From Rhodoferax sp. OV413 (GTDB taxonomy: Bacteria > Pseudomonadota > Gammaproteobacteria > Pseudomonadales > Pseudohongiellaceae), in assembly GCA_943330915.2 (NCBI GenBank), contig CALQJO020000007.1, positions 1 to 64,000 of the forward strand: a stretch of 64,000 bases of DNA, read 5' to 3'. Below, one piece after another: positions 1 to 64,000 of this stretch. A program made the translations under genes and the position numbers. How positions within the stretch are numbered: position 1 is the stretch's first letter; every line of letters begins with the position of its first letter. A model generated the notes under the pieces. The model was not told where the DNA came from. It made no database searches and worked only from the letters and a program-made list of their open reading frames with translations.

Positions 1-1041
1 GCTGCCAATGGCGAAGTCAAAGTCTATAGCAATCGAAGTGGTGTCATACAACAGCTCCATGTCAGCAACGGTGATCTCGTGGAACAGGGGCAGACCTTGG
101 CCGTTATCATTGAACCGGGATACGAGCAATCCGGTGAAACCGCGAACCATACGGTTGTGCTGTATCTGGAGCAGCAGATCGCACAGATTGAGGATCGCCT
201 GTTGTTATCCGCACAAAGGCAACAGCTGACGATAGAGCAATCGCAACGGCGCGAGACTGCCTTGCGCGAGGAGCTGTTGATTCGCGCCGATGAAGACAAC
301 CTGTCCCTGCAGCAGTTGCAAATGGCAAACGAGGAATATGAGCGACTGGAACAGTTACGTGCACGTGGAGCTATCTCCGACAGTGAACTGACGCAAGGGA
401 AGTCTTCACTGGTTTCCCTGAGAAAATCGTTGTATGGCACGCAAATGGCGATACAGAACACCCGGAGAATGCTGCAAGACATCAGCCAGGATCTGGCTCT
501 GGAGCAGAGTCGTTTAAAAGACGAGCAGATTGCGCTGCGCATAAACTTGTCGCAATTGCATCAGCGTAAAGACGAAGCACAGTACCAGCAACATTTTGCG
601 ATCACTGCGCCAGTGGCAGGTCGCATTAATAATCTACTGTTGACCGATGGCGATCAGCTGGATCCGCGTCGCCCGTTGGTCAGTATTGTGGCGGACAATC
701 CGTCTTACGAGGCTCAGCTATTTGTGCCGTCCCGTGCCTTGGGTAAGTTGTCAGAAGGGCAGGCAGTACTGCTGAATTATGATGCTTATCCCTATTTTCA
801 ATACGGTAGCTTTGAGGCGGTCATCAGTTCGATTGGCACCTCAGCGCTCGATCCACGCGAGCATCTGATTCCACTGGATATCAACGAGCCTGTGTATTTA
901 ATCAAGGCGGCATTGCCGGTTGAGCCGAGCACGCTTCGCCTGAGATCCGGAATGCAATTCAGCGCTCAGCTGGTAACCGGAGAGCGCACAATTCTGCAGG
1001 GAATTTTTCAACCGCTGACCGCGCTGGCCAGGAGGCTGTGA
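1..1041 (+). CDS. HlyD/CvaA-family membrane fusion protein of a peptide exporter (5' partial)
   Basis: Periplasmic adaptor that would link the inner-membrane ABC exporter encoded next to an outer-membrane channel of TolC type. The reading frame is open from base 1, so the start and the N-terminal membrane anchor lie outside the window; 346 residues are visible. The first biotinyl-lipoyl half is at residues 2-35 and the second half (ITAPVAGRINNLLLTDGD) near residues 201-220. Between them lies about 150 residues of Glu/Gln/Arg/Leu-rich coiled coil, as in HlyD and CvaA. The stop overlaps the ABC exporter start by one base (TGATG), so the two are translationally coupled. The microcin-like peptide downstream suggests a CvaA role. 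Partner and substrate are inferred from context. Confidence 0.85.
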   Translation, partial: AANGEVKVYSNRSGVIQQLHVSNGDLVEQGQTLAVIIEPGYEQSGETANHTVVLYLEQQIAQIEDRLLLSAQRQQLTIEQSQRRETALREELLIRADEDNLSLQQLQMANEEYERLEQLRARGAISDSELTQGKSSLVSLRKSLYGTQMAIQNTRRMLQDISQDLALEQSRLKDEQIALRINLSQLHQRKDEAQYQQHFAITAPVAGRINNLLLTDGDQLDPRRPLVSIVADNPSYEAQLFVPSRALGKLSEGQAVLLNYDAYPYFQYGSFEAVISSIGTSALDPREHLIPLDINEPVYLIKAALPVEPSTLRLRSGMQFSAQLVTGERTILQGIFQPLTALARRL

Positions 1042-3113
1042 TGAAGGCACTGTTTCTGTCGCGATCAGCGATGCCTTGCATACTGCAATCCGAACGCGCG
1101 GAGTGCGGGCTTGCCTGCCTGGCGATGATTTCGTCGCACTTTGGCAAGAAGATTGATCTGAACAGTCTGCGCCGTGAACATGCCGTGTCTGGCAGGGGAG
1201 CAAATCTGGCGGATCTTCTGGGAATCGCCGAGGCCTTGTCGTTAAGTACGCGCGCTCTGAAGCTGGAACTTGAGGATGTTAAGTCCTTGCAACTGCCCGC
1301 AGTCCTGCACTGGGACATGACACATTTTGTGGTACTGAAAAAAATATCAAAACGCGGATTGATCATTAATGACCCAGCGGTCGGCGAGAGAACCTATGCG
1401 CTTGGTGAGGCAAGCCGGCACTTTACCGGCATTGCTATTGAGTTTACGCCGGCCACCGGCTTTGTACCTGAAACGCGGATTCTTCGCTCAAAACTGACAG
1501 ATCTGTTTGTCAGATACCCGGGTTTTACCTCGTCGGTTGTGCAGCTGCTGGTGCTGTCTGTGTGTCTGCAAGTGGTGTCTGTTGGCGGTGCATTTTTTAT
1601 GCAAACGGTGATTGATGAGAGTCTGAGTAAACAGGATGCAGACATCCTGAAAATCCTTGCAAGCGGATTTTTGTTGCTGGCGCTGACCGGTGTGTTTATG
1701 GCATATGCACGCTCGCAGACTCAGTTGTATTTCTCCAATCAACTTGGATTTCAGATGGTGGGCAATGTGTTTACACACATGATGAGCCTGCCAGCAGATT
1801 ATTTTGAGAGGCGCCATGTGGGTGATCTGGTGTCAAGATTTGGATCTATCCGTGAGATCCGCAGAATCATCAGTGAGGATCTGATCACGGTGGTGCTTGA
1901 TGGTGTTTTTGCGATTGTCACTTTGCTGGTGATGTTCTACTTCAGTCCGCTGCTGGCTTCAGTGGTTCTTGGTTTTGTTGTGCTGGTTTCAGTATTAAAA
2001 ATGTTGGCGATACCCTTTATTCAGTCGCTGCAGGAGCAATTGATTGTGGCGGAGGCAAAGACCAGCACCGGCCTGATGGAAAACATGCGCGCGATTGAGG
2101 TGATCAAATTTTATTGCCGGGAACTGCCGCGTGTCTTGATGTGGCGAAACTCGTATGCAGAGCAGATCAATCATCAGGTTCATCTGGCGCGCTTGACCAT
2201 CAGGCTTGACCTGGTGTTTGGTGCACTGTTTGCCATTGAGAATGTGCTGGTTGTTTATCTGGCAGCCACGCAGGTACTCAGCGGAACCATCACACTGGGT
2301 TTCCTCACGGCATTCATCGCCTTAAAAGGGAATTTTTCCACAGCCATCCGCTCTTTTATCGATAAGTTGGTGCAGATACGTCTGGTCAGGTTGCAGCTTG
2401 AGCGTGTCTCCGATATCACCTGCACTGAAAAGGAATTCAATACTCTTCACTTGCCGGTTATCCGCACTCCTGTGTCTGGCAGTCTGACGTTGGAAAATGT
2501 GTCGTACAGTTATCCGGGCAGCAGCGCGCCTGTTCTGAAGCACATAAATCTTGTGCTGGAGCCCGGCGACATCCTCGCGCTCACGGGCTCTTCAGGAGCG
2601 GGAAAATCTACCTTGCTCAAAATCATGGCGGGATTGCTGCAACCTGATCAAGGCGTTGTGAAACTGGATGGCCGTGATATTCGTGAATCCGGTATTCGCA
2701 ACTACCGTGATATTTGTGCCGGTGTATTACAAACCGATCAGTTATTGTCAGGCTCTATCCTCGACAACATCACGCTGTTTGATCAGCAGCCTGATCTGGT
2801 GCAGGTGCAACACGCAGCCAAACAAGCGCAAATACATGAGCTGATTATGTCGCTGCCGATGAATTACAACAGCATGATTGGCGATATGGGGTCGATGTTG
2901 TCTGCAGGCCAGGCACAACGTGTTTTGCTCGCCAGGGCGTTTTACAAACAGGCAAAGATACTGTTTCTGGATGAGGCAACAGCCAATCTTGACGTCGAAA
3001 CCGAGCAGGCGGTGATCGCATCACTGCGCTCATTAAAAACCAGCATTGTGCTGATCAGTCACCGTCCAGAGATTAGTAATCTGGCCAGTAAAGAACTGCG
3101 TTTGGGCATGTGA
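1041..3113 (+). CDS. C39-peptidase ABC exporter (CvaB/LagD type)
   Basis: Bifunctional inner-membrane exporter that cleaves double-glycine leaders and exports the mature peptide. The 690 residues carry an N-terminal C39 peptidase with Gln16, Cys22 (in AECGLACLAMI), His95 (THFVVL) and Asp111 (INDPAVG). This is a complete catalytic set, so cleavage activity is expected. A six-helix membrane domain follows at about 150-440. The ATPase has Walker A GSSGAGKST near 515-523, signature LSAGQAQR near 620, Walker B ILFLDEATANLD near 640-650 and an H-loop SHRP near 673. The ATG at 1041 overlaps the adaptor stop and is preferred over GTG at 1038. The signature has A where most families have G in LSGGQ. 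The substrate is probably the peptide at 3236. Confidence 0.93.
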   Translation: MKALFLSRSAMPCILQSERAECGLACLAMISSHFGKKIDLNSLRREHAVSGRGANLADLLGIAEALSLSTRALKLELEDVKSLQLPAVLHWDMTHFVVLKKISKRGLIINDPAVGERTYALGEASRHFTGIAIEFTPATGFVPETRILRSKLTDLFVRYPGFTSSVVQLLVLSVCLQVVSVGGAFFMQTVIDESLSKQDADILKILASGFLLLALTGVFMAYARSQTQLYFSNQLGFQMVGNVFTHMMSLPADYFERRHVGDLVSRFGSIREIRRIISEDLITVVLDGVFAIVTLLVMFYFSPLLASVVLGFVVLVSVLKMLAIPFIQSLQEQLIVAEAKTSTGLMENMRAIEVIKFYCRELPRVLMWRNSYAEQINHQVHLARLTIRLDLVFGALFAIENVLVVYLAATQVLSGTITLGFLTAFIALKGNFSTAIRSFIDKLVQIRLVRLQLERVSDITCTEKEFNTLHLPVIRTPVSGSLTLENVSYSYPGSSAPVLKHINLVLEPGDILALTGSSGAGKSTLLKIMAGLLQPDQGVVKLDGRDIRESGIRNYRDICAGVLQTDQLLSGSILDNITLFDQQPDLVQVQHAAKQAQIHELIMSLPMNYNSMIGDMGSMLSAGQAQRVLLARAFYKQAKILFLDEATANLDVETEQAVIASLRSLKTSIVLISHRPEISNLASKELRLGM

Positions 3114-3235
3114 GTATGCACGACGTGGGTATTTGAAGTTAGATAAGGACGTACCAAACTTGTGGTCGCTGCCACAAAAAACTGATCTGACAGCGGAAGT
3201 AATCTGGGTCATTATTTCAACTATGGAGCGTGAAA

Positions 3236-3505
3236 ATGAGAGAGCTAAGAATCGATGAAATACGATCTGTTCATGGAGGCAATCCGTTGCTAGGTGGCAT
3301 TGGCGGGGCGGTACTAGGCGGCGTGGCGGCTTATGGGGACAATGGTGATGTGGGTGACATTATAGTGGGTGCTACATTCGGGTTCGCAACGGGTACATAT
3401 GGCGGAATGGTCTGGGCTGCTAAGAGTGTTTATTATGGTGCAGTAACTATAGGCTTCGCGTTTATGGGCGGAAGGGCTACGGCAGCTATGGATAATGGAA
3501 GCTGA
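3236..3505 (+). CDS. Double-glycine-leader microcin-like peptide precursor
   Basis: Probable secreted antimicrobial peptide of class II microcin type. The 89-residue precursor starts MRELRIDEIRSVHGG, the same length and pattern (basic start, hydrophobic positions, Glu, Val, GG at 14-15) as the colicin V leader known from the family. Cleavage after GG leaves 74 residues, very rich in Gly and Ala, with repeated GG/GxxxG patterns, two aromatic stretches, no Cys and a slight negative net charge. ATG at 3236 is chosen because GGAG at 3225-3228 lies 7 bases upstream; GTG at 3230 is too close. The exporter with an intact C39 domain ends 122 bases upstream. Activity and target are unknown. It could instead be a signalling peptide. 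Confidence 0.75.
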   Translation: MRELRIDEIRSVHGGNPLLGGIGGAVLGGVAAYGDNGDVGDIIVGATFGFATGTYGGMVWAAKSVYYGAVTIGFAFMGGRATAAMDNGS

Positions 3506-3548
3506 TCGTGTGAATTAGCTGGAAAAAATGATGACCTACTGAGTAAAC

Positions 3549-3580
3549 GGACCGGTGAGTTTTTAAATTCTCGCTGGTCC
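3549..3580 (+). terminator. Hairpin between microcin-like gene and downstream membrane gene
   Basis: An 11-bp stem, GGACCGGTGAG at 3549-3559 pairing with CTCGCTGGTCC at 3570-3580 (two G-U pairs), closes a 10-base AT loop. There is no long T tract after it, so it is an imperfect terminator. It may partly end transcription or protect the peptide mRNA, keeping the downstream gene at a lower level. Confidence 0.5.
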
Positions 3581-3603
3581 TTACATAACTTGGAGAACTG
3601 CCT

Positions 3604-3930
3604 ATGAATGAATTTATGTTGAATGCGCTGATCAACGGTGTTCTTGTGCCATTCATGGGCATAGTTTTGATTCCGCGTGCGTTACGTGAGCCGGAAACAG
3701 GAAGATATATAGGCTTCAATAACCCTAGGCTATTGCATTATGCTTTGGTAATGGCGTGCATGCACATGCTAATTCTTTTCCCCCGAGTCGGAGCTAGCTT
3801 TGAGATGATCTATAGACTTGCCTTTGTCACTGCATTCCCTTTTATTGTAAGTCTTGTTCTCGTTAAAATTTACGACATTTTTGGTTTAAACATTGATCAT
3901 CAAGTACGTAGATCCGGTCAAAAATTTTGA
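3604..3930 (+). CDS. Small membrane protein, candidate immunity protein
   Basis: I recognise no family. The 108 residues hold three likely membrane segments: about 5-25 (NALINGVLVPFMGIVLIP), 43-60 (LHYALVMACMHMLILFP) and 70-92 (RLAFVTAFPFIVSLVLVKIY). A short basic tail follows. GGAG at 3592-3595 stands 8 bases before the ATG. It follows the microcin-like gene on the same strand, separated by a strong hairpin. Small multi-pass membrane proteins next to class II microcin genes are commonly the immunity proteins, so immunity is the working guess, resting only on size, topology and position. The gene is AT-richer than the core genes around it, which fits horizontal acquisition of the cluster. Confidence 0.7.
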   Translation: MNEFMLNALINGVLVPFMGIVLIPRALREPETGRYIGFNNPRLLHYALVMACMHMLILFPRVGASFEMIYRLAFVTAFPFIVSLVLVKIYDIFGLNIDHQVRRSGQKF

Positions 3931-3956
3931 GTGTAATCTTTTTAAAGTAACAGACT

Positions 3957-4172
3957 TTAAGTATTTTTATTCTGGAATAATATCCAGATTAAAATAATAA
4001 ATACAAAAAACCCCACAATAAAATCAGCCTTCTGACCCACTGTGTAAACCCCGTCCAAAGGCCCCCATGGGCCTTCAATTTCCTCGTAACACGATTCCTT
4101 GCCCAGACTCAGCAAGGCAAAGGCAGCGATCAGGACAAACGAAATAGGTAACTTGGAGTTAATCCGCTTTAT
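3957..4172 (-). pseudogene. Small two-helix membrane protein frame lacking an ATG (start appears mutated to ATA)
   Basis: On the minus strand an open frame of 71 codons ending in TAA reads like a real small membrane protein. It has a basic start (KRINSK), a first hydrophobic segment (LPISFVLIAAFALLSLG), a polar middle with one Cys (KESCYEEIEGPWGPLDG) and a second segment (IVGFFVFIILIWILFQ) before NKNT. Where a Met would be expected there is ATA (4172-4170). No ATG or GTG precedes it in frame, and no Shine-Dalgarno is visible. The options are a gene killed by loss of its start, a rare AUA or AUU start, or use of an internal TTG that drops the first segment. The fumarase promoter lies across its 5' end. 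No family recognised. Confidence 0.45.
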
Positions 4173-4180
4173 GCTAGAAT
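4153..4180 (+). promoter_or_regulatory. Putative sigma-70 promoter of the fumarase gene
   Basis: TTGGAG at 4153-4158 and TAGAAT at 4175-4180 are spaced by 16 bases, with a TG one base before the -10 (extended -10, TGCTAGAAT). It lies 73 bases before the fumarase ATG and overlaps the 5' end of the antisense small membrane frame. Confidence 0.5.
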
Positions 4181-4252
4181 TCAGGCCGTTTTTGTCACTG
4201 TACCAACCAGACCTGTTGCCATCCGCACACGGGTAAGCCGGGAAGCCATCAC

Positions 4253-5779
4253 ATGACTGTCATTAAACAAGACGACCTGATCCAGAGCGTAGCCGATGCG
4301 CTGCAGTACATCTCCTATTACCATCCACTTGATTTTATCCAGGCCGTTAACGAAGCCTATGAGCGCGAGCAATCGCAAGCCGCCAAAGACGCCATGGCGC
4401 AGATTCTGATCAACTCGCGCCTGTGTGCAGAAGGTCAGCGGCCGATTTGTCAGGATACCGGTATCGTCACGGTGTTTATGAAGATAGGCATGAACGTGCA
4501 GTGGGATGCCAGCCTGAGTGTGACCGACATGGTCAACGAGGGTGTGCGCCGTGCCTATCTGCATCCGGACAATGTGCTGCGTGCCTCCATTCTGGCTGAT
4601 CCGGCCGGTGCGCGCAGAAACACCAAAGACAACACCCCGGCTGTTATTCACATGGAAGTGGTGGCCGGTGATACCGTTGATATCACCGTCGCGGCCAAAG
4701 GCGGCGGTTCGGAAAACAAAGCCAAACTGGTCATGCTCAACCCCAGTGACAGCATTGTGGACTGGGTTGTAAAAACTGTGCCGACCATGGGTGCCGGCTG
4801 GTGTCCGCCAGGCATGTTGGGTATTGGCATCGGCGGGACTGCTGAAAAAGCCGCGGTACTGGCCAAGGAAGCCCTGATGGATCCCATTGATATCCATGAG
4901 CTGCGCGCATGCGGCCCGCAGAACCGGATTGAAGAGCTGCGGCTTGAGATTATGGACAAGGTCAACGCACTGGGTATCGGAGCGCAAGGCCTCGGAGGAC
5001 TGACCACGGTACTGGACATCAAGATCAAGGATTTCCCCACACACGCAGCGTCATTGCCGGTTGCCATGATTCCCAATTGTGCGGCTACCCGGCATGCACA
5101 TTTTGTGCTCGATGGCTCGGGTCCGGCACATCTGACGCCTCCAAAACTGGAAGATTGGCCGCAGATTACCTGGGATGCCGGACCCACATCGCGGCGGGTC
5201 AATCTAGATACGGTCACGCCTGAAGAAGTCGCGACCTGGAAGCCCGGCGAGACCTTGCTGCTCAATGGCACCATGTTGACTGGCCGTGACGCGGCGCATA
5301 AACGTATGGTTGAAATGTTTGCGCGCGGTGAATCATTGCCTGAAGGCGTTGATCTGAAAGGCAAATTTATTTACTACGTAGGTCCGGTGGATGCCGTCCG
5401 TGACGAGGTGATCGGACCGGCAGGCCCCACCACTGCAACGCGTATGGATAAATTTACCGAGACCATTCTGGCCAAAACCGGCCTGCTGGGGATGATTGGT
5501 AAAGCTGAGCGCGGGCAGGCAGGCATTGATGCCATTCAGAAACACAAGGCGGTGTATCTGATGGCGGTGGGTGGCGCAGCCTACCTGGTTTCCAAAGCAA
5601 TCCGCGAAGCTAAAATTGTGGCCTTCCACGATCTGGGTATGGAAGCCATCCACGAGTTTGTGGTCGAGGATATGCCGGTGACGGTGGCAGTGGACGTCAA
5701 CGGCACGTCAGTGCATCGCACCGGGCCGGCAGAGTGGCAGGCAAAAATTGCCGCGGCGCAGCCGATTACCGTGAAGTAA
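4253..5779 (+). CDS. fumA: Class I (Fe-S) fumarate hydratase
   Basis: Catalyses the reversible hydration of fumarate to L-malate in the TCA cycle, in the cytoplasm. The 508 residues form the fused alpha plus beta architecture of class I fumarases. The three expected [4Fe-4S] ligands are present: Cys66 in CQDTG, Cys184 in GWCPPG and Cys276 in PNCAATRH, with spacing like that of E. coli FumA. The beta domain carries TGRDAAHKRM, GPVDAVRDEVIGPAGPTTATRMD and KAERG motifs. The length matches the Pseudomonas-type enzyme, shorter than E. coli FumA. It is monocistronic or cotranscribed with dgkA, which starts 62 bases later. Oxygen and superoxide sensitivity is expected from the family. Confidence 0.95.
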   Translation: MTVIKQDDLIQSVADALQYISYYHPLDFIQAVNEAYEREQSQAAKDAMAQILINSRLCAEGQRPICQDTGIVTVFMKIGMNVQWDASLSVTDMVNEGVRRAYLHPDNVLRASILADPAGARRNTKDNTPAVIHMEVVAGDTVDITVAAKGGGSENKAKLVMLNPSDSIVDWVVKTVPTMGAGWCPPGMLGIGIGGTAEKAAVLAKEALMDPIDIHELRACGPQNRIEELRLEIMDKVNALGIGAQGLGGLTTVLDIKIKDFPTHAASLPVAMIPNCAATRHAHFVLDGSGPAHLTPPKLEDWPQITWDAGPTSRRVNLDTVTPEEVATWKPGETLLLNGTMLTGRDAAHKRMVEMFARGESLPEGVDLKGKFIYYVGPVDAVRDEVIGPAGPTTATRMDKFTETILAKTGLLGMIGKAERGQAGIDAIQKHKAVYLMAVGGAAYLVSKAIREAKIVAFHDLGMEAIHEFVVEDMPVTVAVDVNGTSVHRTGPAEWQAKIAAAQPITVK

Positions 5780-5841
5780 TAACACGGTGGACAGGGTGAT
5801 GTTTCCAGGGTCGCAATACGCCCGGACAGGTGGAACAAAGT

Positions 5842-6210
5842 ATGAAATCAAAAGCAAAGGGTTGGCGACGCTGGATTGCCGCCACGCGTTACTCGTGGCA
5901 GGGCATTAAGGCCGGCTGGAAGTCAGAAGCGGCAATCCGACAGGAGATTGTTGCCATGGCGATTCTGTTGCCGGTGGCTTTGCTGGTCAATGTAAGCACC
6001 GCAGAGCGCGCGCTGTTGTTACTAAGCCTGACCCTGGTGTTGATTGTGGAACTGTTAAACACCGGCATAGAAACGGTTGTCGATCGCTTAAGCGAGGAGT
6101 TCCACGAACTCAGTGGCAAGGCTAAAGATCTGGGCTCCGCGGCAGTGCTGCTGTCGCTGCTGACCGCCACTGCGGTCTGGTTGCTGATAGTGCCCGCCAG
6201 CCTGTTTTGA
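5842..6210 (+). CDS. dgkA: Diacylglycerol kinase
   Basis: Small inner-membrane kinase that phosphorylates diacylglycerol, recycling the lipid left by periplasmic glucan or LPS modification. With the ATG at 5842 the protein has 122 residues, the length of E. coli DgkA, and begins with the conserved amphipathic helix (RWIAATRYSWQGIKAGWKSEAAIRQE). Three transmembrane helices follow, with the family motif VELLNTGIETVVDRLSEEFHELSGKAKD split across helices 2 and 3. AGGTGG at 5827-5832 supports this ATG; the GTG at 5830 lies inside that site. Confidence 0.95.
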   Translation: MKSKAKGWRRWIAATRYSWQGIKAGWKSEAAIRQEIVAMAILLPVALLVNVSTAERALLLLSLTLVLIVELLNTGIETVVDRLSEEFHELSGKAKDLGSAAVLLSLLTATAVWLLIVPASLF

Positions 6211-6302
6211 CCGCTGCCGTGAACCGCAGCAAATGTGTGCGACGGAAAAAATCGTAGGCCGCGTATAAATTCCCGAACTTACTTTCTTCTGGAGTTACAA
6301 AC

Positions 6303-6893
6303 ATGGCTACACGTCATCATCTCAAAAAAGTGATCAGTCTGAGTCTGGCAGTTGCGATGGCGGTGCCTTTGCTGGCAATGGCTCAACAAACTGAGCCGCC
6401 ACAGGCCGGTGCTCACAATCACGCACAAGCGCAAGGGCAGCAGGGTCAAGGCCAACACCAAGGCCAAGACGACGGCCAACACCGTATGCAGATGTTCAGC
6501 AGTATCGACAGCAATGGCGATGGTGCGCTGAATTTTGAAGAATTCTCTGCGATGCCGCGACCAGAAAACCGCCCGCAGGGTGCGGATGCTGATGATGCCG
6601 TTGAGCAGCGTTTTACCCTGGCGGATACCGATGGCAACGGCTTGTTGTCACCAGATGAACTCCAGCAAGGGCAGCGTCGTGGCCATGGCGGCGGCATGCG
6701 TCCCCAGGGGCAGGGCGACATGCGCCAGCGCATGGAGAACATGACACCCGAGCAGCGTGAACAGATGCGCGAAAGAATGCAGCAAATGACACCCGAGCAG
6801 CGTCAGCAGATGATGCAGCGCCGTCAGGGCTTTGAGTCCGCACCGACAGCCCCGGCCTCACCGACAGTCCCAACAGCACCAACGTCGGATTAA
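6303..6893 (+). CDS. Secreted EF-hand protein
   Basis: Exported calcium-binding protein of unknown role. The 196 residues start with a signal peptide (AVAMAVPLLAMAQ, cleavage near 25), then a Gln/Gly/His-rich linker. Two EF-hand loops follow, DSNGDGALNFEEF near 64-76 and DTDGNGLLSPDEL near 104-116. A Met/Gln/Arg-rich tail contains the repeated phrase MTPEQR, and the C-terminus is rich in Ala, Pro and Thr. GGAG at 6290 precedes the ATG. It is followed by an ECF sigma factor, an anti-sigma-like protein and a Spy-like protein. This suggests that it belongs to an envelope sensing regulon or acts as its sensor or effector. The MTPEQR phrase resembles Spy/CpxP-type helices. Confidence 0.8.
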   Translation: MATRHHLKKVISLSLAVAMAVPLLAMAQQTEPPQAGAHNHAQAQGQQGQGQHQGQDDGQHRMQMFSSIDSNGDGALNFEEFSAMPRPENRPQGADADDAVEQRFTLADTDGNGLLSPDELQQGQRRGHGGGMRPQGQGDMRQRMENMTPEQREQMRERMQQMTPEQRQQMMQRRQGFESAPTAPASPTVPTAPTSD

Positions 6894-6930
6894 CCCGCAG
6901 GGATTTCCAGAGGCTATCGACAGTCGGCAC

Positions 6931-7548
6931 ATGTTAACGGACGAGCAAGTCATGACAGCCATCGCCGACGGTGATCAGCGTGTTTACGCGGATACCGTTC
7001 GGCAGCATGGTCGCGCAATCGGGTTCTACGCGTTCAGGATACTGGGCAGCCAGGACAGTGCAGAGGATATCGCGCAGGAGACCTTTCTGCGTTTGTGGAC
7101 ACACGCGGATCGCTGGCAGTCGGACAAAGCCAGCCTTTCTACGTGGTTGCACAGAATCGCACACAATTTGTGTATCGATATGATGCGCAAGGACAAGTCG
7201 TCAAAAACCGACGAATATGAAGATGAAATGGCGGACCCGCGCCTCGGTGCAGAACAGCAGCAGGAAAGTGATGATCGTCATCAGCGATTGCAATCGGCAT
7301 TGATGATGTTGCCGGAACGCCAACGCAGTGCTTTGGTGCTGACGCACTATCAGGGACTGGGTAATCAGGCGGTCGCCAGTATCATGGACTTGTCGGTGGA
7401 CGCTCTGGAGTCTTTGTTAGCCAGGTCCCGACGTGCACTGCGCAGCGCCCTCGCGGACTTGCAGGAGCCTGGGATTGTCAAAAAAAAACCAACGCAGTCA
7501 GGTAAGGACAAACTAGCCGGTCAATCGGGACCGGGGGAGCAGACATGA
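6931..7548 (+). CDS. ECF-type RNA polymerase sigma factor
   Basis: Alternative sigma factor of the extracytoplasmic function class. The 205 residues have region 2 (RILGSQDSAEDIAQETFLRLW, then the -10 recognition helix TWLHRIAHNLCIDMMRK, near 35-90). Region 4 follows (LPERQRSALVLTHYQGLGNQAVASIM with the helix-turn-helix DLSVDALESLLARSRRALR, near 120-170) and a basic tail. Start at ATG 6931 is taken from the usual ECF N-terminus (LTDEQVMTAIADGDQRVYADTVR); no good Shine-Dalgarno is seen, so ATG 6952 is possible. Its last codons overlap the next gene by four bases (ATGA), the usual layout for a sigma factor and its regulator. Confidence 0.92.
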   Translation: MLTDEQVMTAIADGDQRVYADTVRQHGRAIGFYAFRILGSQDSAEDIAQETFLRLWTHADRWQSDKASLSTWLHRIAHNLCIDMMRKDKSSKTDEYEDEMADPRLGAEQQQESDDRHQRLQSALMMLPERQRSALVLTHYQGLGNQAVASIMDLSVDALESLLARSRRALRSALADLQEPGIVKKKPTQSGKDKLAGQSGPGEQT

Positions 7549-8012
7549 CAATTTCCCTTCAACGGTTTGAGCAACTGCTGGATGCCTATGGTGCCAGCCC
7601 TCAGCGTTGGCCGGATCACGAGCGCGCGGCGGCGTTGCAGCTGCTCGAGCAATCCTCATCTGCAGCAGACTTGTGGCAGAGTGCGCAGTGGCTTGATCAG
7701 CAGCTTGATCAGCTGCCGGCACCTGACTTTATGTATTTGAATACGACGTTGTTAACAGGACCTCTGCCCGCGCGGCGCAAAAAATGGACAGATCAACTGC
7801 TGGAATGGTTAATGCCTGCCCAGGCCCGCTCCGCCGCAGTGTTCTGGCGCCCGGCGGCACTGGCCTGTGTGCCGTTGATGATGGGGCTGGCAGTGGGTAA
7901 CCAGCTGGAAATTTTTTCAGATGTCGATACCACAGACTTGTACAGTGTTGATATGGAAGAAACCGAGCTGGAGCTGATCTCGCTGGCTGACTATTCGGAG
8001 ATTTTGCAATGA
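7545..8012 (+). CDS. Single-pass membrane protein, putative anti-sigma factor
   Basis: A 155-residue protein with a cytoplasmic N-terminal part of about 100 residues (FEQLLDAYGASPQRWPDHER near 8-27), one membrane segment near 105-122 (PAALACVPLMMGLAVGN) and a short acidic periplasmic tail. This topology and its position directly after the ECF sigma gene, with a four-base overlap, make it a probable anti-sigma factor. There is no classic zinc anti-sigma HxxxCxxC motif, so the assignment rests on context. It overlaps the next gene by four bases (ATGA), so sigma, anti-sigma and sensor are translationally coupled. Confidence 0.7.
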   Translation: MTISLQRFEQLLDAYGASPQRWPDHERAAALQLLEQSSSAADLWQSAQWLDQQLDQLPAPDFMYLNTTLLTGPLPARRKKWTDQLLEWLMPAQARSAAVFWRPAALACVPLMMGLAVGNQLEIFSDVDTTDLYSVDMEETELELISLADYSEILQ

Positions 8013-8530
8013 GACTGACCCAAAATAATGGTTTGCTTTGGATTGTGGTGGTTTCCCTCAGTATCAATCTGTTTTTTATAGGTACGCTGGCATCGCGCTA
8101 TGTTGACAGCCAGGATTCGTCGGCCGCACCGGTCAATATGCGTTGGGTCATGCGGGATATGGAGCCGCAGGCTCGTGAGTTACTGCTGCCTCAGATCAAC
8201 ACCCAGAACGAAGAATTGCGACCTCTGAGAATGCAGATGTTCCGCGCGCAGCGTGAGGTTAACTTGTTGCTGGCTGCGGATCCGGTAGATCAGCCCGCCG
8301 TATTGGAGGCGTTTGGTCGGCTGCGGGAAGCGAATATGTTGTACCAGGAATTATCTCATCAACAACTGACCAGCATTTTTGCGCAGCTAACCCCGGAGCA
8401 ACGTCAGCGGGCGTTCAGATTTATGTCAGAACGCAGAAATCCGTATGACGGCGGCGGCCGTTCAGGTCCGGATCCGGGTCCGGGTCCGGGTCCAGGTCCA
8501 GGTCGACCGTCTAGTCCTGAACCCCGGTAA
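8009..8530 (+). CDS. Membrane-anchored periplasmic Spy/CnrX-like sensor
   Basis: A 173-residue protein with an N-terminal membrane anchor at about 9-28 and a helical periplasmic domain. The domain is like the metal-resistance or Spy/CpxP group, with pairs of amphipathic helices (ARELLLPQINTQNEELRPLR, REVNLLLAADPVDQPAVLEA) and the phrase LTPEQRQRAFRFM. Proteins of this type next to an ECF sigma and anti-sigma factor (as in CnrYXH) act as periplasmic sensors. No His/Cys metal site is obvious, so the signal need not be a metal. The C-terminus is a Pro-Gly repeat (DPGPGPGPGPG) encoded by hexamer repeats. The end overlaps the end of the opposing fabY gene by 20 bases. Confidence 0.75.
   Translation: MRLTQNNGLLWIVVVSLSINLFFIGTLASRYVDSQDSSAAPVNMRWVMRDMEPQARELLLPQINTQNEELRPLRMQMFRAQREVNLLLAADPVDQPAVLEAFGRLREANMLYQELSHQQLTSIFAQLTPEQRQRAFRFMSERRNPYDGGGRSGPDPGPGPGPGPGRPSSPEPR
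8465..8506 (+). repeat. Hexamer tandem repeat encoding Pro-Gly tail
   Basis: Seven consecutive hexamers of the form GGTCCG or near variants (GATCCG, GGTCCA, GGTCGA) encode alternating Gly and Pro. Length changes in whole units would keep the frame. It sits just before the overlapping 3' ends of the Spy-like gene and fabY. Confidence 0.85.
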
Positions 8531-10439
8531 GCATGTCCGCATACGGCGTATCAACCGGCAATAGAACTGGCCGCGCATAACCGGGAATGCAGATACTGCT
8601 GCGATTGATAGTCAGAGACGCACCGTCCAGCACCTGGTGGTCAAAGCGATAATCTACTTTTGCAACGCCTCGCTGTGCCTGTTCATCGTACGCCCGCGTT
8701 GACTGCTGAACCTGTTCTTGTTTTTGCTGCCAGTGCTTCCAGGCATTTTCACCATGGCGGCGTCTGAGCATTTTTTCTGTGACATGTGGCGCCAGGATGG
8801 AGGCGCTGGCATTGTTGCCGCCAAAACCTTTGGCGTTGAGTATCACCGCGTCCATACCGGTGCTCCCCACTTCCCGATGCTGTAGCAGGAAATCCAGATT
8901 GTGCTGATGAACGTCATGCGCAATCGATTCAGTGCTGGCAATGCCGGGAATGATGCCGTAACGCCACACGCCCAGACTGTTGACCAGTTGATCAGCCGAC
9001 GCTGATGCCAATGAGTGCCCGAGGTAACTTTTTATGGCGGTGACCGGCCAGTGTTTGATCCCGAAAGTGCCTGCGAGGGTGCTGAGTATATGCGACTCAG
9101 TCACCCGGTTCTGCGGCGTACCCGTGCCGTGCGCGTGCACATAAGATCGTGTCTGCAGGCCTCGTTCACCGATAACCGCTGCAGTGGCTGCCATCGCCTT
9201 GGCCATGGTGATGTAGTTGCCCGCACCCGGGCTGGAAATGGATTTTTTAAAACCATCAGCATTCACAAACACATCGTTGACGGAACCGTAGAGGTTGGCG
9301 CCCAATTCCAAGGCCAGTTTGTCATCACACAGCACCACAAACTGAGCAGATTCGCCGAGTGTAAAACCTGCATTCATACCAAACGGACGGCAGGCACGAC
9401 GATAATCCGGTGTTGCCAGGTGTTTGTCGCTGTCAAGCGCCAGTAAGCCCTCATCAGATGCCAGTGCGCCCATGGTGGCGTATCCATCGATGATTTCCGG
9501 TGTCAGTGGTGCTTCGGATGTGCCAACAATCACCAGCCGGTGAGTGCCGCTGCGAATGTCGCGTATACCCTGCCGCAAATTGTAGAGGAAGGTGGCACAG
9601 GCGGCGGCATTAGTGCCCGTTGTACCCAGATTGCCAAGCAGGTAGGCATTGATAAAATCTGCCGGCATTTCGGCAAATCCCAGCGCCAGTTGTTTTGATG
9701 ACACTTTTTTGCCGAGTAGCCGCGCCTGCAGCAGTCCGCCGTTGCCGTCATAATCCATCTGACTCATGCTGCTGCCGGCATACACGCTGATCTGGTCAGC
9801 GGGCACTGCTTCCAGCACCGTTTCCCAGTCAATACCCAGAGACTGCAGGGCATCGCTGGCGCCAAACACGGTCAGCTGAAGTCCGCGTGGGTGATGTCGG
9901 GATGGATACAATATCTGTGGATCAAAACCGCTGGGTAACTGGCCGGCGGTGTTCACGGCCGACTTGCGCCAGTTCTCGGTCAAAATATCCATGCTGGTCG
10001 GAATTTCGACGTGCAAATGACCGGGCTCTGCTTCACTGATAAGCCAGCCCAGCGGGATATGATCGGGCAAATGCTGGCGCTTGATGGTAAAGCTGACGGG
10101 CTGGTCATCGCCGGCCAGCAGTGTGGCGCGTTTGTGGTACAACAAACGCTCAGGATCAAACAGGTTGTTTTCCAGCTTGCGGATCAGGGTGCCGGCCCTT
10201 AAAACTGGATCCAGTTGCAGCAGCGCATTGTGCAGATCCACCGTGTCTCCGACGGGATTCTTCCAATGTCCCTGCTCATAGGTAAGCAAGCCCATCAGCG
10301 TCGCCAGACTGGCCCGCGTCTGCATGGCGTCAGCGGCAGGCAGGCAGTCAATAACCAATCGTCGGTAGCCATGATGAGCCGAGCTGCGCCCGGCGGGGTT
10401 GATACCCCCAAAGCCAATGATGACGGGTAATGCAGACAT
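8511..10439 (-). CDS. fabY: FabY-type beta-ketoacyl-ACP synthase
   Basis: Condensing enzyme that in Pseudomonas aeruginosa starts fatty acid synthesis by joining acetyl-CoA with malonyl-ACP, replacing FabH. The 642 residues match the FabY layout (family about 635), including the start LPVIIGFGGINPAGRSS and a long N-terminal extension before the thiolase fold. The active-site triad is Cys281 (AACATFLYN), His437 (HAHGTGTP) and His475 (GHSLASASADQ). A second phrase typical of the family, LNAKGFGGNNAS, follows. The gene stands alone on the minus strand. Whether FabH is also present cannot be seen here. Confidence 0.9.
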   Translation of the reverse strand: MSALPVIIGFGGINPAGRSSAHHGYRRLVIDCLPAADAMQTRASLATLMGLLTYEQGHWKNPVGDTVDLHNALLQLDPVLRAGTLIRKLENNLFDPERLLYHKRATLLAGDDQPVSFTIKRQHLPDHIPLGWLISEAEPGHLHVEIPTSMDILTENWRKSAVNTAGQLPSGFDPQILYPSRHHPRGLQLTVFGASDALQSLGIDWETVLEAVPADQISVYAGSSMSQMDYDGNGGLLQARLLGKKVSSKQLALGFAEMPADFINAYLLGNLGTTGTNAAACATFLYNLRQGIRDIRSGTHRLVIVGTSEAPLTPEIIDGYATMGALASDEGLLALDSDKHLATPDYRRACRPFGMNAGFTLGESAQFVVLCDDKLALELGANLYGSVNDVFVNADGFKKSISSPGAGNYITMAKAMAATAAVIGERGLQTRSYVHAHGTGTPQNRVTESHILSTLAGTFGIKHWPVTAIKSYLGHSLASASADQLVNSLGVWRYGIIPGIASTESIAHDVHQHNLDFLLQHREVGSTGMDAVILNAKGFGGNNASASILAPHVTEKMLRRRHGENAWKHWQQKQEQVQQSTRAYDEQAQRGVAKVDYRFDHQVLDGASLTINRSSICIPGYARPVLLPVDTPYADMLTGVQD

Positions 10440-10563
10440 ACGTGCTCTCCGGGTTAGGCGTTACGACTGCCTGACAAGCGCATGTGAGTGATGGCGTTTA
10501 TCAGCGAAGGCGCTACTATAGCCAAGACAAGGTGAAGCAAATAGGTCTTGATGGTCATTTGAT

Positions 10564-11133
10564 ATGGTAATAAAGACAGAGAATGAGTTGCTGGCGGCAT
10601 TCAACACCGCGTACAACACACGGATTGCTGACCTGCATGCCAGTCTGGGTATCGCACCCGGATACGCACAACGCTCAGGTTTGCCGCTGCAGTTTGAGCC
10701 TGACGAGTTGGTTGATGCCGGTAAGGATATGTTTGACCGCGATCAGAAACTCACAGCGCCGGCATTGGCCGCCTGGCTCGCAATGCAGCGCTCGGCAGCG
10801 CAGCAGGGGGTCACTTTGCTGCTGGTATCAGCCTATCGCAGTGTCGACTACCAGACCCAGTTGATCCGCAAAAAACTCGATTCCGGCCGGACGCTGGAGG
10901 ATGTCATGCAGTTTAATGCGGCCCCCGGATTCAGCGAACATCATACGGGCCGCGCTATCGATATCGCCTGCCCGGATGCTGAGCCTCTGCAACAGATATT
11001 CGAAAATACCAACGCATTCAAATGGTTGAGTGCTAATGCGGGAGGTTTCGGATTCGTGATGACCTATCCGCGTGACCACCGGCATGCCATCAGTTATGAG
11101 CCCTGGCACTGGTGTTTTAATCTGGATCAATAA
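10564..11133 (+). CDS. VanY-family (M15) D-Ala-D-Ala carboxypeptidase without signal peptide
   Basis: Zinc carboxypeptidase that trims a terminal D-alanine from peptidoglycan peptides. The 189 residues contain the M15 core motif SxHxxGxAxD as SEHHTGRAID (124-133), giving His126 and Asp133 as zinc ligands, and EPWHW (179-183) with catalytic Glu179 and third ligand His182. VSAYRSVDYQTQL at 88-100 is also typical. No signal peptide or lipobox is present, so it may act in the cytoplasm on recycled muropeptides, unless the true start is upstream. A lytic transglycosylase follows 95 bases later, in keeping with a cell-wall role. Confidence 0.85.
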   Translation: MVIKTENELLAAFNTAYNTRIADLHASLGIAPGYAQRSGLPLQFEPDELVDAGKDMFDRDQKLTAPALAAWLAMQRSAAQQGVTLLLVSAYRSVDYQTQLIRKKLDSGRTLEDVMQFNAAPGFSEHHTGRAIDIACPDAEPLQQIFENTNAFKWLSANAGGFGFVMTYPRDHRHAISYEPWHWCFNLDQ

Positions 11134-11228
11134 AGTGAAATATCAGGCGGATGTCCCTTAGACAAACTGAAAACAATGGAGTAGGCTTAAATTCAAGCTA
11201 GACGCTGGACACACGGAGAACGTGACGC

Positions 11229-12263
11229 ATGAGATGGGGCAAGAGATCGGGCAATCAGTGGTTTACCGCGTTTTTGCTATCAGCGCTGCTGGCCCCGGCA
11301 AGCAGCGCCAACACCACACCCGCCGACCCCAACTTTCAACCCTGGTTACAAGCCTTGATAGAGGAAGCCCGGGCATCTGGCATTTCTGAATCCATCATTG
11401 AGCAGGCACTGGTGCCGGTAACTCCCATCCCGCAAGTAATCAGCAACGATCGAAACCAGGCCGAATTTGTTGAAACACTGGCGATGTACCTGGAAAAGCG
11501 TGTGACCGACTGGCGTATCAACACCGGTCGCAACCGGTTGGCCCAGCACACGGCGTTGCTGGATGAAGTCGGCAAGCGTTATGGCGTATCACCCCGTGTG
11601 ATTGTGGCCATCTGGGGTATCGAAACCAACTATGGTAGTTTCACCGGTGGCACTGACGTCATCCGGGCATTGGTGACGCTGGCATACGATCCGCGTCGTG
11701 CTGATTACTTCAGGCGCGAACTGCTGGCAGCACTACAAATCTTGCAGGAAGGACATATCACGCATCCGGACATGAAGGGCTCCTGGGCTGGCGCCATGGG
11801 GCAGAGCCAGTTTATGCCCAGCAGCTTCCGCGACTTTGCTGTGGATTTTAATGGTGATGGTCGCCGTGATATCTGGACAACTGAAGCAGATGTTTTTGCG
11901 TCGATTGCCAACTATCTCGCTGCAGCCGGTTGGCGCGAAGGTGAGCGCTGGGGCCGCGAAGTAGCGATTCCTGCGGACTACCACCAGCAGGCCGCGCAGT
12001 GGCAACAGGGCGAGGTTACTCATACCTGCAGTGTGCTGCGCCGCCACACCGTGCAGTTACCGGTCAGCGACTGGCAGATGGCTGGCGTGCGCCAGGCAGA
12101 CGGCCAGCCATTGCCAGCCGCCGACATCCCAGCCTCCATCGTGTTTCCCGATGGCCCGGATGGCAAAGCCTTTTTGACCTATCCCAATTTCAGGGCGATC
12201 TTGCGTTACAACTGCGCCAACAACTATGCACTGGCCGTGGCGACACTGGCGGACAGTTTTTAA
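11229..12263 (+). CDS. mltB: MltB-family lytic murein transglycosylase
   Basis: Cleaves the glycan strands of peptidoglycan to 1,6-anhydro products. The 344 residues start with a signal peptide (WFTAFLLSALLAPASSA, cleavage near 27) with no lipobox Cys, so it is a soluble periplasmic form. The catalytic Glu132 lies in AIWGIETNYGSFTGG, followed by SWAGAMGQSQFMPSSF and the DFNGDGRRDIW calcium-binding-like loop typical of MltB. GGAG about 11 bases upstream supports the ATG. MltB is normally encoded between rodA and rlpA in related genomes. That position is empty here, so this may be the relocated copy or a separate paralogue (MltB2/SltB type). Confidence 0.9.
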   Translation: MRWGKRSGNQWFTAFLLSALLAPASSANTTPADPNFQPWLQALIEEARASGISESIIEQALVPVTPIPQVISNDRNQAEFVETLAMYLEKRVTDWRINTGRNRLAQHTALLDEVGKRYGVSPRVIVAIWGIETNYGSFTGGTDVIRALVTLAYDPRRADYFRRELLAALQILQEGHITHPDMKGSWAGAMGQSQFMPSSFRDFAVDFNGDGRRDIWTTEADVFASIANYLAAAGWREGERWGREVAIPADYHQQAAQWQQGEVTHTCSVLRRHTVQLPVSDWQMAGVRQADGQPLPAADIPASIVFPDGPDGKAFLTYPNFRAILRYNCANNYALAVATLADSF

Positions 12264-12362
12264 TCACATGTTTTCAGCTCCGCATGGAGCAGGGAGGGTA
12301 GCCGAAGTTGACAGAGTAAACACATCGAAAAATGATCAGCGTTAATCAGGAGACAATTGATT

Positions 12363-12779
12363 ATGTCCAATGAATTTCAAGTAGTGTTTCATAATATCGA
12401 TCCATCCGACGCCGTATACGACAGCGTGCAGAAACGCATCGAGAAGCTACGTCGTTTCAGCAATGGCATCATCGGCGGTCGGGTTGTTCTGGATTCACCT
12501 CACAATAATCATCACAAAGGCAAAGTCTATTCCGTCGCTATCGAGATACACACGGCGGGCAAGCCTGTTGTTGTCACCCAAGAGCAGCATGACAATCATG
12601 CGCACGAAGATTTATATGTTGCCATCCGCGATGCGTTTAATGCCGCGGAGCGACAATTAAAGTCTGTCGATAAAAATCATCGTAAAGAAGCTGTTCACAA
12701 AGATCCGGATGCTGTTGATGACGGCCTTGATGATGTTGTCGATGACGAGTTACCTGAATATACCAGTGCGGCTGGTTAA
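12363..12779 (+). CDS. hpf: HPF/RaiA-family ribosome hibernation factor
   Basis: Binds the 30S subunit and keeps idle ribosomes inactive in stationary phase. The 138 residues show the beta-alpha-beta-beta-beta-alpha fold (FQVVFHNIDPSDAVYDSVQKRIEKL, VYSVAIEIHTAGKPVVVT, EDLYVAIRDAFNAAERQLK) and an acidic C-terminal tail (DPDAVDDGLDDVVDDE), longer than short HPF but far from the long form. AGGAGA at 12348-12353 sets the ATG at 12363. A strong terminator follows. Here the gene is not in the usual rpoN operon, so it may be a second paralogue of the family. Confidence 0.85.
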   Translation: MSNEFQVVFHNIDPSDAVYDSVQKRIEKLRRFSNGIIGGRVVLDSPHNNHHKGKVYSVAIEIHTAGKPVVVTQEQHDNHAHEDLYVAIRDAFNAAERQLKSVDKNHRKEAVHKDPDAVDDGLDDVVDDELPEYTSAAG

Positions 12780-12810
12780 CCCGGCCTTCTGGCAAGGCAG
12801 CTGCACAACG

Positions 12811-12838
12811 GGAGCCCATCCAGCGCTGGGCTCCTTTT
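12811..12838 (+). terminator. Rho-independent terminator after hpf
   Basis: A perfect 8-bp stem, GGAGCCCA (12811-12818) with TGGGCTCC (12827-12834), an 8-base loop and TTTT directly after it. Confidence 0.85.
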
Positions 12839-12907
12839 GAAACTCAGTACAGTACCGATCCCGTTCAACAAGCACTTTGATCAACACCGCAGGGAGTTTA
12901 TTCAGCC

Positions 12908-13174
12908 ATGTCTGCCACCGAGCAACTCACCGACTATCAGCAGCTGGAACTTGAAGCTGCTGCCTTTCGCCATTTGTTAAAACATCTTGATGAAAACAAA
13001 CAGGTGCAAAACATCGACCTGATGAATCTGGCCGGATTCTGCCGCAACTGTCTGGCAAAATGGTATGCCGCTGCGGCTGACGAACGCGGACTGGAGATTG
13101 GTTACGAAGATGCCAGAACGCGCGTGTACGGTATGCCCTATGCCGAATGGAAAGCGAAATATCAGACGCCCTGA
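12908..13174 (+). CDS. DUF1244 protein
   Basis: Conserved small cytoplasmic protein of unknown function. The 88 residues contain the family hallmark NIDLMNLAGFCRNCLAKWY (38-56 region), with two Cys that could bind a metal or cofactor, and the ending GMPYAEWKAKYQ. GGGAG at 12891 stands before the ATG. It is alone on this strand and converges with the GlxA-type regulator 20 bases away. Confidence 0.85.
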   Translation: MSATEQLTDYQQLELEAAAFRHLLKHLDENKQVQNIDLMNLAGFCRNCLAKWYAAAADERGLEIGYEDARTRVYGMPYAEWKAKYQTP

Positions 13175-13194
13175 TCCGGTTTGCGCCTGTGTTT

Positions 13195-14199
13195 TCAGGA
13201 TGCCGGATTGGCAACGTTGAACATCTTGGTGCGCACCAGACGTCGATAAGCGTTGGGTGTCACACTATGTTGTCGCTGAAATAGTCCGGTAAAGTAACTG
13301 ACATCCTGGTAGCCCACTGCAAATGCAACTTCAGCAATACTCAGGTTGCTGTGTTTTAACAACTCACGCGCCTGATTGAGTCTTATTTCCTGCAGATATT
13401 CCACCGGTGTTTGATTGGCGGCCTGCCTGAAGCGCCGGTTGAATGACCTGACATTTAAACCGAACTCAGCCGACAACGTCTGCATACTGATGTCACGCTG
13501 ATAGTTTTTCTGCAGCCACTCCTGGATTTTAATGATCAGTTCATCATGATGGCTGTCCTGCGGGTCTGCAGCCAGCAGGAGTGATTCGTACGAACGTTTG
13601 ATCTCGTGCATAAAGTGCCGCGCGACTTCATCTGCGACGTCGCTGCTAAAAAGTTGCTGCACAAAATGCAACATCACATCGCGTACTGCGTTCACACTGC
13701 CCGTGCAATACAGTCGATCCTTATGCGTGATAAATTTTTTGCGTTCCAATTTGATGGCAGGGTAGTGCGCTGCAAAGTCATCGAAGTAGCGCCAGTGCGT
13801 GGTGGCTGGCCGGTGGTCCAGTAAACCGGCCTCAGCCAGAAAGTAACTGCCAGTGCCTACACTGCAAATGTCCGCACCGCCGGCATATTGCCGGCGCAGC
13901 CACTCCGCTGCTTCGGGAAACAACCGCACTGCCGCGCGCGGATTGCCCCACAGGGCCGGTATAAACACCATCGTATTTTGTGTGTGGTCTGACAGATCCG
14001 CGGTGGGTTGCAACAACAGACCTCCGCTCATGCTCATCATGGCAGAGGCATCGCGCGCCACGGTTTTTAACTCAAGACCGGGTTGGCGTTGATGGTGGCG
14101 GAGACGGTGAATGGTATCCGCAGCGCTGAGCATCTCCAGCGGAATCGCGACGCTGGAGGCCAGTGCTTGCGGGAAGACAAGGATGCTGATGCGTTTCAT
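13195..14199 (-). CDS. GlxA-type AraC family transcription regulator
   Basis: DNA-binding regulator with an N-terminal DJ-1/PfpI-like domain (RISILVFPQALASSVAIPLEML; TVCSVGTGSYFLAEAGLLDHRPATTHW has the degenerate nucleophile-elbow region) and a C-terminal AraC helix-turn-helix pair (SLQTLSAEFGLNVRSFNRRF-like and SIAEVAFAVGYQDVSYFTGLFQ). With the ATG at 14199 it has 334 residues, usual for the group. The frame is open 43 codons further upstream, but that part overlaps greB and looks non-coding. It is transcribed divergently from greB with about 70 bases between. Targets unknown. Confidence 0.88.
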   Translation of the reverse strand: MKRISILVFPQALASSVAIPLEMLSAADTIHRLRHHQRQPGLELKTVARDASAMMSMSGGLLLQPTADLSDHTQNTMVFIPALWGNPRAAVRLFPEAAEWLRRQYAGGADICSVGTGSYFLAEAGLLDHRPATTHWRYFDDFAAHYPAIKLERKKFITHKDRLYCTGSVNAVRDVMLHFVQQLFSSDVADEVARHFMHEIKRSYESLLLAADPQDSHHDELIIKIQEWLQKNYQRDISMQTLSAEFGLNVRSFNRRFRQAANQTPVEYLQEIRLNQARELLKHSNLSIAEVAFAVGYQDVSYFTGLFQRQHSVTPNAYRRLVRTKMFNVANPAS

Positions 14200-14268
14200 C
14201 GGGTCATGGTATACCGGATGCGGGCAGCTGGAGAAGTTCTGTGGGATACTCAGCCACAGAGGTGAGTG

Positions 14269-14757
14269 ATGAGAAAAAACCTGATTACCAAAGCTGGCAT
14301 GCAGCGCTTGAAAGATGAGCTGAATCAACTCTGGCGCGTCGAGCGACCCGAGGTCACCAAAAAGGTGTCATGGGCCGCCAGCTTGGGCGATCGCAGTGAA
14401 AATGCCGATTATCAATACAACAAAAAACGCCTGCGCGAGATTGATCGCCGTGTGCGTTATCTGAGCAAGCGCGTTGAAGAACTGCAGGTCGTAGAGGCAT
14501 TACCGGACAATACAGACAAGATTTTTTTTGCTGCGTTTGTGGAAGTGGAAAATGAAAACGGTGATGTCCGCAGTTTTCAGATCGTGGGTTATGACGAGAT
14601 TTTTGATCGCAAGGATGCCATCTCCGTCGACAGCCCGATGGCCATGGCGTTACTGCAGAAAGAAGAGGGCGACGAGGTGATTGTCAGAACACCGGAAGGC
14701 AAAGTCGTGTGGTATGTGAATTCTATTGTTTACCGGTCATCAGAGGCAGAACGCTGA
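14269..14757 (+). CDS. greB: Transcription elongation factor GreB
   Basis: Rescues backtracked RNA polymerase by stimulating transcript cleavage in the secondary channel. The 162 residues have the N-terminal coiled coil (MQRLKDELNQLWRVERPEVT, GDRSENADYQYNKKRLREID with the acidic tip pair Glu-Asn-Ala-Asp) and the C-terminal FKBP-like domain (VGYDEIFDRKDAISVDSPMA). YNKKRLREIDRRVRYLSKR is the GreB type rather than GreA. AGAGG at 14258-14262 sets the ATG at 14269, in preference to GTG 14266. Confidence 0.95.
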   Translation: MRKNLITKAGMQRLKDELNQLWRVERPEVTKKVSWAASLGDRSENADYQYNKKRLREIDRRVRYLSKRVEELQVVEALPDNTDKIFFAAFVEVENENGDVRSFQIVGYDEIFDRKDAISVDSPMAMALLQKEEGDEVIVRTPEGKVVWYVNSIVYRSSEAER

Positions 14758-14782
14758 GTTGCTGCCTCCGACAAGGTTTTGA

Positions 14783-15874
14783 TCAGCCGTTACGACGCGC
14801 AAAGTCCGCCATAAAGTCTGCCAGTGTCTGGCATCCTGCAACCGGCATGGCGTTGTAAATGGAGGCGCGCATGCCGCCAACCACACGGTGACCTTTTAAC
14901 GCATACAGTCCGTGCCCCTGCGCCTCGTCGAGGAACTTCTTGTCCATCTCGCTGTTGGCCAGTGTAAATGTGATGTTCATCTGTGAGCGGTAATCTTTGT
15001 GCGCGGCGCCCCTGTAAAAACCTGTGCTGTTGTCGATAGCGTCATAAATGATCTTGGCTTTTTGCGCGTTGATTTTTTCCATTGCCGGCACACCACCCTG
15101 ATCCTTCAGCCAATGCAGCACCAGATTCATCATGTACACCGCAAAGGTGTTGATGGTGTTGGGCATGGAATGGTTCTTGGCGTAGGTGTCGTAGTTGAGC
15201 AAATTGGGCGTCTGCGGCATGGCGTGGCCGATCAGATCCTTGCGGATGAGCACGGCGGCCATGCCCGACGGGCCTAGGTTTTTCTGCAGACCAGCAAACA
15301 CCAATCCAAATTTGTTGTAGTCGATGACCCGTGACATCAACTCAGAGGTCATGTCTGCAACCAGCGGGATATCGCCGGTATCGGGGAATTCATTCCAGCG
15401 TGTACCAAACAAGGTGTTGTTGCTGGTGATATGCACATAGGACGTATCTGCATCCAGTGTGGATACATCATAGTCAGGGATATGGTTGAAGTTGCTCGCT
15501 TCGCTGCTGGCCACTGTGACCGCTTGTCCATAACGCGCGGCTTCTTTGCGTGCCAGCACGGTCCAGTGTCCGCTTTCGATAAACGCAGCTTTGTGAGCGG
15601 GCTTTAAGGGCATCAGGTTCAGCGGTATGGCGGCGAATTGCATCTGCGCGCTGCCATGCACATACAAAATGTCAAAATTCTCCGGCAATCCGGCCAGTTC
15701 TCTCAGCAGATTGTCGGTCTCGGTCAGCAAGGCTTCGAATTCGGCGCTGCGGTGACTGACTTCAATCACTGACATGCCAAGACCCTTCCAGTCCAGAAAT
15801 TCTTCTTTAGCTTTTTCCAGCACAGGCAGCGGCAACATGGCCGGGCCGGCTCCAAAATTAAAAATGCGGTTCAT
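14783..15874 (-). CDS. serC: Phosphoserine aminotransferase
   Basis: PLP enzyme that converts 3-phosphohydroxypyruvate to 3-phosphoserine in serine synthesis, and also serves pyridoxal phosphate synthesis. The 363 residues begin RIFNFGAGPAMLPLPVLEKA and contain SVIEVSHRSAEFEAL, the PLP lysine in FAGLQKNLGPSGM and PNTINTFAVYMMNLV. AAGGA 7 bases before the ATG at 15874 sets the start. The upstream serA on the same strand ends 78 bases away, so a serA-serC operon is likely and the first two serine steps are encoded together. Confidence 0.96.
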   Translation of the reverse strand: MNRIFNFGAGPAMLPLPVLEKAKEEFLDWKGLGMSVIEVSHRSAEFEALLTETDNLLRELAGLPENFDILYVHGSAQMQFAAIPLNLMPLKPAHKAAFIESGHWTVLARKEAARYGQAVTVASSEASNFNHIPDYDVSTLDADTSYVHITSNNTLFGTRWNEFPDTGDIPLVADMTSELMSRVIDYNKFGLVFAGLQKNLGPSGMAAVLIRKDLIGHAMPQTPNLLNYDTYAKNHSMPNTINTFAVYMMNLVLHWLKDQGGVPAMEKINAQKAKIIYDAIDNSTGFYRGAAHKDYRSQMNITFTLANSEMDKKFLDEAQGHGLYALKGHRVVGGMRASIYNAMPVAGCQTLADFMADFARRNG

Positions 15875-15952
15875 CGTCAAATCCTTGCTAGCGGTTAGTT
15901 TAAAAATCAGGTTTCAAGTCGGGTTGTCTGTATCCATGCGGCCTTCGAGGCC

Positions 15953-17134
15953 TTACAACAAAGTCACCTTGATCACATCGTCGGTAGCGGCAATTGCCTG
16001 TACTGCCACGGGTGACGGCGCGCTGGCCAGATCAATCAGGTTGTAGGCGATGTCATCACGGCTTTTGTTTATCATGTCGACAACGTTTATGTTCTGCTCG
16101 GCAAGAATGGACAGGATTTTGCCCAGCATACCGGGTACGTTTTTGTTGCTGATGGCTAGTCGTGTTCCTGCGGCGGACGCTTGCACGCGGTCAAGCGTCA
16201 GCGCGGGGAAGTTCACGGAGTTGCGGATGTTGCCATTCTCAAGGAAATCCTTCAGCTGATCGGCTGCCATGATGGCGCAGTTTTCCTCGGCTTCTTCAGT
16301 GCTGGCGCCGATGTGTGGCATCAGAATGACATTGTCGCGGCCAATCAGTTCATGGCGCGGAAAGTCGCTGATATACATTCGCAGGGCGCCCGCTTCGAGT
16401 CCGGTCACAATGGCCGCTGTGTCGACAATCTCATCGCGCGAAAAGTTCAACAGGCACAGGCCAGGTTTCATGGCGTGCACCATGTCAGCGTTAATCAGTC
16501 CGCGTGTACTGTCGAGCACCGGCAGATGCAGGCTGACATAATCGGAGTTTGCCAGCAGGGCGCTGACATTCTCAATTTTTTGTACCTGATTGGGTAAACG
16601 CCAGGCGGCATCCACCGACAGCGCAGGGTCATAACCCAATACTTTCATGCCTAGATTGATCGCCATGCCAGCGACCAGTGAACCAATGGCCCCCAGCCCG
16701 ATAATGCCCAGGGTTTTGCCTGCCAGTTCGTTGCCGGCAAAGCGTTTTTTCTCTGCCTCGAGCAGTTTGTTAAGTTCGGCGTGATCGGTTACCGCACTGA
16801 GCGTCTCTACATAACGAATTCCGGGAATGATCCCGCGTGATGCCAGCAACATACCGCTCAATACCAACTCTTTGACCGCGTTGGCATTGGCGCCTGGCGC
16901 GTTGAATACCACAATGCCGCGAGCGGTGCAGTCAGGCACAGGGACGTTGTTAACGCCTGCGCCCGCTCTGGCGACGGCCTTGATGGTGGGGCCGAGATCA
17001 GCGGAGCTGAGTTTGTGGCTACGCAGTAAAATCGCATCCGCATCTGTGATGTGTGCTCCCACTGAGTAGCGGGTGCCCGGGAAGCGCTGAAGACCCAGAT
17101 CGGCAATCTGATTAAACGTTTTGATTTTATACAT
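15953..17134 (-). CDS. serA: D-3-phosphoglycerate dehydrogenase
   Basis: NAD-dependent oxidation of 3-phosphoglycerate, the first step of serine synthesis. The 393 residues carry the substrate domain (DADAILLRSHKLSSADLGPTI), the Rossmann motif LGIIGLGAIGSLVAG near 150-165, PHIGASTEEAEENCA and a C-terminal ACT domain (NKNVPGMLGKILSILAEQNIN) that in this family binds serine for feedback inhibition. The short form without the extra ASB domain is used. ATG 17134 is chosen (YKIKTFNQIA, as in relatives); GTG 17149 is an alternative and neither has a clear Shine-Dalgarno. Confidence 0.95.
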   Translation of the reverse strand: MYKIKTFNQIADLGLQRFPGTRYSVGAHITDADAILLRSHKLSSADLGPTIKAVARAGAGVNNVPVPDCTARGIVVFNAPGANANAVKELVLSGMLLASRGIIPGIRYVETLSAVTDHAELNKLLEAEKKRFAGNELAGKTLGIIGLGAIGSLVAGMAINLGMKVLGYDPALSVDAAWRLPNQVQKIENVSALLANSDYVSLHLPVLDSTRGLINADMVHAMKPGLCLLNFSRDEIVDTAAIVTGLEAGALRMYISDFPRHELIGRDNVILMPHIGASTEEAEENCAIMAADQLKDFLENGNIRNSVNFPALTLDRVQASAAGTRLAISNKNVPGMLGKILSILAEQNINVVDMINKSRDDIAYNLIDLASAPSPVAVQAIAATDDVIKVTLL

Positions 17135-17307
17135 GATGGCTGCGGTCACTCTGTGATAGCACGCCCTGTGTTTTGCCCTGAGCTGTGCGATTTCTGAAAA
17201 GCGCCTTTTATAACGTGAACGGCGACGAAAGGCCAGTTGCCAGTTGAGTCAAACCCGCTATCATGGCGGCTTACTGGCTTTCCAGCCGACCTTTGTTGTG
17301 AGTAGAT

Positions 17308-18201
17308 ATGGAAACAACCCGCTTCATTGCTGGCATCCCGGTTGATGTCACAACCGGGCAGATTCCGGTGCAACGGTTACTGTGTCCGAATGCCGGAATG
17401 ATGACCGGGCCCGGCACAAACACGTATCTGATCGGGAGTCGTGACCTTGCGTTGGTTGATCCGGGGCCTGCTCTGCCGGTACACACCGAGGCAATCATGC
17501 GCGCTTTGGGTGGAAGGTCGTTAAAGTGGATTTTTTTCACCCATACGCACGGAGACCACTCCCCAGGCACACCCGCATTGCAGGCTCTGACCGGTGCGCA
17601 GTTGATCGGGCTGGCGCCGCACGCGGATGCACAGTATCAGGATCGCAGTTTTAGTCCCGATCGCCTCTTCGCTCACGATGAACAGATACCGTGTGATGGC
17701 TTCAGTATCCGGCTGATACATACGCCCGGCCATGTCTCCAATCACCTGTGCTTTCTGCTGGAAGAAGACGGCATGTTGTTTACCGGTGATCATATTCTGC
17801 AGGGCACAACACCGGTCATATTGCCACCGGATGGCAACATGACGGACTACATGAATTCTCTGGAGTACCTGAGAAACCTGCCGCTGCGATCGCTGGCGCC
17901 AGGGCATGGCGAGTTAATGACTGAGCCGGAGCACATGATCAGCACACTGATCAGGCATCGACAACGGCGGGAACAAAAAATTGTCACCGCATTGGCGACG
18001 CTGAAGTCTTGTATCCTGGATGAGTTGGTGTTGCTGGCTTACGATGATGTGCCACCGCATCTGATACCTTGGGCCAAAAAAACCATGCTCGCGCATCTCC
18101 ACAAGCTCAAAGATGAGGGGCGGGCAGGCGTGATTGCGCCGGATCAGGCTCCTCTGGGTGGCCAGCTTGATGTGGAAACCATGATCTGGGAAGCGATGTG
18201 A
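17308..18201 (+). CDS. MBL-fold hydrolase (LACTB2-like)
   Basis: Metallo-beta-lactamase fold protein of 297 residues. Zinc motifs are complete: HTHGDH near 79-84, the third-ligand HTPGHVSNH near 147, the bridging Asp in LFTGDHIL and PGHG near 200. The start TGPGTNTYLIGSRDLALVDPGP and a C-terminal winged-helix-like part (VLLAYDDVPPHLIPWAKKTMLAHLHKLKDEGR) match the LACTB2 branch, members of which cleave RNA. The physiological substrate in bacteria is unknown. It overlaps the GIY-YIG gene by four bases (GTGA), so the two are coupled and may share nucleic-acid work. Confidence 0.85.
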   Translation: METTRFIAGIPVDVTTGQIPVQRLLCPNAGMMTGPGTNTYLIGSRDLALVDPGPALPVHTEAIMRALGGRSLKWIFFTHTHGDHSPGTPALQALTGAQLIGLAPHADAQYQDRSFSPDRLFAHDEQIPCDGFSIRLIHTPGHVSNHLCFLLEEDGMLFTGDHILQGTTPVILPPDGNMTDYMNSLEYLRNLPLRSLAPGHGELMTEPEHMISTLIRHRQRREQKIVTALATLKSCILDELVLLAYDDVPPHLIPWAKKTMLAHLHKLKDEGRAGVIAPDQAPLGGQLDVETMIWEAM

Positions 18202-18512
18202 CCGATACGCACTGGTTTGTTTATATCATTCAGTGTGGCGATCAAAGTTATTACACAGGCATTGCCAAGGATGTAAAACGTCGCTTTGACGAGCATGAAT
18301 CCCAGGGACGGTTGAGCGCGCGTTACCTGCGTGGTCGCTTGCCGTTACAATTGGTTTATACCGTTGAGGTCACGGATCGTGTTGCCGCCTTGCAGCTGGA
18401 ATACCGTATCAAGCAGTTGCCGCGTTCGAAAAAGATCCAACTGATCAAGGGTGAGCTTCAGCTGCACCGCGCCCCCTTCTGGGCTATACTGCCGCCCTTT
18501 TCACCGGATTGA
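18198..18512 (+). CDS. GIY-YIG nuclease-domain protein (YhbQ/UPF0213 type)
   Basis: Small single-domain GIY-YIG protein of 104 residues. It has the core strand pair [16 protein letters not shown] (GIY/YIG equivalents), the conserved Arg (VKRRFDEH) and [17 protein letters not shown] with the catalytic Glu. Relatives act on DNA nicks or have unknown roles. It starts with GTG at 18198, inside the end of the MBL gene, and proA begins 16 bases after its stop. Confidence 0.88.
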
Positions 18513-18528
18513 CTGGATTCGCACGCCC

Positions 18529-19788
18529 ATGAGCGACATTTCCATCTATATGAATACGCTGGGTGCGCAGGCTCGTGCTGCCTCGCGCGTTATGGCTGCC
18601 GCGACCACAGCGACCAAAAATACCGCTTTGCTGGCCATGATCGACGCCATTGAGGCGGGCCGGGCCGGGCTGGAAGCAGCCAACCAACAGGATCTGCAGG
18701 CGGGCCGTGACAAAGGTCTGGATGCAGCGATGCTGGACAGGCTGGCGCTGACACCGTCACGTATCGACGGCATGATTGAAGGGCTGGGACAGGTTGCTGC
18801 GCTACAGGATCCGGTTGGTGAAGTAACAGATATGCGGCATATGCCCAGCGGCATTCAGGTGGGCAAGATGCGGGTACCACTGGGCGTGGTGGGTATCATT
18901 TATGAATCGCGCCCCAATGTGACCTGTGAAGCAGCCAGTCTGTGCCTGAAATCGGGCAATGCCACCATCTTACGGGGCGGCTCGGAAGCCATTCATTCCA
19001 ATCAGGCGATTGCAGGTTTTATCCGGGCAGGTCTTGCGAAAGCCGGTTTGCCAGAGCAGGCCGTGCAGGTGGTTGACACCACCGACAGAGCCGCTGTTGG
19101 TTTGTTGATCACCATGCCGCAGTTTGTGGATGTGATTGTGCCACGCGGCGGCAAAGGTCTTATTGAGCGCATCAGTGCTGAAGCGCGGGTGCCGGTCATC
19201 AAACATCTGGATGGCAATTGCCATGTGTACATTGATGATGGCGCGGATCTGCAGAAGGCAGTCAGGGTAGCACTGAACGCCAAAACCCAGCGCTATGGCA
19301 CCTGCAATACCATGGAAAGCCTGTTGGTGGCTGAGTCGGTCGCGGCTCAGGTACTGCCGTTGCTGGCGGCTGCCTATGCGCCGCACCATGTGGAACTGCG
19401 CGCCTGCGAAAAATCATTGCCTTTGTTACCCGGTGCAAAACCCGCACAGGAACAGGACTGGTTTGAAGAATACCTGGCCCCGGTACTGGCAGTGAAAGTG
19501 GTTGCCGGACTCGATGAGGCGATTACGCACATCAACAAATACAGCTCGGCGCATACCGAATCCATCATTACGGAAGACTTTCGTCGCGCCCAGCGCTTTC
19601 TGCGCGAGGTGGATTCCAGTTCAGTGATGGTGAATGCGTCGACCCGGTTTGCTGACGGATTTGAATATGGTCTGGGTGCCGAAATTGGCATCTCCACCGA
19701 CAAGTTGCACGCGCGTGGTCCGGTTGGACTGGAAGGACTGACTTCTCAAAAATACATTGTGATCGGAGATGGCCACATCCGCACGTAA
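18529..19788 (+). CDS. proA: Gamma-glutamyl phosphate reductase
   Basis: NADPH-dependent reduction of glutamyl-5-phosphate to the semialdehyde in proline synthesis. The 419 residues show the aldehyde dehydrogenase fold with [21 protein letters not shown], the Rossmann loop GGSEAIHSN and the catalytic Cys in [13 protein letters not shown]. The end is [15 protein letters not shown]. The ATG at 18529 gives the family N-terminus; the longer open frame overlaps the GIY-YIG gene. proB is not adjacent. A TATACT at 18485-18490 could be a -10 but no -35 is spaced well. Confidence 0.95.
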
Positions 19789-19798
19789 GGGAATCTGC

Positions 19799-20431
19799 AT
19801 GCAAAGACGTATCGGAGTCATGGGTGGTATGTTTGACCCGGTTCATCTCGCACATCTTGCTGTTGTAAAACAGGTGTTGAATACGCTTGAGCTGGATGTT
19901 GTGCATATGGTGCCCTGCGCTGTGCCCAATCACCGCGGGCAGCCGGGTGCATCGGGAGCGCACCGGGTGCGGATGTTGACATTGGCAGTGGCCGATGAGC
20001 CGCGGTTGGTAGTGGATCAGCGCGAGCTGCAGCGGCCGGGCGTTTCGTACATGGTTGATACCCTCAACTCATTTGCGAAAGAATTTCCGGATTCTACGTT
20101 GGTCTATATTTTGGGGTTGGACAGCTTTTTGTCGTTGCCCGGCTGGCATGAATGGCAGCAATTGATTGATATCTGTCATTTGTGTGTGACGGGCCGGCCG
20201 GGTGTGGTTGGCGACATCCCTGCTGCTTTGGCTGAAGAGCAAGCCCGGCGTCGGGTGGGCAATGTGACTGATCTGTTCAGTCAGCAACGTGGAAAGCTGA
20301 TCTATATGGACAATCTCGACCTTCCGGTATCGTCCAGTGCCATCAGACAAGCGCTGGCGCAGGGTGAAATGCCTGCACAGCTGCCGCCATCCGTGCAAAG
20401 GTATATTCTTGAGCACAGGCTTTATTTTTAA
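19799..20431 (+). CDS. nadD: Nicotinate-nucleotide adenylyltransferase
   Basis: Adenylates nicotinate mononucleotide to deamido-NAD, the step before NadE (also in this window at 54907). The 210 residues have the nucleotidyltransferase motif GGMFDPVHLAHL, LGLDSFLSLPGWHEW and the second motif PVSSSAIRQAL. AAGGGA at 19787-19792 sets the ATG at 19799, 10 bases after the proA stop. The order proA-nadD-rsfS-rlmH-mrdA matches Pseudomonas. Confidence 0.95.
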   Translation: MQRRIGVMGGMFDPVHLAHLAVVKQVLNTLELDVVHMVPCAVPNHRGQPGASGAHRVRMLTLAVADEPRLVVDQRELQRPGVSYMVDTLNSFAKEFPDSTLVYILGLDSFLSLPGWHEWQQLIDICHLCVTGRPGVVGDIPAALAEEQARRRVGNVTDLFSQQRGKLIYMDNLDLPVSSSAIRQALAQGEMPAQLPPSVQRYILEHRLYF

Positions 20432-20481
20432 TTTTGTCAGTGTCTGAATAAACGGATGCTGCAGTCAGGAGCAATACATAA

Positions 20482-20838
20482 TTGAATACCGAGCAAATCA
20501 GTGAACTGGTTGTTGACTCACTGGAAAATATCAAAGGCCAGCATATTGAAGTGTTTGATGTGCGCAGCCTGACACCCATCACTGATTGCATGATCATCGT
20601 CACCGGAACGTCCAGTACTCACATCAAAGCCATGGCTGATGAAGTCATTGTGAACGCCAAAAAGGCAGGTGTGCCGGTTCAGGGTATTGAAGGTCGTGGT
20701 CAGGCTGACTGGGTCTTGGTCGACCTTGGTGATGTGATTGTGCACCTCATGTTATCTGCAACACGGGCGCTTTACCGTCTGGAGGACTTGTGGAACATGA
20801 AGGCTCTGGTTAAGGCCAATCAGTCGGATATGCCGTGA
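20482..20838 (+). CDS. rsfS: Ribosome silencing factor
   Basis: Binds ribosomal protein uL14 and blocks subunit joining under starvation. The 118 residues carry the hallmark LEDIKGQ-like LENIKGQHIEVFDVRSLTPITDCMI region, GTSSTHIKAMADEV and the strongly conserved ADWVLVDLGDVIVHLM. There is no ATG. TTG at 20482 with AGGAG at 20467-20471 (10 bases upstream) is the only start that keeps the family N-terminus. The stop overlaps the rlmH start. Confidence 0.95.
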   Translation: MNTEQISELVVDSLENIKGQHIEVFDVRSLTPITDCMIIVTGTSSTHIKAMADEVIVNAKKAGVPVQGIEGRGQADWVLVDLGDVIVHLMLSATRALYRLEDLWNMKALVKANQSDMP

Positions 20839-21305
20839 AGATCAATCTGATTTCTGTCGGGACCCGCATGCCAGACTGGGTGCAGGAAGGGGTGTTGGAG
20901 TACAGCAAGCGCCTGCCCGCGGAATTCAGTCTGCATTGCATCGAAGTGCCGCTGGGTAAACGCACCAAAAACAGTGATACCCAGCAAGCCATGCGTCAGG
21001 AAAGTGAGGCGCTGCTCAGTCGATTGTCGGTGCGCGACCATGTGGTAGCGCTGGATGTGTTGGGGCGCTCACTGAGTACCGAAGCCATGGCCGCGCGGGT
21101 CGGTGCAATCCGCGATGACGGCAGGCACCTCAGTCTGTTGGTGGGTGGGCCTGATGGTCTCAGCCCGGAGTGCCTGCAACGCGCAGACGAAAAGTGGTCG
21201 CTATCGGCGTTAACCTTGCCACATCCGCTGGTGCGAATTGTGTTGGCCGAGCAGATTTACAGGGTATGGAGTGTGCTGTCGGGCCATCCCTATCATCGGG
21301 CGTAA
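20835..21305 (+). CDS. rlmH: 23S rRNA pseudouridine-1915 N3-methyltransferase
   Basis: SPOUT methyltransferase acting on helix 69 of 23S rRNA in the 70S ribosome. The 156 residues match E. coli RlmH in length and motifs: INLISVGTRMPDWVQEG, LDVLGRSLSTEAMA, LLVGGPDGL and the knot end LPHPLVRIVLAEQIYRVWSVLSGHPYHR. It starts with GTG at 20835 in a four-base overlap with rsfS (GTGA). Confidence 0.96.
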   Translation: MKINLISVGTRMPDWVQEGVLEYSKRLPAEFSLHCIEVPLGKRTKNSDTQQAMRQESEALLSRLSVRDHVVALDVLGRSLSTEAMAARVGAIRDDGRHLSLLVGGPDGLSPECLQRADEKWSLSALTLPHPLVRIVLAEQIYRVWSVLSGHPYHRA

Positions 21306-21422
21306 ATACAGTTTTTCGTCAAGTCTGGACAGAATTAGAAACCCATGTAAACTTATCTTCCAAATACCTGTCCTATAAGCAATTCAAGCGTTTTTTTCAG
21401 GCAGGTAGTTGAGCCGGGTGGC

Positions 21423-23384
21423 ATGGTCAAAAAATTCAGGTTAGATGCACATAAGCATGAAATCCAGATTTTCAACCGACGCTTGTTAGTAGCAGGCGGA
21501 GTTGTCTGCCTGTTGGCGATGATCCTGATTGGCTGGATGATCAATCTGCAGTTTTTTAATCATGTTTACTACTCCGAGCGTTCAGAAGGCAATCGCCTGC
21601 ATTCCCAATTTATTCCGCCAACGCGGGGATTGATCTACGATCGCCAGGGTGTACTGGTCGCCGATAACAGGCCCATTTTCAACCTCACCGTTGTGCGTGA
21701 AAATGCCGCTGACTTTGAAGAATCTGTTGAACTGTTACGCCGTGAAATAGGTTTGACTGAAGAGGACCTGGAAGAATACCAGACACGTCTCAGTCGTCGG
21801 GCTGTGCCGCACACCTCTGTGCCGCTAAAGTTTCAGCTCACCGATGATGAAATTGCGCACATCGCGGTCAATCAGCATAAGTTGCCCGGCATTGCCGTTG
21901 AAGCCCAGTTGGTGCGCTACTATCCCTTTGGAGAGTCGATTGCGCATGCCCTTGGTTACGTTTCTGAAATCAATCGGGACGAACTTGAGGGTATGTCTGA
22001 GGAAGATGTGCGCGACTACCGCGGCACCCATCAGATTGGCAAAACCGGTATCGAAAAAACGTACGAAGACTTCATGCATGGCCGTGTGGGTTTTGAAACT
22101 GTCGAAAAAAACAATCGAGGCCGTGTGACGCGCGTTCTGGGTCGCACAGACCCCGAGCCTGGCCGTGATTTGCAGTTGCATCTGGATGTCTCGCTGCAAC
22201 TGGCTGCTGAGGCTGCGCTGGGCGACCGTCGCGGTGCAATCGTGGCAATTGAGCCAACGACCGGTGGAATTCTCGCCATGGTCAGCAAGCCCGGTTACGA
22301 CCCCAACTTGTTTGTGACCGGAATTTCCCGCGACCAGATGGCAGAACTTAATAGCTCCCGGCATTCACCCATGTTCAATCGGGCTATCAACTCGCGGGTG
22401 CCAGGATCAACAATAAAGCCGTTTATTGGTTTGGCAGGTCTTTATCATGGCATTGTCACTCCGGAAACCATGATTGCCGACCCTGGGTTCTATCGGTTGC
22501 CGGGTCGGGCGCGACCCTATTACGACTGGACGTGGTGGGTAGATAAATCCGGACATGGGCCGGTTGACCTGGAGCGAGCGATTTATCAGTCCTGTAACAC
22601 CTATTTCAGCCATGTAGCCGTCGAGTTGGGTATTCAAAGCATCCATGATTACCTGTTGACCTGGGGTTTTGGGGCTAATGCCAGCATTGATGTGCCTCAG
22701 GCCAATCGAGGTATTGTGCCTTCTCCTGCATGGAAGCGGGCAGTCAAAAATGAGCCTTGGTATCCGGGCGAAACCCCCGCAGAAGGCTTTGGTAACGGTA
22801 TGTTCCAGGCGACCACTCTGCAGATGGCCAGCGCCGTCGCTACTATTGCCAATCATGGTGTGATGAAACGTCCGCGTTTTCTGAAGGCTGTAAATGATGG
22901 CACTAACGAATTTTCTGACATCCTCTTTGACGGCGAGGAAATGTCGCAGCCACTGCTGCCATCTGCAGAAGATCTGGCTCTGGTACGTCGTGCCATGGAG
23001 CATACCGTCAGCAAGCCTTATGACCGCAATCTTCGTCGTCAGGAAGGAACCGCCTATCCCTTTGTAGCGGGTGCCGAGCCGCTGGCTTACCCGATGGGCG
23101 GCAAGTCAGGAACCGCGCAGGTTGTGGGTGTGCAGGTCGATGGTAGTGGCAATCGGATAGAGCCGGATCAGATCAGCGATGAGCATTTGAATCACGCAAT
23201 GTTTATAGCCTTTGACGCTTCTCCGCAATCGAGAATCGCAGTCGCAGTGTTTGTGGAGAATGGCGAGGGTGGCAGTTCGGTTGGTGGGCCGTTGGCCAGA
23301 CAGGTTCTTGATGCCTATATGCTGCCAATACTCGAGAAAGAGGCAGCCGGGCAGGAGAGCATGTTACTGACAAGTGGACCGTAA
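21423..23384 (+). CDS. mrdA: Penicillin-binding protein 2
   Basis: Transpeptidase of the elongation complex that makes lateral cell wall. The 653 residues have a short cytoplasmic tail, a single membrane anchor at about 22-44 (LLVAGGVVCLLAMILIGWMI), the dimerisation domain and the transpeptidase domain. The latter has SxxK in PGSTIKPFIG near 330, SxN in YQSCNTYFS near 390 and KSGT in GGKSGTAQVVG near 560. Its usual partner rodA should follow directly but does not: rlpA begins 66 bases later, after a hairpin. This is expected to be essential, and the RodA partner must be encoded elsewhere. Confidence 0.96.
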   Translation: MVKKFRLDAHKHEIQIFNRRLLVAGGVVCLLAMILIGWMINLQFFNHVYYSERSEGNRLHSQFIPPTRGLIYDRQGVLVADNRPIFNLTVVRENAADFEESVELLRREIGLTEEDLEEYQTRLSRRAVPHTSVPLKFQLTDDEIAHIAVNQHKLPGIAVEAQLVRYYPFGESIAHALGYVSEINRDELEGMSEEDVRDYRGTHQIGKTGIEKTYEDFMHGRVGFETVEKNNRGRVTRVLGRTDPEPGRDLQLHLDVSLQLAAEAALGDRRGAIVAIEPTTGGILAMVSKPGYDPNLFVTGISRDQMAELNSSRHSPMFNRAINSRVPGSTIKPFIGLAGLYHGIVTPETMIADPGFYRLPGRARPYYDWTWWVDKSGHGPVDLERAIYQSCNTYFSHVAVELGIQSIHDYLLTWGFGANASIDVPQANRGIVPSPAWKRAVKNEPWYPGETPAEGFGNGMFQATTLQMASAVATIANHGVMKRPRFLKAVNDGTNEFSDILFDGEEMSQPLLPSAEDLALVRRAMEHTVSKPYDRNLRRQEGTAYPFVAGAEPLAYPMGGKSGTAQVVGVQVDGSGNRIEPDQISDEHLNHAMFIAFDASPQSRIAVAVFVENGEGGSSVGGPLARQVLDAYMLPILEKEAAGQESMLLTSGP

Positions 23385-23397
23385 CACGTTAACATCC

Positions 23398-23422
23398 GCG
23401 AGCTTTAACAAGGGCTCGCTTT
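23398..23422 (+). terminator. Hairpin between mrdA and rlpA
   Basis: GCGAGC (23398-23403) pairs with GCTCGC (23414-23419) around a 10-base loop, followed by TTT. It sits where rodA and mltB lie in related genomes and could separate expression of rlpA-dacA from mrdA. The stem is short, so termination may be partial. Confidence 0.45.
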
Positions 23423-23450
23423 CTAGAACCCGAACTTAAGAGAACGCGCT

Positions 23451-24326
23451 TTGAACCTTAAATTATGTCTCCTGTCATCCAGCGTGCTGTTGCTGGCGGC
23501 CTGTCAAAGCGCATCTGTCCCGCCGTCTTCAACAACAGCACCCGTTGCAAATGCCGGTCGATACAGTATTTCGCAGGACCGAGCGCCATCGCAGGCTCTG
23601 GATGTCTCACAGATCCGTGAAGTCATACCGGTGCCGCTGAATCGAACCATGGCCGGCAACCGCTCTCCCTATACCGTTAATGGTCGCAGCTATCGCGTCA
23701 TGCAAACTGAAGAGGGTTTTCAGCAAACGGGCCTCGCATCATGGTATGGGGAAAAATTTCACGGCCACCAGACGTCCAACGGTGAAATTTTTGACATGTA
23801 TCAGGTGTCAGCAGCACATACCGGTCTGCCTATCCCGAGTTTTGTCAGGGTAACCAATCTGGAAAATCAGCGCAGTATTGTAGTGAGAGTCAATGATCGC
23901 GGGCCTTTCCATAATGACCGGGTCATCGATCTTTCTTATGCAGCCGCGTACAAGCTGGGTTTCTCGAATCAAGGCACAGCGTTGGTACATATTGAAGCGA
24001 TAGTGCCTTCTCAGAATGTCATACTGGCGGCCAATACGGCGACCAACCCTGCCACCTCGGTGACTGCTTCAGCGGCCGCGGCCGCGGGTGATCGTTATCT
24101 TCAGGCTGGTGCGTTTTCAGACTTGCGGGCCGCACAGCGTTTATCTGACCGCCTGCGTGATCTCACCAGTCGCCCGGTGTTTATACGCTCCATTCAGGCA
24201 GCCGATACCAGTCAGCAGTTGCATCGTGTGCGGGTTGGCCCCATATCTGACCCGAGTGAGATCGAGAGAATTTCTGACCTGATGCAGTCCGCAAATCTGG
24301 GGCAACCCTACGTGGTTGAAGAATGA
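23451..24326 (+). CDS. rlpA: RlpA, septal-ring lipoprotein lytic transglycosylase
   Basis: Outer-membrane lipoprotein that cleaves denuded glycan strands and helps separate daughter cells. The 291 residues begin with a lipoprotein signal (LLSSSVLLLAAC, lipidated Cys at 18). The double-psi beta-barrel has GLASWYGEKFHGHQTSNGEIFD, VRVTNLENQRSIVVRVNDRGPF and DLSYAAAYKLGF, with the catalytic Asp in NDRGPF. The C-terminal SPOR domain (RYLQAGAFSDLRAAQRLSDRL to the end) binds denuded peptidoglycan. It starts with TTG at 23451, the only start that preserves the signal. It overlaps one candidate ATG of dacA. Confidence 0.94.
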   Translation: MNLKLCLLSSSVLLLAACQSASVPPSSTTAPVANAGRYSISQDRAPSQALDVSQIREVIPVPLNRTMAGNRSPYTVNGRSYRVMQTEEGFQQTGLASWYGEKFHGHQTSNGEIFDMYQVSAAHTGLPIPSFVRVTNLENQRSIVVRVNDRGPFHNDRVIDLSYAAAYKLGFSNQGTALVHIEAIVPSQNVILAANTATNPATSVTASAAAAAGDRYLQAGAFSDLRAAQRLSDRLRDLTSRPVFIRSIQAADTSQQLHRVRVGPISDPSEIERISDLMQSANLGQPYVVEE

Positions 24327-24349
24327 TGTTACACAACAGGATTTTTGGT

Positions 24350-25606
24350 ATGACAAATAAAGCACAATCAGGAGTTACCCCATTGAGTCGGACAAACCGG
24401 TGCCTTGCGTTATTACTGGCTGGGTCTGTCGCCCTCAGCACATCCGTGTTGTCGTTTGCGCAAACGACACCCGCGCCTGCACCGGCGCCAACCGCAATGC
24501 CTTCGCCGGCGATACAAGCCATTGTGCCGAGAGCGCCGGACATCGCCGCCAGCAGTTATATTCTGATTGATGCTGTAACCGGTCATGCCATCATGGAGTT
24601 AAACTCCGACGAAGCTCTGCCGCCTGCCAGTCTCACCAAAATTATGACAGCCTATGTCGCTGAGTACGAAATTGACAATGGCAACCTGAGTCTGAATGAT
24701 CAAGTGTTTATCAGCGAAAGAGCATGGCGTACCCAAGGCTCCAAGACCTTTGTGGACGTCAACAGCTACGTTCGGGTCGAGGATCTGTTGCGCGGCATTA
24801 TCATCCAGTCGGGCAACGATGCCAGTGTCGCGATGGCCGAACATATTGCCGGCAGCGAAGAAGCGTTTGCGGATCTGATGAATCAGCATGCCCGCCGCCT
24901 GGGCATGAACAGTTCTTATTTTGTGAACTCAAGCGGCCTGGATGACACGGGTCAGACCAATCTGATGTCTGCCCGTGATCTGGCGACGTTGGCGCGGGTC
25001 AAGATTCTTGAGCACCCCGTGCACTACCGTATGTATGCAGAGCGTGAGTTCACGTTTAATGGTATCAGCCAGCCCAATCGAAATACCCTGCTGTTCCGGG
25101 ACAATACCGTCGATGGTATGAAGACTGGCTGGACAACTCCGGCGGGATACTGCCTGGTCGCCTCTGCCGAGCGTGATGGCATGAGGCTGATCGCTGTTGT
25201 AATGGGAACAGCCAGCGAAGAGGCGCGTGCTGTTGAAGCACAGAAAATGCTCAGTTATGGCTTCCGGTTTTTCGAATCACACCGACTGTTTGAAGCCAAT
25301 CAGGTGGTTGAATCACTGCGCATCTGGTCTGCCGCCGAGAATACCATCGACGTTGGTATTCCGAGTGAGGTGCTGATTACTCTGCCGCGCGGCCGGGCCG
25401 GCGATCTGGTAACCACGCTTAGCACACAGGAAACATTACGCGGTGCAATTGAAGCGGGTCAGGTGCTGGGCAGTGTGCAGGTCACGCTTGATGACGAGGT
25501 GTTGTACAGTGGCGATGTTGTTGCGATGAAGTCATTGGAACGCGGTGGTCTGCTCAAACGCCTGATGGACGCATTGACCCTGTTCTTTATGGGTTTGTTT
25601 GGTTGA
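24350..25606 (+). CDS. dacA: D-alanyl-D-alanine carboxypeptidase (PBP5/6 type)
   Basis: Trims the terminal D-Ala from pentapeptides in the periplasm. Using the ATG at 24350 (AGGA 8 bases upstream) the protein has 418 residues; ATGs at 24323 and 24326 are in frame but lack a good Shine-Dalgarno. It has a signal peptide, SxxK in PPASLTKIM near 95-98, SGN near 154, KTG in GMKTGWTTPAGYC near 257, the PBP5_C domain, and an amphipathic C-terminal helix (RGGLLKRLMDALTLFFMGLF) for membrane attachment. It follows rlpA, as in Pseudomonas. Confidence 0.96.
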   Translation: MTNKAQSGVTPLSRTNRCLALLLAGSVALSTSVLSFAQTTPAPAPAPTAMPSPAIQAIVPRAPDIAASSYILIDAVTGHAIMELNSDEALPPASLTKIMTAYVAEYEIDNGNLSLNDQVFISERAWRTQGSKTFVDVNSYVRVEDLLRGIIIQSGNDASVAMAEHIAGSEEAFADLMNQHARRLGMNSSYFVNSSGLDDTGQTNLMSARDLATLARVKILEHPVHYRMYAEREFTFNGISQPNRNTLLFRDNTVDGMKTGWTTPAGYCLVASAERDGMRLIAVVMGTASEEARAVEAQKMLSYGFRFFESHRLFEANQVVESLRIWSAAENTIDVGIPSEVLITLPRGRAGDLVTTLSTQETLRGAIEAGQVLGSVQVTLDDEVLYSGDVVAMKSLERGGLLKRLMDALTLFFMGLFG

Positions 25607-25608
25607 AT

Positions 25609-25896
25609 ATGCAAAATATCAACAGTGATAATACGCTCGAGGCCCCCAGAATCACGTTTCCTTGCCGCTATCCGGTCAAGGTCATGGGTGAAGCGCACGC
25701 AACTTTCCATGCAGAGGTCAGAGCGGTGTTCAGCCGACATGCTCCCGGTGTGCAAGATGAGCATGTCAGTGTACGACCCAGTACCAAGGGCAACTATGTG
25801 GCAATCACTGTTGTTATTGAAGCAACTGGCAAGGAGCAGCTGGAATTTTTGTTTGCGGAGCTGAAGACTCTTGCCGCTGTCAAGCTGGTGTTATGA
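25609..25896 (+). CDS. ybeD: YbeD/DUF493 protein
   Basis: Small conserved protein of 95 residues with an ACT-like fold, nearly always between dacA and lip[22 protein letters not shown] and [33 protein letters not shown] are typical. Function unknown; a link to lipoate is suggested only by gene order. ATG 25609 lies just after the dacA stop. The 3' end overlaps lipB by four bases. Confidence 0.92.
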
Positions 25897-26573
25897 GTGA
25901 CCCTGGTAGTCCTGAAAAAAATCGCCGGTTAATTGTTCGTCAGCTCGGTTTGACCGACTACGAACCCATCTGGCGGGCCATGCAGTCCTTTACTGACTCG
26001 CGGCAGCAAGATACCCCGGATGAGCTTTGGTTGTTGTCCCATAGGCCTGTTTTTACACAAGGTCAGGCGGGCAAAGCGGAACATGTGTTGGCGCCGGGTC
26101 AAATTCCTGTGATTCAGATCGATCGGGGCGGGCAGGTAACGTATCATGGGCCAGGGCAACTGGTGGTTTACCTGCTGATTGATGTCCGCCGCGCCAGTAT
26201 TGGCGTGCGTGAGTTGGTCAGTATCATCGAGCAGGCAATTGTGGACACCCTTGCCGGTGTAAAAATATCTGCGCAACCCAGAGCCGGTGCGCCGGGAGTC
26301 TATGTTGGTGACGCAAAAATAGCCGCCCTCGGATTACGCATCCGGCGCGGCTGCTCCTACCACGGTATGAGTCTGAACGTTGCGATGAATATGGAGCCGT
26401 TTAATCGGATAAACCCATGCGGATATCTGGGACTGCCAGTGACGCAAGTGATTGATCACACGCCGGGCATTGACCCGGAATCACTGATGGAATCCATGGA
26501 AAAACAAGTGCTGCAGAACCTGATACTGCAGCTTGGTCCCTATAGCTGGATAGATGTAAGGCAGGAGTTGTAG
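25893..26573 (+). CDS. lipB: Octanoyltransferase
   Basis: Transfers octanoate from ACP to the lipoyl domains of 2-oxoacid dehydrogenases and GcvH. The 226 residues carry [55 protein letters not shown] with the catalytic Lys and the acyl-thioester Cys in INPCGYLGL. It overlaps ybeD (ATGA) and is followed by lipA after 4 bases, so the lipoate pathway is one operon. Confidence 0.96.
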
Positions 26574-26577
26574 TTTC

Positions 26578-27555
26578 ATGTCAACACAACAAGAAGTGAC
26601 GGGCAGACGAAATGTGCTGGTAGAAGGCGAAAAACTGCGCGGTGCAGAAAAGGTCGCGCGTATACCCGTCAAAGTAATTCCGACCGTGGAATTGCCGGTA
26701 AAACCCGACTGGATCAGAGTGCGGATTCCGGCTTCCCCCAAAATTGCGCAGATCAAAGAGCAACTGCGTAAACACAAGCTGGCTTCGGTGTGTGAAGAGG
26801 CGTCCTGTCCCAATCTGGGTGAGTGCTTCAGTAACGGCACTGCGACTTTTATGGTGATGGGTGAAATCTGCACCCGGCGCTGCCCTTTCTGTGATGTGGC
26901 ACACGGCAAGCCCAAGCCTCTGGATGAGAACGAGCCGCGACAGCTGGCGCAGGCGATCTCTGAAATGGGACTGCGTTATGTCGTGATTACATCGGTAGAC
27001 AGAGATGATCTGAAAGACAGCGGTGCGCAGCATATTGCCAACTGCATCACCGAAACCCGTCACTACAACCCTGGTATCAAAGTGGAAGTATTGGTGCCAG
27101 ATTTCCGCGGCCGTATGCGGGCTGCGCTTGATATTCTTGAAAAGACACCGCCGGATGTGTTTAATCACAACCTCGAGACTGTGCCCCGGTTGTACAAACA
27201 GGCGCGGCCCGGTGCAGACTATCAGTGGTCACTGGATCTGCTGAAGCAGTATAAGGCCAGGCAACCCGATGTGCCGACCAAGTCAGGTTTGATGCTGGGG
27301 CTAGGTGAAACTAAAGAAGAGGTGATGCAGGTGTTGCAGGACCTCAGAGCGCATAACGTTGAAATGATCACATTGGGCCAGTATCTGCAACCCAGTCGTA
27401 ACCATCTTGCGGTGCAGCGTTTTGTCCATCCGGACGAATTTGAAGAGTTGCGTTTATTTGGTGAGGCACTGGGGTTTAAACAGGTTGCCAGTGGTCCAAT
27501 GGTGCGTTCGTCCTACCATGCTGACAAGCAGGCGGCGGGTGAGTCAGTTAAATGA
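26578..27555 (+). CDS. lipA: Lipoyl synthase
   Basis: Radical SAM enzyme that inserts two sulfurs into protein-bound octanoate. The 325 residues have the auxiliary cluster motif CxxxxxCxxxxxC ([12 protein letters not shown]), the radical SAM motif CTRRCPFCD near 98-105 and the C-terminal RSSYHADKQ with the Ser ligand of the auxiliary cluster. It acts after LipB, encoded 4 bases upstream. Its end overlaps the open part upstream of the isomerase gene. Confidence 0.97.
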
Positions 27556-27608
27556 GTGTGTCAATTCGCGCGTCGCAGCTCAGAATACGAAGGTCAACAG
27601 GAGAAGGC

Positions 27609-28592
27609 ATGAGTTTCAGGCAGGTAAAAATCAGACAGATCAGGCGCTTCAGTGCCCTTTGCGCCCTGTTGGTGCTGGTGGTTATGCCTTCCGCGCATGC
27701 TGCTAACCCGCTGGTTCGTGTTACCTCAACCTATGGTGACTTCACCATGGAGCTGCTTCAGGACAGAGCACCGGATACGGTGTCCAATTTTCTGGGGTAC
27801 GTTGACCGTGGCGAATTCAGCCGCATGGTTATCCACCGCTCGGAAACAGATTTTGTGATTCAGGGCGGACAGTTCCGATGGCTTGGCGACTGTGTCAATT
27901 TGATCGCCAGCAATTGTGGACCCGCGTTTGTCCCCGTTGGCCCAATCGTTGTTAATGAACCCGGCGTTTCTAATGTGCGTGGCACTGTTGCGATGGCGAA
28001 ACAGGATGGCTTCCCGAACAGCGCCACGAATCAATGGTTTATTAACCTGGCAGATAATTCCACCAATCTGGATGTTCAAAACAGTGGTTTTACTGCGTTC
28101 GCGCGGATTCTGGGCAGCGGCATTAATGTTGCCGATGCCATCAACGATCTGCCCACCACCTTCGTCAGCGAATCGGTAGCAGCGTTGCCGGTTCGAGATT
28201 ACACGGCGTCGAATACTGGCCCGGTGGAAAAAAATCTGGCGATGTTCAGTGTTTACCGGGTTCAACGCTACAGCGAAAGCATGCACGTGTTCGATTTTGG
28301 TACTGGCCTGCTGAACACCTATGTGAATGCGGGTGCAACTATTGGTAATGTCGGATTGTTGATGCGTATTGTTGAAGATGCAGCACAAACGGTGTTTCAG
28401 GTAGAGCCGCGAAGCATCATCCCCCTTGCCATTTCTCCAGCGGGAATGGGTTCTTATTCAGACAGCGACCAGCGTCTGCGTATTCCTCAGGTTGAACTTA
28501 ATCGCAACGGACAAGTAAGTGTCATCAACAATGTGGTCATGCGCTTGATTGATCCGGTAAGGTTGAGATTTGTCATAGAATCATTCCAATAA
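27609..28592 (+). CDS. Exported cyclophilin-type peptidyl-prolyl isomerase with C-terminal extension
   Basis: Periplasmic proline isomerase. With the ATG at 27609 (AGGAGA at 27599-27604) the protein has 327 residues and a clear signal peptide (LCALLVLVVMPSAHA, cleavage near 33). The frame is open upstream to 27552, but that part overlaps lipA and lacks a start site. The cyclophilin core runs from about 36 to 190 (TYGDFTMELLQDRAPDTVSNF, GEFSRMVIHRSETDFVIQGGQ, RGTVAMAKQDGFPNSATNQWFINL). The last 130 residues form an extra beta-rich domain that I do not recognise. Confidence 0.88.
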   Translation: MSFRQVKIRQIRRFSALCALLVLVVMPSAHAANPLVRVTSTYGDFTMELLQDRAPDTVSNFLGYVDRGEFSRMVIHRSETDFVIQGGQFRWLGDCVNLIASNCGPAFVPVGPIVVNEPGVSNVRGTVAMAKQDGFPNSATNQWFINLADNSTNLDVQNSGFTAFARILGSGINVADAINDLPTTFVSESVAALPVRDYTASNTGPVEKNLAMFSVYRVQRYSESMHVFDFGTGLLNTYVNAGATIGNVGLLMRIVEDAAQTVFQVEPRSIIPLAISPAGMGSYSDSDQRLRIPQVELNRNGQVSVINNVVMRLIDPVRLRFVIESFQ

Positions 28593-28691
28593 ATCCTGAG
28601 ATCAGAAGCAGGCAGTCGATGCGTCTGATCAGGTACAGAGTTTATCCCGTCTCACAATAAGAAAAACCAGCATGGCAGGAGCATGTAAGCA

Positions 28692-30041
28692 ATGAGTACA
28701 GCGCGCGGAGAGTTCAGTTCACGATTTGGTTTCCTGATGGCCGCCACAGGTTCTGCGGTAGGCCTTGGAAACATCTGGGGTTTTCCCACCAATGCAGCGA
28801 GCAATGGTGGGGCTGCGTTTTTGTTTACCTACGTCATTCTGGCCTTTGTGATGGCCTATCCTGCATTTATGGCAGAGTTGATCATCGGTCGGTATTCTAA
28901 GTCCAACGCTGTTACCGCCCTGCGTGGTCTGGCGACTTCCCCTGGAGTTGCGCGCATTGGTGCCGGAGTCGGTTTTGCAGGGATGATTACGGTCACACTG
29001 ATACTGAGTTTTTACGCAATCATCAGCGGGTGGATGCTGGCCTATATGTTTGCTGCAATGGCCGACATTGCGCGTCTGGAAAGTGCGTCAAGCTGGTTGA
29101 CTCAGTCTGGCACTACTCGTGATGCTGTGTTTGCAGGAATTTTTTACCTGTTAACCATCTACATTGTGGTTGCTGGGGTGAGAAATGGTATTGAGAAATG
29201 GTCTTCAAGATTGATGCCATCGTTGTATCTCATCCTGATCATTTTAATTGTTTACGTGCTCACTTTGGATGGCGCGATGGAAGGCCTGCGCATGTATCTG
29301 GTACCTGACTTCAGCAGAGTTGCCGATCCACAATTGATCTTGAGCGCGATGGGACAGGCATTCTTTTCACTGTCGCTGGGCGTTGGCACCATGCTGATTT
29401 ATGGTTCTTATGTCAGTAAAAAGGAAAATTTGCCTGCTATTGGTGGCATGGTTACGGTGATGGATATGTCGGTCGCCGTCCTGGCTGGTTTGCTGATTTT
29501 GCCCGCTATGTCAGTCGCTCAGTTAAATGGCATCCAGATCTATGATGACCAAGGCGCTCTCATAGCCGGTCCAGCATTGATTACCTCAGTGCTGCCCGCG
29601 TTGTTTGATCAGATGGGTGATGGCGGAATTTTGGTCGCGCTGGCATTTTTTGCGCTGATGTCGATTGCAGCGCTGACGTCATCAATTTCTATGCTGGAAG
29701 TGCCTGTTTCCTATTTTGTAGAGGACCGAGGCGTTTCCCGCCGCAAAGCGGTCATTCTGTTGGGGGCTCTTGCAGCATCGGTCAGCATGGTGATTATCTG
29801 GAATTTTGGATTGTTGTTTGACTGGGTAGTTCGTCTGACAACAGAATTCAGCCAACCCTTGTTGGGTTTCTTCTTTGCGGTTTTTGCGGGCTGGATCTGG
29901 AATCGTAATGCATTGCTGGCAGAGATCAAACAGGGTTATCCAGAGGCAGAGACGGGGTTGTTCTGGCGAATCTGGCCTTGGTACATTAAATTCGTTTGCC
30001 CGTTGATCATACTGGCGGTTTATGTCCAGTTAATAATCTGA
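28692..30041 (+). CDS. Sodium-dependent transporter of the NSS/SNF family
   Basis: Inner-membrane sodium symporter, probably for an amino acid or related amine. The 449 residues hold 11 to 12 membrane helices in the LeuT fold. Helix 1 has FGFLMAATGSAVGLGNIWGFP, with the unwound Gly-rich region that binds sodium and substrate; helix 6 has AFFSLSLGVGTMLIYGSY, and TSSISMLEVPVSYFVE is also typical. The length matches the shorter bacterial MhsT-like members. Substrate cannot be told. It ends one base from the opposing aminotransferase gene. Confidence 0.93.
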   Translation: MSTARGEFSSRFGFLMAATGSAVGLGNIWGFPTNAASNGGAAFLFTYVILAFVMAYPAFMAELIIGRYSKSNAVTALRGLATSPGVARIGAGVGFAGMITVTLILSFYAIISGWMLAYMFAAMADIARLESASSWLTQSGTTRDAVFAGIFYLLTIYIVVAGVRNGIEKWSSRLMPSLYLILIILIVYVLTLDGAMEGLRMYLVPDFSRVADPQLILSAMGQAFFSLSLGVGTMLIYGSYVSKKENLPAIGGMVTVMDMSVAVLAGLLILPAMSVAQLNGIQIYDDQGALIAGPALITSVLPALFDQMGDGGILVALAFFALMSIAALTSSISMLEVPVSYFVEDRGVSRRKAVILLGALAASVSMVIIWNFGLLFDWVVRLTTEFSQPLLGFFFAVFAGWIWNRNALLAEIKQGYPEAETGLFWRIWPWYIKFVCPLIILAVYVQLII

Positions 30042-30042
30042 A

Positions 30043-31224
30043 TCACAACTTGTTGAGTGCAGCGCAAAAAGCGTCGATTTCGGTGTCGGTGTTGTAATAG
30101 TGCACCGACGCCCGGTTGATATCCCCGAGCTTGCGCTCAGGGAAATCCAGCAGCGTATTCTGGCGCCGCACAACCGAGGTATTAATGTGATGATGGCGCA
30201 GGTGCGCCTGAATCGCCTGCGCCGGGTGCAGGGCGCTACTGAACGTGACAATTCCGCTGAGCCGTGCGCCACGCTCGTGTACGCTGATCCCCGGTATGGT
30301 GGTTAACGCTTCGCGTAGCGTTGCTGCAAGCCGGCCGACTGTTGATTCAATCTGCTGAAGTCCTGTATCCAGAGCATAATCCGCAGCAACGGCTAAACCA
30401 ATTTTGCCGGCAACAAAGTGTTCCCACACTTCAAAGCGCCGCGCGTCGTCGCGCAGCGCGTAGTGATCCCTCGACAACCAGTCAGCCGCTTGCAGATCAA
30501 TACTCTGTGGTTGAAGGTAATCCAGAATACTGTGGCGTACATACATGAATCCGGTTCCGCGCGGCCCACGCAGGTATTTTCGGCCCGTGCCGGTGAGCAT
30601 GTCGCAACCCAGTTCATTAACGTCCAGATGCAGTTGCCCGGCTGATTGGCAGGCATCCAGTAAATACAGAATGCGGTGCTTCTGTGCGAGCTTGCCCACT
30701 GCTGCGGCTGGCTGAATCACACCGCTCTGGCTGGCAATATGTGTCAGTGCTATCAGTCTCACATCATTGCCGAGGCTGCTTTCCAGCGAGTCCAGACAGA
30801 TCAAACCCTCACTGTCATTGGGAATCACATCAATTTTGACGCCCTTATGCCGGGAAAGATGCAAGAGACTAAGATAATTGCTGGCGTATTCGGATTGACC
30901 GGTCACAATCCGGTCGCCGGCCTCAAACGGAACAGACAGCAATAACTGTGTCCAGGCGCGCGTGCAATTCTCAGCAAAGGCAATTTCCCGGGGAGCACAA
31001 TTGAGCAAGGTCGCAAAGGCATGGTAAAAGTTATCAGCCAGCGCACTTTGCATGTCAGCTGCCTCGTAACCACCGATGCGCTGTTCCAGCAACAAATGCT
31101 GAAACACTGCCTCAGTAACGGCGCGGGGTTGCAGAGCAGAGCCGGCGTTATTGAAGTGAATCAGATCGCTGCAAGCGGGCGTGTCACTGCGAACCTGATC
31201 CAGGTTAATCAGCATGGGTGTCAT
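30043..31224 (-). CDS. Class V aminotransferase / cysteine-desulfurase-like PLP enzyme
   Basis: PLP-dependent enzyme of 393 residues with the class V fold. Features are HFNNAGSALQPRAVTEAV at the start, ITLTHIASQSGVIQP-like strand, YLLDACQSAGQLHLDVNELGCDM with the PLP-binding Asp, and TGTGRKYLRGPRGTGFMYV with the PLP lysine. It resembles isopenicillin-N epimerase or Csd-like proteins, not IscS, and I see no SufS-type active-site Cys loop that would prove desulfurase activity. It overlaps the end of the aspartokinase gene by four bases (ATGA), so the two are cotranslated. The shared pathway is unknown. Confidence 0.85.
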   Translation of the reverse strand: MTPMLINLDQVRSDTPACSDLIHFNNAGSALQPRAVTEAVFQHLLLEQRIGGYEAADMQSALADNFYHAFATLLNCAPREIAFAENCTRAWTQLLLSVPFEAGDRIVTGQSEYASNYLSLLHLSRHKGVKIDVIPNDSEGLICLDSLESSLGNDVRLIALTHIASQSGVIQPAAAVGKLAQKHRILYLLDACQSAGQLHLDVNELGCDMLTGTGRKYLRGPRGTGFMYVRHSILDYLQPQSIDLQAADWLSRDHYALRDDARRFEVWEHFVAGKIGLAVAADYALDTGLQQIESTVGRLAATLREALTTIPGISVHERGARLSGIVTFSSALHPAQAIQAHLRHHHINTSVVRRQNTLLDFPERKLGDINRASVHYYNTDTEIDAFCAALNKL

Positions 31225-32693
31225 GCCAGTTTTATTGCGCGGCCATGGTTATAGACTTCAACCAGCTGTGAATGCATGGCCTTCACCGCAGTATTGTAGT
31301 CTTCTTCATCCAGCACAAACTGCATGTCTACCTGTCGCATACACTGATGAACGCCCAGAATATCAACACCGGCATCCGCCAGTGCCTTGGCTGTGCGCGC
31401 CAGCATGCCCGGTATCTTAAGATCGCTGCCGATGGCGGATACTATGCAGACTTTGCGGACATTGATCTCAGCGCCTGGAAATAGCTCTGCCATGGCGGCC
31501 TGAATGCGCTTGACAGTTTTCAGGTTGGCTGACAGATAGTGGGTGATGGTGTTGGCATTCAGGTCTTTGTTAATGACCTGAGCCTTAAAGCGCATAATCT
31601 GACCGAGGAACTTTTCTTCGTAGTGCGACAGATCGCCGACCATATCCTGATCGAACAGTTCAATGGCATAGACCCCCATCCGCCCGGCCACAATTTCAAC
31701 ACATGGAGAGTCGCTGACATAATCGCGCGTGATTAACGTGCCGCTATGATCGGGCTCAAAGGTATTCTTTACGCGCAGGTGTATATTGTTCTGCCGCAAG
31801 CCTTTGGCGGCACGCGGATGAATGGCTTCCATGCCAAGGTTCGCCAGTTGATCAGCAACATCGTAATTGGTCCTGCCTATAGGTACGGCTTTATTTTCCC
31901 CAACAATGCCTGGGTCGGCGCTGCTCAGGTGAAATTCTTTGTGGATAATCGCTTCACGTGCGCCTGTCAGCACAGCGATACGGCTGAAAATCATTTCACT
32001 GTAACCGCGATCGAAGATGGCCATTAAACCGCCTTCGCAATGACTGTATCCGGTTGCTATCGGTAATTGCGTCCTCAGGTCCAGTCCCTCAAAGGCGCGC
32101 TGGATGTTTTCGTCCAGCGAAGCATGTTTGCTGCTGGCCCAACCGGAAAGATCTACAAAGCAGGCATTCAGTCCGTGCAGTTGCAGCAGTCGCGCTGTGT
32201 TCCAGGCGCTGTGAATTTCTCCAAGGCTGGCCAGCATCTCGCGCACAGTTTGCAGATAATCGGAGAGCGCAAAATGTCCGTTTTGACATAGGCTGGCAAC
32301 ATCTTCAAGCACTTTGCTGGCGTCATTCAACCTGCTTTCAATAAAGAGATTTGCCTCGGCAATGTGTTGCTTGCCGTGCGCAGTAAACAAGTCGCTGTTG
32401 ATCTCAAGGATTCTTGCGCGTAGAACATCAAAAGCATCACGCCAGCTCTGTTGTTCTTCAGCATCTGAAAACAAGGCATAAATACCGGGTTGTCCGGTCT
32501 TTTTATGCTCGAGCAGCATGTTGGTGATACCTGAATAGGCAGAGACCACAAAAACACGTTGGTAGTAGTGACCGTTCAACGCAGAGTTCATAAAAATATT
32601 CTTGCGCACGGCATCAAACTGACTCATTGAGGTTCCGCCGATTTTTTCGACAGTGTGCCCCGATGGTTGAGTAGATGAGTCTGGTAATGTCAT
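31221..32693 (-). CDS. Aspartate kinase, Ask_Ect-like
   Basis: Phosphorylates L-aspartate, the entry to the Thr/Lys/Met, diaminopimelate and ectoine pathways. With the ATG at 32693 (AGGA 6 bases upstream) it has 490 residues. It has the kinase start VEKIGGTSMSQFD, VVSAYSGITNMLLEHK, GGLMAIFDRGYSEMIFSRIAVLTGA and a C-terminal ACT pair (VCIVSAIGSDLKIPGMLARTAKALADAGVDILG). The N-terminal phrase and the long divergent middle recall the specialised kinase found in ectoine clusters, but no ectABC genes are in this window. Instead it is coupled to a class V aminotransferase. Subtype is a judgement from memory. Confidence 0.85.
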   Translation of the reverse strand: MTLPDSSTQPSGHTVEKIGGTSMSQFDAVRKNIFMNSALNGHYYQRVFVVSAYSGITNMLLEHKKTGQPGIYALFSDAEEQQSWRDAFDVLRARILEINSDLFTAHGKQHIAEANLFIESRLNDASKVLEDVASLCQNGHFALSDYLQTVREMLASLGEIHSAWNTARLLQLHGLNACFVDLSGWASSKHASLDENIQRAFEGLDLRTQLPIATGYSHCEGGLMAIFDRGYSEMIFSRIAVLTGAREAIIHKEFHLSSADPGIVGENKAVPIGRTNYDVADQLANLGMEAIHPRAAKGLRQNNIHLRVKNTFEPDHSGTLITRDYVSDSPCVEIVAGRMGVYAIELFDQDMVGDLSHYEEKFLGQIMRFKAQVINKDLNANTITHYLSANLKTVKRIQAAMAELFPGAEINVRKVCIVSAIGSDLKIPGMLARTAKALADAGVDILGVHQCMRQVDMQFVLDEEDYNTAVKAMHSQLVEVYNHGRAIKLA

Positions 32694-33261
32694 GTCAGAT
32701 CCTGCGCTGTTTATCGGTTGGAAAAAGTGCCAAGGCCCGCGATTATAACGCAGCATTTCCCGAATTCTACACTGGGACTGCCACCGTCTGACTATTCAAG
32801 GACATGGGAAAACCCAAATTGGGCATTGGAGTTTCCTGACTGGCTCATGCTCAGCCATGAAATACGCGATGACACAATCAAAAGCGGCGCGGTTGTTTTG
32901 CCCGGCCAGTTGCTCAGAGCGCGAGATGCATCATCGCGCAGTTCATTTCTAAACTCGTCCGCATGTTCTTTGCAGTACACCGAGAAGTTATCTAAATTCA
33001 TATAACATCTGTTTTAGAAAATTGACCAATATAAACGACGCCTGCCGGCAGGTCTGGAAGGGGCGGTCATCAGGATAACTGCGAGTAATGGCCCCGGCCG
33101 AAAGCTTGCCGGTCCGTGGTAGTGAGTATCGGGTTTGATGTGCCATAAAGTTGAGATTGACTACTTGCTGGCGTGTCGTGTGCTATTGTGAAGCGTGCCT
33201 CAGGGTGCACTGAGAACATAATTTTCACCAAGTGCAGATTTAGACATCGGGGGTAGCAGCA
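32694..33261. other. Intergenic region of 568 bases
   Basis: Spans the divergent 5' ends of the aspartokinase and DUF4404 genes. It holds a perfect 12-base palindrome, CCTGCCGGCAGG, at 33041-33052 with no T tract. A 69-codon minus-strand frame (33001-32792) starts MNLDNFSVYCKEHADEFRN but has no Shine-Dalgarno and no family I know. I could not identify a tRNA, small RNA or riboswitch. Promoters for both flanking genes should lie here; none is clear. Confidence 0.5.
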
Positions 33262-33519
33262 GTGGGTCAGGACAAAATAAAGTTTTTGTTAAAAGAGCTT
33301 AATCAGGAATTGGCGTTAGCAGACAATCTTGATGAGGACACCCTTGAGTTGGCCAGGCAGCTTGAAAGGGATATGGAACAGCTGATTGAACGATCGGAGC
33401 CGGTTGCGGCCGGATTGGAGAATGCGATTGCTCTGGAAGCGAGATTCACGGCTACCCACCCGGTCGCGGAACGTATACTGCGGGAGTTGATTGCCGTATT
33501 GGGGCGTATGGGGATCTAG
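33262..33519 (+). CDS. DUF4404 protein
   Basis: Small protein of 85 residues, mostly two or three helices: KFLLKELNQELALADNLDEDTLE, QLERDMEQLIER, FTATHPVAERILRELIAVLGRMGI. The ending HPVAERILRELIAxLxRMGI is the DUF4404 pattern seen in Pseudomonas and relatives. Function unknown. It starts with GTG at 33262 after a G-rich stretch. The end overlaps the opposing holA end by four bases. Confidence 0.78.
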   Translation: MGQDKIKFLLKELNQELALADNLDEDTLELARQLERDMEQLIERSEPVAAGLENAIALEARFTATHPVAERILRELIAVLGRMGI

Positions 33520-34541
33520 GTTCGGCCAGGAAGTTTTATGCCGCTGAATCCAAGGCAGACATGTTCCATCAGCATCCAGGCCGGCACGGTGTGCATGCCC
33601 TTGATGGCAAGGTCAACATCACGAGCCTCGACGATTAATGCATTGACCTGATCGTGGCTCAAGCGACGCAACGCCTTTTTTAGCAGGGGCTGGCGGTTGT
33701 TCCAGATGCGCTGTCGCTGAAAGATATCGTCAATACGCGCTCCATCCGTAATCTCTCGCAACATTGTCGACAGCTGACGCAGCTCTTTGCAGATCATGGC
33801 ATTGAGCGGCAGTAACTCCTGCCCCTCTTGCTGCATTCTTTGCAAGGTGCGCACGGCACGTGCGCTTTCGCCGCCAAGACAGGCATCAATCAATCCAAAT
33901 ACATTAAACCTAGCATTGTCAGCCACGGTGCGGGCGATATGTTCGATACTGAGATGCATACCGCTGCCGAACAGAAGGTGCAGTTTTATGATCTCTTGAT
34001 CAGCGGCCAGCATGTTTCCTTCAATCCGGTCAGCCAGCAGTTTGATCGCATCTTTATCCATAGTGATGGCAAAGTCCGATAGCCGGTTTTCTATCCATGA
34101 CAGCAGCTTGTCAGCTTCAAGCGGGTAGATCTGAACCAGCAGCAGCTGGCTTTCCAGTTTGCTGAACCACTGAGTCTTGATGGTTGCTGCTTCTATTTTG
34201 GGGCTGCTCAGCAATAACAAATTATCAGGACTGGCGTGTTGCAGATACTCAGCCAATACCTTGCGGGCTGACTCTTCAAGTTTGCTGCTTTTGAGATTGA
34301 GCTCAATCAGTTTCTTGTCCGCAAACAAGGACAAGCTATTGCCGGCAGCTATGAGAGTGCCCCAATTGAAATTGGCATCAACATCATAACGTTCGCGTTC
34401 GGTAAAGCCCTGTGATGTGCAGATCGTTCTGATCAGATCGGTGCAGTCACGCATCTGCAGGGGCTCATCGCCACTGAGCCAGCAGGCAAGTGGCAATTTT
34501 TTGCTTAACGCTGATCGCAGTTGATTGGCATAAACTTTCAT
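33516..34541 (-). CDS. holA: DNA polymerase III delta subunit
   Basis: Clamp-loader subunit that opens the beta clamp. The 341 residues show the AAA+-like delta fold: LPLACWLSGDEPLQMRDCTDLIR, the SLSLFADKKLIEL region that contacts the clamp, DNLLLLSSPKIE, DRIEGNMLAADQEIIKLHLLFG and the collar domain at the end. It overlaps lptE by four bases (ATGA) in the usual leuS-lptE-holA operon. Confidence 0.94.
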   Translation of the reverse strand: MKVYANQLRSALSKKLPLACWLSGDEPLQMRDCTDLIRTICTSQGFTERERYDVDANFNWGTLIAAGNSLSLFADKKLIELNLKSSKLEESARKVLAEYLQHASPDNLLLLSSPKIEAATIKTQWFSKLESQLLLVQIYPLEADKLLSWIENRLSDFAITMDKDAIKLLADRIEGNMLAADQEIIKLHLLFGSGMHLSIEHIARTVADNARFNVFGLIDACLGGESARAVRTLQRMQQEGQELLPLNAMICKELRQLSTMLREITDGARIDDIFQRQRIWNNRQPLLKKALRRLSHDQVNALIVEARDVDLAIKGMHTVPAWMLMEHVCLGFSGIKLPGRT

Positions 34542-35025
34542 AAGGTCAGTTCACGTAAGCGGCGGATTATGAAGTCTGCCATGTCCTGACGCATGTCATT
34601 GAGAGTTTGTTCCACACCGTTATTGCTGCCACTGATGTTGGCCGTGTCTTCGTAAAAACTGCCGCTGACTTCCACCGTTTCTGGTCCATCAAGCAACTGT
34701 CCCGACAGGTAAACGCTGGCATCAACCTGTAATGTCAGCGCGTATTGGCCCGCGCCGCCACGATTATTAAGCGTCACTGCGCGGCGCTCCAGGCGTTCAG
34801 GTGATAATCTGAGCTCGAGCTCGTCGCCCGGCACTGCTGGCACAGCGACGCCATTGGCCACCAGCGCGTCACGCAGTACCTCTGCCAAAGGGTACCGTCC
34901 ACCGGGATAGGACAGCGCCAGTTCACTGATGGGCAGGGCTGCTTGATCTGTTCCGCGCAGGGTAAATCCGCAGCCTATCAGCAGGCTGCACATCAGCAGA
35001 ACAAACCCGACCCTTGGGGATCGCA

Positions 35026-35026
<1 letters not shown>
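34538..35026 (-). CDS. lptE: LPS-assembly lipoprotein LptE
   Basis: Outer-membrane lipoprotein that plugs and supports the LptD channel for lipopolysaccharide. The 162 residues start with a lipoprotein signal (FVLLMCSLLIGCGFTLRG, lipidated Cys at 19) and the conserved CGFxLRG. SELALSYPGGRYPLAEVLRDAL and AGQYALTLQVDASVY follow. The ATG overlaps the leuS stop by one base and the stop overlaps holA by four bases. Confidence 0.93.
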
Positions 35027-38034
<3,008 letters not shown>

Positions 38035-38051
<17 letters not shown>

Positions 38052-39081
38052 AAACGCTGCTGCCATCGGGATTTAAAGAGGTGATAGTGGTTTTTCGTTC
38101 ATAGTCATCATAGGCTTCGACGATACGCTGAACTAGAGAGTGCCTGACCACATCTTTGGAGTCGAAGTAGTTAAACCCTATGCCATTGATCCCTTCAAGT
38201 ACCTTGATGACATGCACAAGCCCTGATCTGGTGCCTTTGGGAAGGTCGATCTGTGTCACATCGCCTGTGATCACCGCGGTAGAACCAAAGCCGATACGTG
38301 TTAAGAACATTTTCATCTGTGACACGGTGGTGTTCTGGCTTTCATCCAGAATGATAAATGAACCGTTCAGGGTTCTGCCACGCATGTACGCCAGGGGTGC
38401 TACCTCGATAACATTTTTTTCAATCAACCGGGTGACTTTTTCAAAGCCCAGCATTTCATAGAGGGCATCGTAGAGTGGTCGCAGATACGGATCGATTTTT
38501 TGGCTGAGATCACCGGGTAGGAAACCAAGCTTCTCGCCAGCCTCCACAGCTGGGCGTACCAGTAGCAGCCTTTTTACCTTGTCCTGCATGAGAGACTCTA
38601 CGGCGCAGGCTACAGCAAGATAAGTTTTGCCGGTGCCGGCAGGGCCGATACCAAAATTGATATCCATGGATTGTATGGATTCAACGTATCGACGCTGATG
38701 TTTGCCACGCGGTTTTACTGAGACGTGGGGCGTCTTGATCAATAAGGGTTTAAAGTCGTCGATTTCCTGAACAGTTTGTTGCCCTGGCTCAGCGATGGTG
38801 GCTGCAACTCCGGTATCCCGCAATGTCAGGTGCACCAGATCCGGAGTTATCTGCATGCCATCCGCTGTCCCCATATAAAGCGTTTCAAGAACGCGTACTG
38901 CCTCAGCGACTGAAGATGTTATTCCTGACAATTGAAATACGTTGCCACGCTGGCGAATCTGTATCGCTAACGCCTTTTCAATCTGATGGATGTTTTCATT
39001 CATTTGTCCGCACAGGTTGGCCAGACGATGCGTATTTTCAGGCTCCAGGGTGAGACTTTGAGTTTGCTGTTCAGTGGTCAT
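38035..39081 (-). CDS. ybeZ: PhoH-like ATPase YbeZ
   Basis: RNA-linked P-loop ATPase that works with YbeY. The 348 residues have an N-terminal KH-like part and the PhoH domain with Walker A FGIGPAGTGKTYLAVA near 145, RPAVEAGEKLGFLPGDL, and Walker B SFIILDESQNTT. VITGDVTQIDLPKG follows. ATG 39081 is chosen (TTEQQTQSLTLEPEN); 12 open codons lie upstream. miaB precedes it and ybeY overlaps its end, the standard order. Confidence 0.94.
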
Positions 39082-39176
39082 GCCGCTCGGCTTATACCTC
39101 CGGAGACAGTTGTGCACGTGCGCAGCGGTCGCCTGTTGAGTAAGTAAACAAGCCGAGAGTATAGAGCAATTCCGCC

Positions 39177-40523
39177 TTAAAGTTCACCTGCCAGAGAGTT
39201 CGGAAATGCATCGGTTATTTTTACTTCTACAAACTGACCGATCAGGCTCAGATCATCCGATGAAAAATTCACCACCCGATTGTTTTCAGTGCGTCCAGCT
39301 AACAGGCTTACGCCGTGTCGCGCCGGGCCGTTGACCAGAATGCGCTGACGGGTGCCGACCATTCGTTCACTGATGCCGGCAGCCTGCCGCAGAATCTGTG
39401 CCTGCAGCACCGCAAGTCGGTGTTTCTTTTCCTGTTCACTGGTGTGATCAGGCAGGTCCGATGCCGGTGTTCCTGGTCGAGGACTGAATACAAAACTGAA
39501 TGAGGTGTCATAACCTACCTCGATAATCAGATTCATAGTGTCTTCAAAATCCTTCTGGGTTTCGCCGGGAAATCCGACGATAAAATCAGAGGACAGGCTG
39601 ATGTCAGGTCGTATGGCCTTGAGTTTCCGAATGATGGATTTGTATTCCAGAGCGGTATGGCCACGCTTCATGGCGGCCAGAATGCGGTCCGATCCACTTT
39701 GAATTGGAAGGTGAAGGTGGCTGACCAGTTCCGGTATATGTTTGTAGATCTCGATCAGATTGCTGCGAAATTCCACCGGGTGTGATGTGGTAAAACGAAT
39801 CCGGTCAATGCCATCAACTGCTGCGATGTAGGTGATCAAGGTGGCAAAGTCAACGATTTCCCCGTCGTGACTCAGTCCACGATAGGCATTGACGTTTTGC
39901 CCCAGCAGATTGATCTCCCGGACGCCCTTGCTGGCCAGATGCACGGCTTCTGCCAACACATCATCCAGGGGGCGACTCACTTCTTCGCCACGGGTATAAG
40001 GGACTACGCAGAATGAGCAGTATTTGCTGCAGCCTTCCATTACCGTCAAAAATGCTTCGCATCCTGTCACGGAGGGTTCGGGCAAACGGTCAAATTTCTC
40101 GATTTCGGGAAAACTGATATCCACTACCGGGCCGAAGCCGTTGGATTTATTAAGCATTTCTGGCAATTTGTGCAGTGTTTGCGGACCAAAAACTACGTCC
40201 ACATAAGGAGCTCGCTTGCCGATGGCAGCTCCTTCCTGACTGGCGACACAGCCACCCACTGCAATTTTGATGTCAGGTCTGGCTTTTTTTAAGCCCTTCC
40301 AGCGTCCCAGCTGGTGGAACACCTTTTCTTGGGCTTTCTCGCGGATAGAACAGGTATTCAGCAGCAGGATGTCAGCTTCTTCCGCAGTTTCAACCAGATC
40401 CGCGCCATGGGTTTCCTTCAGTAAATCAAGCATGCGCGAGGAGTCATACTCGTTCATCTGGCAACCATGGGTCTTGATAAAGATTTTTTTTCGCACTGTG
40501 CTGGTAGGATTATCACTGCTCAT
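39177..40523 (-). CDS. miaB: tRNA-2-methylthio-N6-dimethylallyladenosine synthase
   Basis: Radical SAM methylthiotransferase that modifies A37 of tRNAs reading UNN codons. The 448 residues contain the N-terminal cluster ligands Cys21, Cys58 and Cys92, the radical SAM motif CSKYCSFC (Cys165, 169, 172) and a C-terminal TRAM domain ([17 protein letters not shown] to [17 protein letters not shown]). The start ATG at 40523 matches the family. Confidence 0.97.
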
Positions 40524-40689
40524 GTTTTACATCACTCAGAAGACATTCAGGGATTGACCCTGTCGAAAAGCCGCGGATTATATCAGCTAATTAGTGGTGC
40601 TGCTGTATCTGAGGGACCACTTTGAGCTACAATGACGGCCTTGACTAGGCACACCCCATTTGTTTTAACCGCGTTTTTGAGAGAGTACG

Positions 40690-41034
40690 ATGGCCATCCG
40701 CCAGGAAATTTATCGCATCACCTTCCTCAACAAGGGCAAAATCTACGAGATTTTTGCCCGTCAGGTTTATCAGAGCGAGCTTTATGGCTTTATAGAGGTA
40801 GAAGAATTCCTGTTTGATGAGCGCAGTCAAATGCTGGTGGATCCCAGTGAAGAAAAGCTGAAAATGGAATTTCAGGACGTTAAGCGCAGTTTTATTCCGT
40901 TGCAGGCGATTCTGCGCATTGATGAAGTGGAAAAGACCGGGGTTGCTAAAATCAGCAGTGGCGACAATATCATGCCATTCCCTCTGCCAGCATTCGGAAC
41001 GCGTAACTCTGGAAATACCGGCAACGAAAGCTGA
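40690..41034 (+). CDS. DUF1820 protein
   Basis: Conserved gammaproteobacterial protein of 114 residues, function unknown. The N-terminus YRITFLNKGKIYEIFARQV and the core YGFIEVEEFLFDERSQMLVDPSEEKL are characteristic; IPLQAILRIDEVEKTG follows, then a polar Gly/Asn-rich end. GAGAG stands 8 bases before the ATG. Divergent from miaB with about 165 bases between, including a TACAAT at 40628-40633 that could be a -10. Confidence 0.82.
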   Translation: MAIRQEIYRITFLNKGKIYEIFARQVYQSELYGFIEVEEFLFDERSQMLVDPSEEKLKMEFQDVKRSFIPLQAILRIDEVEKTGVAKISSGDNIMPFPLPAFGTRNSGNTGNES

Positions 41035-41215
41035 GTCCGTACTACCCGTTGCGGTATCCTTCCGCGTCTTCGGGCAGCCTGTTTTTGTGACAGGCATTCA
41101 GTTTCAATTCAGACTCTCTGTTGTATAACGAAATCCGTAAGCACTGAATTCCAGATGTTTCCTTAGAAACGTTTTGGTTACCTAAACCGGTGCTCGTTTC
41201 AACGGAGGTCAGGAC

Positions 41216-41833
41216 ATGAAACTATTTCCAGCAACAGCAAAAACATCAGGCGCTCAGCGTTTGCTCAATAACATGTTAGTGGGCGCAGTCTGTGTGTTGA
41301 CGGCTATCAGTGCAAACACGGCATCTGCTGACAGAATTTACACGACCGTTGTGCGAGAGACGATTTATCACTCCCCATCCAGAGTTGTTGTCTCACCAAG
41401 AGTCTTTATCCCAGTAAATCGTTCTGTTTATGTTGGCATTGGCAGCGGAACTGTAGTCTCTCATCAGCCACGGCAAACCGTCATTTACCGCGAAGTAACG
41501 CGGCATCACGATCGTCATGATGAAGATTATTACAGAGATAGCCGTTACCGCCGGGGTAGCGATTATCACAGCGTTAATGACAATCACAGCGTTAATGACT
41601 ATCACAGAGACAACGACTATCACAGAGATAAAGACAATCGCGCTCACCCGGTTTGGGGCTATTCAGACCGTGGTCATGGCTACGGGTACAGGAACAAAGA
41701 GCCGGTGCGTGGTCGCTGGTCGGGTTCAGATCGACGCAGGGATGTGATCTACGTGGAGAAAGATGGTCGCCGCAATTCCAGTTACCGCGAAACCGAAAGA
41801 CGCAGTGTTGAGATTCGGGATCGCAGCCGCTAA
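41216..41833 (+). CDS. Exported Tyr/His/Asp/Arg-rich repeat protein
   Basis: No known family. The 205 residues have a signal peptide (NMLVGAVCVLTAISANTASA, cleavage near 38) and a beta-like segment with alternating valines (TTVVRETIYHSPSRVVVSPR). A strongly hydrophilic region follows, rich in Tyr, His, Asp, Arg and Asn, with four hexapeptide units (YHSVND, NHSVND, YHRDND, YHRDKD). The end is very basic (ETERRSVEIRDRSR). GGAGGT stands 10 bases before the ATG. The His/Asp repeats could bind metal, but that is a guess. Low-complexity envelope protein. Confidence 0.75.
   Translation: MKLFPATAKTSGAQRLLNNMLVGAVCVLTAISANTASADRIYTTVVRETIYHSPSRVVVSPRVFIPVNRSVYVGIGSGTVVSHQPRQTVIYREVTRHHDRHDEDYYRDSRYRRGSDYHSVNDNHSVNDYHRDNDYHRDKDNRAHPVWGYSDRGHGYGYRNKEPVRGRWSGSDRRRDVIYVEKDGRRNSSYRETERRSVEIRDRSR
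41564..41635 (+). repeat. Four 18-bp tandem repeats in coding sequence
   Basis: Four consecutive 18-base units (41564-41581, 41582-41599, 41600-41617, 41618-41635) of the form TATCACAGCGTTAATGAC, with unit 2 differing by one base and units 3-4 by several. Each adds six residues without changing the frame. Confidence 0.9.
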
Positions 41834-41868
41834 ACACAGAATGTTGTCATACTCGTTTTATGGGAAGC

Positions 41869-41887
41869 GATGGTTTCATAAACCATC
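41869..41887. terminator. Hairpin between convergent genes
   Basis: GATGGTT (41869-41875) and AACCATC (41881-41887) form a 7-bp stem with a 5-base loop, centred between two convergent genes. A T-rich stretch lies about 8 bases downstream on the plus strand. It could act as a weak bidirectional terminator. Confidence 0.4.
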
Positions 41888-41929
41888 ACTCCCCTTTGTT
41901 TACCATTCAGTCAGAGCCGACTAGTGTAA

Positions 41930-43213
41930 TCAGCTCTCTGGTTCCAACGCGGCAAGCTCCACGCACAGCACAAACACCTGCATGGCTTCATCAATTTCCG
42001 CAAGGCTGGGGAAAGATGGTGCCAGACGAATATTGCTGTTCTGCGGATCCTTTTTGTATGGCCAGGTTGATCCTGCCGGCGTCAGTTTCACTCCAGCGCC
42101 CGCACACAGTTTAACGACCTTGTCGGCCATGCCGGGCAAAGTATCGAAGAGAATGAAGTAACCCCCGGCAGGCTTGTTCCAGTGGCCGAGCGGTTGTCCG
42201 TTAACTGTTTTTCCGGACAGGCTCTGTTCCAGGTGTTTCAGCACAAGTTCAAATTTGGGTTGCAGAATGGCGCGGTGCCTTTGCATCAATGCCCGCAACG
42301 TCGGTATGTCTTTAAGGAAACGGATGTGCCGTAACTGATTCACCTTGTCCGGTCCTATGGTGGAAATGCCAAGCAGATCTGCAAAGTGTTTGATGTTGCT
42401 TTCGGAAGTTGCAATAAATGCGATTCCGGCACCGGCCAAGGTGATTTTCGATGTTGAGCCGATCTCAATGACATTATCCAGTGTGCCGTGTTTTTCACTG
42501 AGGCTGATCAGACTCGTCAGTTCAGGAGGATTGTCGACCAAGTGGTGTTCCGCGTAGGCGTTGTCCCACAGAATTCTGAAGTTGGCGCCGGCAATTTTTC
42601 CCAGCATGGCAAATTGTTCGACTACCTCGGCTGAATACACCACACCGTTTGGGTTAGCGTACTTGGGTACACACCAGATGCCTTTGATCAACGGATCGTT
42701 GCGTAACAAGGTCTCAATGGCGGCCATATCCGGCCCCCGATCATTCATCGCCACCGGGATCATTTCGATTCCCAGCGCCTCGCAGATCGAAAAATGGCGA
42801 TCGTAACCCGGTGCCGGGCACAGGAACTTGATACGTTGGCCGGGTGCAGCTTCCTTAATCCAGGCTGAGTCCGCGCCGCGAACGCCATGAAGGTAGGCGC
42901 CTTCCACATACTGGTACATCATCTGCAAGGAACTGTTTCCGCCCACCATGATCTGCGCTGGTTTGGCACCCAGATAATCTGCAGCAAACTGACGCGCTTC
43001 CGGGATGCCGAGGCCGCCGCCATAGTTACGCGCATCGGTGCCGTCGGAGCATTTAAAGTCACCTTGCAGTATTCCATCCATTGCATTGCTGAGATTCAGC
43101 TGAGCCGTGGCTGGTTTGCCCCGGGTCAGATCCAGGTTGAGGTTCTTCGCCTGAACTTGCTGGTACTGATTCAATAACTCCTGACGACGCGCCTTTGTGT
43201 TGCTGGTGCTCAA
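41930..43213 (-). CDS. Aspartate aminotransferase, subgroup Ic (class I/II fold)
   Basis: PLP enzyme of 427 residues. Features are LNLDLTRGKPATAQLNLSNAM, ARNYGGGLGIPEARQFAADYLG, GNSSLQMMYQ, CPAPGYDRHFSI, VPKYANPNGV and the PLP lysine in IEIGSTSKITLAGAGIAF. This is the uncommon Ic branch known from actinobacteria and some proteobacteria, which makes aspartate from oxaloacetate. The start is TTG at 43213, with GGAG six bases upstream (complement of 43220-43223). The longer open frame beyond it is antisense to the srkA promoter region and has no start site of quality. Confidence 0.85.
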   Translation of the reverse strand: MSTSNTKARRQELLNQYQQVQAKNLNLDLTRGKPATAQLNLSNAMDGILQGDFKCSDGTDARNYGGGLGIPEARQFAADYLGAKPAQIMVGGNSSLQMMYQYVEGAYLHGVRGADSAWIKEAAPGQRIKFLCPAPGYDRHFSICEALGIEMIPVAMNDRGPDMAAIETLLRNDPLIKGIWCVPKYANPNGVVYSAEVVEQFAMLGKIAGANFRILWDNAYAEHHLVDNPPELTSLISLSEKHGTLDNVIEIGSTSKITLAGAGIAFIATSESNIKHFADLLGISTIGPDKVNQLRHIRFLKDIPTLRALMQRHRAILQPKFELVLKHLEQSLSGKTVNGQPLGHWNKPAGGYFILFDTLPGMADKVVKLCAGAGVKLTPAGSTWPYKKDPQNSNIRLAPSFPSLAEIDEAMQVFVLCVELAALEPES

Positions 43214-43315
43214 GTGAAACTCCTCGATCGAAACGGAACTGGAAATCGGAACTGGAAAGTGGGCGTGGATTTTACAGTATACTCGGCGCAACTTCGATGC
43301 GGCAGGCGAGAAATC

Positions 43316-44386
43316 ATGAACAAAAGCAGGTCGGGCAATGTTCTTGAGCAACCCGTTGACGACTCTTTGACAGATGTTTCTGGCGCTGCTGAACGACACC
43401 CCTACGATGTCCTGGGGCCGGATCAGGTGTTGGATGCGGTTGAAGGTTTGGGTTTGCGAACCTCTGCGCGGGTTTTTGCGCTCAATAGTTATGAAAATCG
43501 CGTCTATCAGATTGGACTGGATGACGGTAGTTTTGTGATTGCCAAATTTTACCGGCCTGAGCGCTGGAGTGATGCGCAGATTCTTGAGGAACATGCGTTT
43601 ACACAGGAATTGGAGTCTCTGGAGATACCCGTAGTGCCGCCGATGGTAGTCAATGGTCGGACATTGCATACCTGCCTGTGTGGTACTCAGATTTTCCGGT
43701 TTTCGCTGTTTCCACGCCTAGCAGGCAGACCTCCTGAACTGGATAACCCGGATAATTTGCAGGTGATGGGACGATTCCTGGGAAGAGTGCATCGCGTTGG
43801 CTCACAAGCTGTGTTCCAGCATCGAATCGCGCTCAGCGTGGAGCATTGGGCGGTGAAGAGCCGCGCATTTCTGCTGGAAAGGCATTTTATTCCGGACGCG
43901 CTGGTGCCTGCCTACGAGTCGTTAACACTGGACCTGATAGAGCGTATTGACAAAAATTTCAGCAATTGCGGGTCATTGCAGCAGTTGCGGCTGCACGGAG
44001 ATTGTCATCCCGGTAATGTGTTGTGGCGAGGTGATCAACCCTGGTTTGTCGATTTTGATGATGCAATCAACGGTCCGGCCATTCAGGATCTGTGGATGAT
44101 GTTATCGGGTGACCGCGATCAGCGTCAGGCACAGTTACTGGAAATCATCGAAGCTTATGAAGAGTTTTTTGAGTTCGACCCGACTGAGCTGGCGCTGATA
44201 GAGCCATTAAGAACATTACGCATCATGCACCACAGCGCATGGCTGGCAAAACGCTGGACCGATCCCGCATTTCCCCGCAGTTTTCCCTGGTTTAACTCCG
44301 AGCGTTACTGGGCGGAGCACATTCTTGAATTGCGCGAACAGATGGCAGCGCTAGATGAACCCACGCTGCGATTGTTCCCCTACTAA
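43316..44386 (+). CDS. srkA: Stress response kinase SrkA (YihE)
   Basis: Ser/Thr protein kinase of the aminoglycoside-phosphotransferase fold that protects against stress-induced death. The 356 residues contain LNSYENRVYQIGLDDGSFVIAKFYRPERWSDAQI, the catalytic loop RLHGDCHPGNVLW and metal site FVDFDDAINGPAIQDLWM, then HHSAWLAKRW. ATG 43316 is chosen from the family N-terminus; the frame is open upstream but antisense to the aminotransferase start. A TATACT at 43278-43283 may be its -10. It overlaps the opposing TlpA gene end by four bases; dsbA, the usual neighbour in E. coli, is replaced by that thioredoxin gene. Confidence 0.93.
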   Translation: MNKSRSGNVLEQPVDDSLTDVSGAAERHPYDVLGPDQVLDAVEGLGLRTSARVFALNSYENRVYQIGLDDGSFVIAKFYRPERWSDAQILEEHAFTQELESLEIPVVPPMVVNGRTLHTCLCGTQIFRFSLFPRLAGRPPELDNPDNLQVMGRFLGRVHRVGSQAVFQHRIALSVEHWAVKSRAFLLERHFIPDALVPAYESLTLDLIERIDKNFSNCGSLQQLRLHGDCHPGNVLWRGDQPWFVDFDDAINGPAIQDLWMMLSGDRDQRQAQLLEIIEAYEEFFEFDPTELALIEPLRTLRIMHHSAWLAKRWTDPAFPRSFPWFNSERYWAEHILELREQMAALDEPTLRLFPY

Positions 44387-44910
44387 TCTGCGGTCTCTTC
44401 AGCGAGTAAACCCAGCAGTGCCTGTTCCAGCAACTCTGTGTCGCCTTCCCGGAAACCTTTGTGCACCTTTCTAACAACCCCCTCACGGTCAATAAGGAAT
44501 GATGTAGGCATGCCAACTACGCCGTACTGATCCATGATTTCTGCCGTCAGATCCAGTACAACGTGGTAACTCAGGGGTGTTTCCATATCATTCAGGAAGT
44601 CCAGTGCATCTTCAACCGGGTCGTCGATGGTGATTGCGACGACTTCAAATCCTTGATCCCGATACTGCTCATACAGAGCATGGATCTCCGGCAGAGAGCG
44701 AAGGCAGGGTGCACACCAGGACGCCCAGAAATCAACGTATACAATTTTGCCTTTGAGTTCGCTGAGTGTTATGTCCATGTCATTGGTACGTACACCGGGC
44801 AGGGTGAATTCAGGCGCGGCCATGCCTTCCTCTACCGCTGTTGCCGGGATTGTGATCAGGCTCAAACTGAGCACTGAGCTGATGAGCAACGACTTAACGA
44901 GTTTGTTCAT
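44383..44910 (-). CDS. TlpA/ResA-family periplasmic thioredoxin
   Basis: Exported thiol-disulfide oxidoreductase of 175 residues. It has a signal peptide (LLISSVLSLSLITIPATAV, cleavage near 25), the motif WASWCAPC with Cys66 and Cys69, the AhpC/TSA-like start GMAAPEFTLPGVRTND, the cis-Pro loop GVVGMPTSFLIDREG and an acidic end. Family members reduce periplasmic proteins or help cytochrome c assembly. The target here is unknown. It faces srkA. Confidence 0.9.
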   Translation of the reverse strand: MNKLVKSLLISSVLSLSLITIPATAVEEGMAAPEFTLPGVRTNDMDITLSELKGKIVYVDFWASWCAPCLRSLPEIHALYEQYRDQGFEVVAITIDDPVEDALDFLNDMETPLSYHVVLDLTAEIMDQYGVVGMPTSFLIDREGVVRKVHKGFREGDTELLEQALLGLLAEETAD

Positions 44911-44933
44911 GGCGCGAGAGACTCTCTGAGCGT

Positions 44934-46112
44934 TCAGGCGGCGGAGCCGGAAATGTTGGCAAATCCCTGCATTAATTCATGCCAGCGTTGTCGTCGCAAT
45001 TTCAACTGGTAACGCGCCTGACGATAACTGTCACGCAGCGCCAGACGTTCCCAGCGCTCATGAATCTGATCATGTATTTGAGAGCTTTTTGCGTCGTACC
45101 ACTGCTGTTGGTGTGTAGCCCACAGATCTAGCGTGCTCTTCAATTCTGCGTATTCAGCTTCCAGTCGCGCACGCCATTTGTCTGCGTTGGCCAGTGATTT
45201 GCAGCGTTCAGTTGCATCTAAATACTGCATCTCAAGCCTTGCTGACTCAACGGCTAGTGCCGGAACACGTTTCAGTTCGCTGGTTAAACCGACCCACGAA
45301 CATGCCATGATTAACCATTTGGTTGGGTCAAAGTGCCACCAACGAATGCCATTACGATAATCCCACTGAAAAGTATGGTGATAATTGTGGAAACCCTCAC
45401 CATAAGTCACCAGCGCCAGTATGGCGTTATCGCGCGCAGAACTTTTGTCGCTGTACGGCTGTCTGCCCCACATATGCGCCAGTGAATTGATGAGCCAGGT
45501 AACATGTTGGCTCAATACCAGTCTCAGCACACCGCTCAACATCAGGCCGGCAATGATGCTGCCTCCGATATATCCAAGCAAGGCTGGTACGGCGATATTC
45601 ATGATCAGCACCAGTGCAAGATAGTGTCTGTGCTGCCACTGCAGAATCGGATCTTGCTGAAGGTCTTTGATGTTGGAAAAATCGCGCTTGCCGCTTGGGT
45701 AATTACGCAGTATCCAGCCGATATGCGAGAACCAGAAGCCACGACCGGCTGAGTAGGGATCCTGATCATTATTGTCGACATGCTGGTGATGCCGGCGATG
45801 ATCGGAAGCCCAGTTGAACACATCATTTTGCAACGCGCAGGCACCGCCCAAAGCAAACAGCACGCGTAACACCGGATGCGCCTTGTATGTCTTGTGAGAC
45901 CACAGCCGATGGTATCCAGCCGTAATCGAAATACCACAAAAGCCCATCATGCAGACAAACATTACCCAGTGTATGGCGCTGTATCCAACTATAAATCCGT
46001 ACAAAGGAACCAGAGTTACGGCCGCCAGCGGAGTAGCCGTAAACAGAATCATATTTGTCCAGTTGATAGGGGGTTTGGCGGCGATGCTGTTCTGAGAGTC
46101 TTGAGGTGACAT
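44934..46112 (-). CDS. Delta-9 acyl-CoA desaturase (DesB-like)
   Basis: Membrane di-iron desaturase that puts a cis double bond into saturated acyl-CoA. The 392 residues have four hydrophobic segments and the three His boxes HRLWSH, HRRHH and HNYHH (GEGFHNYHHTFQWDYRNG). The length and a charged helical C-terminal part of about 110 residues (LEMQYLDATERCKSLANADK, RDSYRQARYQLKLRRQRW) fit the DesB branch of Pseudomonas (about 394 residues). ATG 46112 is preferred; TTG 46124 lies too close to AGGA. Confidence 0.93.
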   Translation of the reverse strand: MSPQDSQNSIAAKPPINWTNMILFTATPLAAVTLVPLYGFIVGYSAIHWVMFVCMMGFCGISITAGYHRLWSHKTYKAHPVLRVLFALGGACALQNDVFNWASDHRRHHQHVDNNDQDPYSAGRGFWFSHIGWILRNYPSGKRDFSNIKDLQQDPILQWQHRHYLALVLIMNIAVPALLGYIGGSIIAGLMLSGVLRLVLSQHVTWLINSLAHMWGRQPYSDKSSARDNAILALVTYGEGFHNYHHTFQWDYRNGIRWWHFDPTKWLIMACSWVGLTSELKRVPALAVESARLEMQYLDATERCKSLANADKWRARLEAEYAELKSTLDLWATHQQQWYDAKSSQIHDQIHERWERLALRDSYRQARYQLKLRRQRWHELMQGFANISGSAA

Positions 46113-46294
46113 AAACGATGGCAATTCCTGAAAAAATTGAATACATGCTTAAGACAGCGGCGTTAGGCTGTTTATTGCATAGCAAGAATATTACATGTGA
46201 ATTGCCTGATTAGAAACCACCCTGAGATGCGGGGTATGATGCTGATGCTAACTGGATATGATTTAAACGCAGAATTCTAAAGGAGTCGCAAAAA

Positions 46295-46525
46295 ATGCCA
46301 GATATTCATATGCATGATCAGGTGGTGGATCTGCAAACCCGGTTTGCCTTTCAGGAGGACAGCATCCAGACACTGAATGATATTGTTACCCGGCAGCAAC
46401 GCCAAATTGATGGGCTTGAACGCGAGCTAGAGATTCATCGACAGAAATTGACTGAATTGATCCAGGCCGCTGCAGATCGTGCGCCGGCTGTGACAGCCGC
46501 CGATGAGAGACCTCCACACTACTGA
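46295..46525 (+). CDS. slyX: SlyX protein
   Basis: Small coiled-coil protein of 76 residues, function unknown. VVDLQTRFAFQEDSIQTLNDIVTRQQRQIDGLERELE is the SlyX heptad pattern, and the end has the family PPHY. AGGAG at 46281-46285 precedes the ATG by 9 bases. Confidence 0.9.
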   Translation: MPDIHMHDQVVDLQTRFAFQEDSIQTLNDIVTRQQRQIDGLERELEIHRQKLTELIQAAADRAPAVTAADERPPHY

Positions 46526-46545
46526 ACAGCGGCATAGGGTGCCGA

Positions 46546-47022
46546 TCAGCGCGAAATAGCCATCACATCGTCCGCTTGCAGACCTTTGTCTTCCACACTG
46601 ACAGAAAACTCGACGCGCTGGCCATCTTTCAGAACGCGATGCCCATCTCCCCGGATCGATCTGAAATGCACAAAAATGTCTTCACCGTTTTCCCGGGTGA
46701 TAAAACCAAACCCTTTGCTGGCATTAAACCACTTGACTTGACCGGCCTCGCGTTTAGTGGACTGGTTAGCTGCAGGGATCTCTGGTTTCTGCGCAGACTT
46801 GCGTTTTGAGGGTCTTGTTTTTGCCGGCTCACGCGCTGACGGCTGGCGTCCAGGACGTAAAGATAACCAGGCGCTCAGCGAACTGCATACCAACAGCAGG
46901 GCGGCAAATGTAATGGCCAGTACGGCGGGCGAGCTCGCCTGTAATGGTTGGACAATCAGGTAGATCAGAGGCAAAGAAAAAATGGTGGATAACAGTGCTG
47001 AACTGACTATTTTGCGGAACAT
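46546..47022 (-). CDS. Membrane-anchored cold-shock-domain protein
   Basis: A 158-residue fusion. Two N-terminal membrane helices (about 9-28 LLSTIFSLPLIYLIVQPL and 34-56 AVLAITFAALLLVCSSLSAW) are followed by a basic Arg/Lys/Pro linker. A complete C-terminal cold-shock domain follows (GQVKWFNASKGFGFITRENG, DIFVHFRSI, GQRVEFSVSVEDKGLQADDV), with both RNA-binding motifs RNP1 (KGFGFI) and RNP2 (DIFVHF) intact. It would hold a single-stranded nucleic-acid-binding domain at the inner membrane, facing the cytoplasm. This differs from the CSD-DUF1294 arrangement, where the membrane part is C-terminal. Role unknown. Confidence 0.88.
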   Translation of the reverse strand: MFRKIVSSALLSTIFSLPLIYLIVQPLQASSPAVLAITFAALLLVCSSLSAWLSLRPGRQPSAREPAKTRPSKRKSAQKPEIPAANQSTKREAGQVKWFNASKGFGFITRENGEDIFVHFRSIRGDGHRVLKDGQRVEFSVSVEDKGLQADDVMAISR

Positions 47023-47289
47023 TGAAGATCTCTTGAAGCTTTGTGCTTTTTTGCAATGATGGTTTTAATTTTTGTTTTGCCAAGCACCGAGGATTTTACC
47101 GCTATCTGTTACTAAATCAATCAGCCCGACGACAAGTTGACGCGCAGCGGCGTTGAGTCACGCGTTTCTTTTGTGAGGAATACATTTCCATTCAGAATCA
47201 ATTCAGCTTGACTGTCTTAATCTTTGGTCGTCAAGGCGGCGAATCAACCTTGAAAACATTCATAACAAAACCAGGCGCAGAGGTGAATA

Positions 47290-47850
47290 ATGAACAATTT
47301 CAAAAATGCAATACAAACGAATGTTGCAGCAAAACGTGCAGCAGTGGTGCTTGCGCTGGGTGGATTGTTGCTGGCAACACCATTGTTTGCGCAGTCACAG
47401 TATGTGTACGCGCAGGTACTGGAGTCACGCGCAATTTATCAGTCTGTTACCGTCTCTACCCCGCGTGATGAGTGTTGGGAGGAGGAAGTCAGGGTGCGTG
47501 AGACACGACACGGTGGCAGTCAGACGCCAGTGATTCTGAGTACTATCATTGGCGGTGCCATTGGTAACGCGGTGGGTAATAACAAATCCAGCCAAAGGGT
47601 AGGTGCGGTTGTGGGTGCCATGTTGGGGCACTCGGTGGGTCGTGATATAGTTCGTGCCGATTCACATCCCGGAACAGCGCGATACCAGACCGTCAAGCAG
47701 TGCGAAACCGTCACCGAATATCGTGAGGAGGAGCGACTGATGGGTTACCAGGTTCGTTATCTGTATAACGGGGAAGAATTTACCGTACGCACTGATAATG
47801 ACCCCGGTGAGCAGATTCGACTTCGAGTCAGCCACGATCCGGTGCTCTGA
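47290..47850 (+). CDS. Exported glycine-zipper (2TM/17-kDa antigen-like) protein
   Basis: Envelope protein of 186 residues with a signal peptide (VVLALGGLLLATPLFAQ, cleavage near 35) and a glycine zipper region (STIIGGAIGNAVGNNKSSQRVGAVVGAMLGHSVG split over 82-115). Two conserved Cys flank it (DECWEEEVRVRE and KQCETVTEYREEER). Unlike the 17-kDa antigens there is no lipobox Cys. AGAGGT stands about 7 bases before the ATG. Function unknown. It may be stress-induced, as many such proteins are. Confidence 0.85.
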   Translation: MNNFKNAIQTNVAAKRAAVVLALGGLLLATPLFAQSQYVYAQVLESRAIYQSVTVSTPRDECWEEEVRVRETRHGGSQTPVILSTIIGGAIGNAVGNNKSSQRVGAVVGAMLGHSVGRDIVRADSHPGTARYQTVKQCETVTEYREEERLMGYQVRYLYNGEEFTVRTDNDPGEQIRLRVSHDPVL

Positions 47851-47879
47851 GTCAGGGTGCCCCGACATTATGGAGAGTT

Positions 47880-48224
47880 ATGAAATCGTCCTGCCCAAAG
47901 TCAAGTGCCTGCGTCGAGGGTCGCGGAGCGCGGTGGAAAGTTCTGCTGATTGCTGCTGTGCTCTGCGGTCTGAGCTGGAGTTTTCCGGTCCTTGCTCAGC
48001 AGCAGGAGAGTTCATCCGCCCAGTCCGGGCAAAATCAGGCGGACGGGGCGATCAGTGAGAGACAGGCACTGGATCTGGTGCGGGCACGTTTTCCAGGGAA
48101 TATCATCAGCATCAATGAGGTCCGGCAAGGCGACCGTGTCAGATTCAGGGTGCGCATCGATAACGAAGGTAACATTTATACCGTTTATGTTGACCAGGCC
48201 ACTGGGGCAGTCAGCCGGGAGTAA
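47880..48224 (+). CDS. PepSY-domain periplasmic protein
   Basis: A 114-residue protein with an internal signal or membrane segment (VLLIAAVLCGLSWSFPVLAQ near 21-40), a Ser/Gln linker and a C-terminal PepSY domain (ISERQALDLVRARFPGNIISINEV, VRFRVRIDNEGNIYTVYVDQATGAV). GGAGAG stands just before the ATG. Three bases separate it from the response regulator gene. Such PepSY proteins next to PhoPQ-like pairs are thought to modulate the sensor, though the mechanism is not settled. Confidence 0.88.
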   Translation: MKSSCPKSSACVEGRGARWKVLLIAAVLCGLSWSFPVLAQQQESSSAQSGQNQADGAISERQALDLVRARFPGNIISINEVRQGDRVRFRVRIDNEGNIYTVYVDQATGAVSRE

Positions 48225-48227
48225 GGT

Positions 48228-48902
48228 ATGCGCCTGTTGGTAGTAGAAGATGAGAGCCTCCTGCGTCAACAGTTGGTGCTTGGTCTGCAGAAAGCCGGTT
48301 TTGTCGTTGATGATGCTGCCGATGGTAGGGCGGGTCTGTTTTATGCTCTGGAGTATGAATACGACGCTGCCATCATTGATCTGGGTTTGCCTCTGCTTGA
48401 TGGGATCAGTGTCATTCGCAAGCTAAGAGAATCCGGTCGCAAGTATCCCGTATTGATTCTGACTGCCCGGGGCGACTGGCAGGACAAGGTGGCGGGACTG
48501 GATGCCGGTGCTGATGATTACGTTGTTAAACCCTTCCGGCTAGAGGAAATACAGGCGCGTCTGAATGCCTTGTTACGTCGCGCTGCCGGATTCGCCAGTC
48601 CACAGATTACGGCGGGTCCAATCAGTCTTGATACCACCAGCAAACGGGTGACGGTGCATTGCAACCCGGTCGAGCTGACGGCGTATGAATACAAAACCCT
48701 GGAATATCTGATATTGCATATAGATCAGGTGGTTTCCAAAGCTGAGCTGACTGATCATCTGTATGCTCAGGATTATGATCGCGACAGCAATGTGCTGGAG
48801 GTATTTATTCGTCGCCTTCGTCAGAAACTGGATCCGGATCAAACCTTGCAGCCCATCGATACTGTCCGTGGCCAAGGATACCGCCTGCGGATAATGGACT
48901 AA
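48228..48902 (+). CDS. OmpR/PhoP-family response regulator
   Basis: Two-component transcription regulator of 224 residues. The receiver has the acidic pair at Glu8-Asp9, phospho-acceptor Asp51 (IIDLGLPLLDG), Thr in ILTARG and Lys in YVVKPF. The winged-helix DNA-binding domain runs from about 125 (VELTAYEYKTLEYLILH, YDRDSNVLEVFIRRLRQKLD, DTVRGQGYRL). It lies between the PepSY gene and the kinase gene with gaps of 3 and 1 bases. Targets unknown; PhoP/QseB-like by sequence pattern. Confidence 0.94.
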   Translation: MRLLVVEDESLLRQQLVLGLQKAGFVVDDAADGRAGLFYALEYEYDAAIIDLGLPLLDGISVIRKLRESGRKYPVLILTARGDWQDKVAGLDAGADDYVVKPFRLEEIQARLNALLRRAAGFASPQITAGPISLDTTSKRVTVHCNPVELTAYEYKTLEYLILHIDQVVSKAELTDHLYAQDYDRDSNVLEVFIRRLRQKLDPDQTLQPIDTVRGQGYRLRIMD

Positions 48903-48903
48903 C

Positions 48904-50328
48904 ATGTCGTCAGGGCAAGATGCCGGATACTCCCTGCAAACACGACTGCTATTGGCGGTCACGCTGCTACTGACTGTGTTTCTGGGTTTAACTGGCTTTG
49001 TGCTCGACAGGGCGTTTCGCAACAGTCTGGAAACCGGGGTTACTGAGCAGCTGCAGGCGCAGCTTTACGGTTTGCTGGCGGCTGTTGATGAAGATGCCGG
49101 TGAATTTTATGTCAGTGAAAATTTGCGTGAGCCGCGCTTCAGTCAGTTAAACAGTGGTTTGTATGGATTGATCAGCAGCCCTGATCAGGGTGAACTGCTG
49201 CGCACACAGTCGGCCCTGGAGTTTACGCTGCCGGCAACGCTGCAAATTGACAACCCGGAGGGGGATCTTTCTCGCGGCGAGACCCGTTTCAGTCGTGTTG
49301 TCTCAGATGCAGGGCAGATTGAGTATTTTCAAATCAGCTACGCAGTGACGTGGGAGAACCGGCCACAAGCCATTGTGTTCAGGGTGCTGGAGTCCGCAGA
49401 CTCCTATCTGGCAGAAGTGACTGAGTTCCGCACAAGTTTGTTTTCCTGGTTTGGAGCGCTTGCTGCGTTGCTGCTGGTCTCGCTGTTACTGCTGCTGCGC
49501 TGGGGACTGTCACCGCTGCGCAGATTGGCGCGTGATCTGGCGCTTATTGAAAGCGGACACGCGGAGTCTCTGGGAAACCACTATCCCACCGAGCTGAGTT
49601 CGGTCACGCATAATCTTAACTTGCTGATACAGTCCGAGCGCAAACAACAGACCCGTTATCGCACCACTCTTGGGGATCTGGCGCACAGTCTGAAGACGCC
49701 CTTGGCGGTGATACAGGGAGAAGTATCGGCCAGTGCGGAACCATCTTTGCAACACGCAGAGCGCATAGAGCGTGCGGCAATGGTGCAGGAACAACTCGAC
49801 CGCATGAATCAAATTATCAGTTATCAGTTACAGCGCGCCGTGAGGTCTGGAGCTGTGGGCAGTCTGGCCACCCAGGTCAACATCAAGGACACTGCGGCGA
49901 AGATCTGCCGTGCGCTTGAAAAGGTGTATGCCAGCAAGTCAGTTGAATTTGGGCAGCAAATCGATGCACGTTTGTTGTTTCTGGGTGATGAGCGTGACCT
50001 GATGGAGTTGCTGGGCAATTTGTTGGATAACGCCTGTAAGTATGGTCATGGCAAGGTGAATGTCAGTTGCGCACTGGTCAGTAACTCACCGCAGCGGTTG
50101 CAATTGATTGTCGAGGATAATGGCCCTGGAATTGGACAGGAAGACAGCGATCGTGTTCTGCAGCGCGGAGTAAGGCTTGATACGTTGGCACAGGGGCAGG
50201 GTATCGGATTGGCGGTAGTTGCGGATATTGTGCAGAGTTACGGAGGCAGAATCACCGTCGAACGCAGTCAAATGCTGGGTGGCGCGGCCATTTCAATACT
50301 GTTGGGCAATATCCGCATCCAGGTTTAG
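48904..50328 (+). CDS. Sensor histidine kinase (PhoQ-like)
   Basis: Inner-membrane kinase of 474 residues. TM1 lies near 13-35 (LLLAVTLLLTVFLGLTGFVL), the periplasmic sensor region near 36-180, TM2 near 181-200 (WFGALAALLLVSLLLLLRWG), then a HAMP-like linker and the H-box LGDLAHSLKTPLAVIQGE (His near 260). The ATPase domain has the N-box LLGNLLDNACKYG, G1 DNGPGIG and G2 QGIGLAV. LxHxLKTPL is the PhoQ-type dimerisation helix. The sensor region has several acidic residues but no long acidic patch, so Mg sensing is not shown. Confidence 0.92.
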   Translation: MSSGQDAGYSLQTRLLLAVTLLLTVFLGLTGFVLDRAFRNSLETGVTEQLQAQLYGLLAAVDEDAGEFYVSENLREPRFSQLNSGLYGLISSPDQGELLRTQSALEFTLPATLQIDNPEGDLSRGETRFSRVVSDAGQIEYFQISYAVTWENRPQAIVFRVLESADSYLAEVTEFRTSLFSWFGALAALLLVSLLLLLRWGLSPLRRLARDLALIESGHAESLGNHYPTELSSVTHNLNLLIQSERKQQTRYRTTLGDLAHSLKTPLAVIQGEVSASAEPSLQHAERIERAAMVQEQLDRMNQIISYQLQRAVRSGAVGSLATQVNIKDTAAKICRALEKVYASKSVEFGQQIDARLLFLGDERDLMELLGNLLDNACKYGHGKVNVSCALVSNSPQRLQLIVEDNGPGIGQEDSDRVLQRGVRLDTLAQGQGIGLAVVADIVQSYGGRITVERSQMLGGAAISILLGNIRIQV

Positions 50329-51083
50329 AAAAATATAGCAGCAACGCATGACACCAGTGTCATGACAAATAAAAACCATTTGATAGTGTTCTGGCTGACA
50401 CGAACAGCAAACCTCACGCTGAAATAACTGCCGGTCATGGTGCCAACCGCCAAGATAAGTCCGGGTATCCATTCAACCTGATCAAACCAGATAAAAATTG
50501 CCAGAGAAACGGTCGTCACAGCAATTGAACAGACCATTTTCAGTGCATTGGCGCGCACCAGATCGTAGCGCAGTCCTCCCGCCAAAGCAGCCAGTAGGAT
50601 AAACCCGACTCCTGCCTGTACAAAGCCACCATAAACACCAGCAAGGACTAATCCCCACCACGCACCGCGATGTTCGCTGACTGACCTGACCGGTGTGCCG
50701 GGTTCCGGCGCCAAAAAACCGGGTTTAATCAAAATAATGATGGACATGGTGAGCACGGTACCCAGCAACAATGGTTTTAGTGCAACGTCGGGTGTCACGG
50801 CCGCCAGAAACGCCCCGAAGACTCCGCCAATCAGATTGGGCACCAGAATGGGCACAATTGAGGGCGTATCCAGCCTGCCGTAATGATGAAATCCGCGGAC
50901 AGCCACCACACTTTGCAGCAATACCCCCACCCGGTTGGTAGCGTTTGCCACATCAGCCGGCAGACCCATAACCATCAGCATAGGCAGAGTCAGATTAGAG
51001 CCTCCTCCTGCGAGGGTATTAATCCAACCGGCCATCATCCCGAGCAGTACCAGTACCCCCAGCAAAACAATATCGTATTCCAT
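50325..51083 (-). CDS. TauE/SafE (TSUP) family permease
   Basis: Inner-membrane transporter of 252 residues with about eight helices. The start VLLGMMAGWINTLAGGGSNLTLPMLMVMGLP is the family's first repeat, and AGVYGGFVQAGVGFILLAAL the second. Known members export or import sulfonates, sulfite or organic acids. No substrate can be inferred here. Its 3' end overlaps the kinase gene end by four bases. Confidence 0.92.
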   Translation of the reverse strand: MEYDIVLLGVLVLLGMMAGWINTLAGGGSNLTLPMLMVMGLPADVANATNRVGVLLQSVVAVRGFHHYGRLDTPSIVPILVPNLIGGVFGAFLAAVTPDVALKPLLLGTVLTMSIIILIKPGFLAPEPGTPVRSVSEHRGAWWGLVLAGVYGGFVQAGVGFILLAALAGGLRYDLVRANALKMVCSIAVTTVSLAIFIWFDQVEWIPGLILAVGTMTGSYFSVRFAVRVSQNTIKWFLFVMTLVSCVAAIFF

Positions 51084-51213
51084 GTCTTATCGACCTGATC
51101 GCCGGGAGTCGGTGTTAAGAAGGCGCGGATTATAGGTAGGTTAGGTTGGAAATTGCAAAACAGCGGTGGCCCTGAACTATACTCCTTCAGGATCAGTGTC
51201 AGGAGGACGCAAC

Positions 51214-51729
51214 GTGGGCAAAGGGATTCTGCCGGACAACCCTCATCCAGCGGTGTTGTGCAGGCAAACGGTTTGCAGTCAGATGGTTGGCAATCAAAAA
51301 GGTGCCACCCTGATAGAAGTATTGGTAACAGCCATTATCCTCAGTCTTGGTGTTGCCAGTGTTCTGCAGTTACACAATTATGGTTTGCTGTTAACACACG
51401 CTGCATCACAGCGACAAAGCGCATTTCTGCTGGTGATGGATTTATCAGAACGGGTACGGAGTGCGCCCGATGAATTTCGAAGGCTTGACGAATTTTCACT
51501 CAACAGCACCTCGGTATCACCGCGTATATGTTCACTGGAAGCACCGTGTTCAGCCGAACACTACGCACGGCGTCAGTTGTGGATCTGGCGGCAGAATGCT
51601 GTGGCCCGGTTGCCGGGTGCTGAGGTCACAATCAATCGGGAGCAGCAACAGCTCTCGGTGGTCTGGCAAGTTACCATCAACTGGTTTGCGGATGCGGATG
51701 AACCTGTCATCACCCGGATAGGTATATGA
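51214..51729 (+). CDS. pilV: PilV-like minor pilin
   Basis: Type IV pilus minor pilin of 171 residues. The prepilin motif is QKG|ATLIEVLVTAIILSLG, with Gly at -1 and Glu at +5, so PilD can cleave it. The start is placed at GTG 51214 because a full AGGAGG at 51201-51206 stands 7 bases upstream. This gives a leader of about 30 residues, longer than normal. ATG 51283 would give a 7-residue leader but lacks a Shine-Dalgarno. It overlaps pilW by four bases (ATGA). A TATACT at 51178-51183 is a possible -10. Confidence 0.85.
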   Translation: MGKGILPDNPHPAVLCRQTVCSQMVGNQKGATLIEVLVTAIILSLGVASVLQLHNYGLLLTHAASQRQSAFLLVMDLSERVRSAPDEFRRLDEFSLNSTSVSPRICSLEAPCSAEHYARRQLWIWRQNAVARLPGAEVTINREQQQLSVVWQVTINWFADADEPVITRIGI

Positions 51730-52457
51730 AACCCGTTCTACTCAGGCATTCAGGTCTTACGTTGCTGGAGTTGCTCATCAGCAGCAGTATTGCGATGGGT
51801 TTGCTGATGGTTATTCTGCAATTGTTTGTACTCAGCAACCGAATCGCATTGGAGCAGCAGGACTTGAGTCAGCTGTTGCAAAAATCTGAATCAGTCAGGC
51901 ATTTGCTAACTCACAGTGTGCGTGACGCTATGGTTACTCACCCCTCATCGATGCCACCATCGCCGTCAGTGCTGCCCTGCCAGGGAATTAACGTTGGCAA
52001 TTTGTGTCGGCCACCCTTGCTAATCTGGGAGCAGGGCTCTTTCTCTCCCATTGTTGCGCCACCCGCTGTGCCGGGTTCTTACCTGTTTTGGATCAGGCAG
52101 TCATGTTGTCCTGGCGTTATCGCTGATGTGTTTTTCCTCTGGTATCGGGCGGGCAATACGGCTCATCCACCATCCCTGTTTCGCCGCCGGCAGTTGAGTG
52201 ACGGCAGATTCTCTGCGTCCGAAGAATTGGTAGAGGGTGTCAGTCATCTTGTGCCTTCACTGACCATCACCACAGCGGAAGCCAGTGGCAGTGCGTTGCG
52301 TTATGTGACTGGCGTAGAACCTAAAGACATCAGTAACTGGTGGAATATTGTTGCCGTGGAGTTTGAGGTAACACTGACGGCGGCATCATCGGCTACTGCC
52401 GCGGCTGGCACAGTTGCCTTTACTGTTGCTTCCAGGCAAGGGAGTCTAGAGCTATGA
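51726..52457 (+). CDS. pilW: PilW-like minor pilin
   Basis: Minor pilin of 243 residues with the prepilin motif SG|LTLLELLISSSIAMGLLMV (Glu at +5). It has several Cys pairs in the globular part (LPCQGINVGNLCRPP, RQSCCPGVIA), which may form disulfides. It follows pilV and precedes the pilX-like gene with four-base overlaps, as in the Pseudomonas fimU-pilVWXY1E operon. Confidence 0.85.
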   Translation: MKPVLLRHSGLTLLELLISSSIAMGLLMVILQLFVLSNRIALEQQDLSQLLQKSESVRHLLTHSVRDAMVTHPSSMPPSPSVLPCQGINVGNLCRPPLLIWEQGSFSPIVAPPAVPGSYLFWIRQSCCPGVIADVFFLWYRAGNTAHPPSLFRRRQLSDGRFSASEELVEGVSHLVPSLTITTAEASGSALRYVTGVEPKDISNWWNIVAVEFEVTLTAASSATAAAGTVAFTVASRQGSLEL

Positions 52458-52963
52458 GTCGACTCTGCTGTCCGGTCAGACACTGTTTTGGTTCTGTGTT
52501 GATTATTTGTATGGTGTTTCTGGCGGCACTGTCGATCATGGCTTTAACATCCATTGAAGTCTCTGGAATGGGGCAGAAAATGACAATTGCCTATGCTAAG
52601 CATGCCAGCTTGCTCACAGATGCTGAGAGTCAGTTAATTCAGACAGAACAAAAGGTCTGGCATCAACTGAGTACACTGGGATTGGCTGCAACGGTGTCTC
52701 ATTGGTCATCCGCACAGGCGTCAGGAAATACCAACGCATCAACAGCGACTTTTGCAGAACTCTGGACACAGTCAGAGTTTGATACCGCGCAGTGTGGTTT
52801 GCTGTTCACCGTGCATGCCTCACCAGCCAGTGATTCGGGCGGCCATGCGTTGCGGCTCAGTTCTCACTGGTGGATTTGTTGTGAAAGCCGTCAAGATTGT
52901 GAGCAGGCCAGTTTTTTGTCCAGGCACAGGTTCTGGCAGCGTGGCTCTGTATTGCTGAACTGA
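52454..52963 (+). CDS. pilX: PilX-like minor pilin
   Basis: A 169-residue protein with an N-terminal GSVLIICMVFLAALSIMALT helix. It lacks Glu at +5 just as PilX/GspK-type components do, and has a Cys-rich C-terminal part (WWICCESRQDC). Its position after pilW identifies it as PilX. pilY1 and pilE, which normally follow, are not here; the next gene is an opposing fimT-like gene. Confidence 0.75.
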   Translation: MSRLCCPVRHCFGSVLIICMVFLAALSIMALTSIEVSGMGQKMTIAYAKHASLLTDAESQLIQTEQKVWHQLSTLGLAATVSHWSSAQASGNTNASTATFAELWTQSEFDTAQCGLLFTVHASPASDSGGHALRLSSHWWICCESRQDCEQASFLSRHRFWQRGSVLLN

Positions 52964-52983
52964 TTTTCCTGAGAGAGGCCCGG

Positions 52984-53595
52984 TCAGCAGGTTAGCGGCC
53001 TGCCTTGGCTGTCTTCCCGCTGCCCGTCCTTGTTGGAATCGGTTGCAAGTCGAATACGCCCCGCTGAATTGATAACCATTTGATGAGCGGTATGTCCTGT
53101 TTGCTCGGCTGGACACCAGGTAAAACTGCCGTTCTGATCATTCAATAGTCCAAGTTCATCGACGCGGATGGACTGGCGGTTGCCAAAGGCGCGCCAGAGC
53201 AATGTGCCTCTTAGCGGAGAAGACTGACGGTGGTTACCCGCTGTCCAGTCAATGAGCTCAATCAGCGCTTCGTCGACGCTGCGTTGGCGATTGTTGTCGG
53301 AGTCCGCAAACGCAATTGCTCCTGCACTCCAGTTGCTGTCACAATCAGAGCCGCCATGACTGGGACAAATGACGGTCACTGAGTGTGTTGCAATGGAGTG
53401 GGCCCTGGCACTGGTCAACAGCGCAGACAATTGCATGAATACCCGATCCGCCTCGGAACGTTGATTAAAATCCATAGCTGGCAGTGAGAGTTGAGCAAGT
53501 ATTGCCAGAAGAGCGACAGTCAGGATTAACTCCATCAAGGTAAAACCGCGGCAGAAGTTGCCAGATTTGCTCTTGAGTCTGTGGCCCTGTTTCAT
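52984..53595 (-). CDS. fimT: GspH/FimT-family pseudopilin
   Basis: Minor pilin of 203 residues with the prepilin motif CRG|FTLMELILTVALLAILAQLS and a GspH domain (LSALLTSARAHSIATHSVTVICPS, GAIAFADSDNNRQR). It lies opposite to pilVWX and next to thiO. In P. aeruginosa fimT also lies beside a thiO-like gene and the pilV cluster, so the neighbourhood is conserved although the orientation differs. Confidence 0.88.
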   Translation of the reverse strand: MKQGHRLKSKSGNFCRGFTLMELILTVALLAILAQLSLPAMDFNQRSEADRVFMQLSALLTSARAHSIATHSVTVICPSHGGSDCDSNWSAGAIAFADSDNNRQRSVDEALIELIDWTAGNHRQSSPLRGTLLWRAFGNRQSIRVDELGLLNDQNGSFTWCPAEQTGHTAHQMVINSAGRIRLATDSNKDGQREDSQGRPLTC

Positions 53596-53688
53596 AAATT
53601 GTTTGTCCTGTTCTTGTGATCAGCAAACTACATGACATGTTGCGTGGCTCTGTATTCAGTCTAGCAGTTGATCTGATGGGGTGCTTTT

Positions 53689-54819
53689 TTGGTTGATTTC
53701 CTGATTGTGGGCGCCGGGATATCCGGATTACTGGTAGCAAGAGAATTGCTGGCGGAAGGGGCAAGTGTTTGTCTGATTGATCGCGGTCAGTCGGGCAAAG
53801 AAGCCTCGTGGGCTGGTGGCGGGATTGTTTCTCCGTTGTATCCCTGGCGCTACTGTGACGCAGTAACTGCGTTGGCAAGCCAGGCGCAGAGTGTTTATCC
53901 CGAGTTGACTACACAACTGCTTGCGGAAACTGGTATCGATCCGGAGTATCGGGCGTGTGGCCTGTTAATGCTGGAGACACATGACCGTCAACAGGCGCTG
54001 GATTGGTCGCAGCGGCATAAACGCGATATCAGAGCGTGGGGCGAAAATGAGATTTATGCCCGCGAAAGCGCATTGGCCTCGGGCAGTCGTAATGCCATGT
54101 GGATGCCTTCGGTTGCCAATGTCCGCAATCCGCGCTTGCTGCAGGCTCTTCGCGCGTCCGTTCTGGGCTCAGCGGCGGCCGAACTGCGAGAGCATTGCGA
54201 GTTTGTTTCATTGGTAACAACGGGCTCCGAAGTGATTGGGGCTCACGTCAATAATGCGGGTCAATTGCGGCAGGTACAGGCTGGCCGGATCATAGTGACA
54301 GCAGGTGCCTGGGCGGGGCAGTTGATTGCGGCGATGTCGTCCGCTGATACAGTGGAGATAGAGCCGGTAAAGGGTGAGATGTTGTTGTATCGCACGGAGA
54401 GGCCGTTGCTGCGCAGCATTGTACTGGGCGCTGGCCGGTACCTGATTCCCCGTGAGGATAATCTGATCTTGGTTGGTAGCACCCTGGAGTATTGCGGTTT
54501 TGACAAAGCCAGCACTAAATCTGCCCGTCTCAGCCTGTCGGCCAGCGCTGTCAGTCTGTTGCCGGCCTTGCAAGATGCAGAGTTGGTCGCACAGTGGGCT
54601 GGGTTACGCCCGGGTTCACCGGGAGGCGTCCCTTTTATTGGAAAAATCCACGGATTGGATAATGTGTATGTAAACGCCGGGCACTTCCGCAACGGCCTGG
54701 TGCTGGCACCAGCCTCAGCTCGGTTGCTGGTGGATATCATTCTCGGGCGTAAACCAGATATTGATCCGTCACCTTACGATCCGGCTGTGTTGCGGCAATC
54801 ATCCAGCTTTGGATCTTGA
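53689..54819 (+). CDS. thiO: Glycine oxidase ThiO-like FAD enzyme
   Basis: FAD-dependent oxidase that in thiamine synthesis turns glycine to iminoglycine. The 376 residues have the dinucleotide motif DFLIVGAGISGLLVARELL, GKEASWAGGGIVSPLYPWRY typical of ThiO, a second FAD phrase (AGRIIVTAGAWAGQL) and YVNAGHFRNGLVLAPASARL. The start is TTG at 53689, with GGGG about 7 bases upstream; no ATG would preserve the FAD motif. thiG and thiS are not nearby, so a role as D-amino acid oxidase is not excluded. Confidence 0.88.
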   Translation: MVDFLIVGAGISGLLVARELLAEGASVCLIDRGQSGKEASWAGGGIVSPLYPWRYCDAVTALASQAQSVYPELTTQLLAETGIDPEYRACGLLMLETHDRQQALDWSQRHKRDIRAWGENEIYARESALASGSRNAMWMPSVANVRNPRLLQALRASVLGSAAAELREHCEFVSLVTTGSEVIGAHVNNAGQLRQVQAGRIIVTAGAWAGQLIAAMSSADTVEIEPVKGEMLLYRTERPLLRSIVLGAGRYLIPREDNLILVGSTLEYCGFDKASTKSARLSLSASAVSLLPALQDAELVAQWAGLRPGSPGGVPFIGKIHGLDNVYVNAGHFRNGLVLAPASARLLVDIILGRKPDIDPSPYDPAVLRQSSSFGS

Positions 54820-54906
54820 ATTTACTTGTGAGCGTGCTTTAACGACAATAGGCATACAAACAGATGACGTATGCGAACGTGAACAACGGGTCTTACAGAG
54901 GTAAGG

Positions 54907-56559
54907 ATGGACGGTCAGTTGATAGTGGTGATGGCACAGATCAATTTGTTGGTCGGTGATATCAAGGGAAATACCGAGCGTATCATCCGCATTTCTCAGG
55001 AGGCGGTTGCCAGCTATGACGCTGATCTGGTTGTGTTTCCGGAATTGGCGCTGACCTCCTATCCGCCTGAAGATTTGTTGTTACGCCCCGCCCTGCAAGA
55101 ACGCATTGAAGCCGCGTTGTCTGCTATTCAACAGGCACGTATCCCGGCGGCACTGATCATTGGCCATCCTCAGCATGATCAGGGTAAGCTTTATAACGCG
55201 CTTTCCGTGATCGTTGATGGAGAATGCGTGGCACGCTACTACAAGCAGCACCTGCCTAATTATCAGGTGTTTGACGAGCTGCGGTATTTCTCTCCTGGCC
55301 ATCAGCCGTGCCTGACAACCATCAAAGGTATACGGATCGGGTTCACAATCTGTGAAGATCTGTGGAACAGTTCACCGATTCAGCAGATATCGCAGGCCGG
55401 CGCTGATCTGCTGGTCAACATCAATGCGTCACCTTTCAGTCAAAACAAACTTGAGCAGCGCATTGATCTGTTACGAGAGCGATCAGTACAAGCAGCTGTG
55501 CCCATCGTGTATGTCAATCTGGTTGGCGGTCAGGATGAGCTGGTGTTTGATGGTTACTCCCTGGTATCGGACGCGGCCGGCAATGTGAGTGTGCCCGGGC
55601 CGGGTTTTGCTGAAGCGTTGATTGCCGTCAGCTTTGACATCGATCAGGCAAAACGCCTGACACCGCGCCTGCCAACTCACCACACATTGCCATCCGTGGA
55701 ACAGCGCAGTTATCAGGCAATGGTTCTGGGGCTTCGTGACTATGTCAGCAAAAACCACTTCAAGTCTGTGTTGATTGGATTATCCGGCGGCATCGATTCG
55801 GCACTGACACTGGCGGTGGCGGTTGATGCTATCGGCGCTGATCGCGTCTCTGCCGTCATGATGCCGTTTACTTACACCTCTGATTTGAGCATTCATTTGG
55901 CAAAGCAACAGGCAGAACGCTTGTCGGTGAACTTCAGCATCATCTCCATTAAAGAGAGTTTTAATGCCTTTATGTCCGCATTGTCAGACGAGTTTGCCGG
56001 ATTGCCAGAAGGCCTAGCTGAGCAGAATATTCAGGCACGATGTCGCGGCGTTATGCTGATGGCCATTTCGAACAAAAAAGGAGCGCTGGTGTTAACGACC
56101 GGCAACAAGAGCGAAGTTGCCGTCGGTTATTGCACCTTGTATGGCGATATGGCTGGTGGATTTGGTGTGCTCAAGGATGCCGGCAAAATGTTTGTTTATG
56201 CGTTGGCTCGCTACCGGAACGCGTGCGCGCTGAATGACGGTGAAGAACTGATTATTCCCCAGCAGGTTATCGACCGGCCACCCACCGCCGAGTTGGCGCC
56301 AGAACAACGGGATGATGACAACCTGCCTCCTTATGAACGTCTTGACAAGATTCTGGCCTATTATGTGGAACAGGACTTGAGCGCTGCCGATATCACTGCG
56401 CTTGATTTTGATGCAGATGAAGTCCTGCGGGTAATCAGGCTGGTAGACTTGAACGAATACAAACGTCGTCAGAGTGCTCCGGGAGTGCGATTGACAGAAC
56501 GCGGATTTGGCAGAGATCGTCGATATCCCATCACACAGGGCTGGAAAGCTGTCAATTAG
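54907..56559 (+). CDS. nadE: Glutamine-dependent NAD+ synthetase
   Basis: Last step of NAD synthesis, amidating deamido-NAD with glutamine. The 550 residues combine an N-terminal nitrilase-type glutaminase (Glu46 in FPELALTSYPPEDLL, Lys near 113 in YYKQHLPNYQVFDE, Cys near 149 in TICEDLW) and a C-terminal synthetase with the PP-loop GLSGGIDSAL near 293. TTGNKSEVAVGYCTLYGDMAGGF follows. It works after NadD, also in this window. AGAGG lies 9 bases before the ATG. Confidence 0.96.
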   Translation: MDGQLIVVMAQINLLVGDIKGNTERIIRISQEAVASYDADLVVFPELALTSYPPEDLLLRPALQERIEAALSAIQQARIPAALIIGHPQHDQGKLYNALSVIVDGECVARYYKQHLPNYQVFDELRYFSPGHQPCLTTIKGIRIGFTICEDLWNSSPIQQISQAGADLLVNINASPFSQNKLEQRIDLLRERSVQAAVPIVYVNLVGGQDELVFDGYSLVSDAAGNVSVPGPGFAEALIAVSFDIDQAKRLTPRLPTHHTLPSVEQRSYQAMVLGLRDYVSKNHFKSVLIGLSGGIDSALTLAVAVDAIGADRVSAVMMPFTYTSDLSIHLAKQQAERLSVNFSIISIKESFNAFMSALSDEFAGLPEGLAEQNIQARCRGVMLMAISNKKGALVLTTGNKSEVAVGYCTLYGDMAGGFGVLKDAGKMFVYALARYRNACALNDGEELIIPQQVIDRPPTAELAPEQRDDDNLPPYERLDKILAYYVEQDLSAADITALDFDADEVLRVIRLVDLNEYKRRQSAPGVRLTERGFGRDRRYPITQGWKAVN

Positions 56560-56571
56560 GGGCTGCATGTC

Positions 56572-57162
56572 ATGAGACAACACATTCTGGAAACATTGGA
56601 GCAGTCGCTGGACTACCTGCAGCGCTTTTTGGCGTCTGATGACAATCTACAGTCGATTGACAACGCTGTGAGCGTGTTGGTGAAAACGCTGGAAAGTGGC
56701 GGAGCTATCTACGCATGCGGCAATGGCGGATCAATGAGTGATGCCATGCATTTTGCTGAAGAATTGACTGGGAGGTACCGTAAAAATCGCGCCCCGTTGG
56801 CTGCGACTGCCATCAGTGATCCCGGCCATCTCAGCTGTGTTGCCAATGATTATGGTTATGACTATGTATTTTCTCGTTACCTCGAAGCCAGAGCCAAACC
56901 AGGCGATTGTTTAATGGCAATCAGCACCAGTGGTCGTAGTAATAATGTGATCAAAGCGGCTGAATATGCGCGTGAAAATAACATCGCAGTGATTAGTCTA
57001 ACCGGGGCGTCCGGAACAGAGCTCGGCATAAAAGCAACCGTTGATATCAGTACCGGCTCCAGCGGGTACGCTGACCGAATACAAGAAGTTCACATCAAAG
57101 TGATACACATCCTGATCGAATCCATCGAGCGCCACTTCTTTCCCGAGAACTACGCATCCTGA
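56572..57162 (+). CDS. gmhA: Phosphoheptose isomerase
   Basis: Converts sedoheptulose-7-phosphate to glycero-manno-heptose-7-phosphate for the LPS inner core. The 196 residues have the SIS fold with ACGNGGSMSDAMHFAEELTGRYRKNR, containing the catalytic Glu and the zinc-region residues. VANDYGYDYVFSR, AISTSGRSNNV and IQEVHIKVIHILIESIE follow. The EELTGRY phrase favours GmhA over the paralogue DiaA. It starts 12 bases after nadE and converges with bamD. Confidence 0.9.
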   Translation: MRQHILETLEQSLDYLQRFLASDDNLQSIDNAVSVLVKTLESGGAIYACGNGGSMSDAMHFAEELTGRYRKNRAPLAATAISDPGHLSCVANDYGYDYVFSRYLEARAKPGDCLMAISTSGRSNNVIKAAEYARENNIAVISLTGASGTELGIKATVDISTGSSGYADRIQEVHIKVIHILIESIERHFFPENYAS

Positions 57163-57200
57163 AAGGCCGTGTTCACCTAACTATGATTTGTTGATACACG

Positions 57201-58229
57201 TCACGGTTGTGTATTGCCTGGCAGTTCATCCGTTGGTGAGACCGGAGGTACTTCATCGGGCAGAATCACCGGACTATTGCTGCCAAACCTGCCCATGGTG
57301 AGAATGTTCAGCAGCGAGCGTCCGGTGTTGGGCGTTGCGCTCTCTGGCGCAATGGATGGGTTCGGGCGTGTTGTGGGCGCTAAGGGAGTGTTATCAGCGT
57401 TACTGCCCAGCAACCCGAAGCTCATGGTGTATAACATTGAGGGATTGGTGACGTCGTTGCGAACGATAAAGTTGCCCTGCGAGTCCAGTGAGGGATGCTC
57501 GGGGAAATTGGTCTTTAGCAAGGCCACCGATGTGTCAGCTAGATCATCAAGACCCAGACGCAAATAACACTCAGCCATGATAGATGTGGCATCAGCCACA
57601 GCAGGACTGCCCTGAAAATTCTCGACAACATATCGTGCGCGGTTCAGTGCTGCGATATAAGCACGTCGCTCAAGGTAGTATGTGGAGACGTGTATCTCAT
57701 AAGCTGCCAGGCTATTGCGCAGAAAAATCATCCTCGCCTGCGCGTCAGCGGCATAGTCACTGTCGGGGTATAGAGCAAGCAGCAACGAGAATTCAGTGAA
57801 CGCGTCCCGCGCTCGGGTAATGTCACGCTTGGACGGGTCAGTTGGTAAAAACCTGCTCACAAACCCGGAGTTCTCGGTAAATGAGGCAACGCCTTTTAGA
57901 TAGTAGGCGTAGTCGATGCTGGGGTGATCCGGGTGGAGTCGGATAAAGCGGTCGGCTGCAGCACGGGCGCCTTCCACATTGCCGCTGCGATAGTTGGCGT
58001 AAATCAGTTCAAGCTGCGCCTGGGCTGCATACTGACCAAACGGAAAACGAGACTCCAGTGCCTCATACGTCCTGACAGCGCCGGTAAAATTGGACGAATT
58101 CAACTGGCGATTGGCATCGCGATAAAACTGTTCTTCGGTGGAAAGATTAGCGAATTCATCGCGATCCTCTCCGAGTGAAGAGCAGGAGACGGTCAGAACA
58201 ATCATTAAAAGGCTGAGCAGGACACGCAC
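57201..58229 (-). CDS. bamD: Outer-membrane assembly lipoprotein BamD
   Basis: Essential lipoprotein of the BAM complex that inserts outer-membrane barrels. With GTG at 58229 (GGAGAG upstream on the minus strand) it has 342 residues and a short lipoprotein signal ([14 protein letters not shown], Cys at 16). GTG 58250 is also in frame. TPR repeats follow ([33 protein letters not shown] region; [29 protein letters not shown]). The last 85 residues form a Pro/Thr/Asn-rich tail absent from E. coli BamD but usual in Pseudomonas-type ComL. Confidence 0.94.
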
Positions 58230-58294
58230 TCTATCTCTCCAACGGTGCACCCTAATCTTTCCGGGGTGCGACTTAACAAAGACAAATCAGACTA

Positions 58295-58300
58295 TAATGT
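58295..58300 (+). promoter_or_regulatory. Putative -10 element upstream of rluD
   Basis: A consensus TATAAT lies 94 bases before the rluD ATG in the divergent bamD-rluD gap. No well-spaced -35 is seen, so an activator or a weak -35 would be needed. Confidence 0.4.
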
Positions 58301-58393
58301 CTGCCATATGAACGCTATTTAAACACAGCAAACGGTTTGAACCCAAGCATCAGCTGCGCGCATACAAAATTGGCCGGAGGCCGCACAAGAAAC

Positions 58394-59350
58394 ATGACTG
58401 ACAAAATCACTATGACCGCTGTTGTACCCGAGTCACTTGATGGCGCGCGCCTGGACCAGATTGCTGCAAACCTGTTTTCCGAATACTCGCGCGGGCGCCT
58501 GCAGACGTGGATCAAGGAGGGCTGTCTGCTTGTCAACAGTCATCAATTACGTTCCAAGGACAAACTGACTGCGGGTGATGTGCTGGTACTGATAACCGAA
58601 TTGCCTGCGCCAGAAGAAGGGCATTGGCAGGCAGAGCCAGTGCAGCTTGATATCGTGTTTGAGGATGACGATATTCTGGTGCTGAACAAGCCGGCAGGCA
58701 CGGTTGTGCATCCCGCTGCAGGAAACAGGTCTGGAACCTTGATGAATGGATTGTTGCATTACTGTCCTGCGCTGCAGAACCTGCCAAGAGCAGGGATCGT
58801 ACATCGCCTCGATAAAGACACCACTGGTCTGATGGTAGTCGCCAAAACCCTGCAGGCACATCACCGACTTGTCCGGCAGTTACAGAAGCGTGAAGTCAGT
58901 CGACAATATGAGTCGGTGGTGCTGGGTGTGCTGACTGCAGGTGGAACAGTCGATGAGCCGCTGGGCCGACACCCGGTGATGCGAAAGAAGCGCGCCGTTA
59001 TTCAGAGCGGAAAAGAGTCTGTCACACATTACAGGGTTATTTCCCGTTTCCGCGCGCATACCCATATTCAGTGCCAGCTTGAGACCGGACGCACTCATCA
59101 GATCAGGGTACACATGACCCATATACGTCATCCGCTGGTGGGCGATCCCGTCTATGGCGGGCGCTTGAATATTCCCGGAGGGTGCAGCCCGCAGCTGGCA
59201 GCCATTCTGCGCGAGTTCAAGCGACAGGCCTTGCATGCCGCACGGTTGGGGTTTATCCATCCAATCACTGGAGATGAAGTAAGTTGGGAAGTGCCGCTGC
59301 CAGACGACATGTTAAACCTGTTGGCGATTCTCAAGGCTGATATGTCCTGA
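58394..59350 (+). CDS. rluD: 23S rRNA pseudouridine synthase RluD
   Basis: Makes pseudouridines 1911, 1915 and 1917 in helix 69 of 23S rRNA. The 318 residues have an N-terminal S4 domain (ARLDQIAANLFSEYSRGRLQTWIKEG) and the catalytic Asp140 in IVHRLDKDTTGLMVVAKT; QLETGRTHQIRVHM follows. Residue 1915 is then methylated by RlmH, encoded at 20835 in this window. ATG 58394 gives the family start. The stop overlaps pgeF by one base. Confidence 0.95.
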   Translation: MTDKITMTAVVPESLDGARLDQIAANLFSEYSRGRLQTWIKEGCLLVNSHQLRSKDKLTAGDVLVLITELPAPEEGHWQAEPVQLDIVFEDDDILVLNKPAGTVVHPAAGNRSGTLMNGLLHYCPALQNLPRAGIVHRLDKDTTGLMVVAKTLQAHHRLVRQLQKREVSRQYESVVLGVLTAGGTVDEPLGRHPVMRKKRAVIQSGKESVTHYRVISRFRAHTHIQCQLETGRTHQIRVHMTHIRHPLVGDPVYGGRLNIPGGCSPQLAAILREFKRQALHAARLGFIHPITGDEVSWEVPLPDDMLNLLAILKADMS

Positions 59351-60180
59351 TGTCAGAAAAGTCTGCCAGATATTCAGTGGATGTCTTGAGCTTTGATGCT
59401 GTGATGGGCACTGGTACGAATTTAATCGTGCCGGATTGGCCAGCACCTGATTCTGTCAAAGCGTTAGTCACCACTAGAGCGGGAGGCGTCAGCAAACATC
59501 CTTATGATTCCTTAAATCTTGGTGGACATGTGGGTGACGATCTTGTGGCGGTCAGGCGTAACCGTGTTTTGTTGAAGCAAACGCTGCCCTCCGGCATCAG
59601 GTTACAGTGGTTAAACCAGGTTCACGGCACACACGTTGTTCAGGTTTCTTCAGTTAGCCGGACATTAAGGCTGAAAACCGGTGACGCTGCGGTAGTGTTT
59701 GATCGGGGTTTTGGGGCTGTGGTGATGACCGCAGACTGTCTGCCGGTATTTTTTACAAATGCCGCAGGTTCTGTAGCGGCAGTAGCACACGCTGGCTGGC
59801 GTGGTTTGCTCAATGGTGTGCTTGAACAAACCGTTTATTCCACCGGGGTGTCCCCTGCAGATTTGATGGCCTGGATGGGCCCTGCAATAGCTCCCTGCCA
59901 TTTCGAAGTGGGTTTGGAAGTCAGGGATGCCTTTTTAAGGCATCCGCAATGGGGGCAGCAATTTGTGCCAGGCCTCACATCATCATTTATCTCATCACCG
60001 CTTCATGCGGGTAAATTCCTGATGGATATCTATGCGGTTGCCCGCGCCCGGCTTTTGAATGCCGGTGTTCAGTTTGTTGGTGGTGGTGGGCTGTGTACTG
60101 TGTGTGAGGAGAGGCGCTTTTTTTCCTACAGACGGGATCACACGACCGGCCGTATGGCCAGTTTGATCTACCTCAATTAA
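59350..60180 (+). CDS. pgeF: Laccase-domain purine nucleoside phosphorylase / peptidoglycan editing factor
   Basis: YfiH family protein of 276 residues. In E. coli it removes L-Ser wrongly added to cell-wall precursors, and other members act on purine nucleosides. The zinc ligands are in NQVHGTHVVQV, TADCLPVFF and AVAHAGWRGLLNGVLE; GPAIAPCHFEVG and FSYRRDHTTGRMASLIYL are also present. It starts one base into the rluD stop (TGATG), the usual rluD-pgeF-clpB order. Confidence 0.93.
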   Translation: MSEKSARYSVDVLSFDAVMGTGTNLIVPDWPAPDSVKALVTTRAGGVSKHPYDSLNLGGHVGDDLVAVRRNRVLLKQTLPSGIRLQWLNQVHGTHVVQVSSVSRTLRLKTGDAAVVFDRGFGAVVMTADCLPVFFTNAAGSVAAVAHAGWRGLLNGVLEQTVYSTGVSPADLMAWMGPAIAPCHFEVGLEVRDAFLRHPQWGQQFVPGLTSSFISSPLHAGKFLMDIYAVARARLLNAGVQFVGGGGLCTVCEERRFFSYRRDHTTGRMASLIYLN

Positions 60181-60223
60181 TAGCTATAAAGCCTTGTCTG
60201 GCCCGGTGTTTTCAGTCCGGGCG

Positions 60224-60251
60224 CTTGAAAATGTCAGCTATCACCCCTATT
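60224..60251 (+). promoter_or_regulatory. Sigma-32 heat-shock promoter of clpB
   Basis: CTTGAAA at 60224-60230 and CCCCTATT at 60244-60251 match the RpoH -35 and -10 consensus (CTTGAAA, CCCCATnT) almost exactly, with a 13-base spacer. They lie 70 bases before the clpB ATG. Confidence 0.87.
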
Positions 60252-60321
60252 AACATGCTAACTGTTTTCAAATAAACGGCCGATCTGTTGTATGCAACAG
60301 CTTGGTCAGTCGAGGTGAACC

Positions 60322-62934
60322 ATGCGCATGGAACAAATGACAAGCAAACTTCAGTCCGCGTTGGCAGATGCTCAATCTCTGGCGCTGGGTAACGACAATA
60401 ATTTTATTGAGCCCGTCCATCTGATTCTGGCGTTGCTTGATCAGAAAAGCGGATCAGTGCGCCCATTGCTGTCGCAGACAGGCTTCAATATCAGCCAGCT
60501 GAAAACTGGATTGCAAACTGTATTCAATCGCCTGCCAAAAGTAGAAGGGACTGGCGGTGATGTTGCCATGTCGAATGAATTGGGCAGACTGCTGAATCAG
60601 GCTGACAAGATTTCCCAGAAAAACGGCGACAAGTTCATCTCCAGCGAGTCGGTTATTGTTGCTGCTATGTCTGACAAAGGTGAGTTGGGGAAACTTCTCA
60701 ATAGTTTCGGCATTACGGAAAAGGCTCTGGAAAATGCAATAGCCAACATTCGTGGCGGCGAAAAAGTAACTGACGCTGACGCTGAGGATGCGTTTCAGGC
60801 CTTGTCAAAATATTGTATTGACCTGACTGAGCGTGCAGAAAAAGGTGAACTTGATCCGGTGATTGGCCGCGACGGAGAGATACGGCGCACCATCCAGGTT
60901 TTACAGAGGCGTACTAAAAACAATCCGGTACTCATTGGTGAGCCAGGCGTAGGTAAAACCGCAATTGTGGAGGGGCTGGCCCAGCGTATTATCAATGGTG
61001 AGGTCCCTGAGGGATTAAAAGGCAAAAAAATCCTGGCTTTGGATATGGGTGCCCTGATTGCCGGCGCAAAATTCCGCGGCGAGTTTGAAGACCGGCTGAA
61101 GGCTGTACTCAAGGAACTGTCCAAGCAGGAAGGATCCGTCATCCTGTTTATCGATGAAATTCATACCATGGTCGGCGCTGGCAAGGCCGAAGGCGCGATG
61201 GATGCCGGCAATATGCTCAAGCCTGCACTGGCACGTGGTGAGTTGCATTGCGTCGGAGCAACAACGCTGGATGAGTATCGCAAATACATTGAGAAAGATG
61301 CTGCACTAGAACGTCGATTTCAAAAGGTTCTGGTCAGCGAACCTACCGAAGAGGACACCATCGCTATTCTGCGAGGTTTGAAAGAACGTTATGAGGTGCA
61401 TCACGGTGTACAGATCACCGACGCTGCCATCATCGCGGCCGCGCGCTTGTCACAACGATACATTCCTGATCGGCAGTTGCCTGACAAGGCAATCGATCTG
61501 ATCGACGAAGCTGCCAGTCTCATCCGTATGGAAATTGACTCCAAGCCAGAGGTAATGGATAAACTTGAGCGTCGGCTCATTCAGCTTAAGATCGAGCGCG
61601 AGGCCTTAAAAAAGGAAGATGATGAAGCTTCCCGGAAAAGACTTGAAAAATTAGCGGAAGATATTCTGCGTGTTGAGAAAGAGTTTTCAGACCTCGATGA
61701 AATCTGGAAAGCTGAAAAAGCGTCGGTCCAAGGCACGCAATCCATCAAGAGTAATCTCGAGAAGGCGCGTGCAGATCTGGAAGCTGCCAGGAGAGCGGGT
61801 GACCTGGCGCGTATGTCCGAGTTGCAGTACGGCGTGATTCCGAATCTGGAAAAGACGCTGGATATGTCAACGCAGGCTGAAATGATGGACATGCAATTGC
61901 TTCGGGATCGTGTCACAGAGGAAGAGATTGCAGATGTTGTATCACGCTGGACCGGTATTCCGGTTTCCAAAATGTTGCAAAGTGACAAGCAGAAACTGTT
62001 GCAGATGGAAGACGCTTTGCATAAGCGGGTGATTGGCCAGAACGAAGCCGTTACAGCGGTTGCCAATGCTGTCCGCCGTTCACGTTCCGGGCTGTCAGAT
62101 CCCAATCGTCCGAATGGCTCGTTCTTGTTTCTGGGCCCTACAGGTGTGGGCAAGACGGAGCTATGCAAGGCGCTGTCAGAGTTTCTGTTTGATACGGAAG
62201 ATGCCATGGTTCGCATCGACATGTCCGAGTTTATGGAACAGCACTCGGTCGCCCGGCTGATAGGTGCCCCACCGGGATATGTTGGTTACGAGGAGGGGGG
62301 TTATCTGACGGAAGCGGTTCGCCGGAGGCCTTACTCGGTGCTGTTGCTTGACGAGGTCGAGAAAGCGCACCCGGATGTCTTCAATATTTTGTTGCAAGTG
62401 CTCGATGATGGTCGCCTGACTGATGGTCATGGTCGAACGGTTGATTTCCGGAATACAGTTATTGTGATGACGTCCAATCTTGGCTCTGATCGTATACAGG
62501 AATTGATGTCTGCAGGGGTGCCAGATGATCAGACCTATGAGCAGGTTAAAAGAGATGTCATGTCTGTGGTTACCCGCCATTTCCGTCCGGAATTTGTTAA
62601 CCGCATTGATGAAACGGTGGTGTTCCATCCGCTGGCTGCGGCACAAATACGAAACATCGCCAATATACAGATAGCCTCACTAAACAAACGCTTGCAGTAC
62701 AACGATCTCAGTATCGAGGTGTCGCAGACAGTGCTCGACAAAATTGCCGCGCTTGGTTACGACCCGGTTTATGGAGCCCGTCCATTGCGTCGCGCGGTGC
62801 AGAACTGGATAGAGAACCCACTGGCTCAGCGTGTTATCCGCGGGGACTACAATCCGGGTGATCGAATTGTAGTTGATGTCAGCGCCGAAGGATTTGCGTT
62901 CAGCAAGCGCGAGGCTGGCAGTTTCCAGCCTTGA
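60322..62934 (+). CDS. clpB: ClpB disaggregase
   Basis: Hexameric AAA+ chaperone that, with DnaK, pulls proteins out of aggregates. The 870 residues have the N domain ([20 protein letters not shown]), NBD1 with Walker [10 protein letters not shown] near 206-214 and [17 protein letters not shown], and the coiled-coil middle domain near 400-530. NBD2 has Walker [10 protein letters not shown] near 605-613 and the pore loop GYVGYEEGG. The ATG gives the standard start ([11 protein letters not shown]). GAGGTG precedes it. The stop overlaps a TTGACA that may serve the next operon. Confidence 0.97.
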
Positions 62935-62958
62935 CAATGCCCGAAATAGTGGGAAAAT
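62931..62958 (+). promoter_or_regulatory. Putative sigma-70 promoter for the ilvB leader
   Basis: A perfect TTGACA at 62931-62936 overlaps the clpB stop. GAAAAT at 62953-62958 follows after 16 bases, a four-of-six match to TATAAT. A better -10, TATTAT, is at 62966-62971 but has no -35. Either would produce a leader of about 400 bases before ilvB. Confidence 0.4.
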
Positions 62959-62969
62959 CTCCCGCTATT
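62945..62969 (+). terminator. Strong hairpin just after clpB
   Basis: AATAGTGGGA pairs with TCCCGCTATT (10 bp, one G-U) around a 5-base loop, 10 bases after the clpB stop. No T tract follows, so it may be a processed 3' end or part of the downstream RNA structure rather than a classic terminator. Confidence 0.45.
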
Positions 62970-62989
62970 ATCAGGAATGAGTTCCCTGC

Positions 62990-63113
62990 GGGATTCAGTC
63001 CTGATAGACGCAGACTGCGAAGGTAATCCCTCCCCCCAATCTGCATTAGCCGGGTTGTGGCAAAAAGTGCCCACCCGGGGCTACTGCTTAGGTGTCAGAC
63101 AACTCCACCTAAG
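62990..63113 (+). ncRNA. Structured 5' leader RNA upstream of ilvB (candidate cis-regulatory element)
   Basis: Three consecutive hairpins can be read directly. First, GGGATT-CAGTC (62990-63000) pairs with GACTG (63013-63017) and AATCCC (63025-63030), leaving a seven-base bulge. Second, CCGGGT (63050-63055) pairs with ACCCGG (63073-63078), with GGCA/TGCC inside. Third, CTTAGGTG (63087-63094) pairs with CACCTAAG (63106-63113), with an 11-base loop. No protein frame explains them. A motif called ilvB-OMG has been described upstream of ilvB in marine gammaproteobacteria, as I recall; whether this matches is untested. Confidence 0.5.
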
Positions 63114-63221
63114 GTTCCAACACGTTACCACGTAAGGAGCCGGCATAAGCCAGGATGCTATGAAGATTTAATGTTGCACGGAAGGCTATCGCTGCGCTTG
63201 AAACTCATGGAGGTCCGGTTT

Positions 63222-63320
63222 GTGTTATGGAGCTGTCTTGCGGCTCCGTTACTCTTGATTATTGATCTGAGGATAATACTTTTACTGCGAAGATTCTGTC
63301 GTTCGACGGAGTCTCATTGA
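63222..63320 (+). CDS. Leu/Ile-rich attenuator leader peptide for ilvB
   Basis: A 32-residue leader peptide whose middle reads [14 protein letters not shown]: 7 Leu and 4 Ile codons within 14. It starts with GTG at 63222, with GGAGG at 63209-63213 eight bases upstream. In-frame ATGs at 63171 and 63207 lack good sites. The stop at 63318-63320 touches the start of a T-tract hairpin. Like the IlvL, IvbL and LeuL leaders, ribosome stalling on Leu or Ile codons would report on charged tRNA supply. The peptide itself has no expected function. Confidence 0.8.
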
Positions 63321-63344
63321 TGCTCTGTGGCATCCGATTTTTTT
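63291..63344 (+). promoter_or_regulatory. Transcription attenuator of ilvB
   Basis: Protector hairpin 1:2 is AGATTCTGTC (63291-63300) with GACGGAGTCT (63305-63314), 10 bp including two G-U. The terminator is GATGCT (63319-63324) with GGCATC (63329-63334), followed by CGA and seven T (63338-63344). Strand 2 can instead pair with 63322-63328 (ACGGAGT with GCTCTGT), which breaks the terminator. A ribosome stalled on the Leu/Ile codons ending at 63287 would cover strand 1 and favour the antiterminator. The terminator stem is short. Confidence 0.7.
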
Positions 63345-63361
63345 ATTGTGAGGCTAAGACT

Positions 63362-64000
63362 GTGGAATTGCTCTCTGGTGGTGAAATGCTGATTCGTGCG
63401 CTGCACGACGAGGGCGTTGAGCTGTTGTTCGGATATCCGGGCGGCGCAGCGCTGCACATTTATGATGCGATATTCAACCAGGATAAGGTGGAACATATTC
63501 TGGTGCGTCATGAGCAGGCTGCAACGCATGCTGCTGATGGATACGCCAGAGCCACCGGTAGACCGGGTGTGGTGTTGGTAACTTCGGGACCTGGCGCAAC
63601 CAACGCGATTACTGGTATCGCAACTGCGTTTATGGATTCAATTCCGATGGTGGTGATCTCAGGTCAGGTGGACAGTTCTCTGATCGGTTCTGATGCATTC
63701 CAGGAAACGGACATGGTCGGAATATCTCGCCCTATCGTCAAACACAGCTTCATGGTTCAGTGTGCAGAGGACATTCCGGTTATAGTGAAGAAGGCATTTT
63801 ATATTGCGACCACTGGTCGTCCCGGCCCTGTTGTGATTGATGTGCCTAAAGACGTTACAGACCCAGCGCGCAAGTTTGAATACCGTTATCCGGAAACAGT
63901 AAAAATGCGCTCTTACTCGGTTCCTTCAAAAGGCCATACCGGGCAGATCAGAAAAGCGGTAGAGATTCTGCTTTCAGCCAAGCGACCAATTATCTACGCC
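63362..64000 (+). CDS. ilvB: Acetolactate synthase large subunit (3' partial)
   Basis: TPP enzyme that makes acetolactate or acetohydroxybutyrate, the first common step of Val, Leu and Ile synthesis. The frame runs off the right edge after 213 codons. It begins [20 protein letters not shown] and contains [34 protein letters not shown] with the catalytic Glu that activates TPP, and [43 protein letters not shown] follows. This is closest in pattern to the IlvI/IlvB group. The start is GTG at 63362, with GAGG at 63350-63353, 18 bases after the attenuator T tract. The small subunit ilvH should follow outside the window. Confidence 0.95.

Follow-up and report, generated by a model that had tools for sequence, protein, structure and literature searches.

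The interval between clpB and ilvB in the stretch of DNA analysed here (64,000 nucleotides, hereafter the window) raises the question of whether the hairpin-rich RNA predicted upstream of ilvB, which codes for the acetolactate synthase large subunit, belongs to a known leader class, forms part of a leader-peptide attenuator, or represents something else. The upstream gene clpB (60322..62934, + strand), an ORF of 870 aa, ends in a stop codon overlapping a sigma-70-type promoter (TTGACA - 16 - GAAAAT, 62931..62958, +) found by consensus scan, and the ilvB ORF (63362..64000, +) starts with GTG and runs past the window end. The order is thus clpB, promoter match, a row of hairpins, a terminator-like hairpin with seven U, and ilvB. 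According to annotation by eye, ilvN comes next in the operon, and beyond it lie an ilvC-like gene on the opposite strand, a LysR-type gene and a pssA-like gene. GTG is the ilvB start in 62 of 66 leaders from the family Pseudohongiellaceae, order Pseudomonadales, to which the genus Pseudohongiella belongs. A promoter-like TTGAC with a loosely defined -10 element lies upstream of the structure in all 66, a count made without a chance control; these are the loci reaching ilvB, two of the 68 listed having been left out with ilvB outside the locus. The preliminary description had named a transcription start downstream of 63113 as an argument against its proposal, and the promoter-like elements predict a start upstream instead.

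The predicted fold of this leader is more stable than its composition would suggest. Positions 62935-63206 (about 270 bases) reach -100.2 kcal/mol versus -78.4 +/- 4.5 for shuffled sequences (z = -4.8, with none of 200 shuffles as good), and a longer transcript gives a z of -5.3. The clpB-ilvB intervals that were compared have one architecture in common, namely four hairpins, P1-P4, forming a conserved RNA core at 63009..63147 (+), preceded by P0 (62969..63006, +), a variable hairpin drawn from window folds, the sequence of which is unconserved. P1 (63010..63044, +; GCAGA / UCUGC) carries two-sided changes family-wide in all 11 modelled pairs, with 80.7% of cells paired; its inner pairs are weak in the genus of the window, and several are non-standard in the window itself. 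P2 (63048..63082, +) pairs AGCCGGG with CCCGGGGCU around an A-rich inner loop and shows two-sided changes in seven of eight outer pairs. P3 (63088..63112, +), made of UUAGGUG / CACCUAA with the loop UCAGACAACUC, is nearly invariant in sequence (95.9% of cells paired), while P4 (63113..63141, +; GGUUCC / GGAGCC, inner ACGU-UACC-ACGU) displays two-sided changes in four of six outer pairs and is recovered by an unguided helix scan in genus g8 as well as in g1. P3 and P4 are the best-conserved hairpins, whereas P1 and P2 are rewritten between clades. The P3-P4 span amounts to 40, 41, 42 or 43 bases in 30 leaders, a variation that excludes a reading frame through it. A helix closing the core, typical of most riboswitch aptamers, was not returned by the unguided scan, which carries no significance test.

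Among the hairpins of the preliminary description, 63050-63078 and 63087-63113 correspond to P2 and P3, but 62990-63030 straddles P0 and P1. The one placed directly after clpB (about 62948-62967) spans the -10 element and would not be whole in a transcript from that promoter; P4 was absent from the list. The broader claim, that of a long structured RNA with more structure than an attenuator needs, is borne out by the folding z-score and by compensatory changes in relatives, and such an excess makes a second input plausible.

These changes were counted in an alignment restricted to genus g8 and in a larger one; the latter was fitted to the model, so that the g8 counts, together with the unguided scan, represent the cleaner evidence. 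Model R2 comprises 14 sequences, all from g8, with the structure named above, which was drawn with the folds of all clades in view. In this alignment, the paired fraction of cells is 89.6%, two-sided changes affect 15 pairs and 49 cells versus 9.2 and 15.7 in shuffles, and the covariation score of 0.307 compares with 0.157 for shuffled alignments and no more than 0.098 with partners slid. Across 57 family sequences, the values are 90.4% of pair cells paired, 28 of 40 pairs with two-sided changes, 251 double-change cells versus 73 in shuffles, and a score of 0.331, slid structures reaching at most 0.079. The preliminary description had held that a lack of compensatory changes in the hairpins would speak against it; they are present in both alignments. 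P3 varies so little that covariation says little about it. The unguided scan recovers P1, P2 and P4 from the g8 sequences, and P4, P5 and P7 from those of g1, along with mutually incompatible short helices, one of them ranked second in g1. An earlier model, R1, was set aside, as P4 was misaligned and RNAalifold gave only 10 pairs.

Although the genus of the window contributed no training sequence, R2 finds the window core at 61.1 bits (E = 2.4e-14), the next-best matches in the window having E-values of 0.28 and 8.1. It also matches all 32 loci given (weakest E 4.1e-6), including the 14 training sequences and the near-copy L049, and all 57 loci of the larger set. From these alignments, the leader RNA is judged to be real and structured, its shape being kept more than its letters across much of Pseudohongiellaceae. 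With regard to contacts between hairpins, a pairing of GGUAAY (P1) with GUUACC (P4) fits nine g1 sequences (L001-L009), not the other clades looked at, and was rejected. A kissing contact of AAC (P3) with GUU (P4) is conceivable, but GUU is nearly invariant and hence offers no covariation readout.

The distribution of the RNA was then a matter of which genomes carry it and next to which genes. In the family, R2 matches 82 of 137 genomes at E < 1e-3 and 85 at E <= 0.1, in four of eight genera, and gives no match at E <= 0.1 in 52. As for the three weaker genomes, the match of G076, judged real, is truncated by the start of its contig shortly before ilvB, that of G123 has clpB on one side and ilvB on the other, and the sole match of G103 (E 0.047), with no ilvB nearby, was taken as chance. 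Second matches in G035 and G044, near an efflux-type gene in a locus without ilvB, and in G128, inside a long dnaE-like ORF (E 0.005-0.07 for the three), were likewise attributed to chance. Order-wide, 12 of 390 genomes match at E <= 0.01, all Pseudohongiellaceae and none other, in a search under stricter filters by which weak relatives can be lost; with the filters off, L108 (genome G008, of the same genus as the window and missed in the family search) gives 39.4 bits and L122 20.3 bits. In a search of the genus, 10 of 15 genomes have a match, the distant ones matching about 63008-63155 only, and the later, peptide-bearing part of the leader is less well kept among them. Positions 63000-63165 find 24 of 137 family genomes by BLAST; two loci, L030 and L031, with neither clpB nor ilvB, were dropped as probable chance matches. 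The RNA is, on the genomes searched, family-restricted with a sharp phylogenetic range.

Three further genera, g2, g3 and g7, were approached through ten ilvB loci, which have long upstream regions and beside which clpB was not found. R2 does not recognise these leaders, except in L114, where it picks up the P4 hairpin alone at 12.5 bits (E 0.066), and R3, a model of P4 alone trained on Pseudohongiellaceae only, gives no clear P4 match in L111-L113 and L115-L118 (g2, g3). Of note, GATTAYCC near the 5' end is common to L110, L114 and L119 (g7) and to L115 and L118 (g2).

The strong carrier loci examined always lie before ilvB, and nearly all directly after clpB. An exact P3-P4 pattern run over genome contigs returned 25 stretches, titled Gammaproteobacteria, Pseudomonadales, OM182 or Pseudohongiella, 19 of which have clpB before and ilvB after, and the remaining six one of the two, the other side being cut off. 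Among the R2 loci L057-L094 (n = 38), ilvB is downstream in 38 and clpB upstream in 37. In L084, the gene upstream of the RNA is homocysteine S-methyltransferase-like, as read by eye, and not clpB, indicating that the RNA travels with ilvB rather than with clpB. This bears on the idea of a stand-alone, trans-acting small RNA encoded between the two genes, any transcription into ilvB being a by-product of read-through. In the window, its own promoter-like element, stable folds and a terminator-like hairpin before ilvB would suit such an RNA, but the strong R2 loci always precede ilvB, even where clpB is not the neighbour, and outside the genus of the window no consistent strong terminator closes the RNA, so we regard it as very improbable. 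In L021, L046 and L048 (g6), the ilvB promoter sits between the arms of an inverted repeat, CAGTCTGCA ... TGCAGACTG, the right arm being the P1 5' strand; imperfect versions of the repeat occur in L018, L019, L022 and L038. The repeat may serve as an operator, or as a switch in transcripts that read through from clpB.

Whether the RNA belongs to a known class was addressed with Rfam. A cmscan of 62700-63600 against all 4227 families (Rfam 15) gave no match up to E = 10, and the assignment to ilvB-OMG (RF02919), raised as a possibility in the preliminary description, is thus not upheld by the Rfam covariance search of this region. Twenty relatives gave no match up to E = 1, and in 12 further family loci the only match, to RF01119 in L112 (E 0.29), falls outside the leader and was put down to chance. 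RF02919 exceeds its cut-off in none of the 137 family genomes and reaches E <= 1 in seven. As a positive control, it was found in L139 and L152 (family f41), with 108 and 126 bits, among 20 loci of other families. Across 381 genomes of the order, it reaches E <= 0.01 in 19. The top 13, which pass the cut-off, and the three ranked after them belong to f41; the remaining three, from f16, f20 and f26, are weak (18-23 bits), the one of them that was opened not lying at ilvB. A partial match in G357 was rejected, the region being judged coding by eye. By the gathering-score test, the leader is not a member of RF02919, and the lack of any Rfam match combined with covariation in relatives indicates that it is new. 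Two other candidates were also rejected: a cobalamin riboswitch, suggested by GCUACUG ... AAGCCAGGAUGC, has no Rfam match and the string is not kept outside the genus, and a T-box, suggested by UACCGCG, has no Rfam match.

The leader does share with ilvB-OMG its position upstream of ilvB, and ilvB-OMG is likewise a long structured RNA in Pseudomonadales, but one that passes the cut-off only in f41 (13 of 381 genomes), unlike the Pseudohongiellaceae range of the leader. The ilvB-OMG sequence can form a CUGCG-CUACCY-CGCAG hairpin resembling P4, and also a first hairpin with a UACC loop. The CUGCG-CUACC-CGCAG hairpin, 3' of the main helices, is our own reading and is not drawn in the consensus structure of Rfam, and the other ilvB-OMG helices have no match to P1-P3 by eye. 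Among the 16 ilvB-OMG loci L252-L267 (f41), six (L255-L260) have an M-A-T-A-x-x-E-Y-P-R-P-L frame that runs across the 5' hairpins, the M-A-T-A-x-x-E-Y-P-R part of which has no counterpart that we noticed in the leader. In the other members, the start differs or none is seen close by; L266 and L267 have similar bases in a different reading frame, suggesting that the bases may matter as RNA.

P4-like hairpins are not confined to Pseudohongiellaceae. In 26 ilvB leaders of other families, hairpins such as CGCG-UUACCU-CGCG were seen, and of 121 regions upstream of ilvB (15 Pseudohongiellaceae and 106 from other families), 39 contain a YUAYC-loop stem in sense and none in antisense, eight altered loop patterns giving 2-14 sense and 1-6 antisense. 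The stem is present in 18 of 80 regions fetched after the motif had first been noticed. The full P4 geometry is found in 17 of the 106 other-family regions (8 of 43 families) versus one in antisense, among them the ilvB-OMG loci L139, L152 and L170, while control loop patterns match 0-5 of 106, the one with five overlapping the motif itself. In the family leaders, the same geometry matches 45 of 66 in sense versus 8 of 66 in antisense. Over 79 other-family regions, R3 places six such hairpins (f2, f21, f35), all in sense, at ranks 1-6 of 9, with E-values of 0.34-3 each, none significant alone; over 26 more loci, it places three at ranks 3-5 of 10, the top two being something else. The full model R2 gives nothing significant in other families. 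Also in other families, two tandem YUAYC-loop hairpins, 32-36 bases apart, were observed in L151, L158, L166, L167, L168, L178 and L201, and two about 110 bases apart in the ilvB leaders of L144 and L154.

These observations can be read in terms of a diverged relative of ilvB-OMG beyond the reach of the Rfam model, the two belonging to one superfamily of Pseudomonadales ilvB leaders, which would be compatible with a cis-regulatory leader as set out below. The same gene, the same order of bacteria, the strand bias of the YUAYC-loop stem and of the P4 geometry, and the ranks given by the family-only model all argue for it, against which stand the individual E-values of the six hairpins and the other top ranks in the 26-locus set, the failure of R2 outside the family and of RF02919 within it, the unmatched P1-P3, the missing hairpin in the consensus structure of Rfam, and the wrong-strand matches of the P4 descriptor in 8 of 66 family leaders. 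We consider such a relationship possible but doubtful. As the regions are mutually related and the motif was chosen after viewing some of them, the P4 link to ilvB leaders of other families, ilvB-OMG included, is only suggestive and constitutes a lead rather than a demonstration. The further proposal, that in such a superfamily the invariant P4 module (asymmetric internal loop and YUAYC loop) would bind a shared signal, either a pathway metabolite or a transcription-complex protein, appears unlikely; if true, it would make the module a previously unrecognised riboswitch class or antitermination RNA.

Downstream of the core, the leader changes character. P5, a long helix joining 63142-63156 with 63213-63227 (63142..63227, +), appears in the MFE folds of L001-L006 and is limited to close species, being absent from those of L092, L098 and L108; part of it, GGAU (63153-63156) with GUCC (63213-63216), is listed by the unguided scan of g1. 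P6 (63229..63247, +) and P7 (63291..63314, +) are hairpins drawn from folds, the stem of P7 showing three covarying pairs in the unguided g1 scan. P8 (63319..63344, +), a consensus match of the terminator scan, consists of a hairpin at 63319-63334 and seven U at 63338-63344, the run ending 17 bases before the ilvB start. The leader thus combines the feature expected of a riboswitch, a covariation-supported structure upstream of a metabolic gene, with that expected of an attenuator, an intrinsic terminator before the gene, the latter as a consensus match. The P8 hairpin and a U-run of 5-7 are kept in L001-L005 and L007-L009 and not in L006, L092, L098 and L108, so that the window and seven of the 11 other leaders read from its genus have a terminator-like hairpin. 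Family-wide, 36 of 66 leaders have one versus 19.8 expected (10 shuffles each), a mild enrichment suggesting that termination may apply to only part of the family. In g8, the U-run is delayed and follows a covarying hairpin. As judged by eye, GGCAU (63142-63146) could pair with AUGCC of the terminator arm in several g1 species, the pairing being broken in L007, and no core-terminator pairing of this kind emerged from the unguided scan. In L007 and L008, tandem repeats (GGCTCAAGGCTG...) replace the P5/P6 region between P4 and ilvB.

It is to this part of the leader that the preliminary description had assigned a leader-peptide attenuator, with a weakly supported ORF at 63207..63320 (+). In such a ribosome-mediated scheme, a peptide with Leu/Ile codons would be translated from 63207 or from the GTG at 63222, stalling would open P6, and 63242-63249 (GGCUCCGU) would pair with 63306-63313 (ACGGAGUC), while the role of the upstream hairpins would be limited to the timing of RNA polymerase or to protection of the RNA. 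Part of this premise stands: the frame is open and rich in L/I/V (fraction 0.33-0.41) in L001-L005, and the in-frame GTG, with a loose Shine-Dalgarno-like match, is kept in all four closest relatives (L002-L005). The ATG, on the other hand, is kept in three of the four, L005 lacking it, start and stop together are kept in one, no Shine-Dalgarno-like match precedes the ATG, and a one-base deletion shifts later codons in L003-L005. The terminator-like P8 would fit the scheme, as would the alternative helix, which has eight pairs by eye in L001 and includes G-U pairs in L002 and L003, but in L004 and L005 the pairing of this helix is imperfect, and its formation alone would leave P8 intact. Furthermore, the conserved bases of the peptide region also serve P5 and P6.

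PMC10272879 re-reads ilvB-OMG as a uORF attenuator, its predicted uORF being rich in branched-chain amino acid and Thr codons, which lends the scheme a precedent upstream of the same gene. Among the nine clades of family leaders, however, no such uORF is fully conserved, none of at least 10 residues and at least 35% L/I/V having start and stop kept in all members of a clade. The closest approach is made by a GTG frame of 14 residues over P3-P4, in g6 (0.75), followed by a TTG frame of 11 residues in g1b (0.5), the former being ruled out as a general peptide by the changing P3-P4 span in other clades. A 52-aa frame over P0-P4 (62977-63135) has an in-frame TGA in P1 in seven of the eight other g1 sequences (L003-L009).

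A further observation comes from L092, L098 and L108, of the same genus as the window, which keep P1-P4 without P5, P6 or the peptide, the P4 loop lying 119-120 bases from ilvB versus 237-238 in L001-L003; L098 and L108 are nearly identical, differing at 5 of 301 positions. The conserved domain is therefore separable from the presumed attenuator, the region of which is simply missing here, and on this comparison the translation of a leader peptide is dispensable for retention of the conserved part. A functional peptide may exist in the closest species, but we find attenuation by ribosome stalling rather unlikely as the explanation of the leader as a whole, and P1-P4 as an input separate from the leader peptide is the best reading.

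We can thus propose, with moderate confidence and from comparative sequence data, that the RNA is a cis-regulatory 5' leader of ilvB, in which P1-P4 would be the putative signal-receiving part, acting on the downstream helices or on termination. The promoter at the end of clpB would start the ilvB leader transcript, P1-P4 would receive the branched-chain amino acid status, in the form of a metabolite or through a protein or other factor recognising the P3 and P4 loops, and the core would then bias the downstream helices toward or away from premature termination. The loops of P3 and P4 hardly change, in contrast to the variable stems of P1, P2 and P4, and are therefore the best candidate contact surface. 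Given that the scan returned no helix closing the core, a partner that is a protein or part of the transcription complex was given the same weight as a metabolite, and a direct ligand (riboswitch) and such a partner are about equally likely.

Several known systems invite comparison. Enterobacterial ilv leaders are leader-peptide attenuators. Like attenuators of this kind, for example ilvB-II of Corynebacterium (PMC10272879), the leader has a terminator-like hairpin before ilvB and, in the species closest to the window, a Leu/Ile-rich frame; unlike them, its peptide is poorly conserved, and the conserved part is the upstream multi-hairpin domain. The ilvB motif of Leptospira (WRC-14-1), which PMC8632094 presents as a weak riboswitch candidate with seven representatives, in Leptospira only, is likewise a rare element before ilvB. 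The ppGpp riboswitch that precedes ilv genes in Firmicutes, according to PMC10272879, also exerts structured RNA control on the same pathway, and has no Rfam match here. Our search, mostly without subscription literature, listed no publication with a title on this ilvB leader, and found none on Pseudohongiella riboswitches or on ilvB riboswitch candidates of Gammaproteobacteria.

The best reading, drawn from sequence comparison, is that of a new cis-regulatory leader RNA of ilvB, likely regulatory and with no match in Rfam 15, which probably controls the amount of a branched-chain amino acid enzyme. It would add to what Rfam 15 holds a structured ilvB leader with strong covariation and a sharp range. 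Relatives that lack the peptide still retain the conserved part, which calls into question the custom of treating every ilv leader as a peptide-based attenuator. Finally, if the P4 link were to hold, the signal controlling acetolactate synthase would become directly testable across the whole order.
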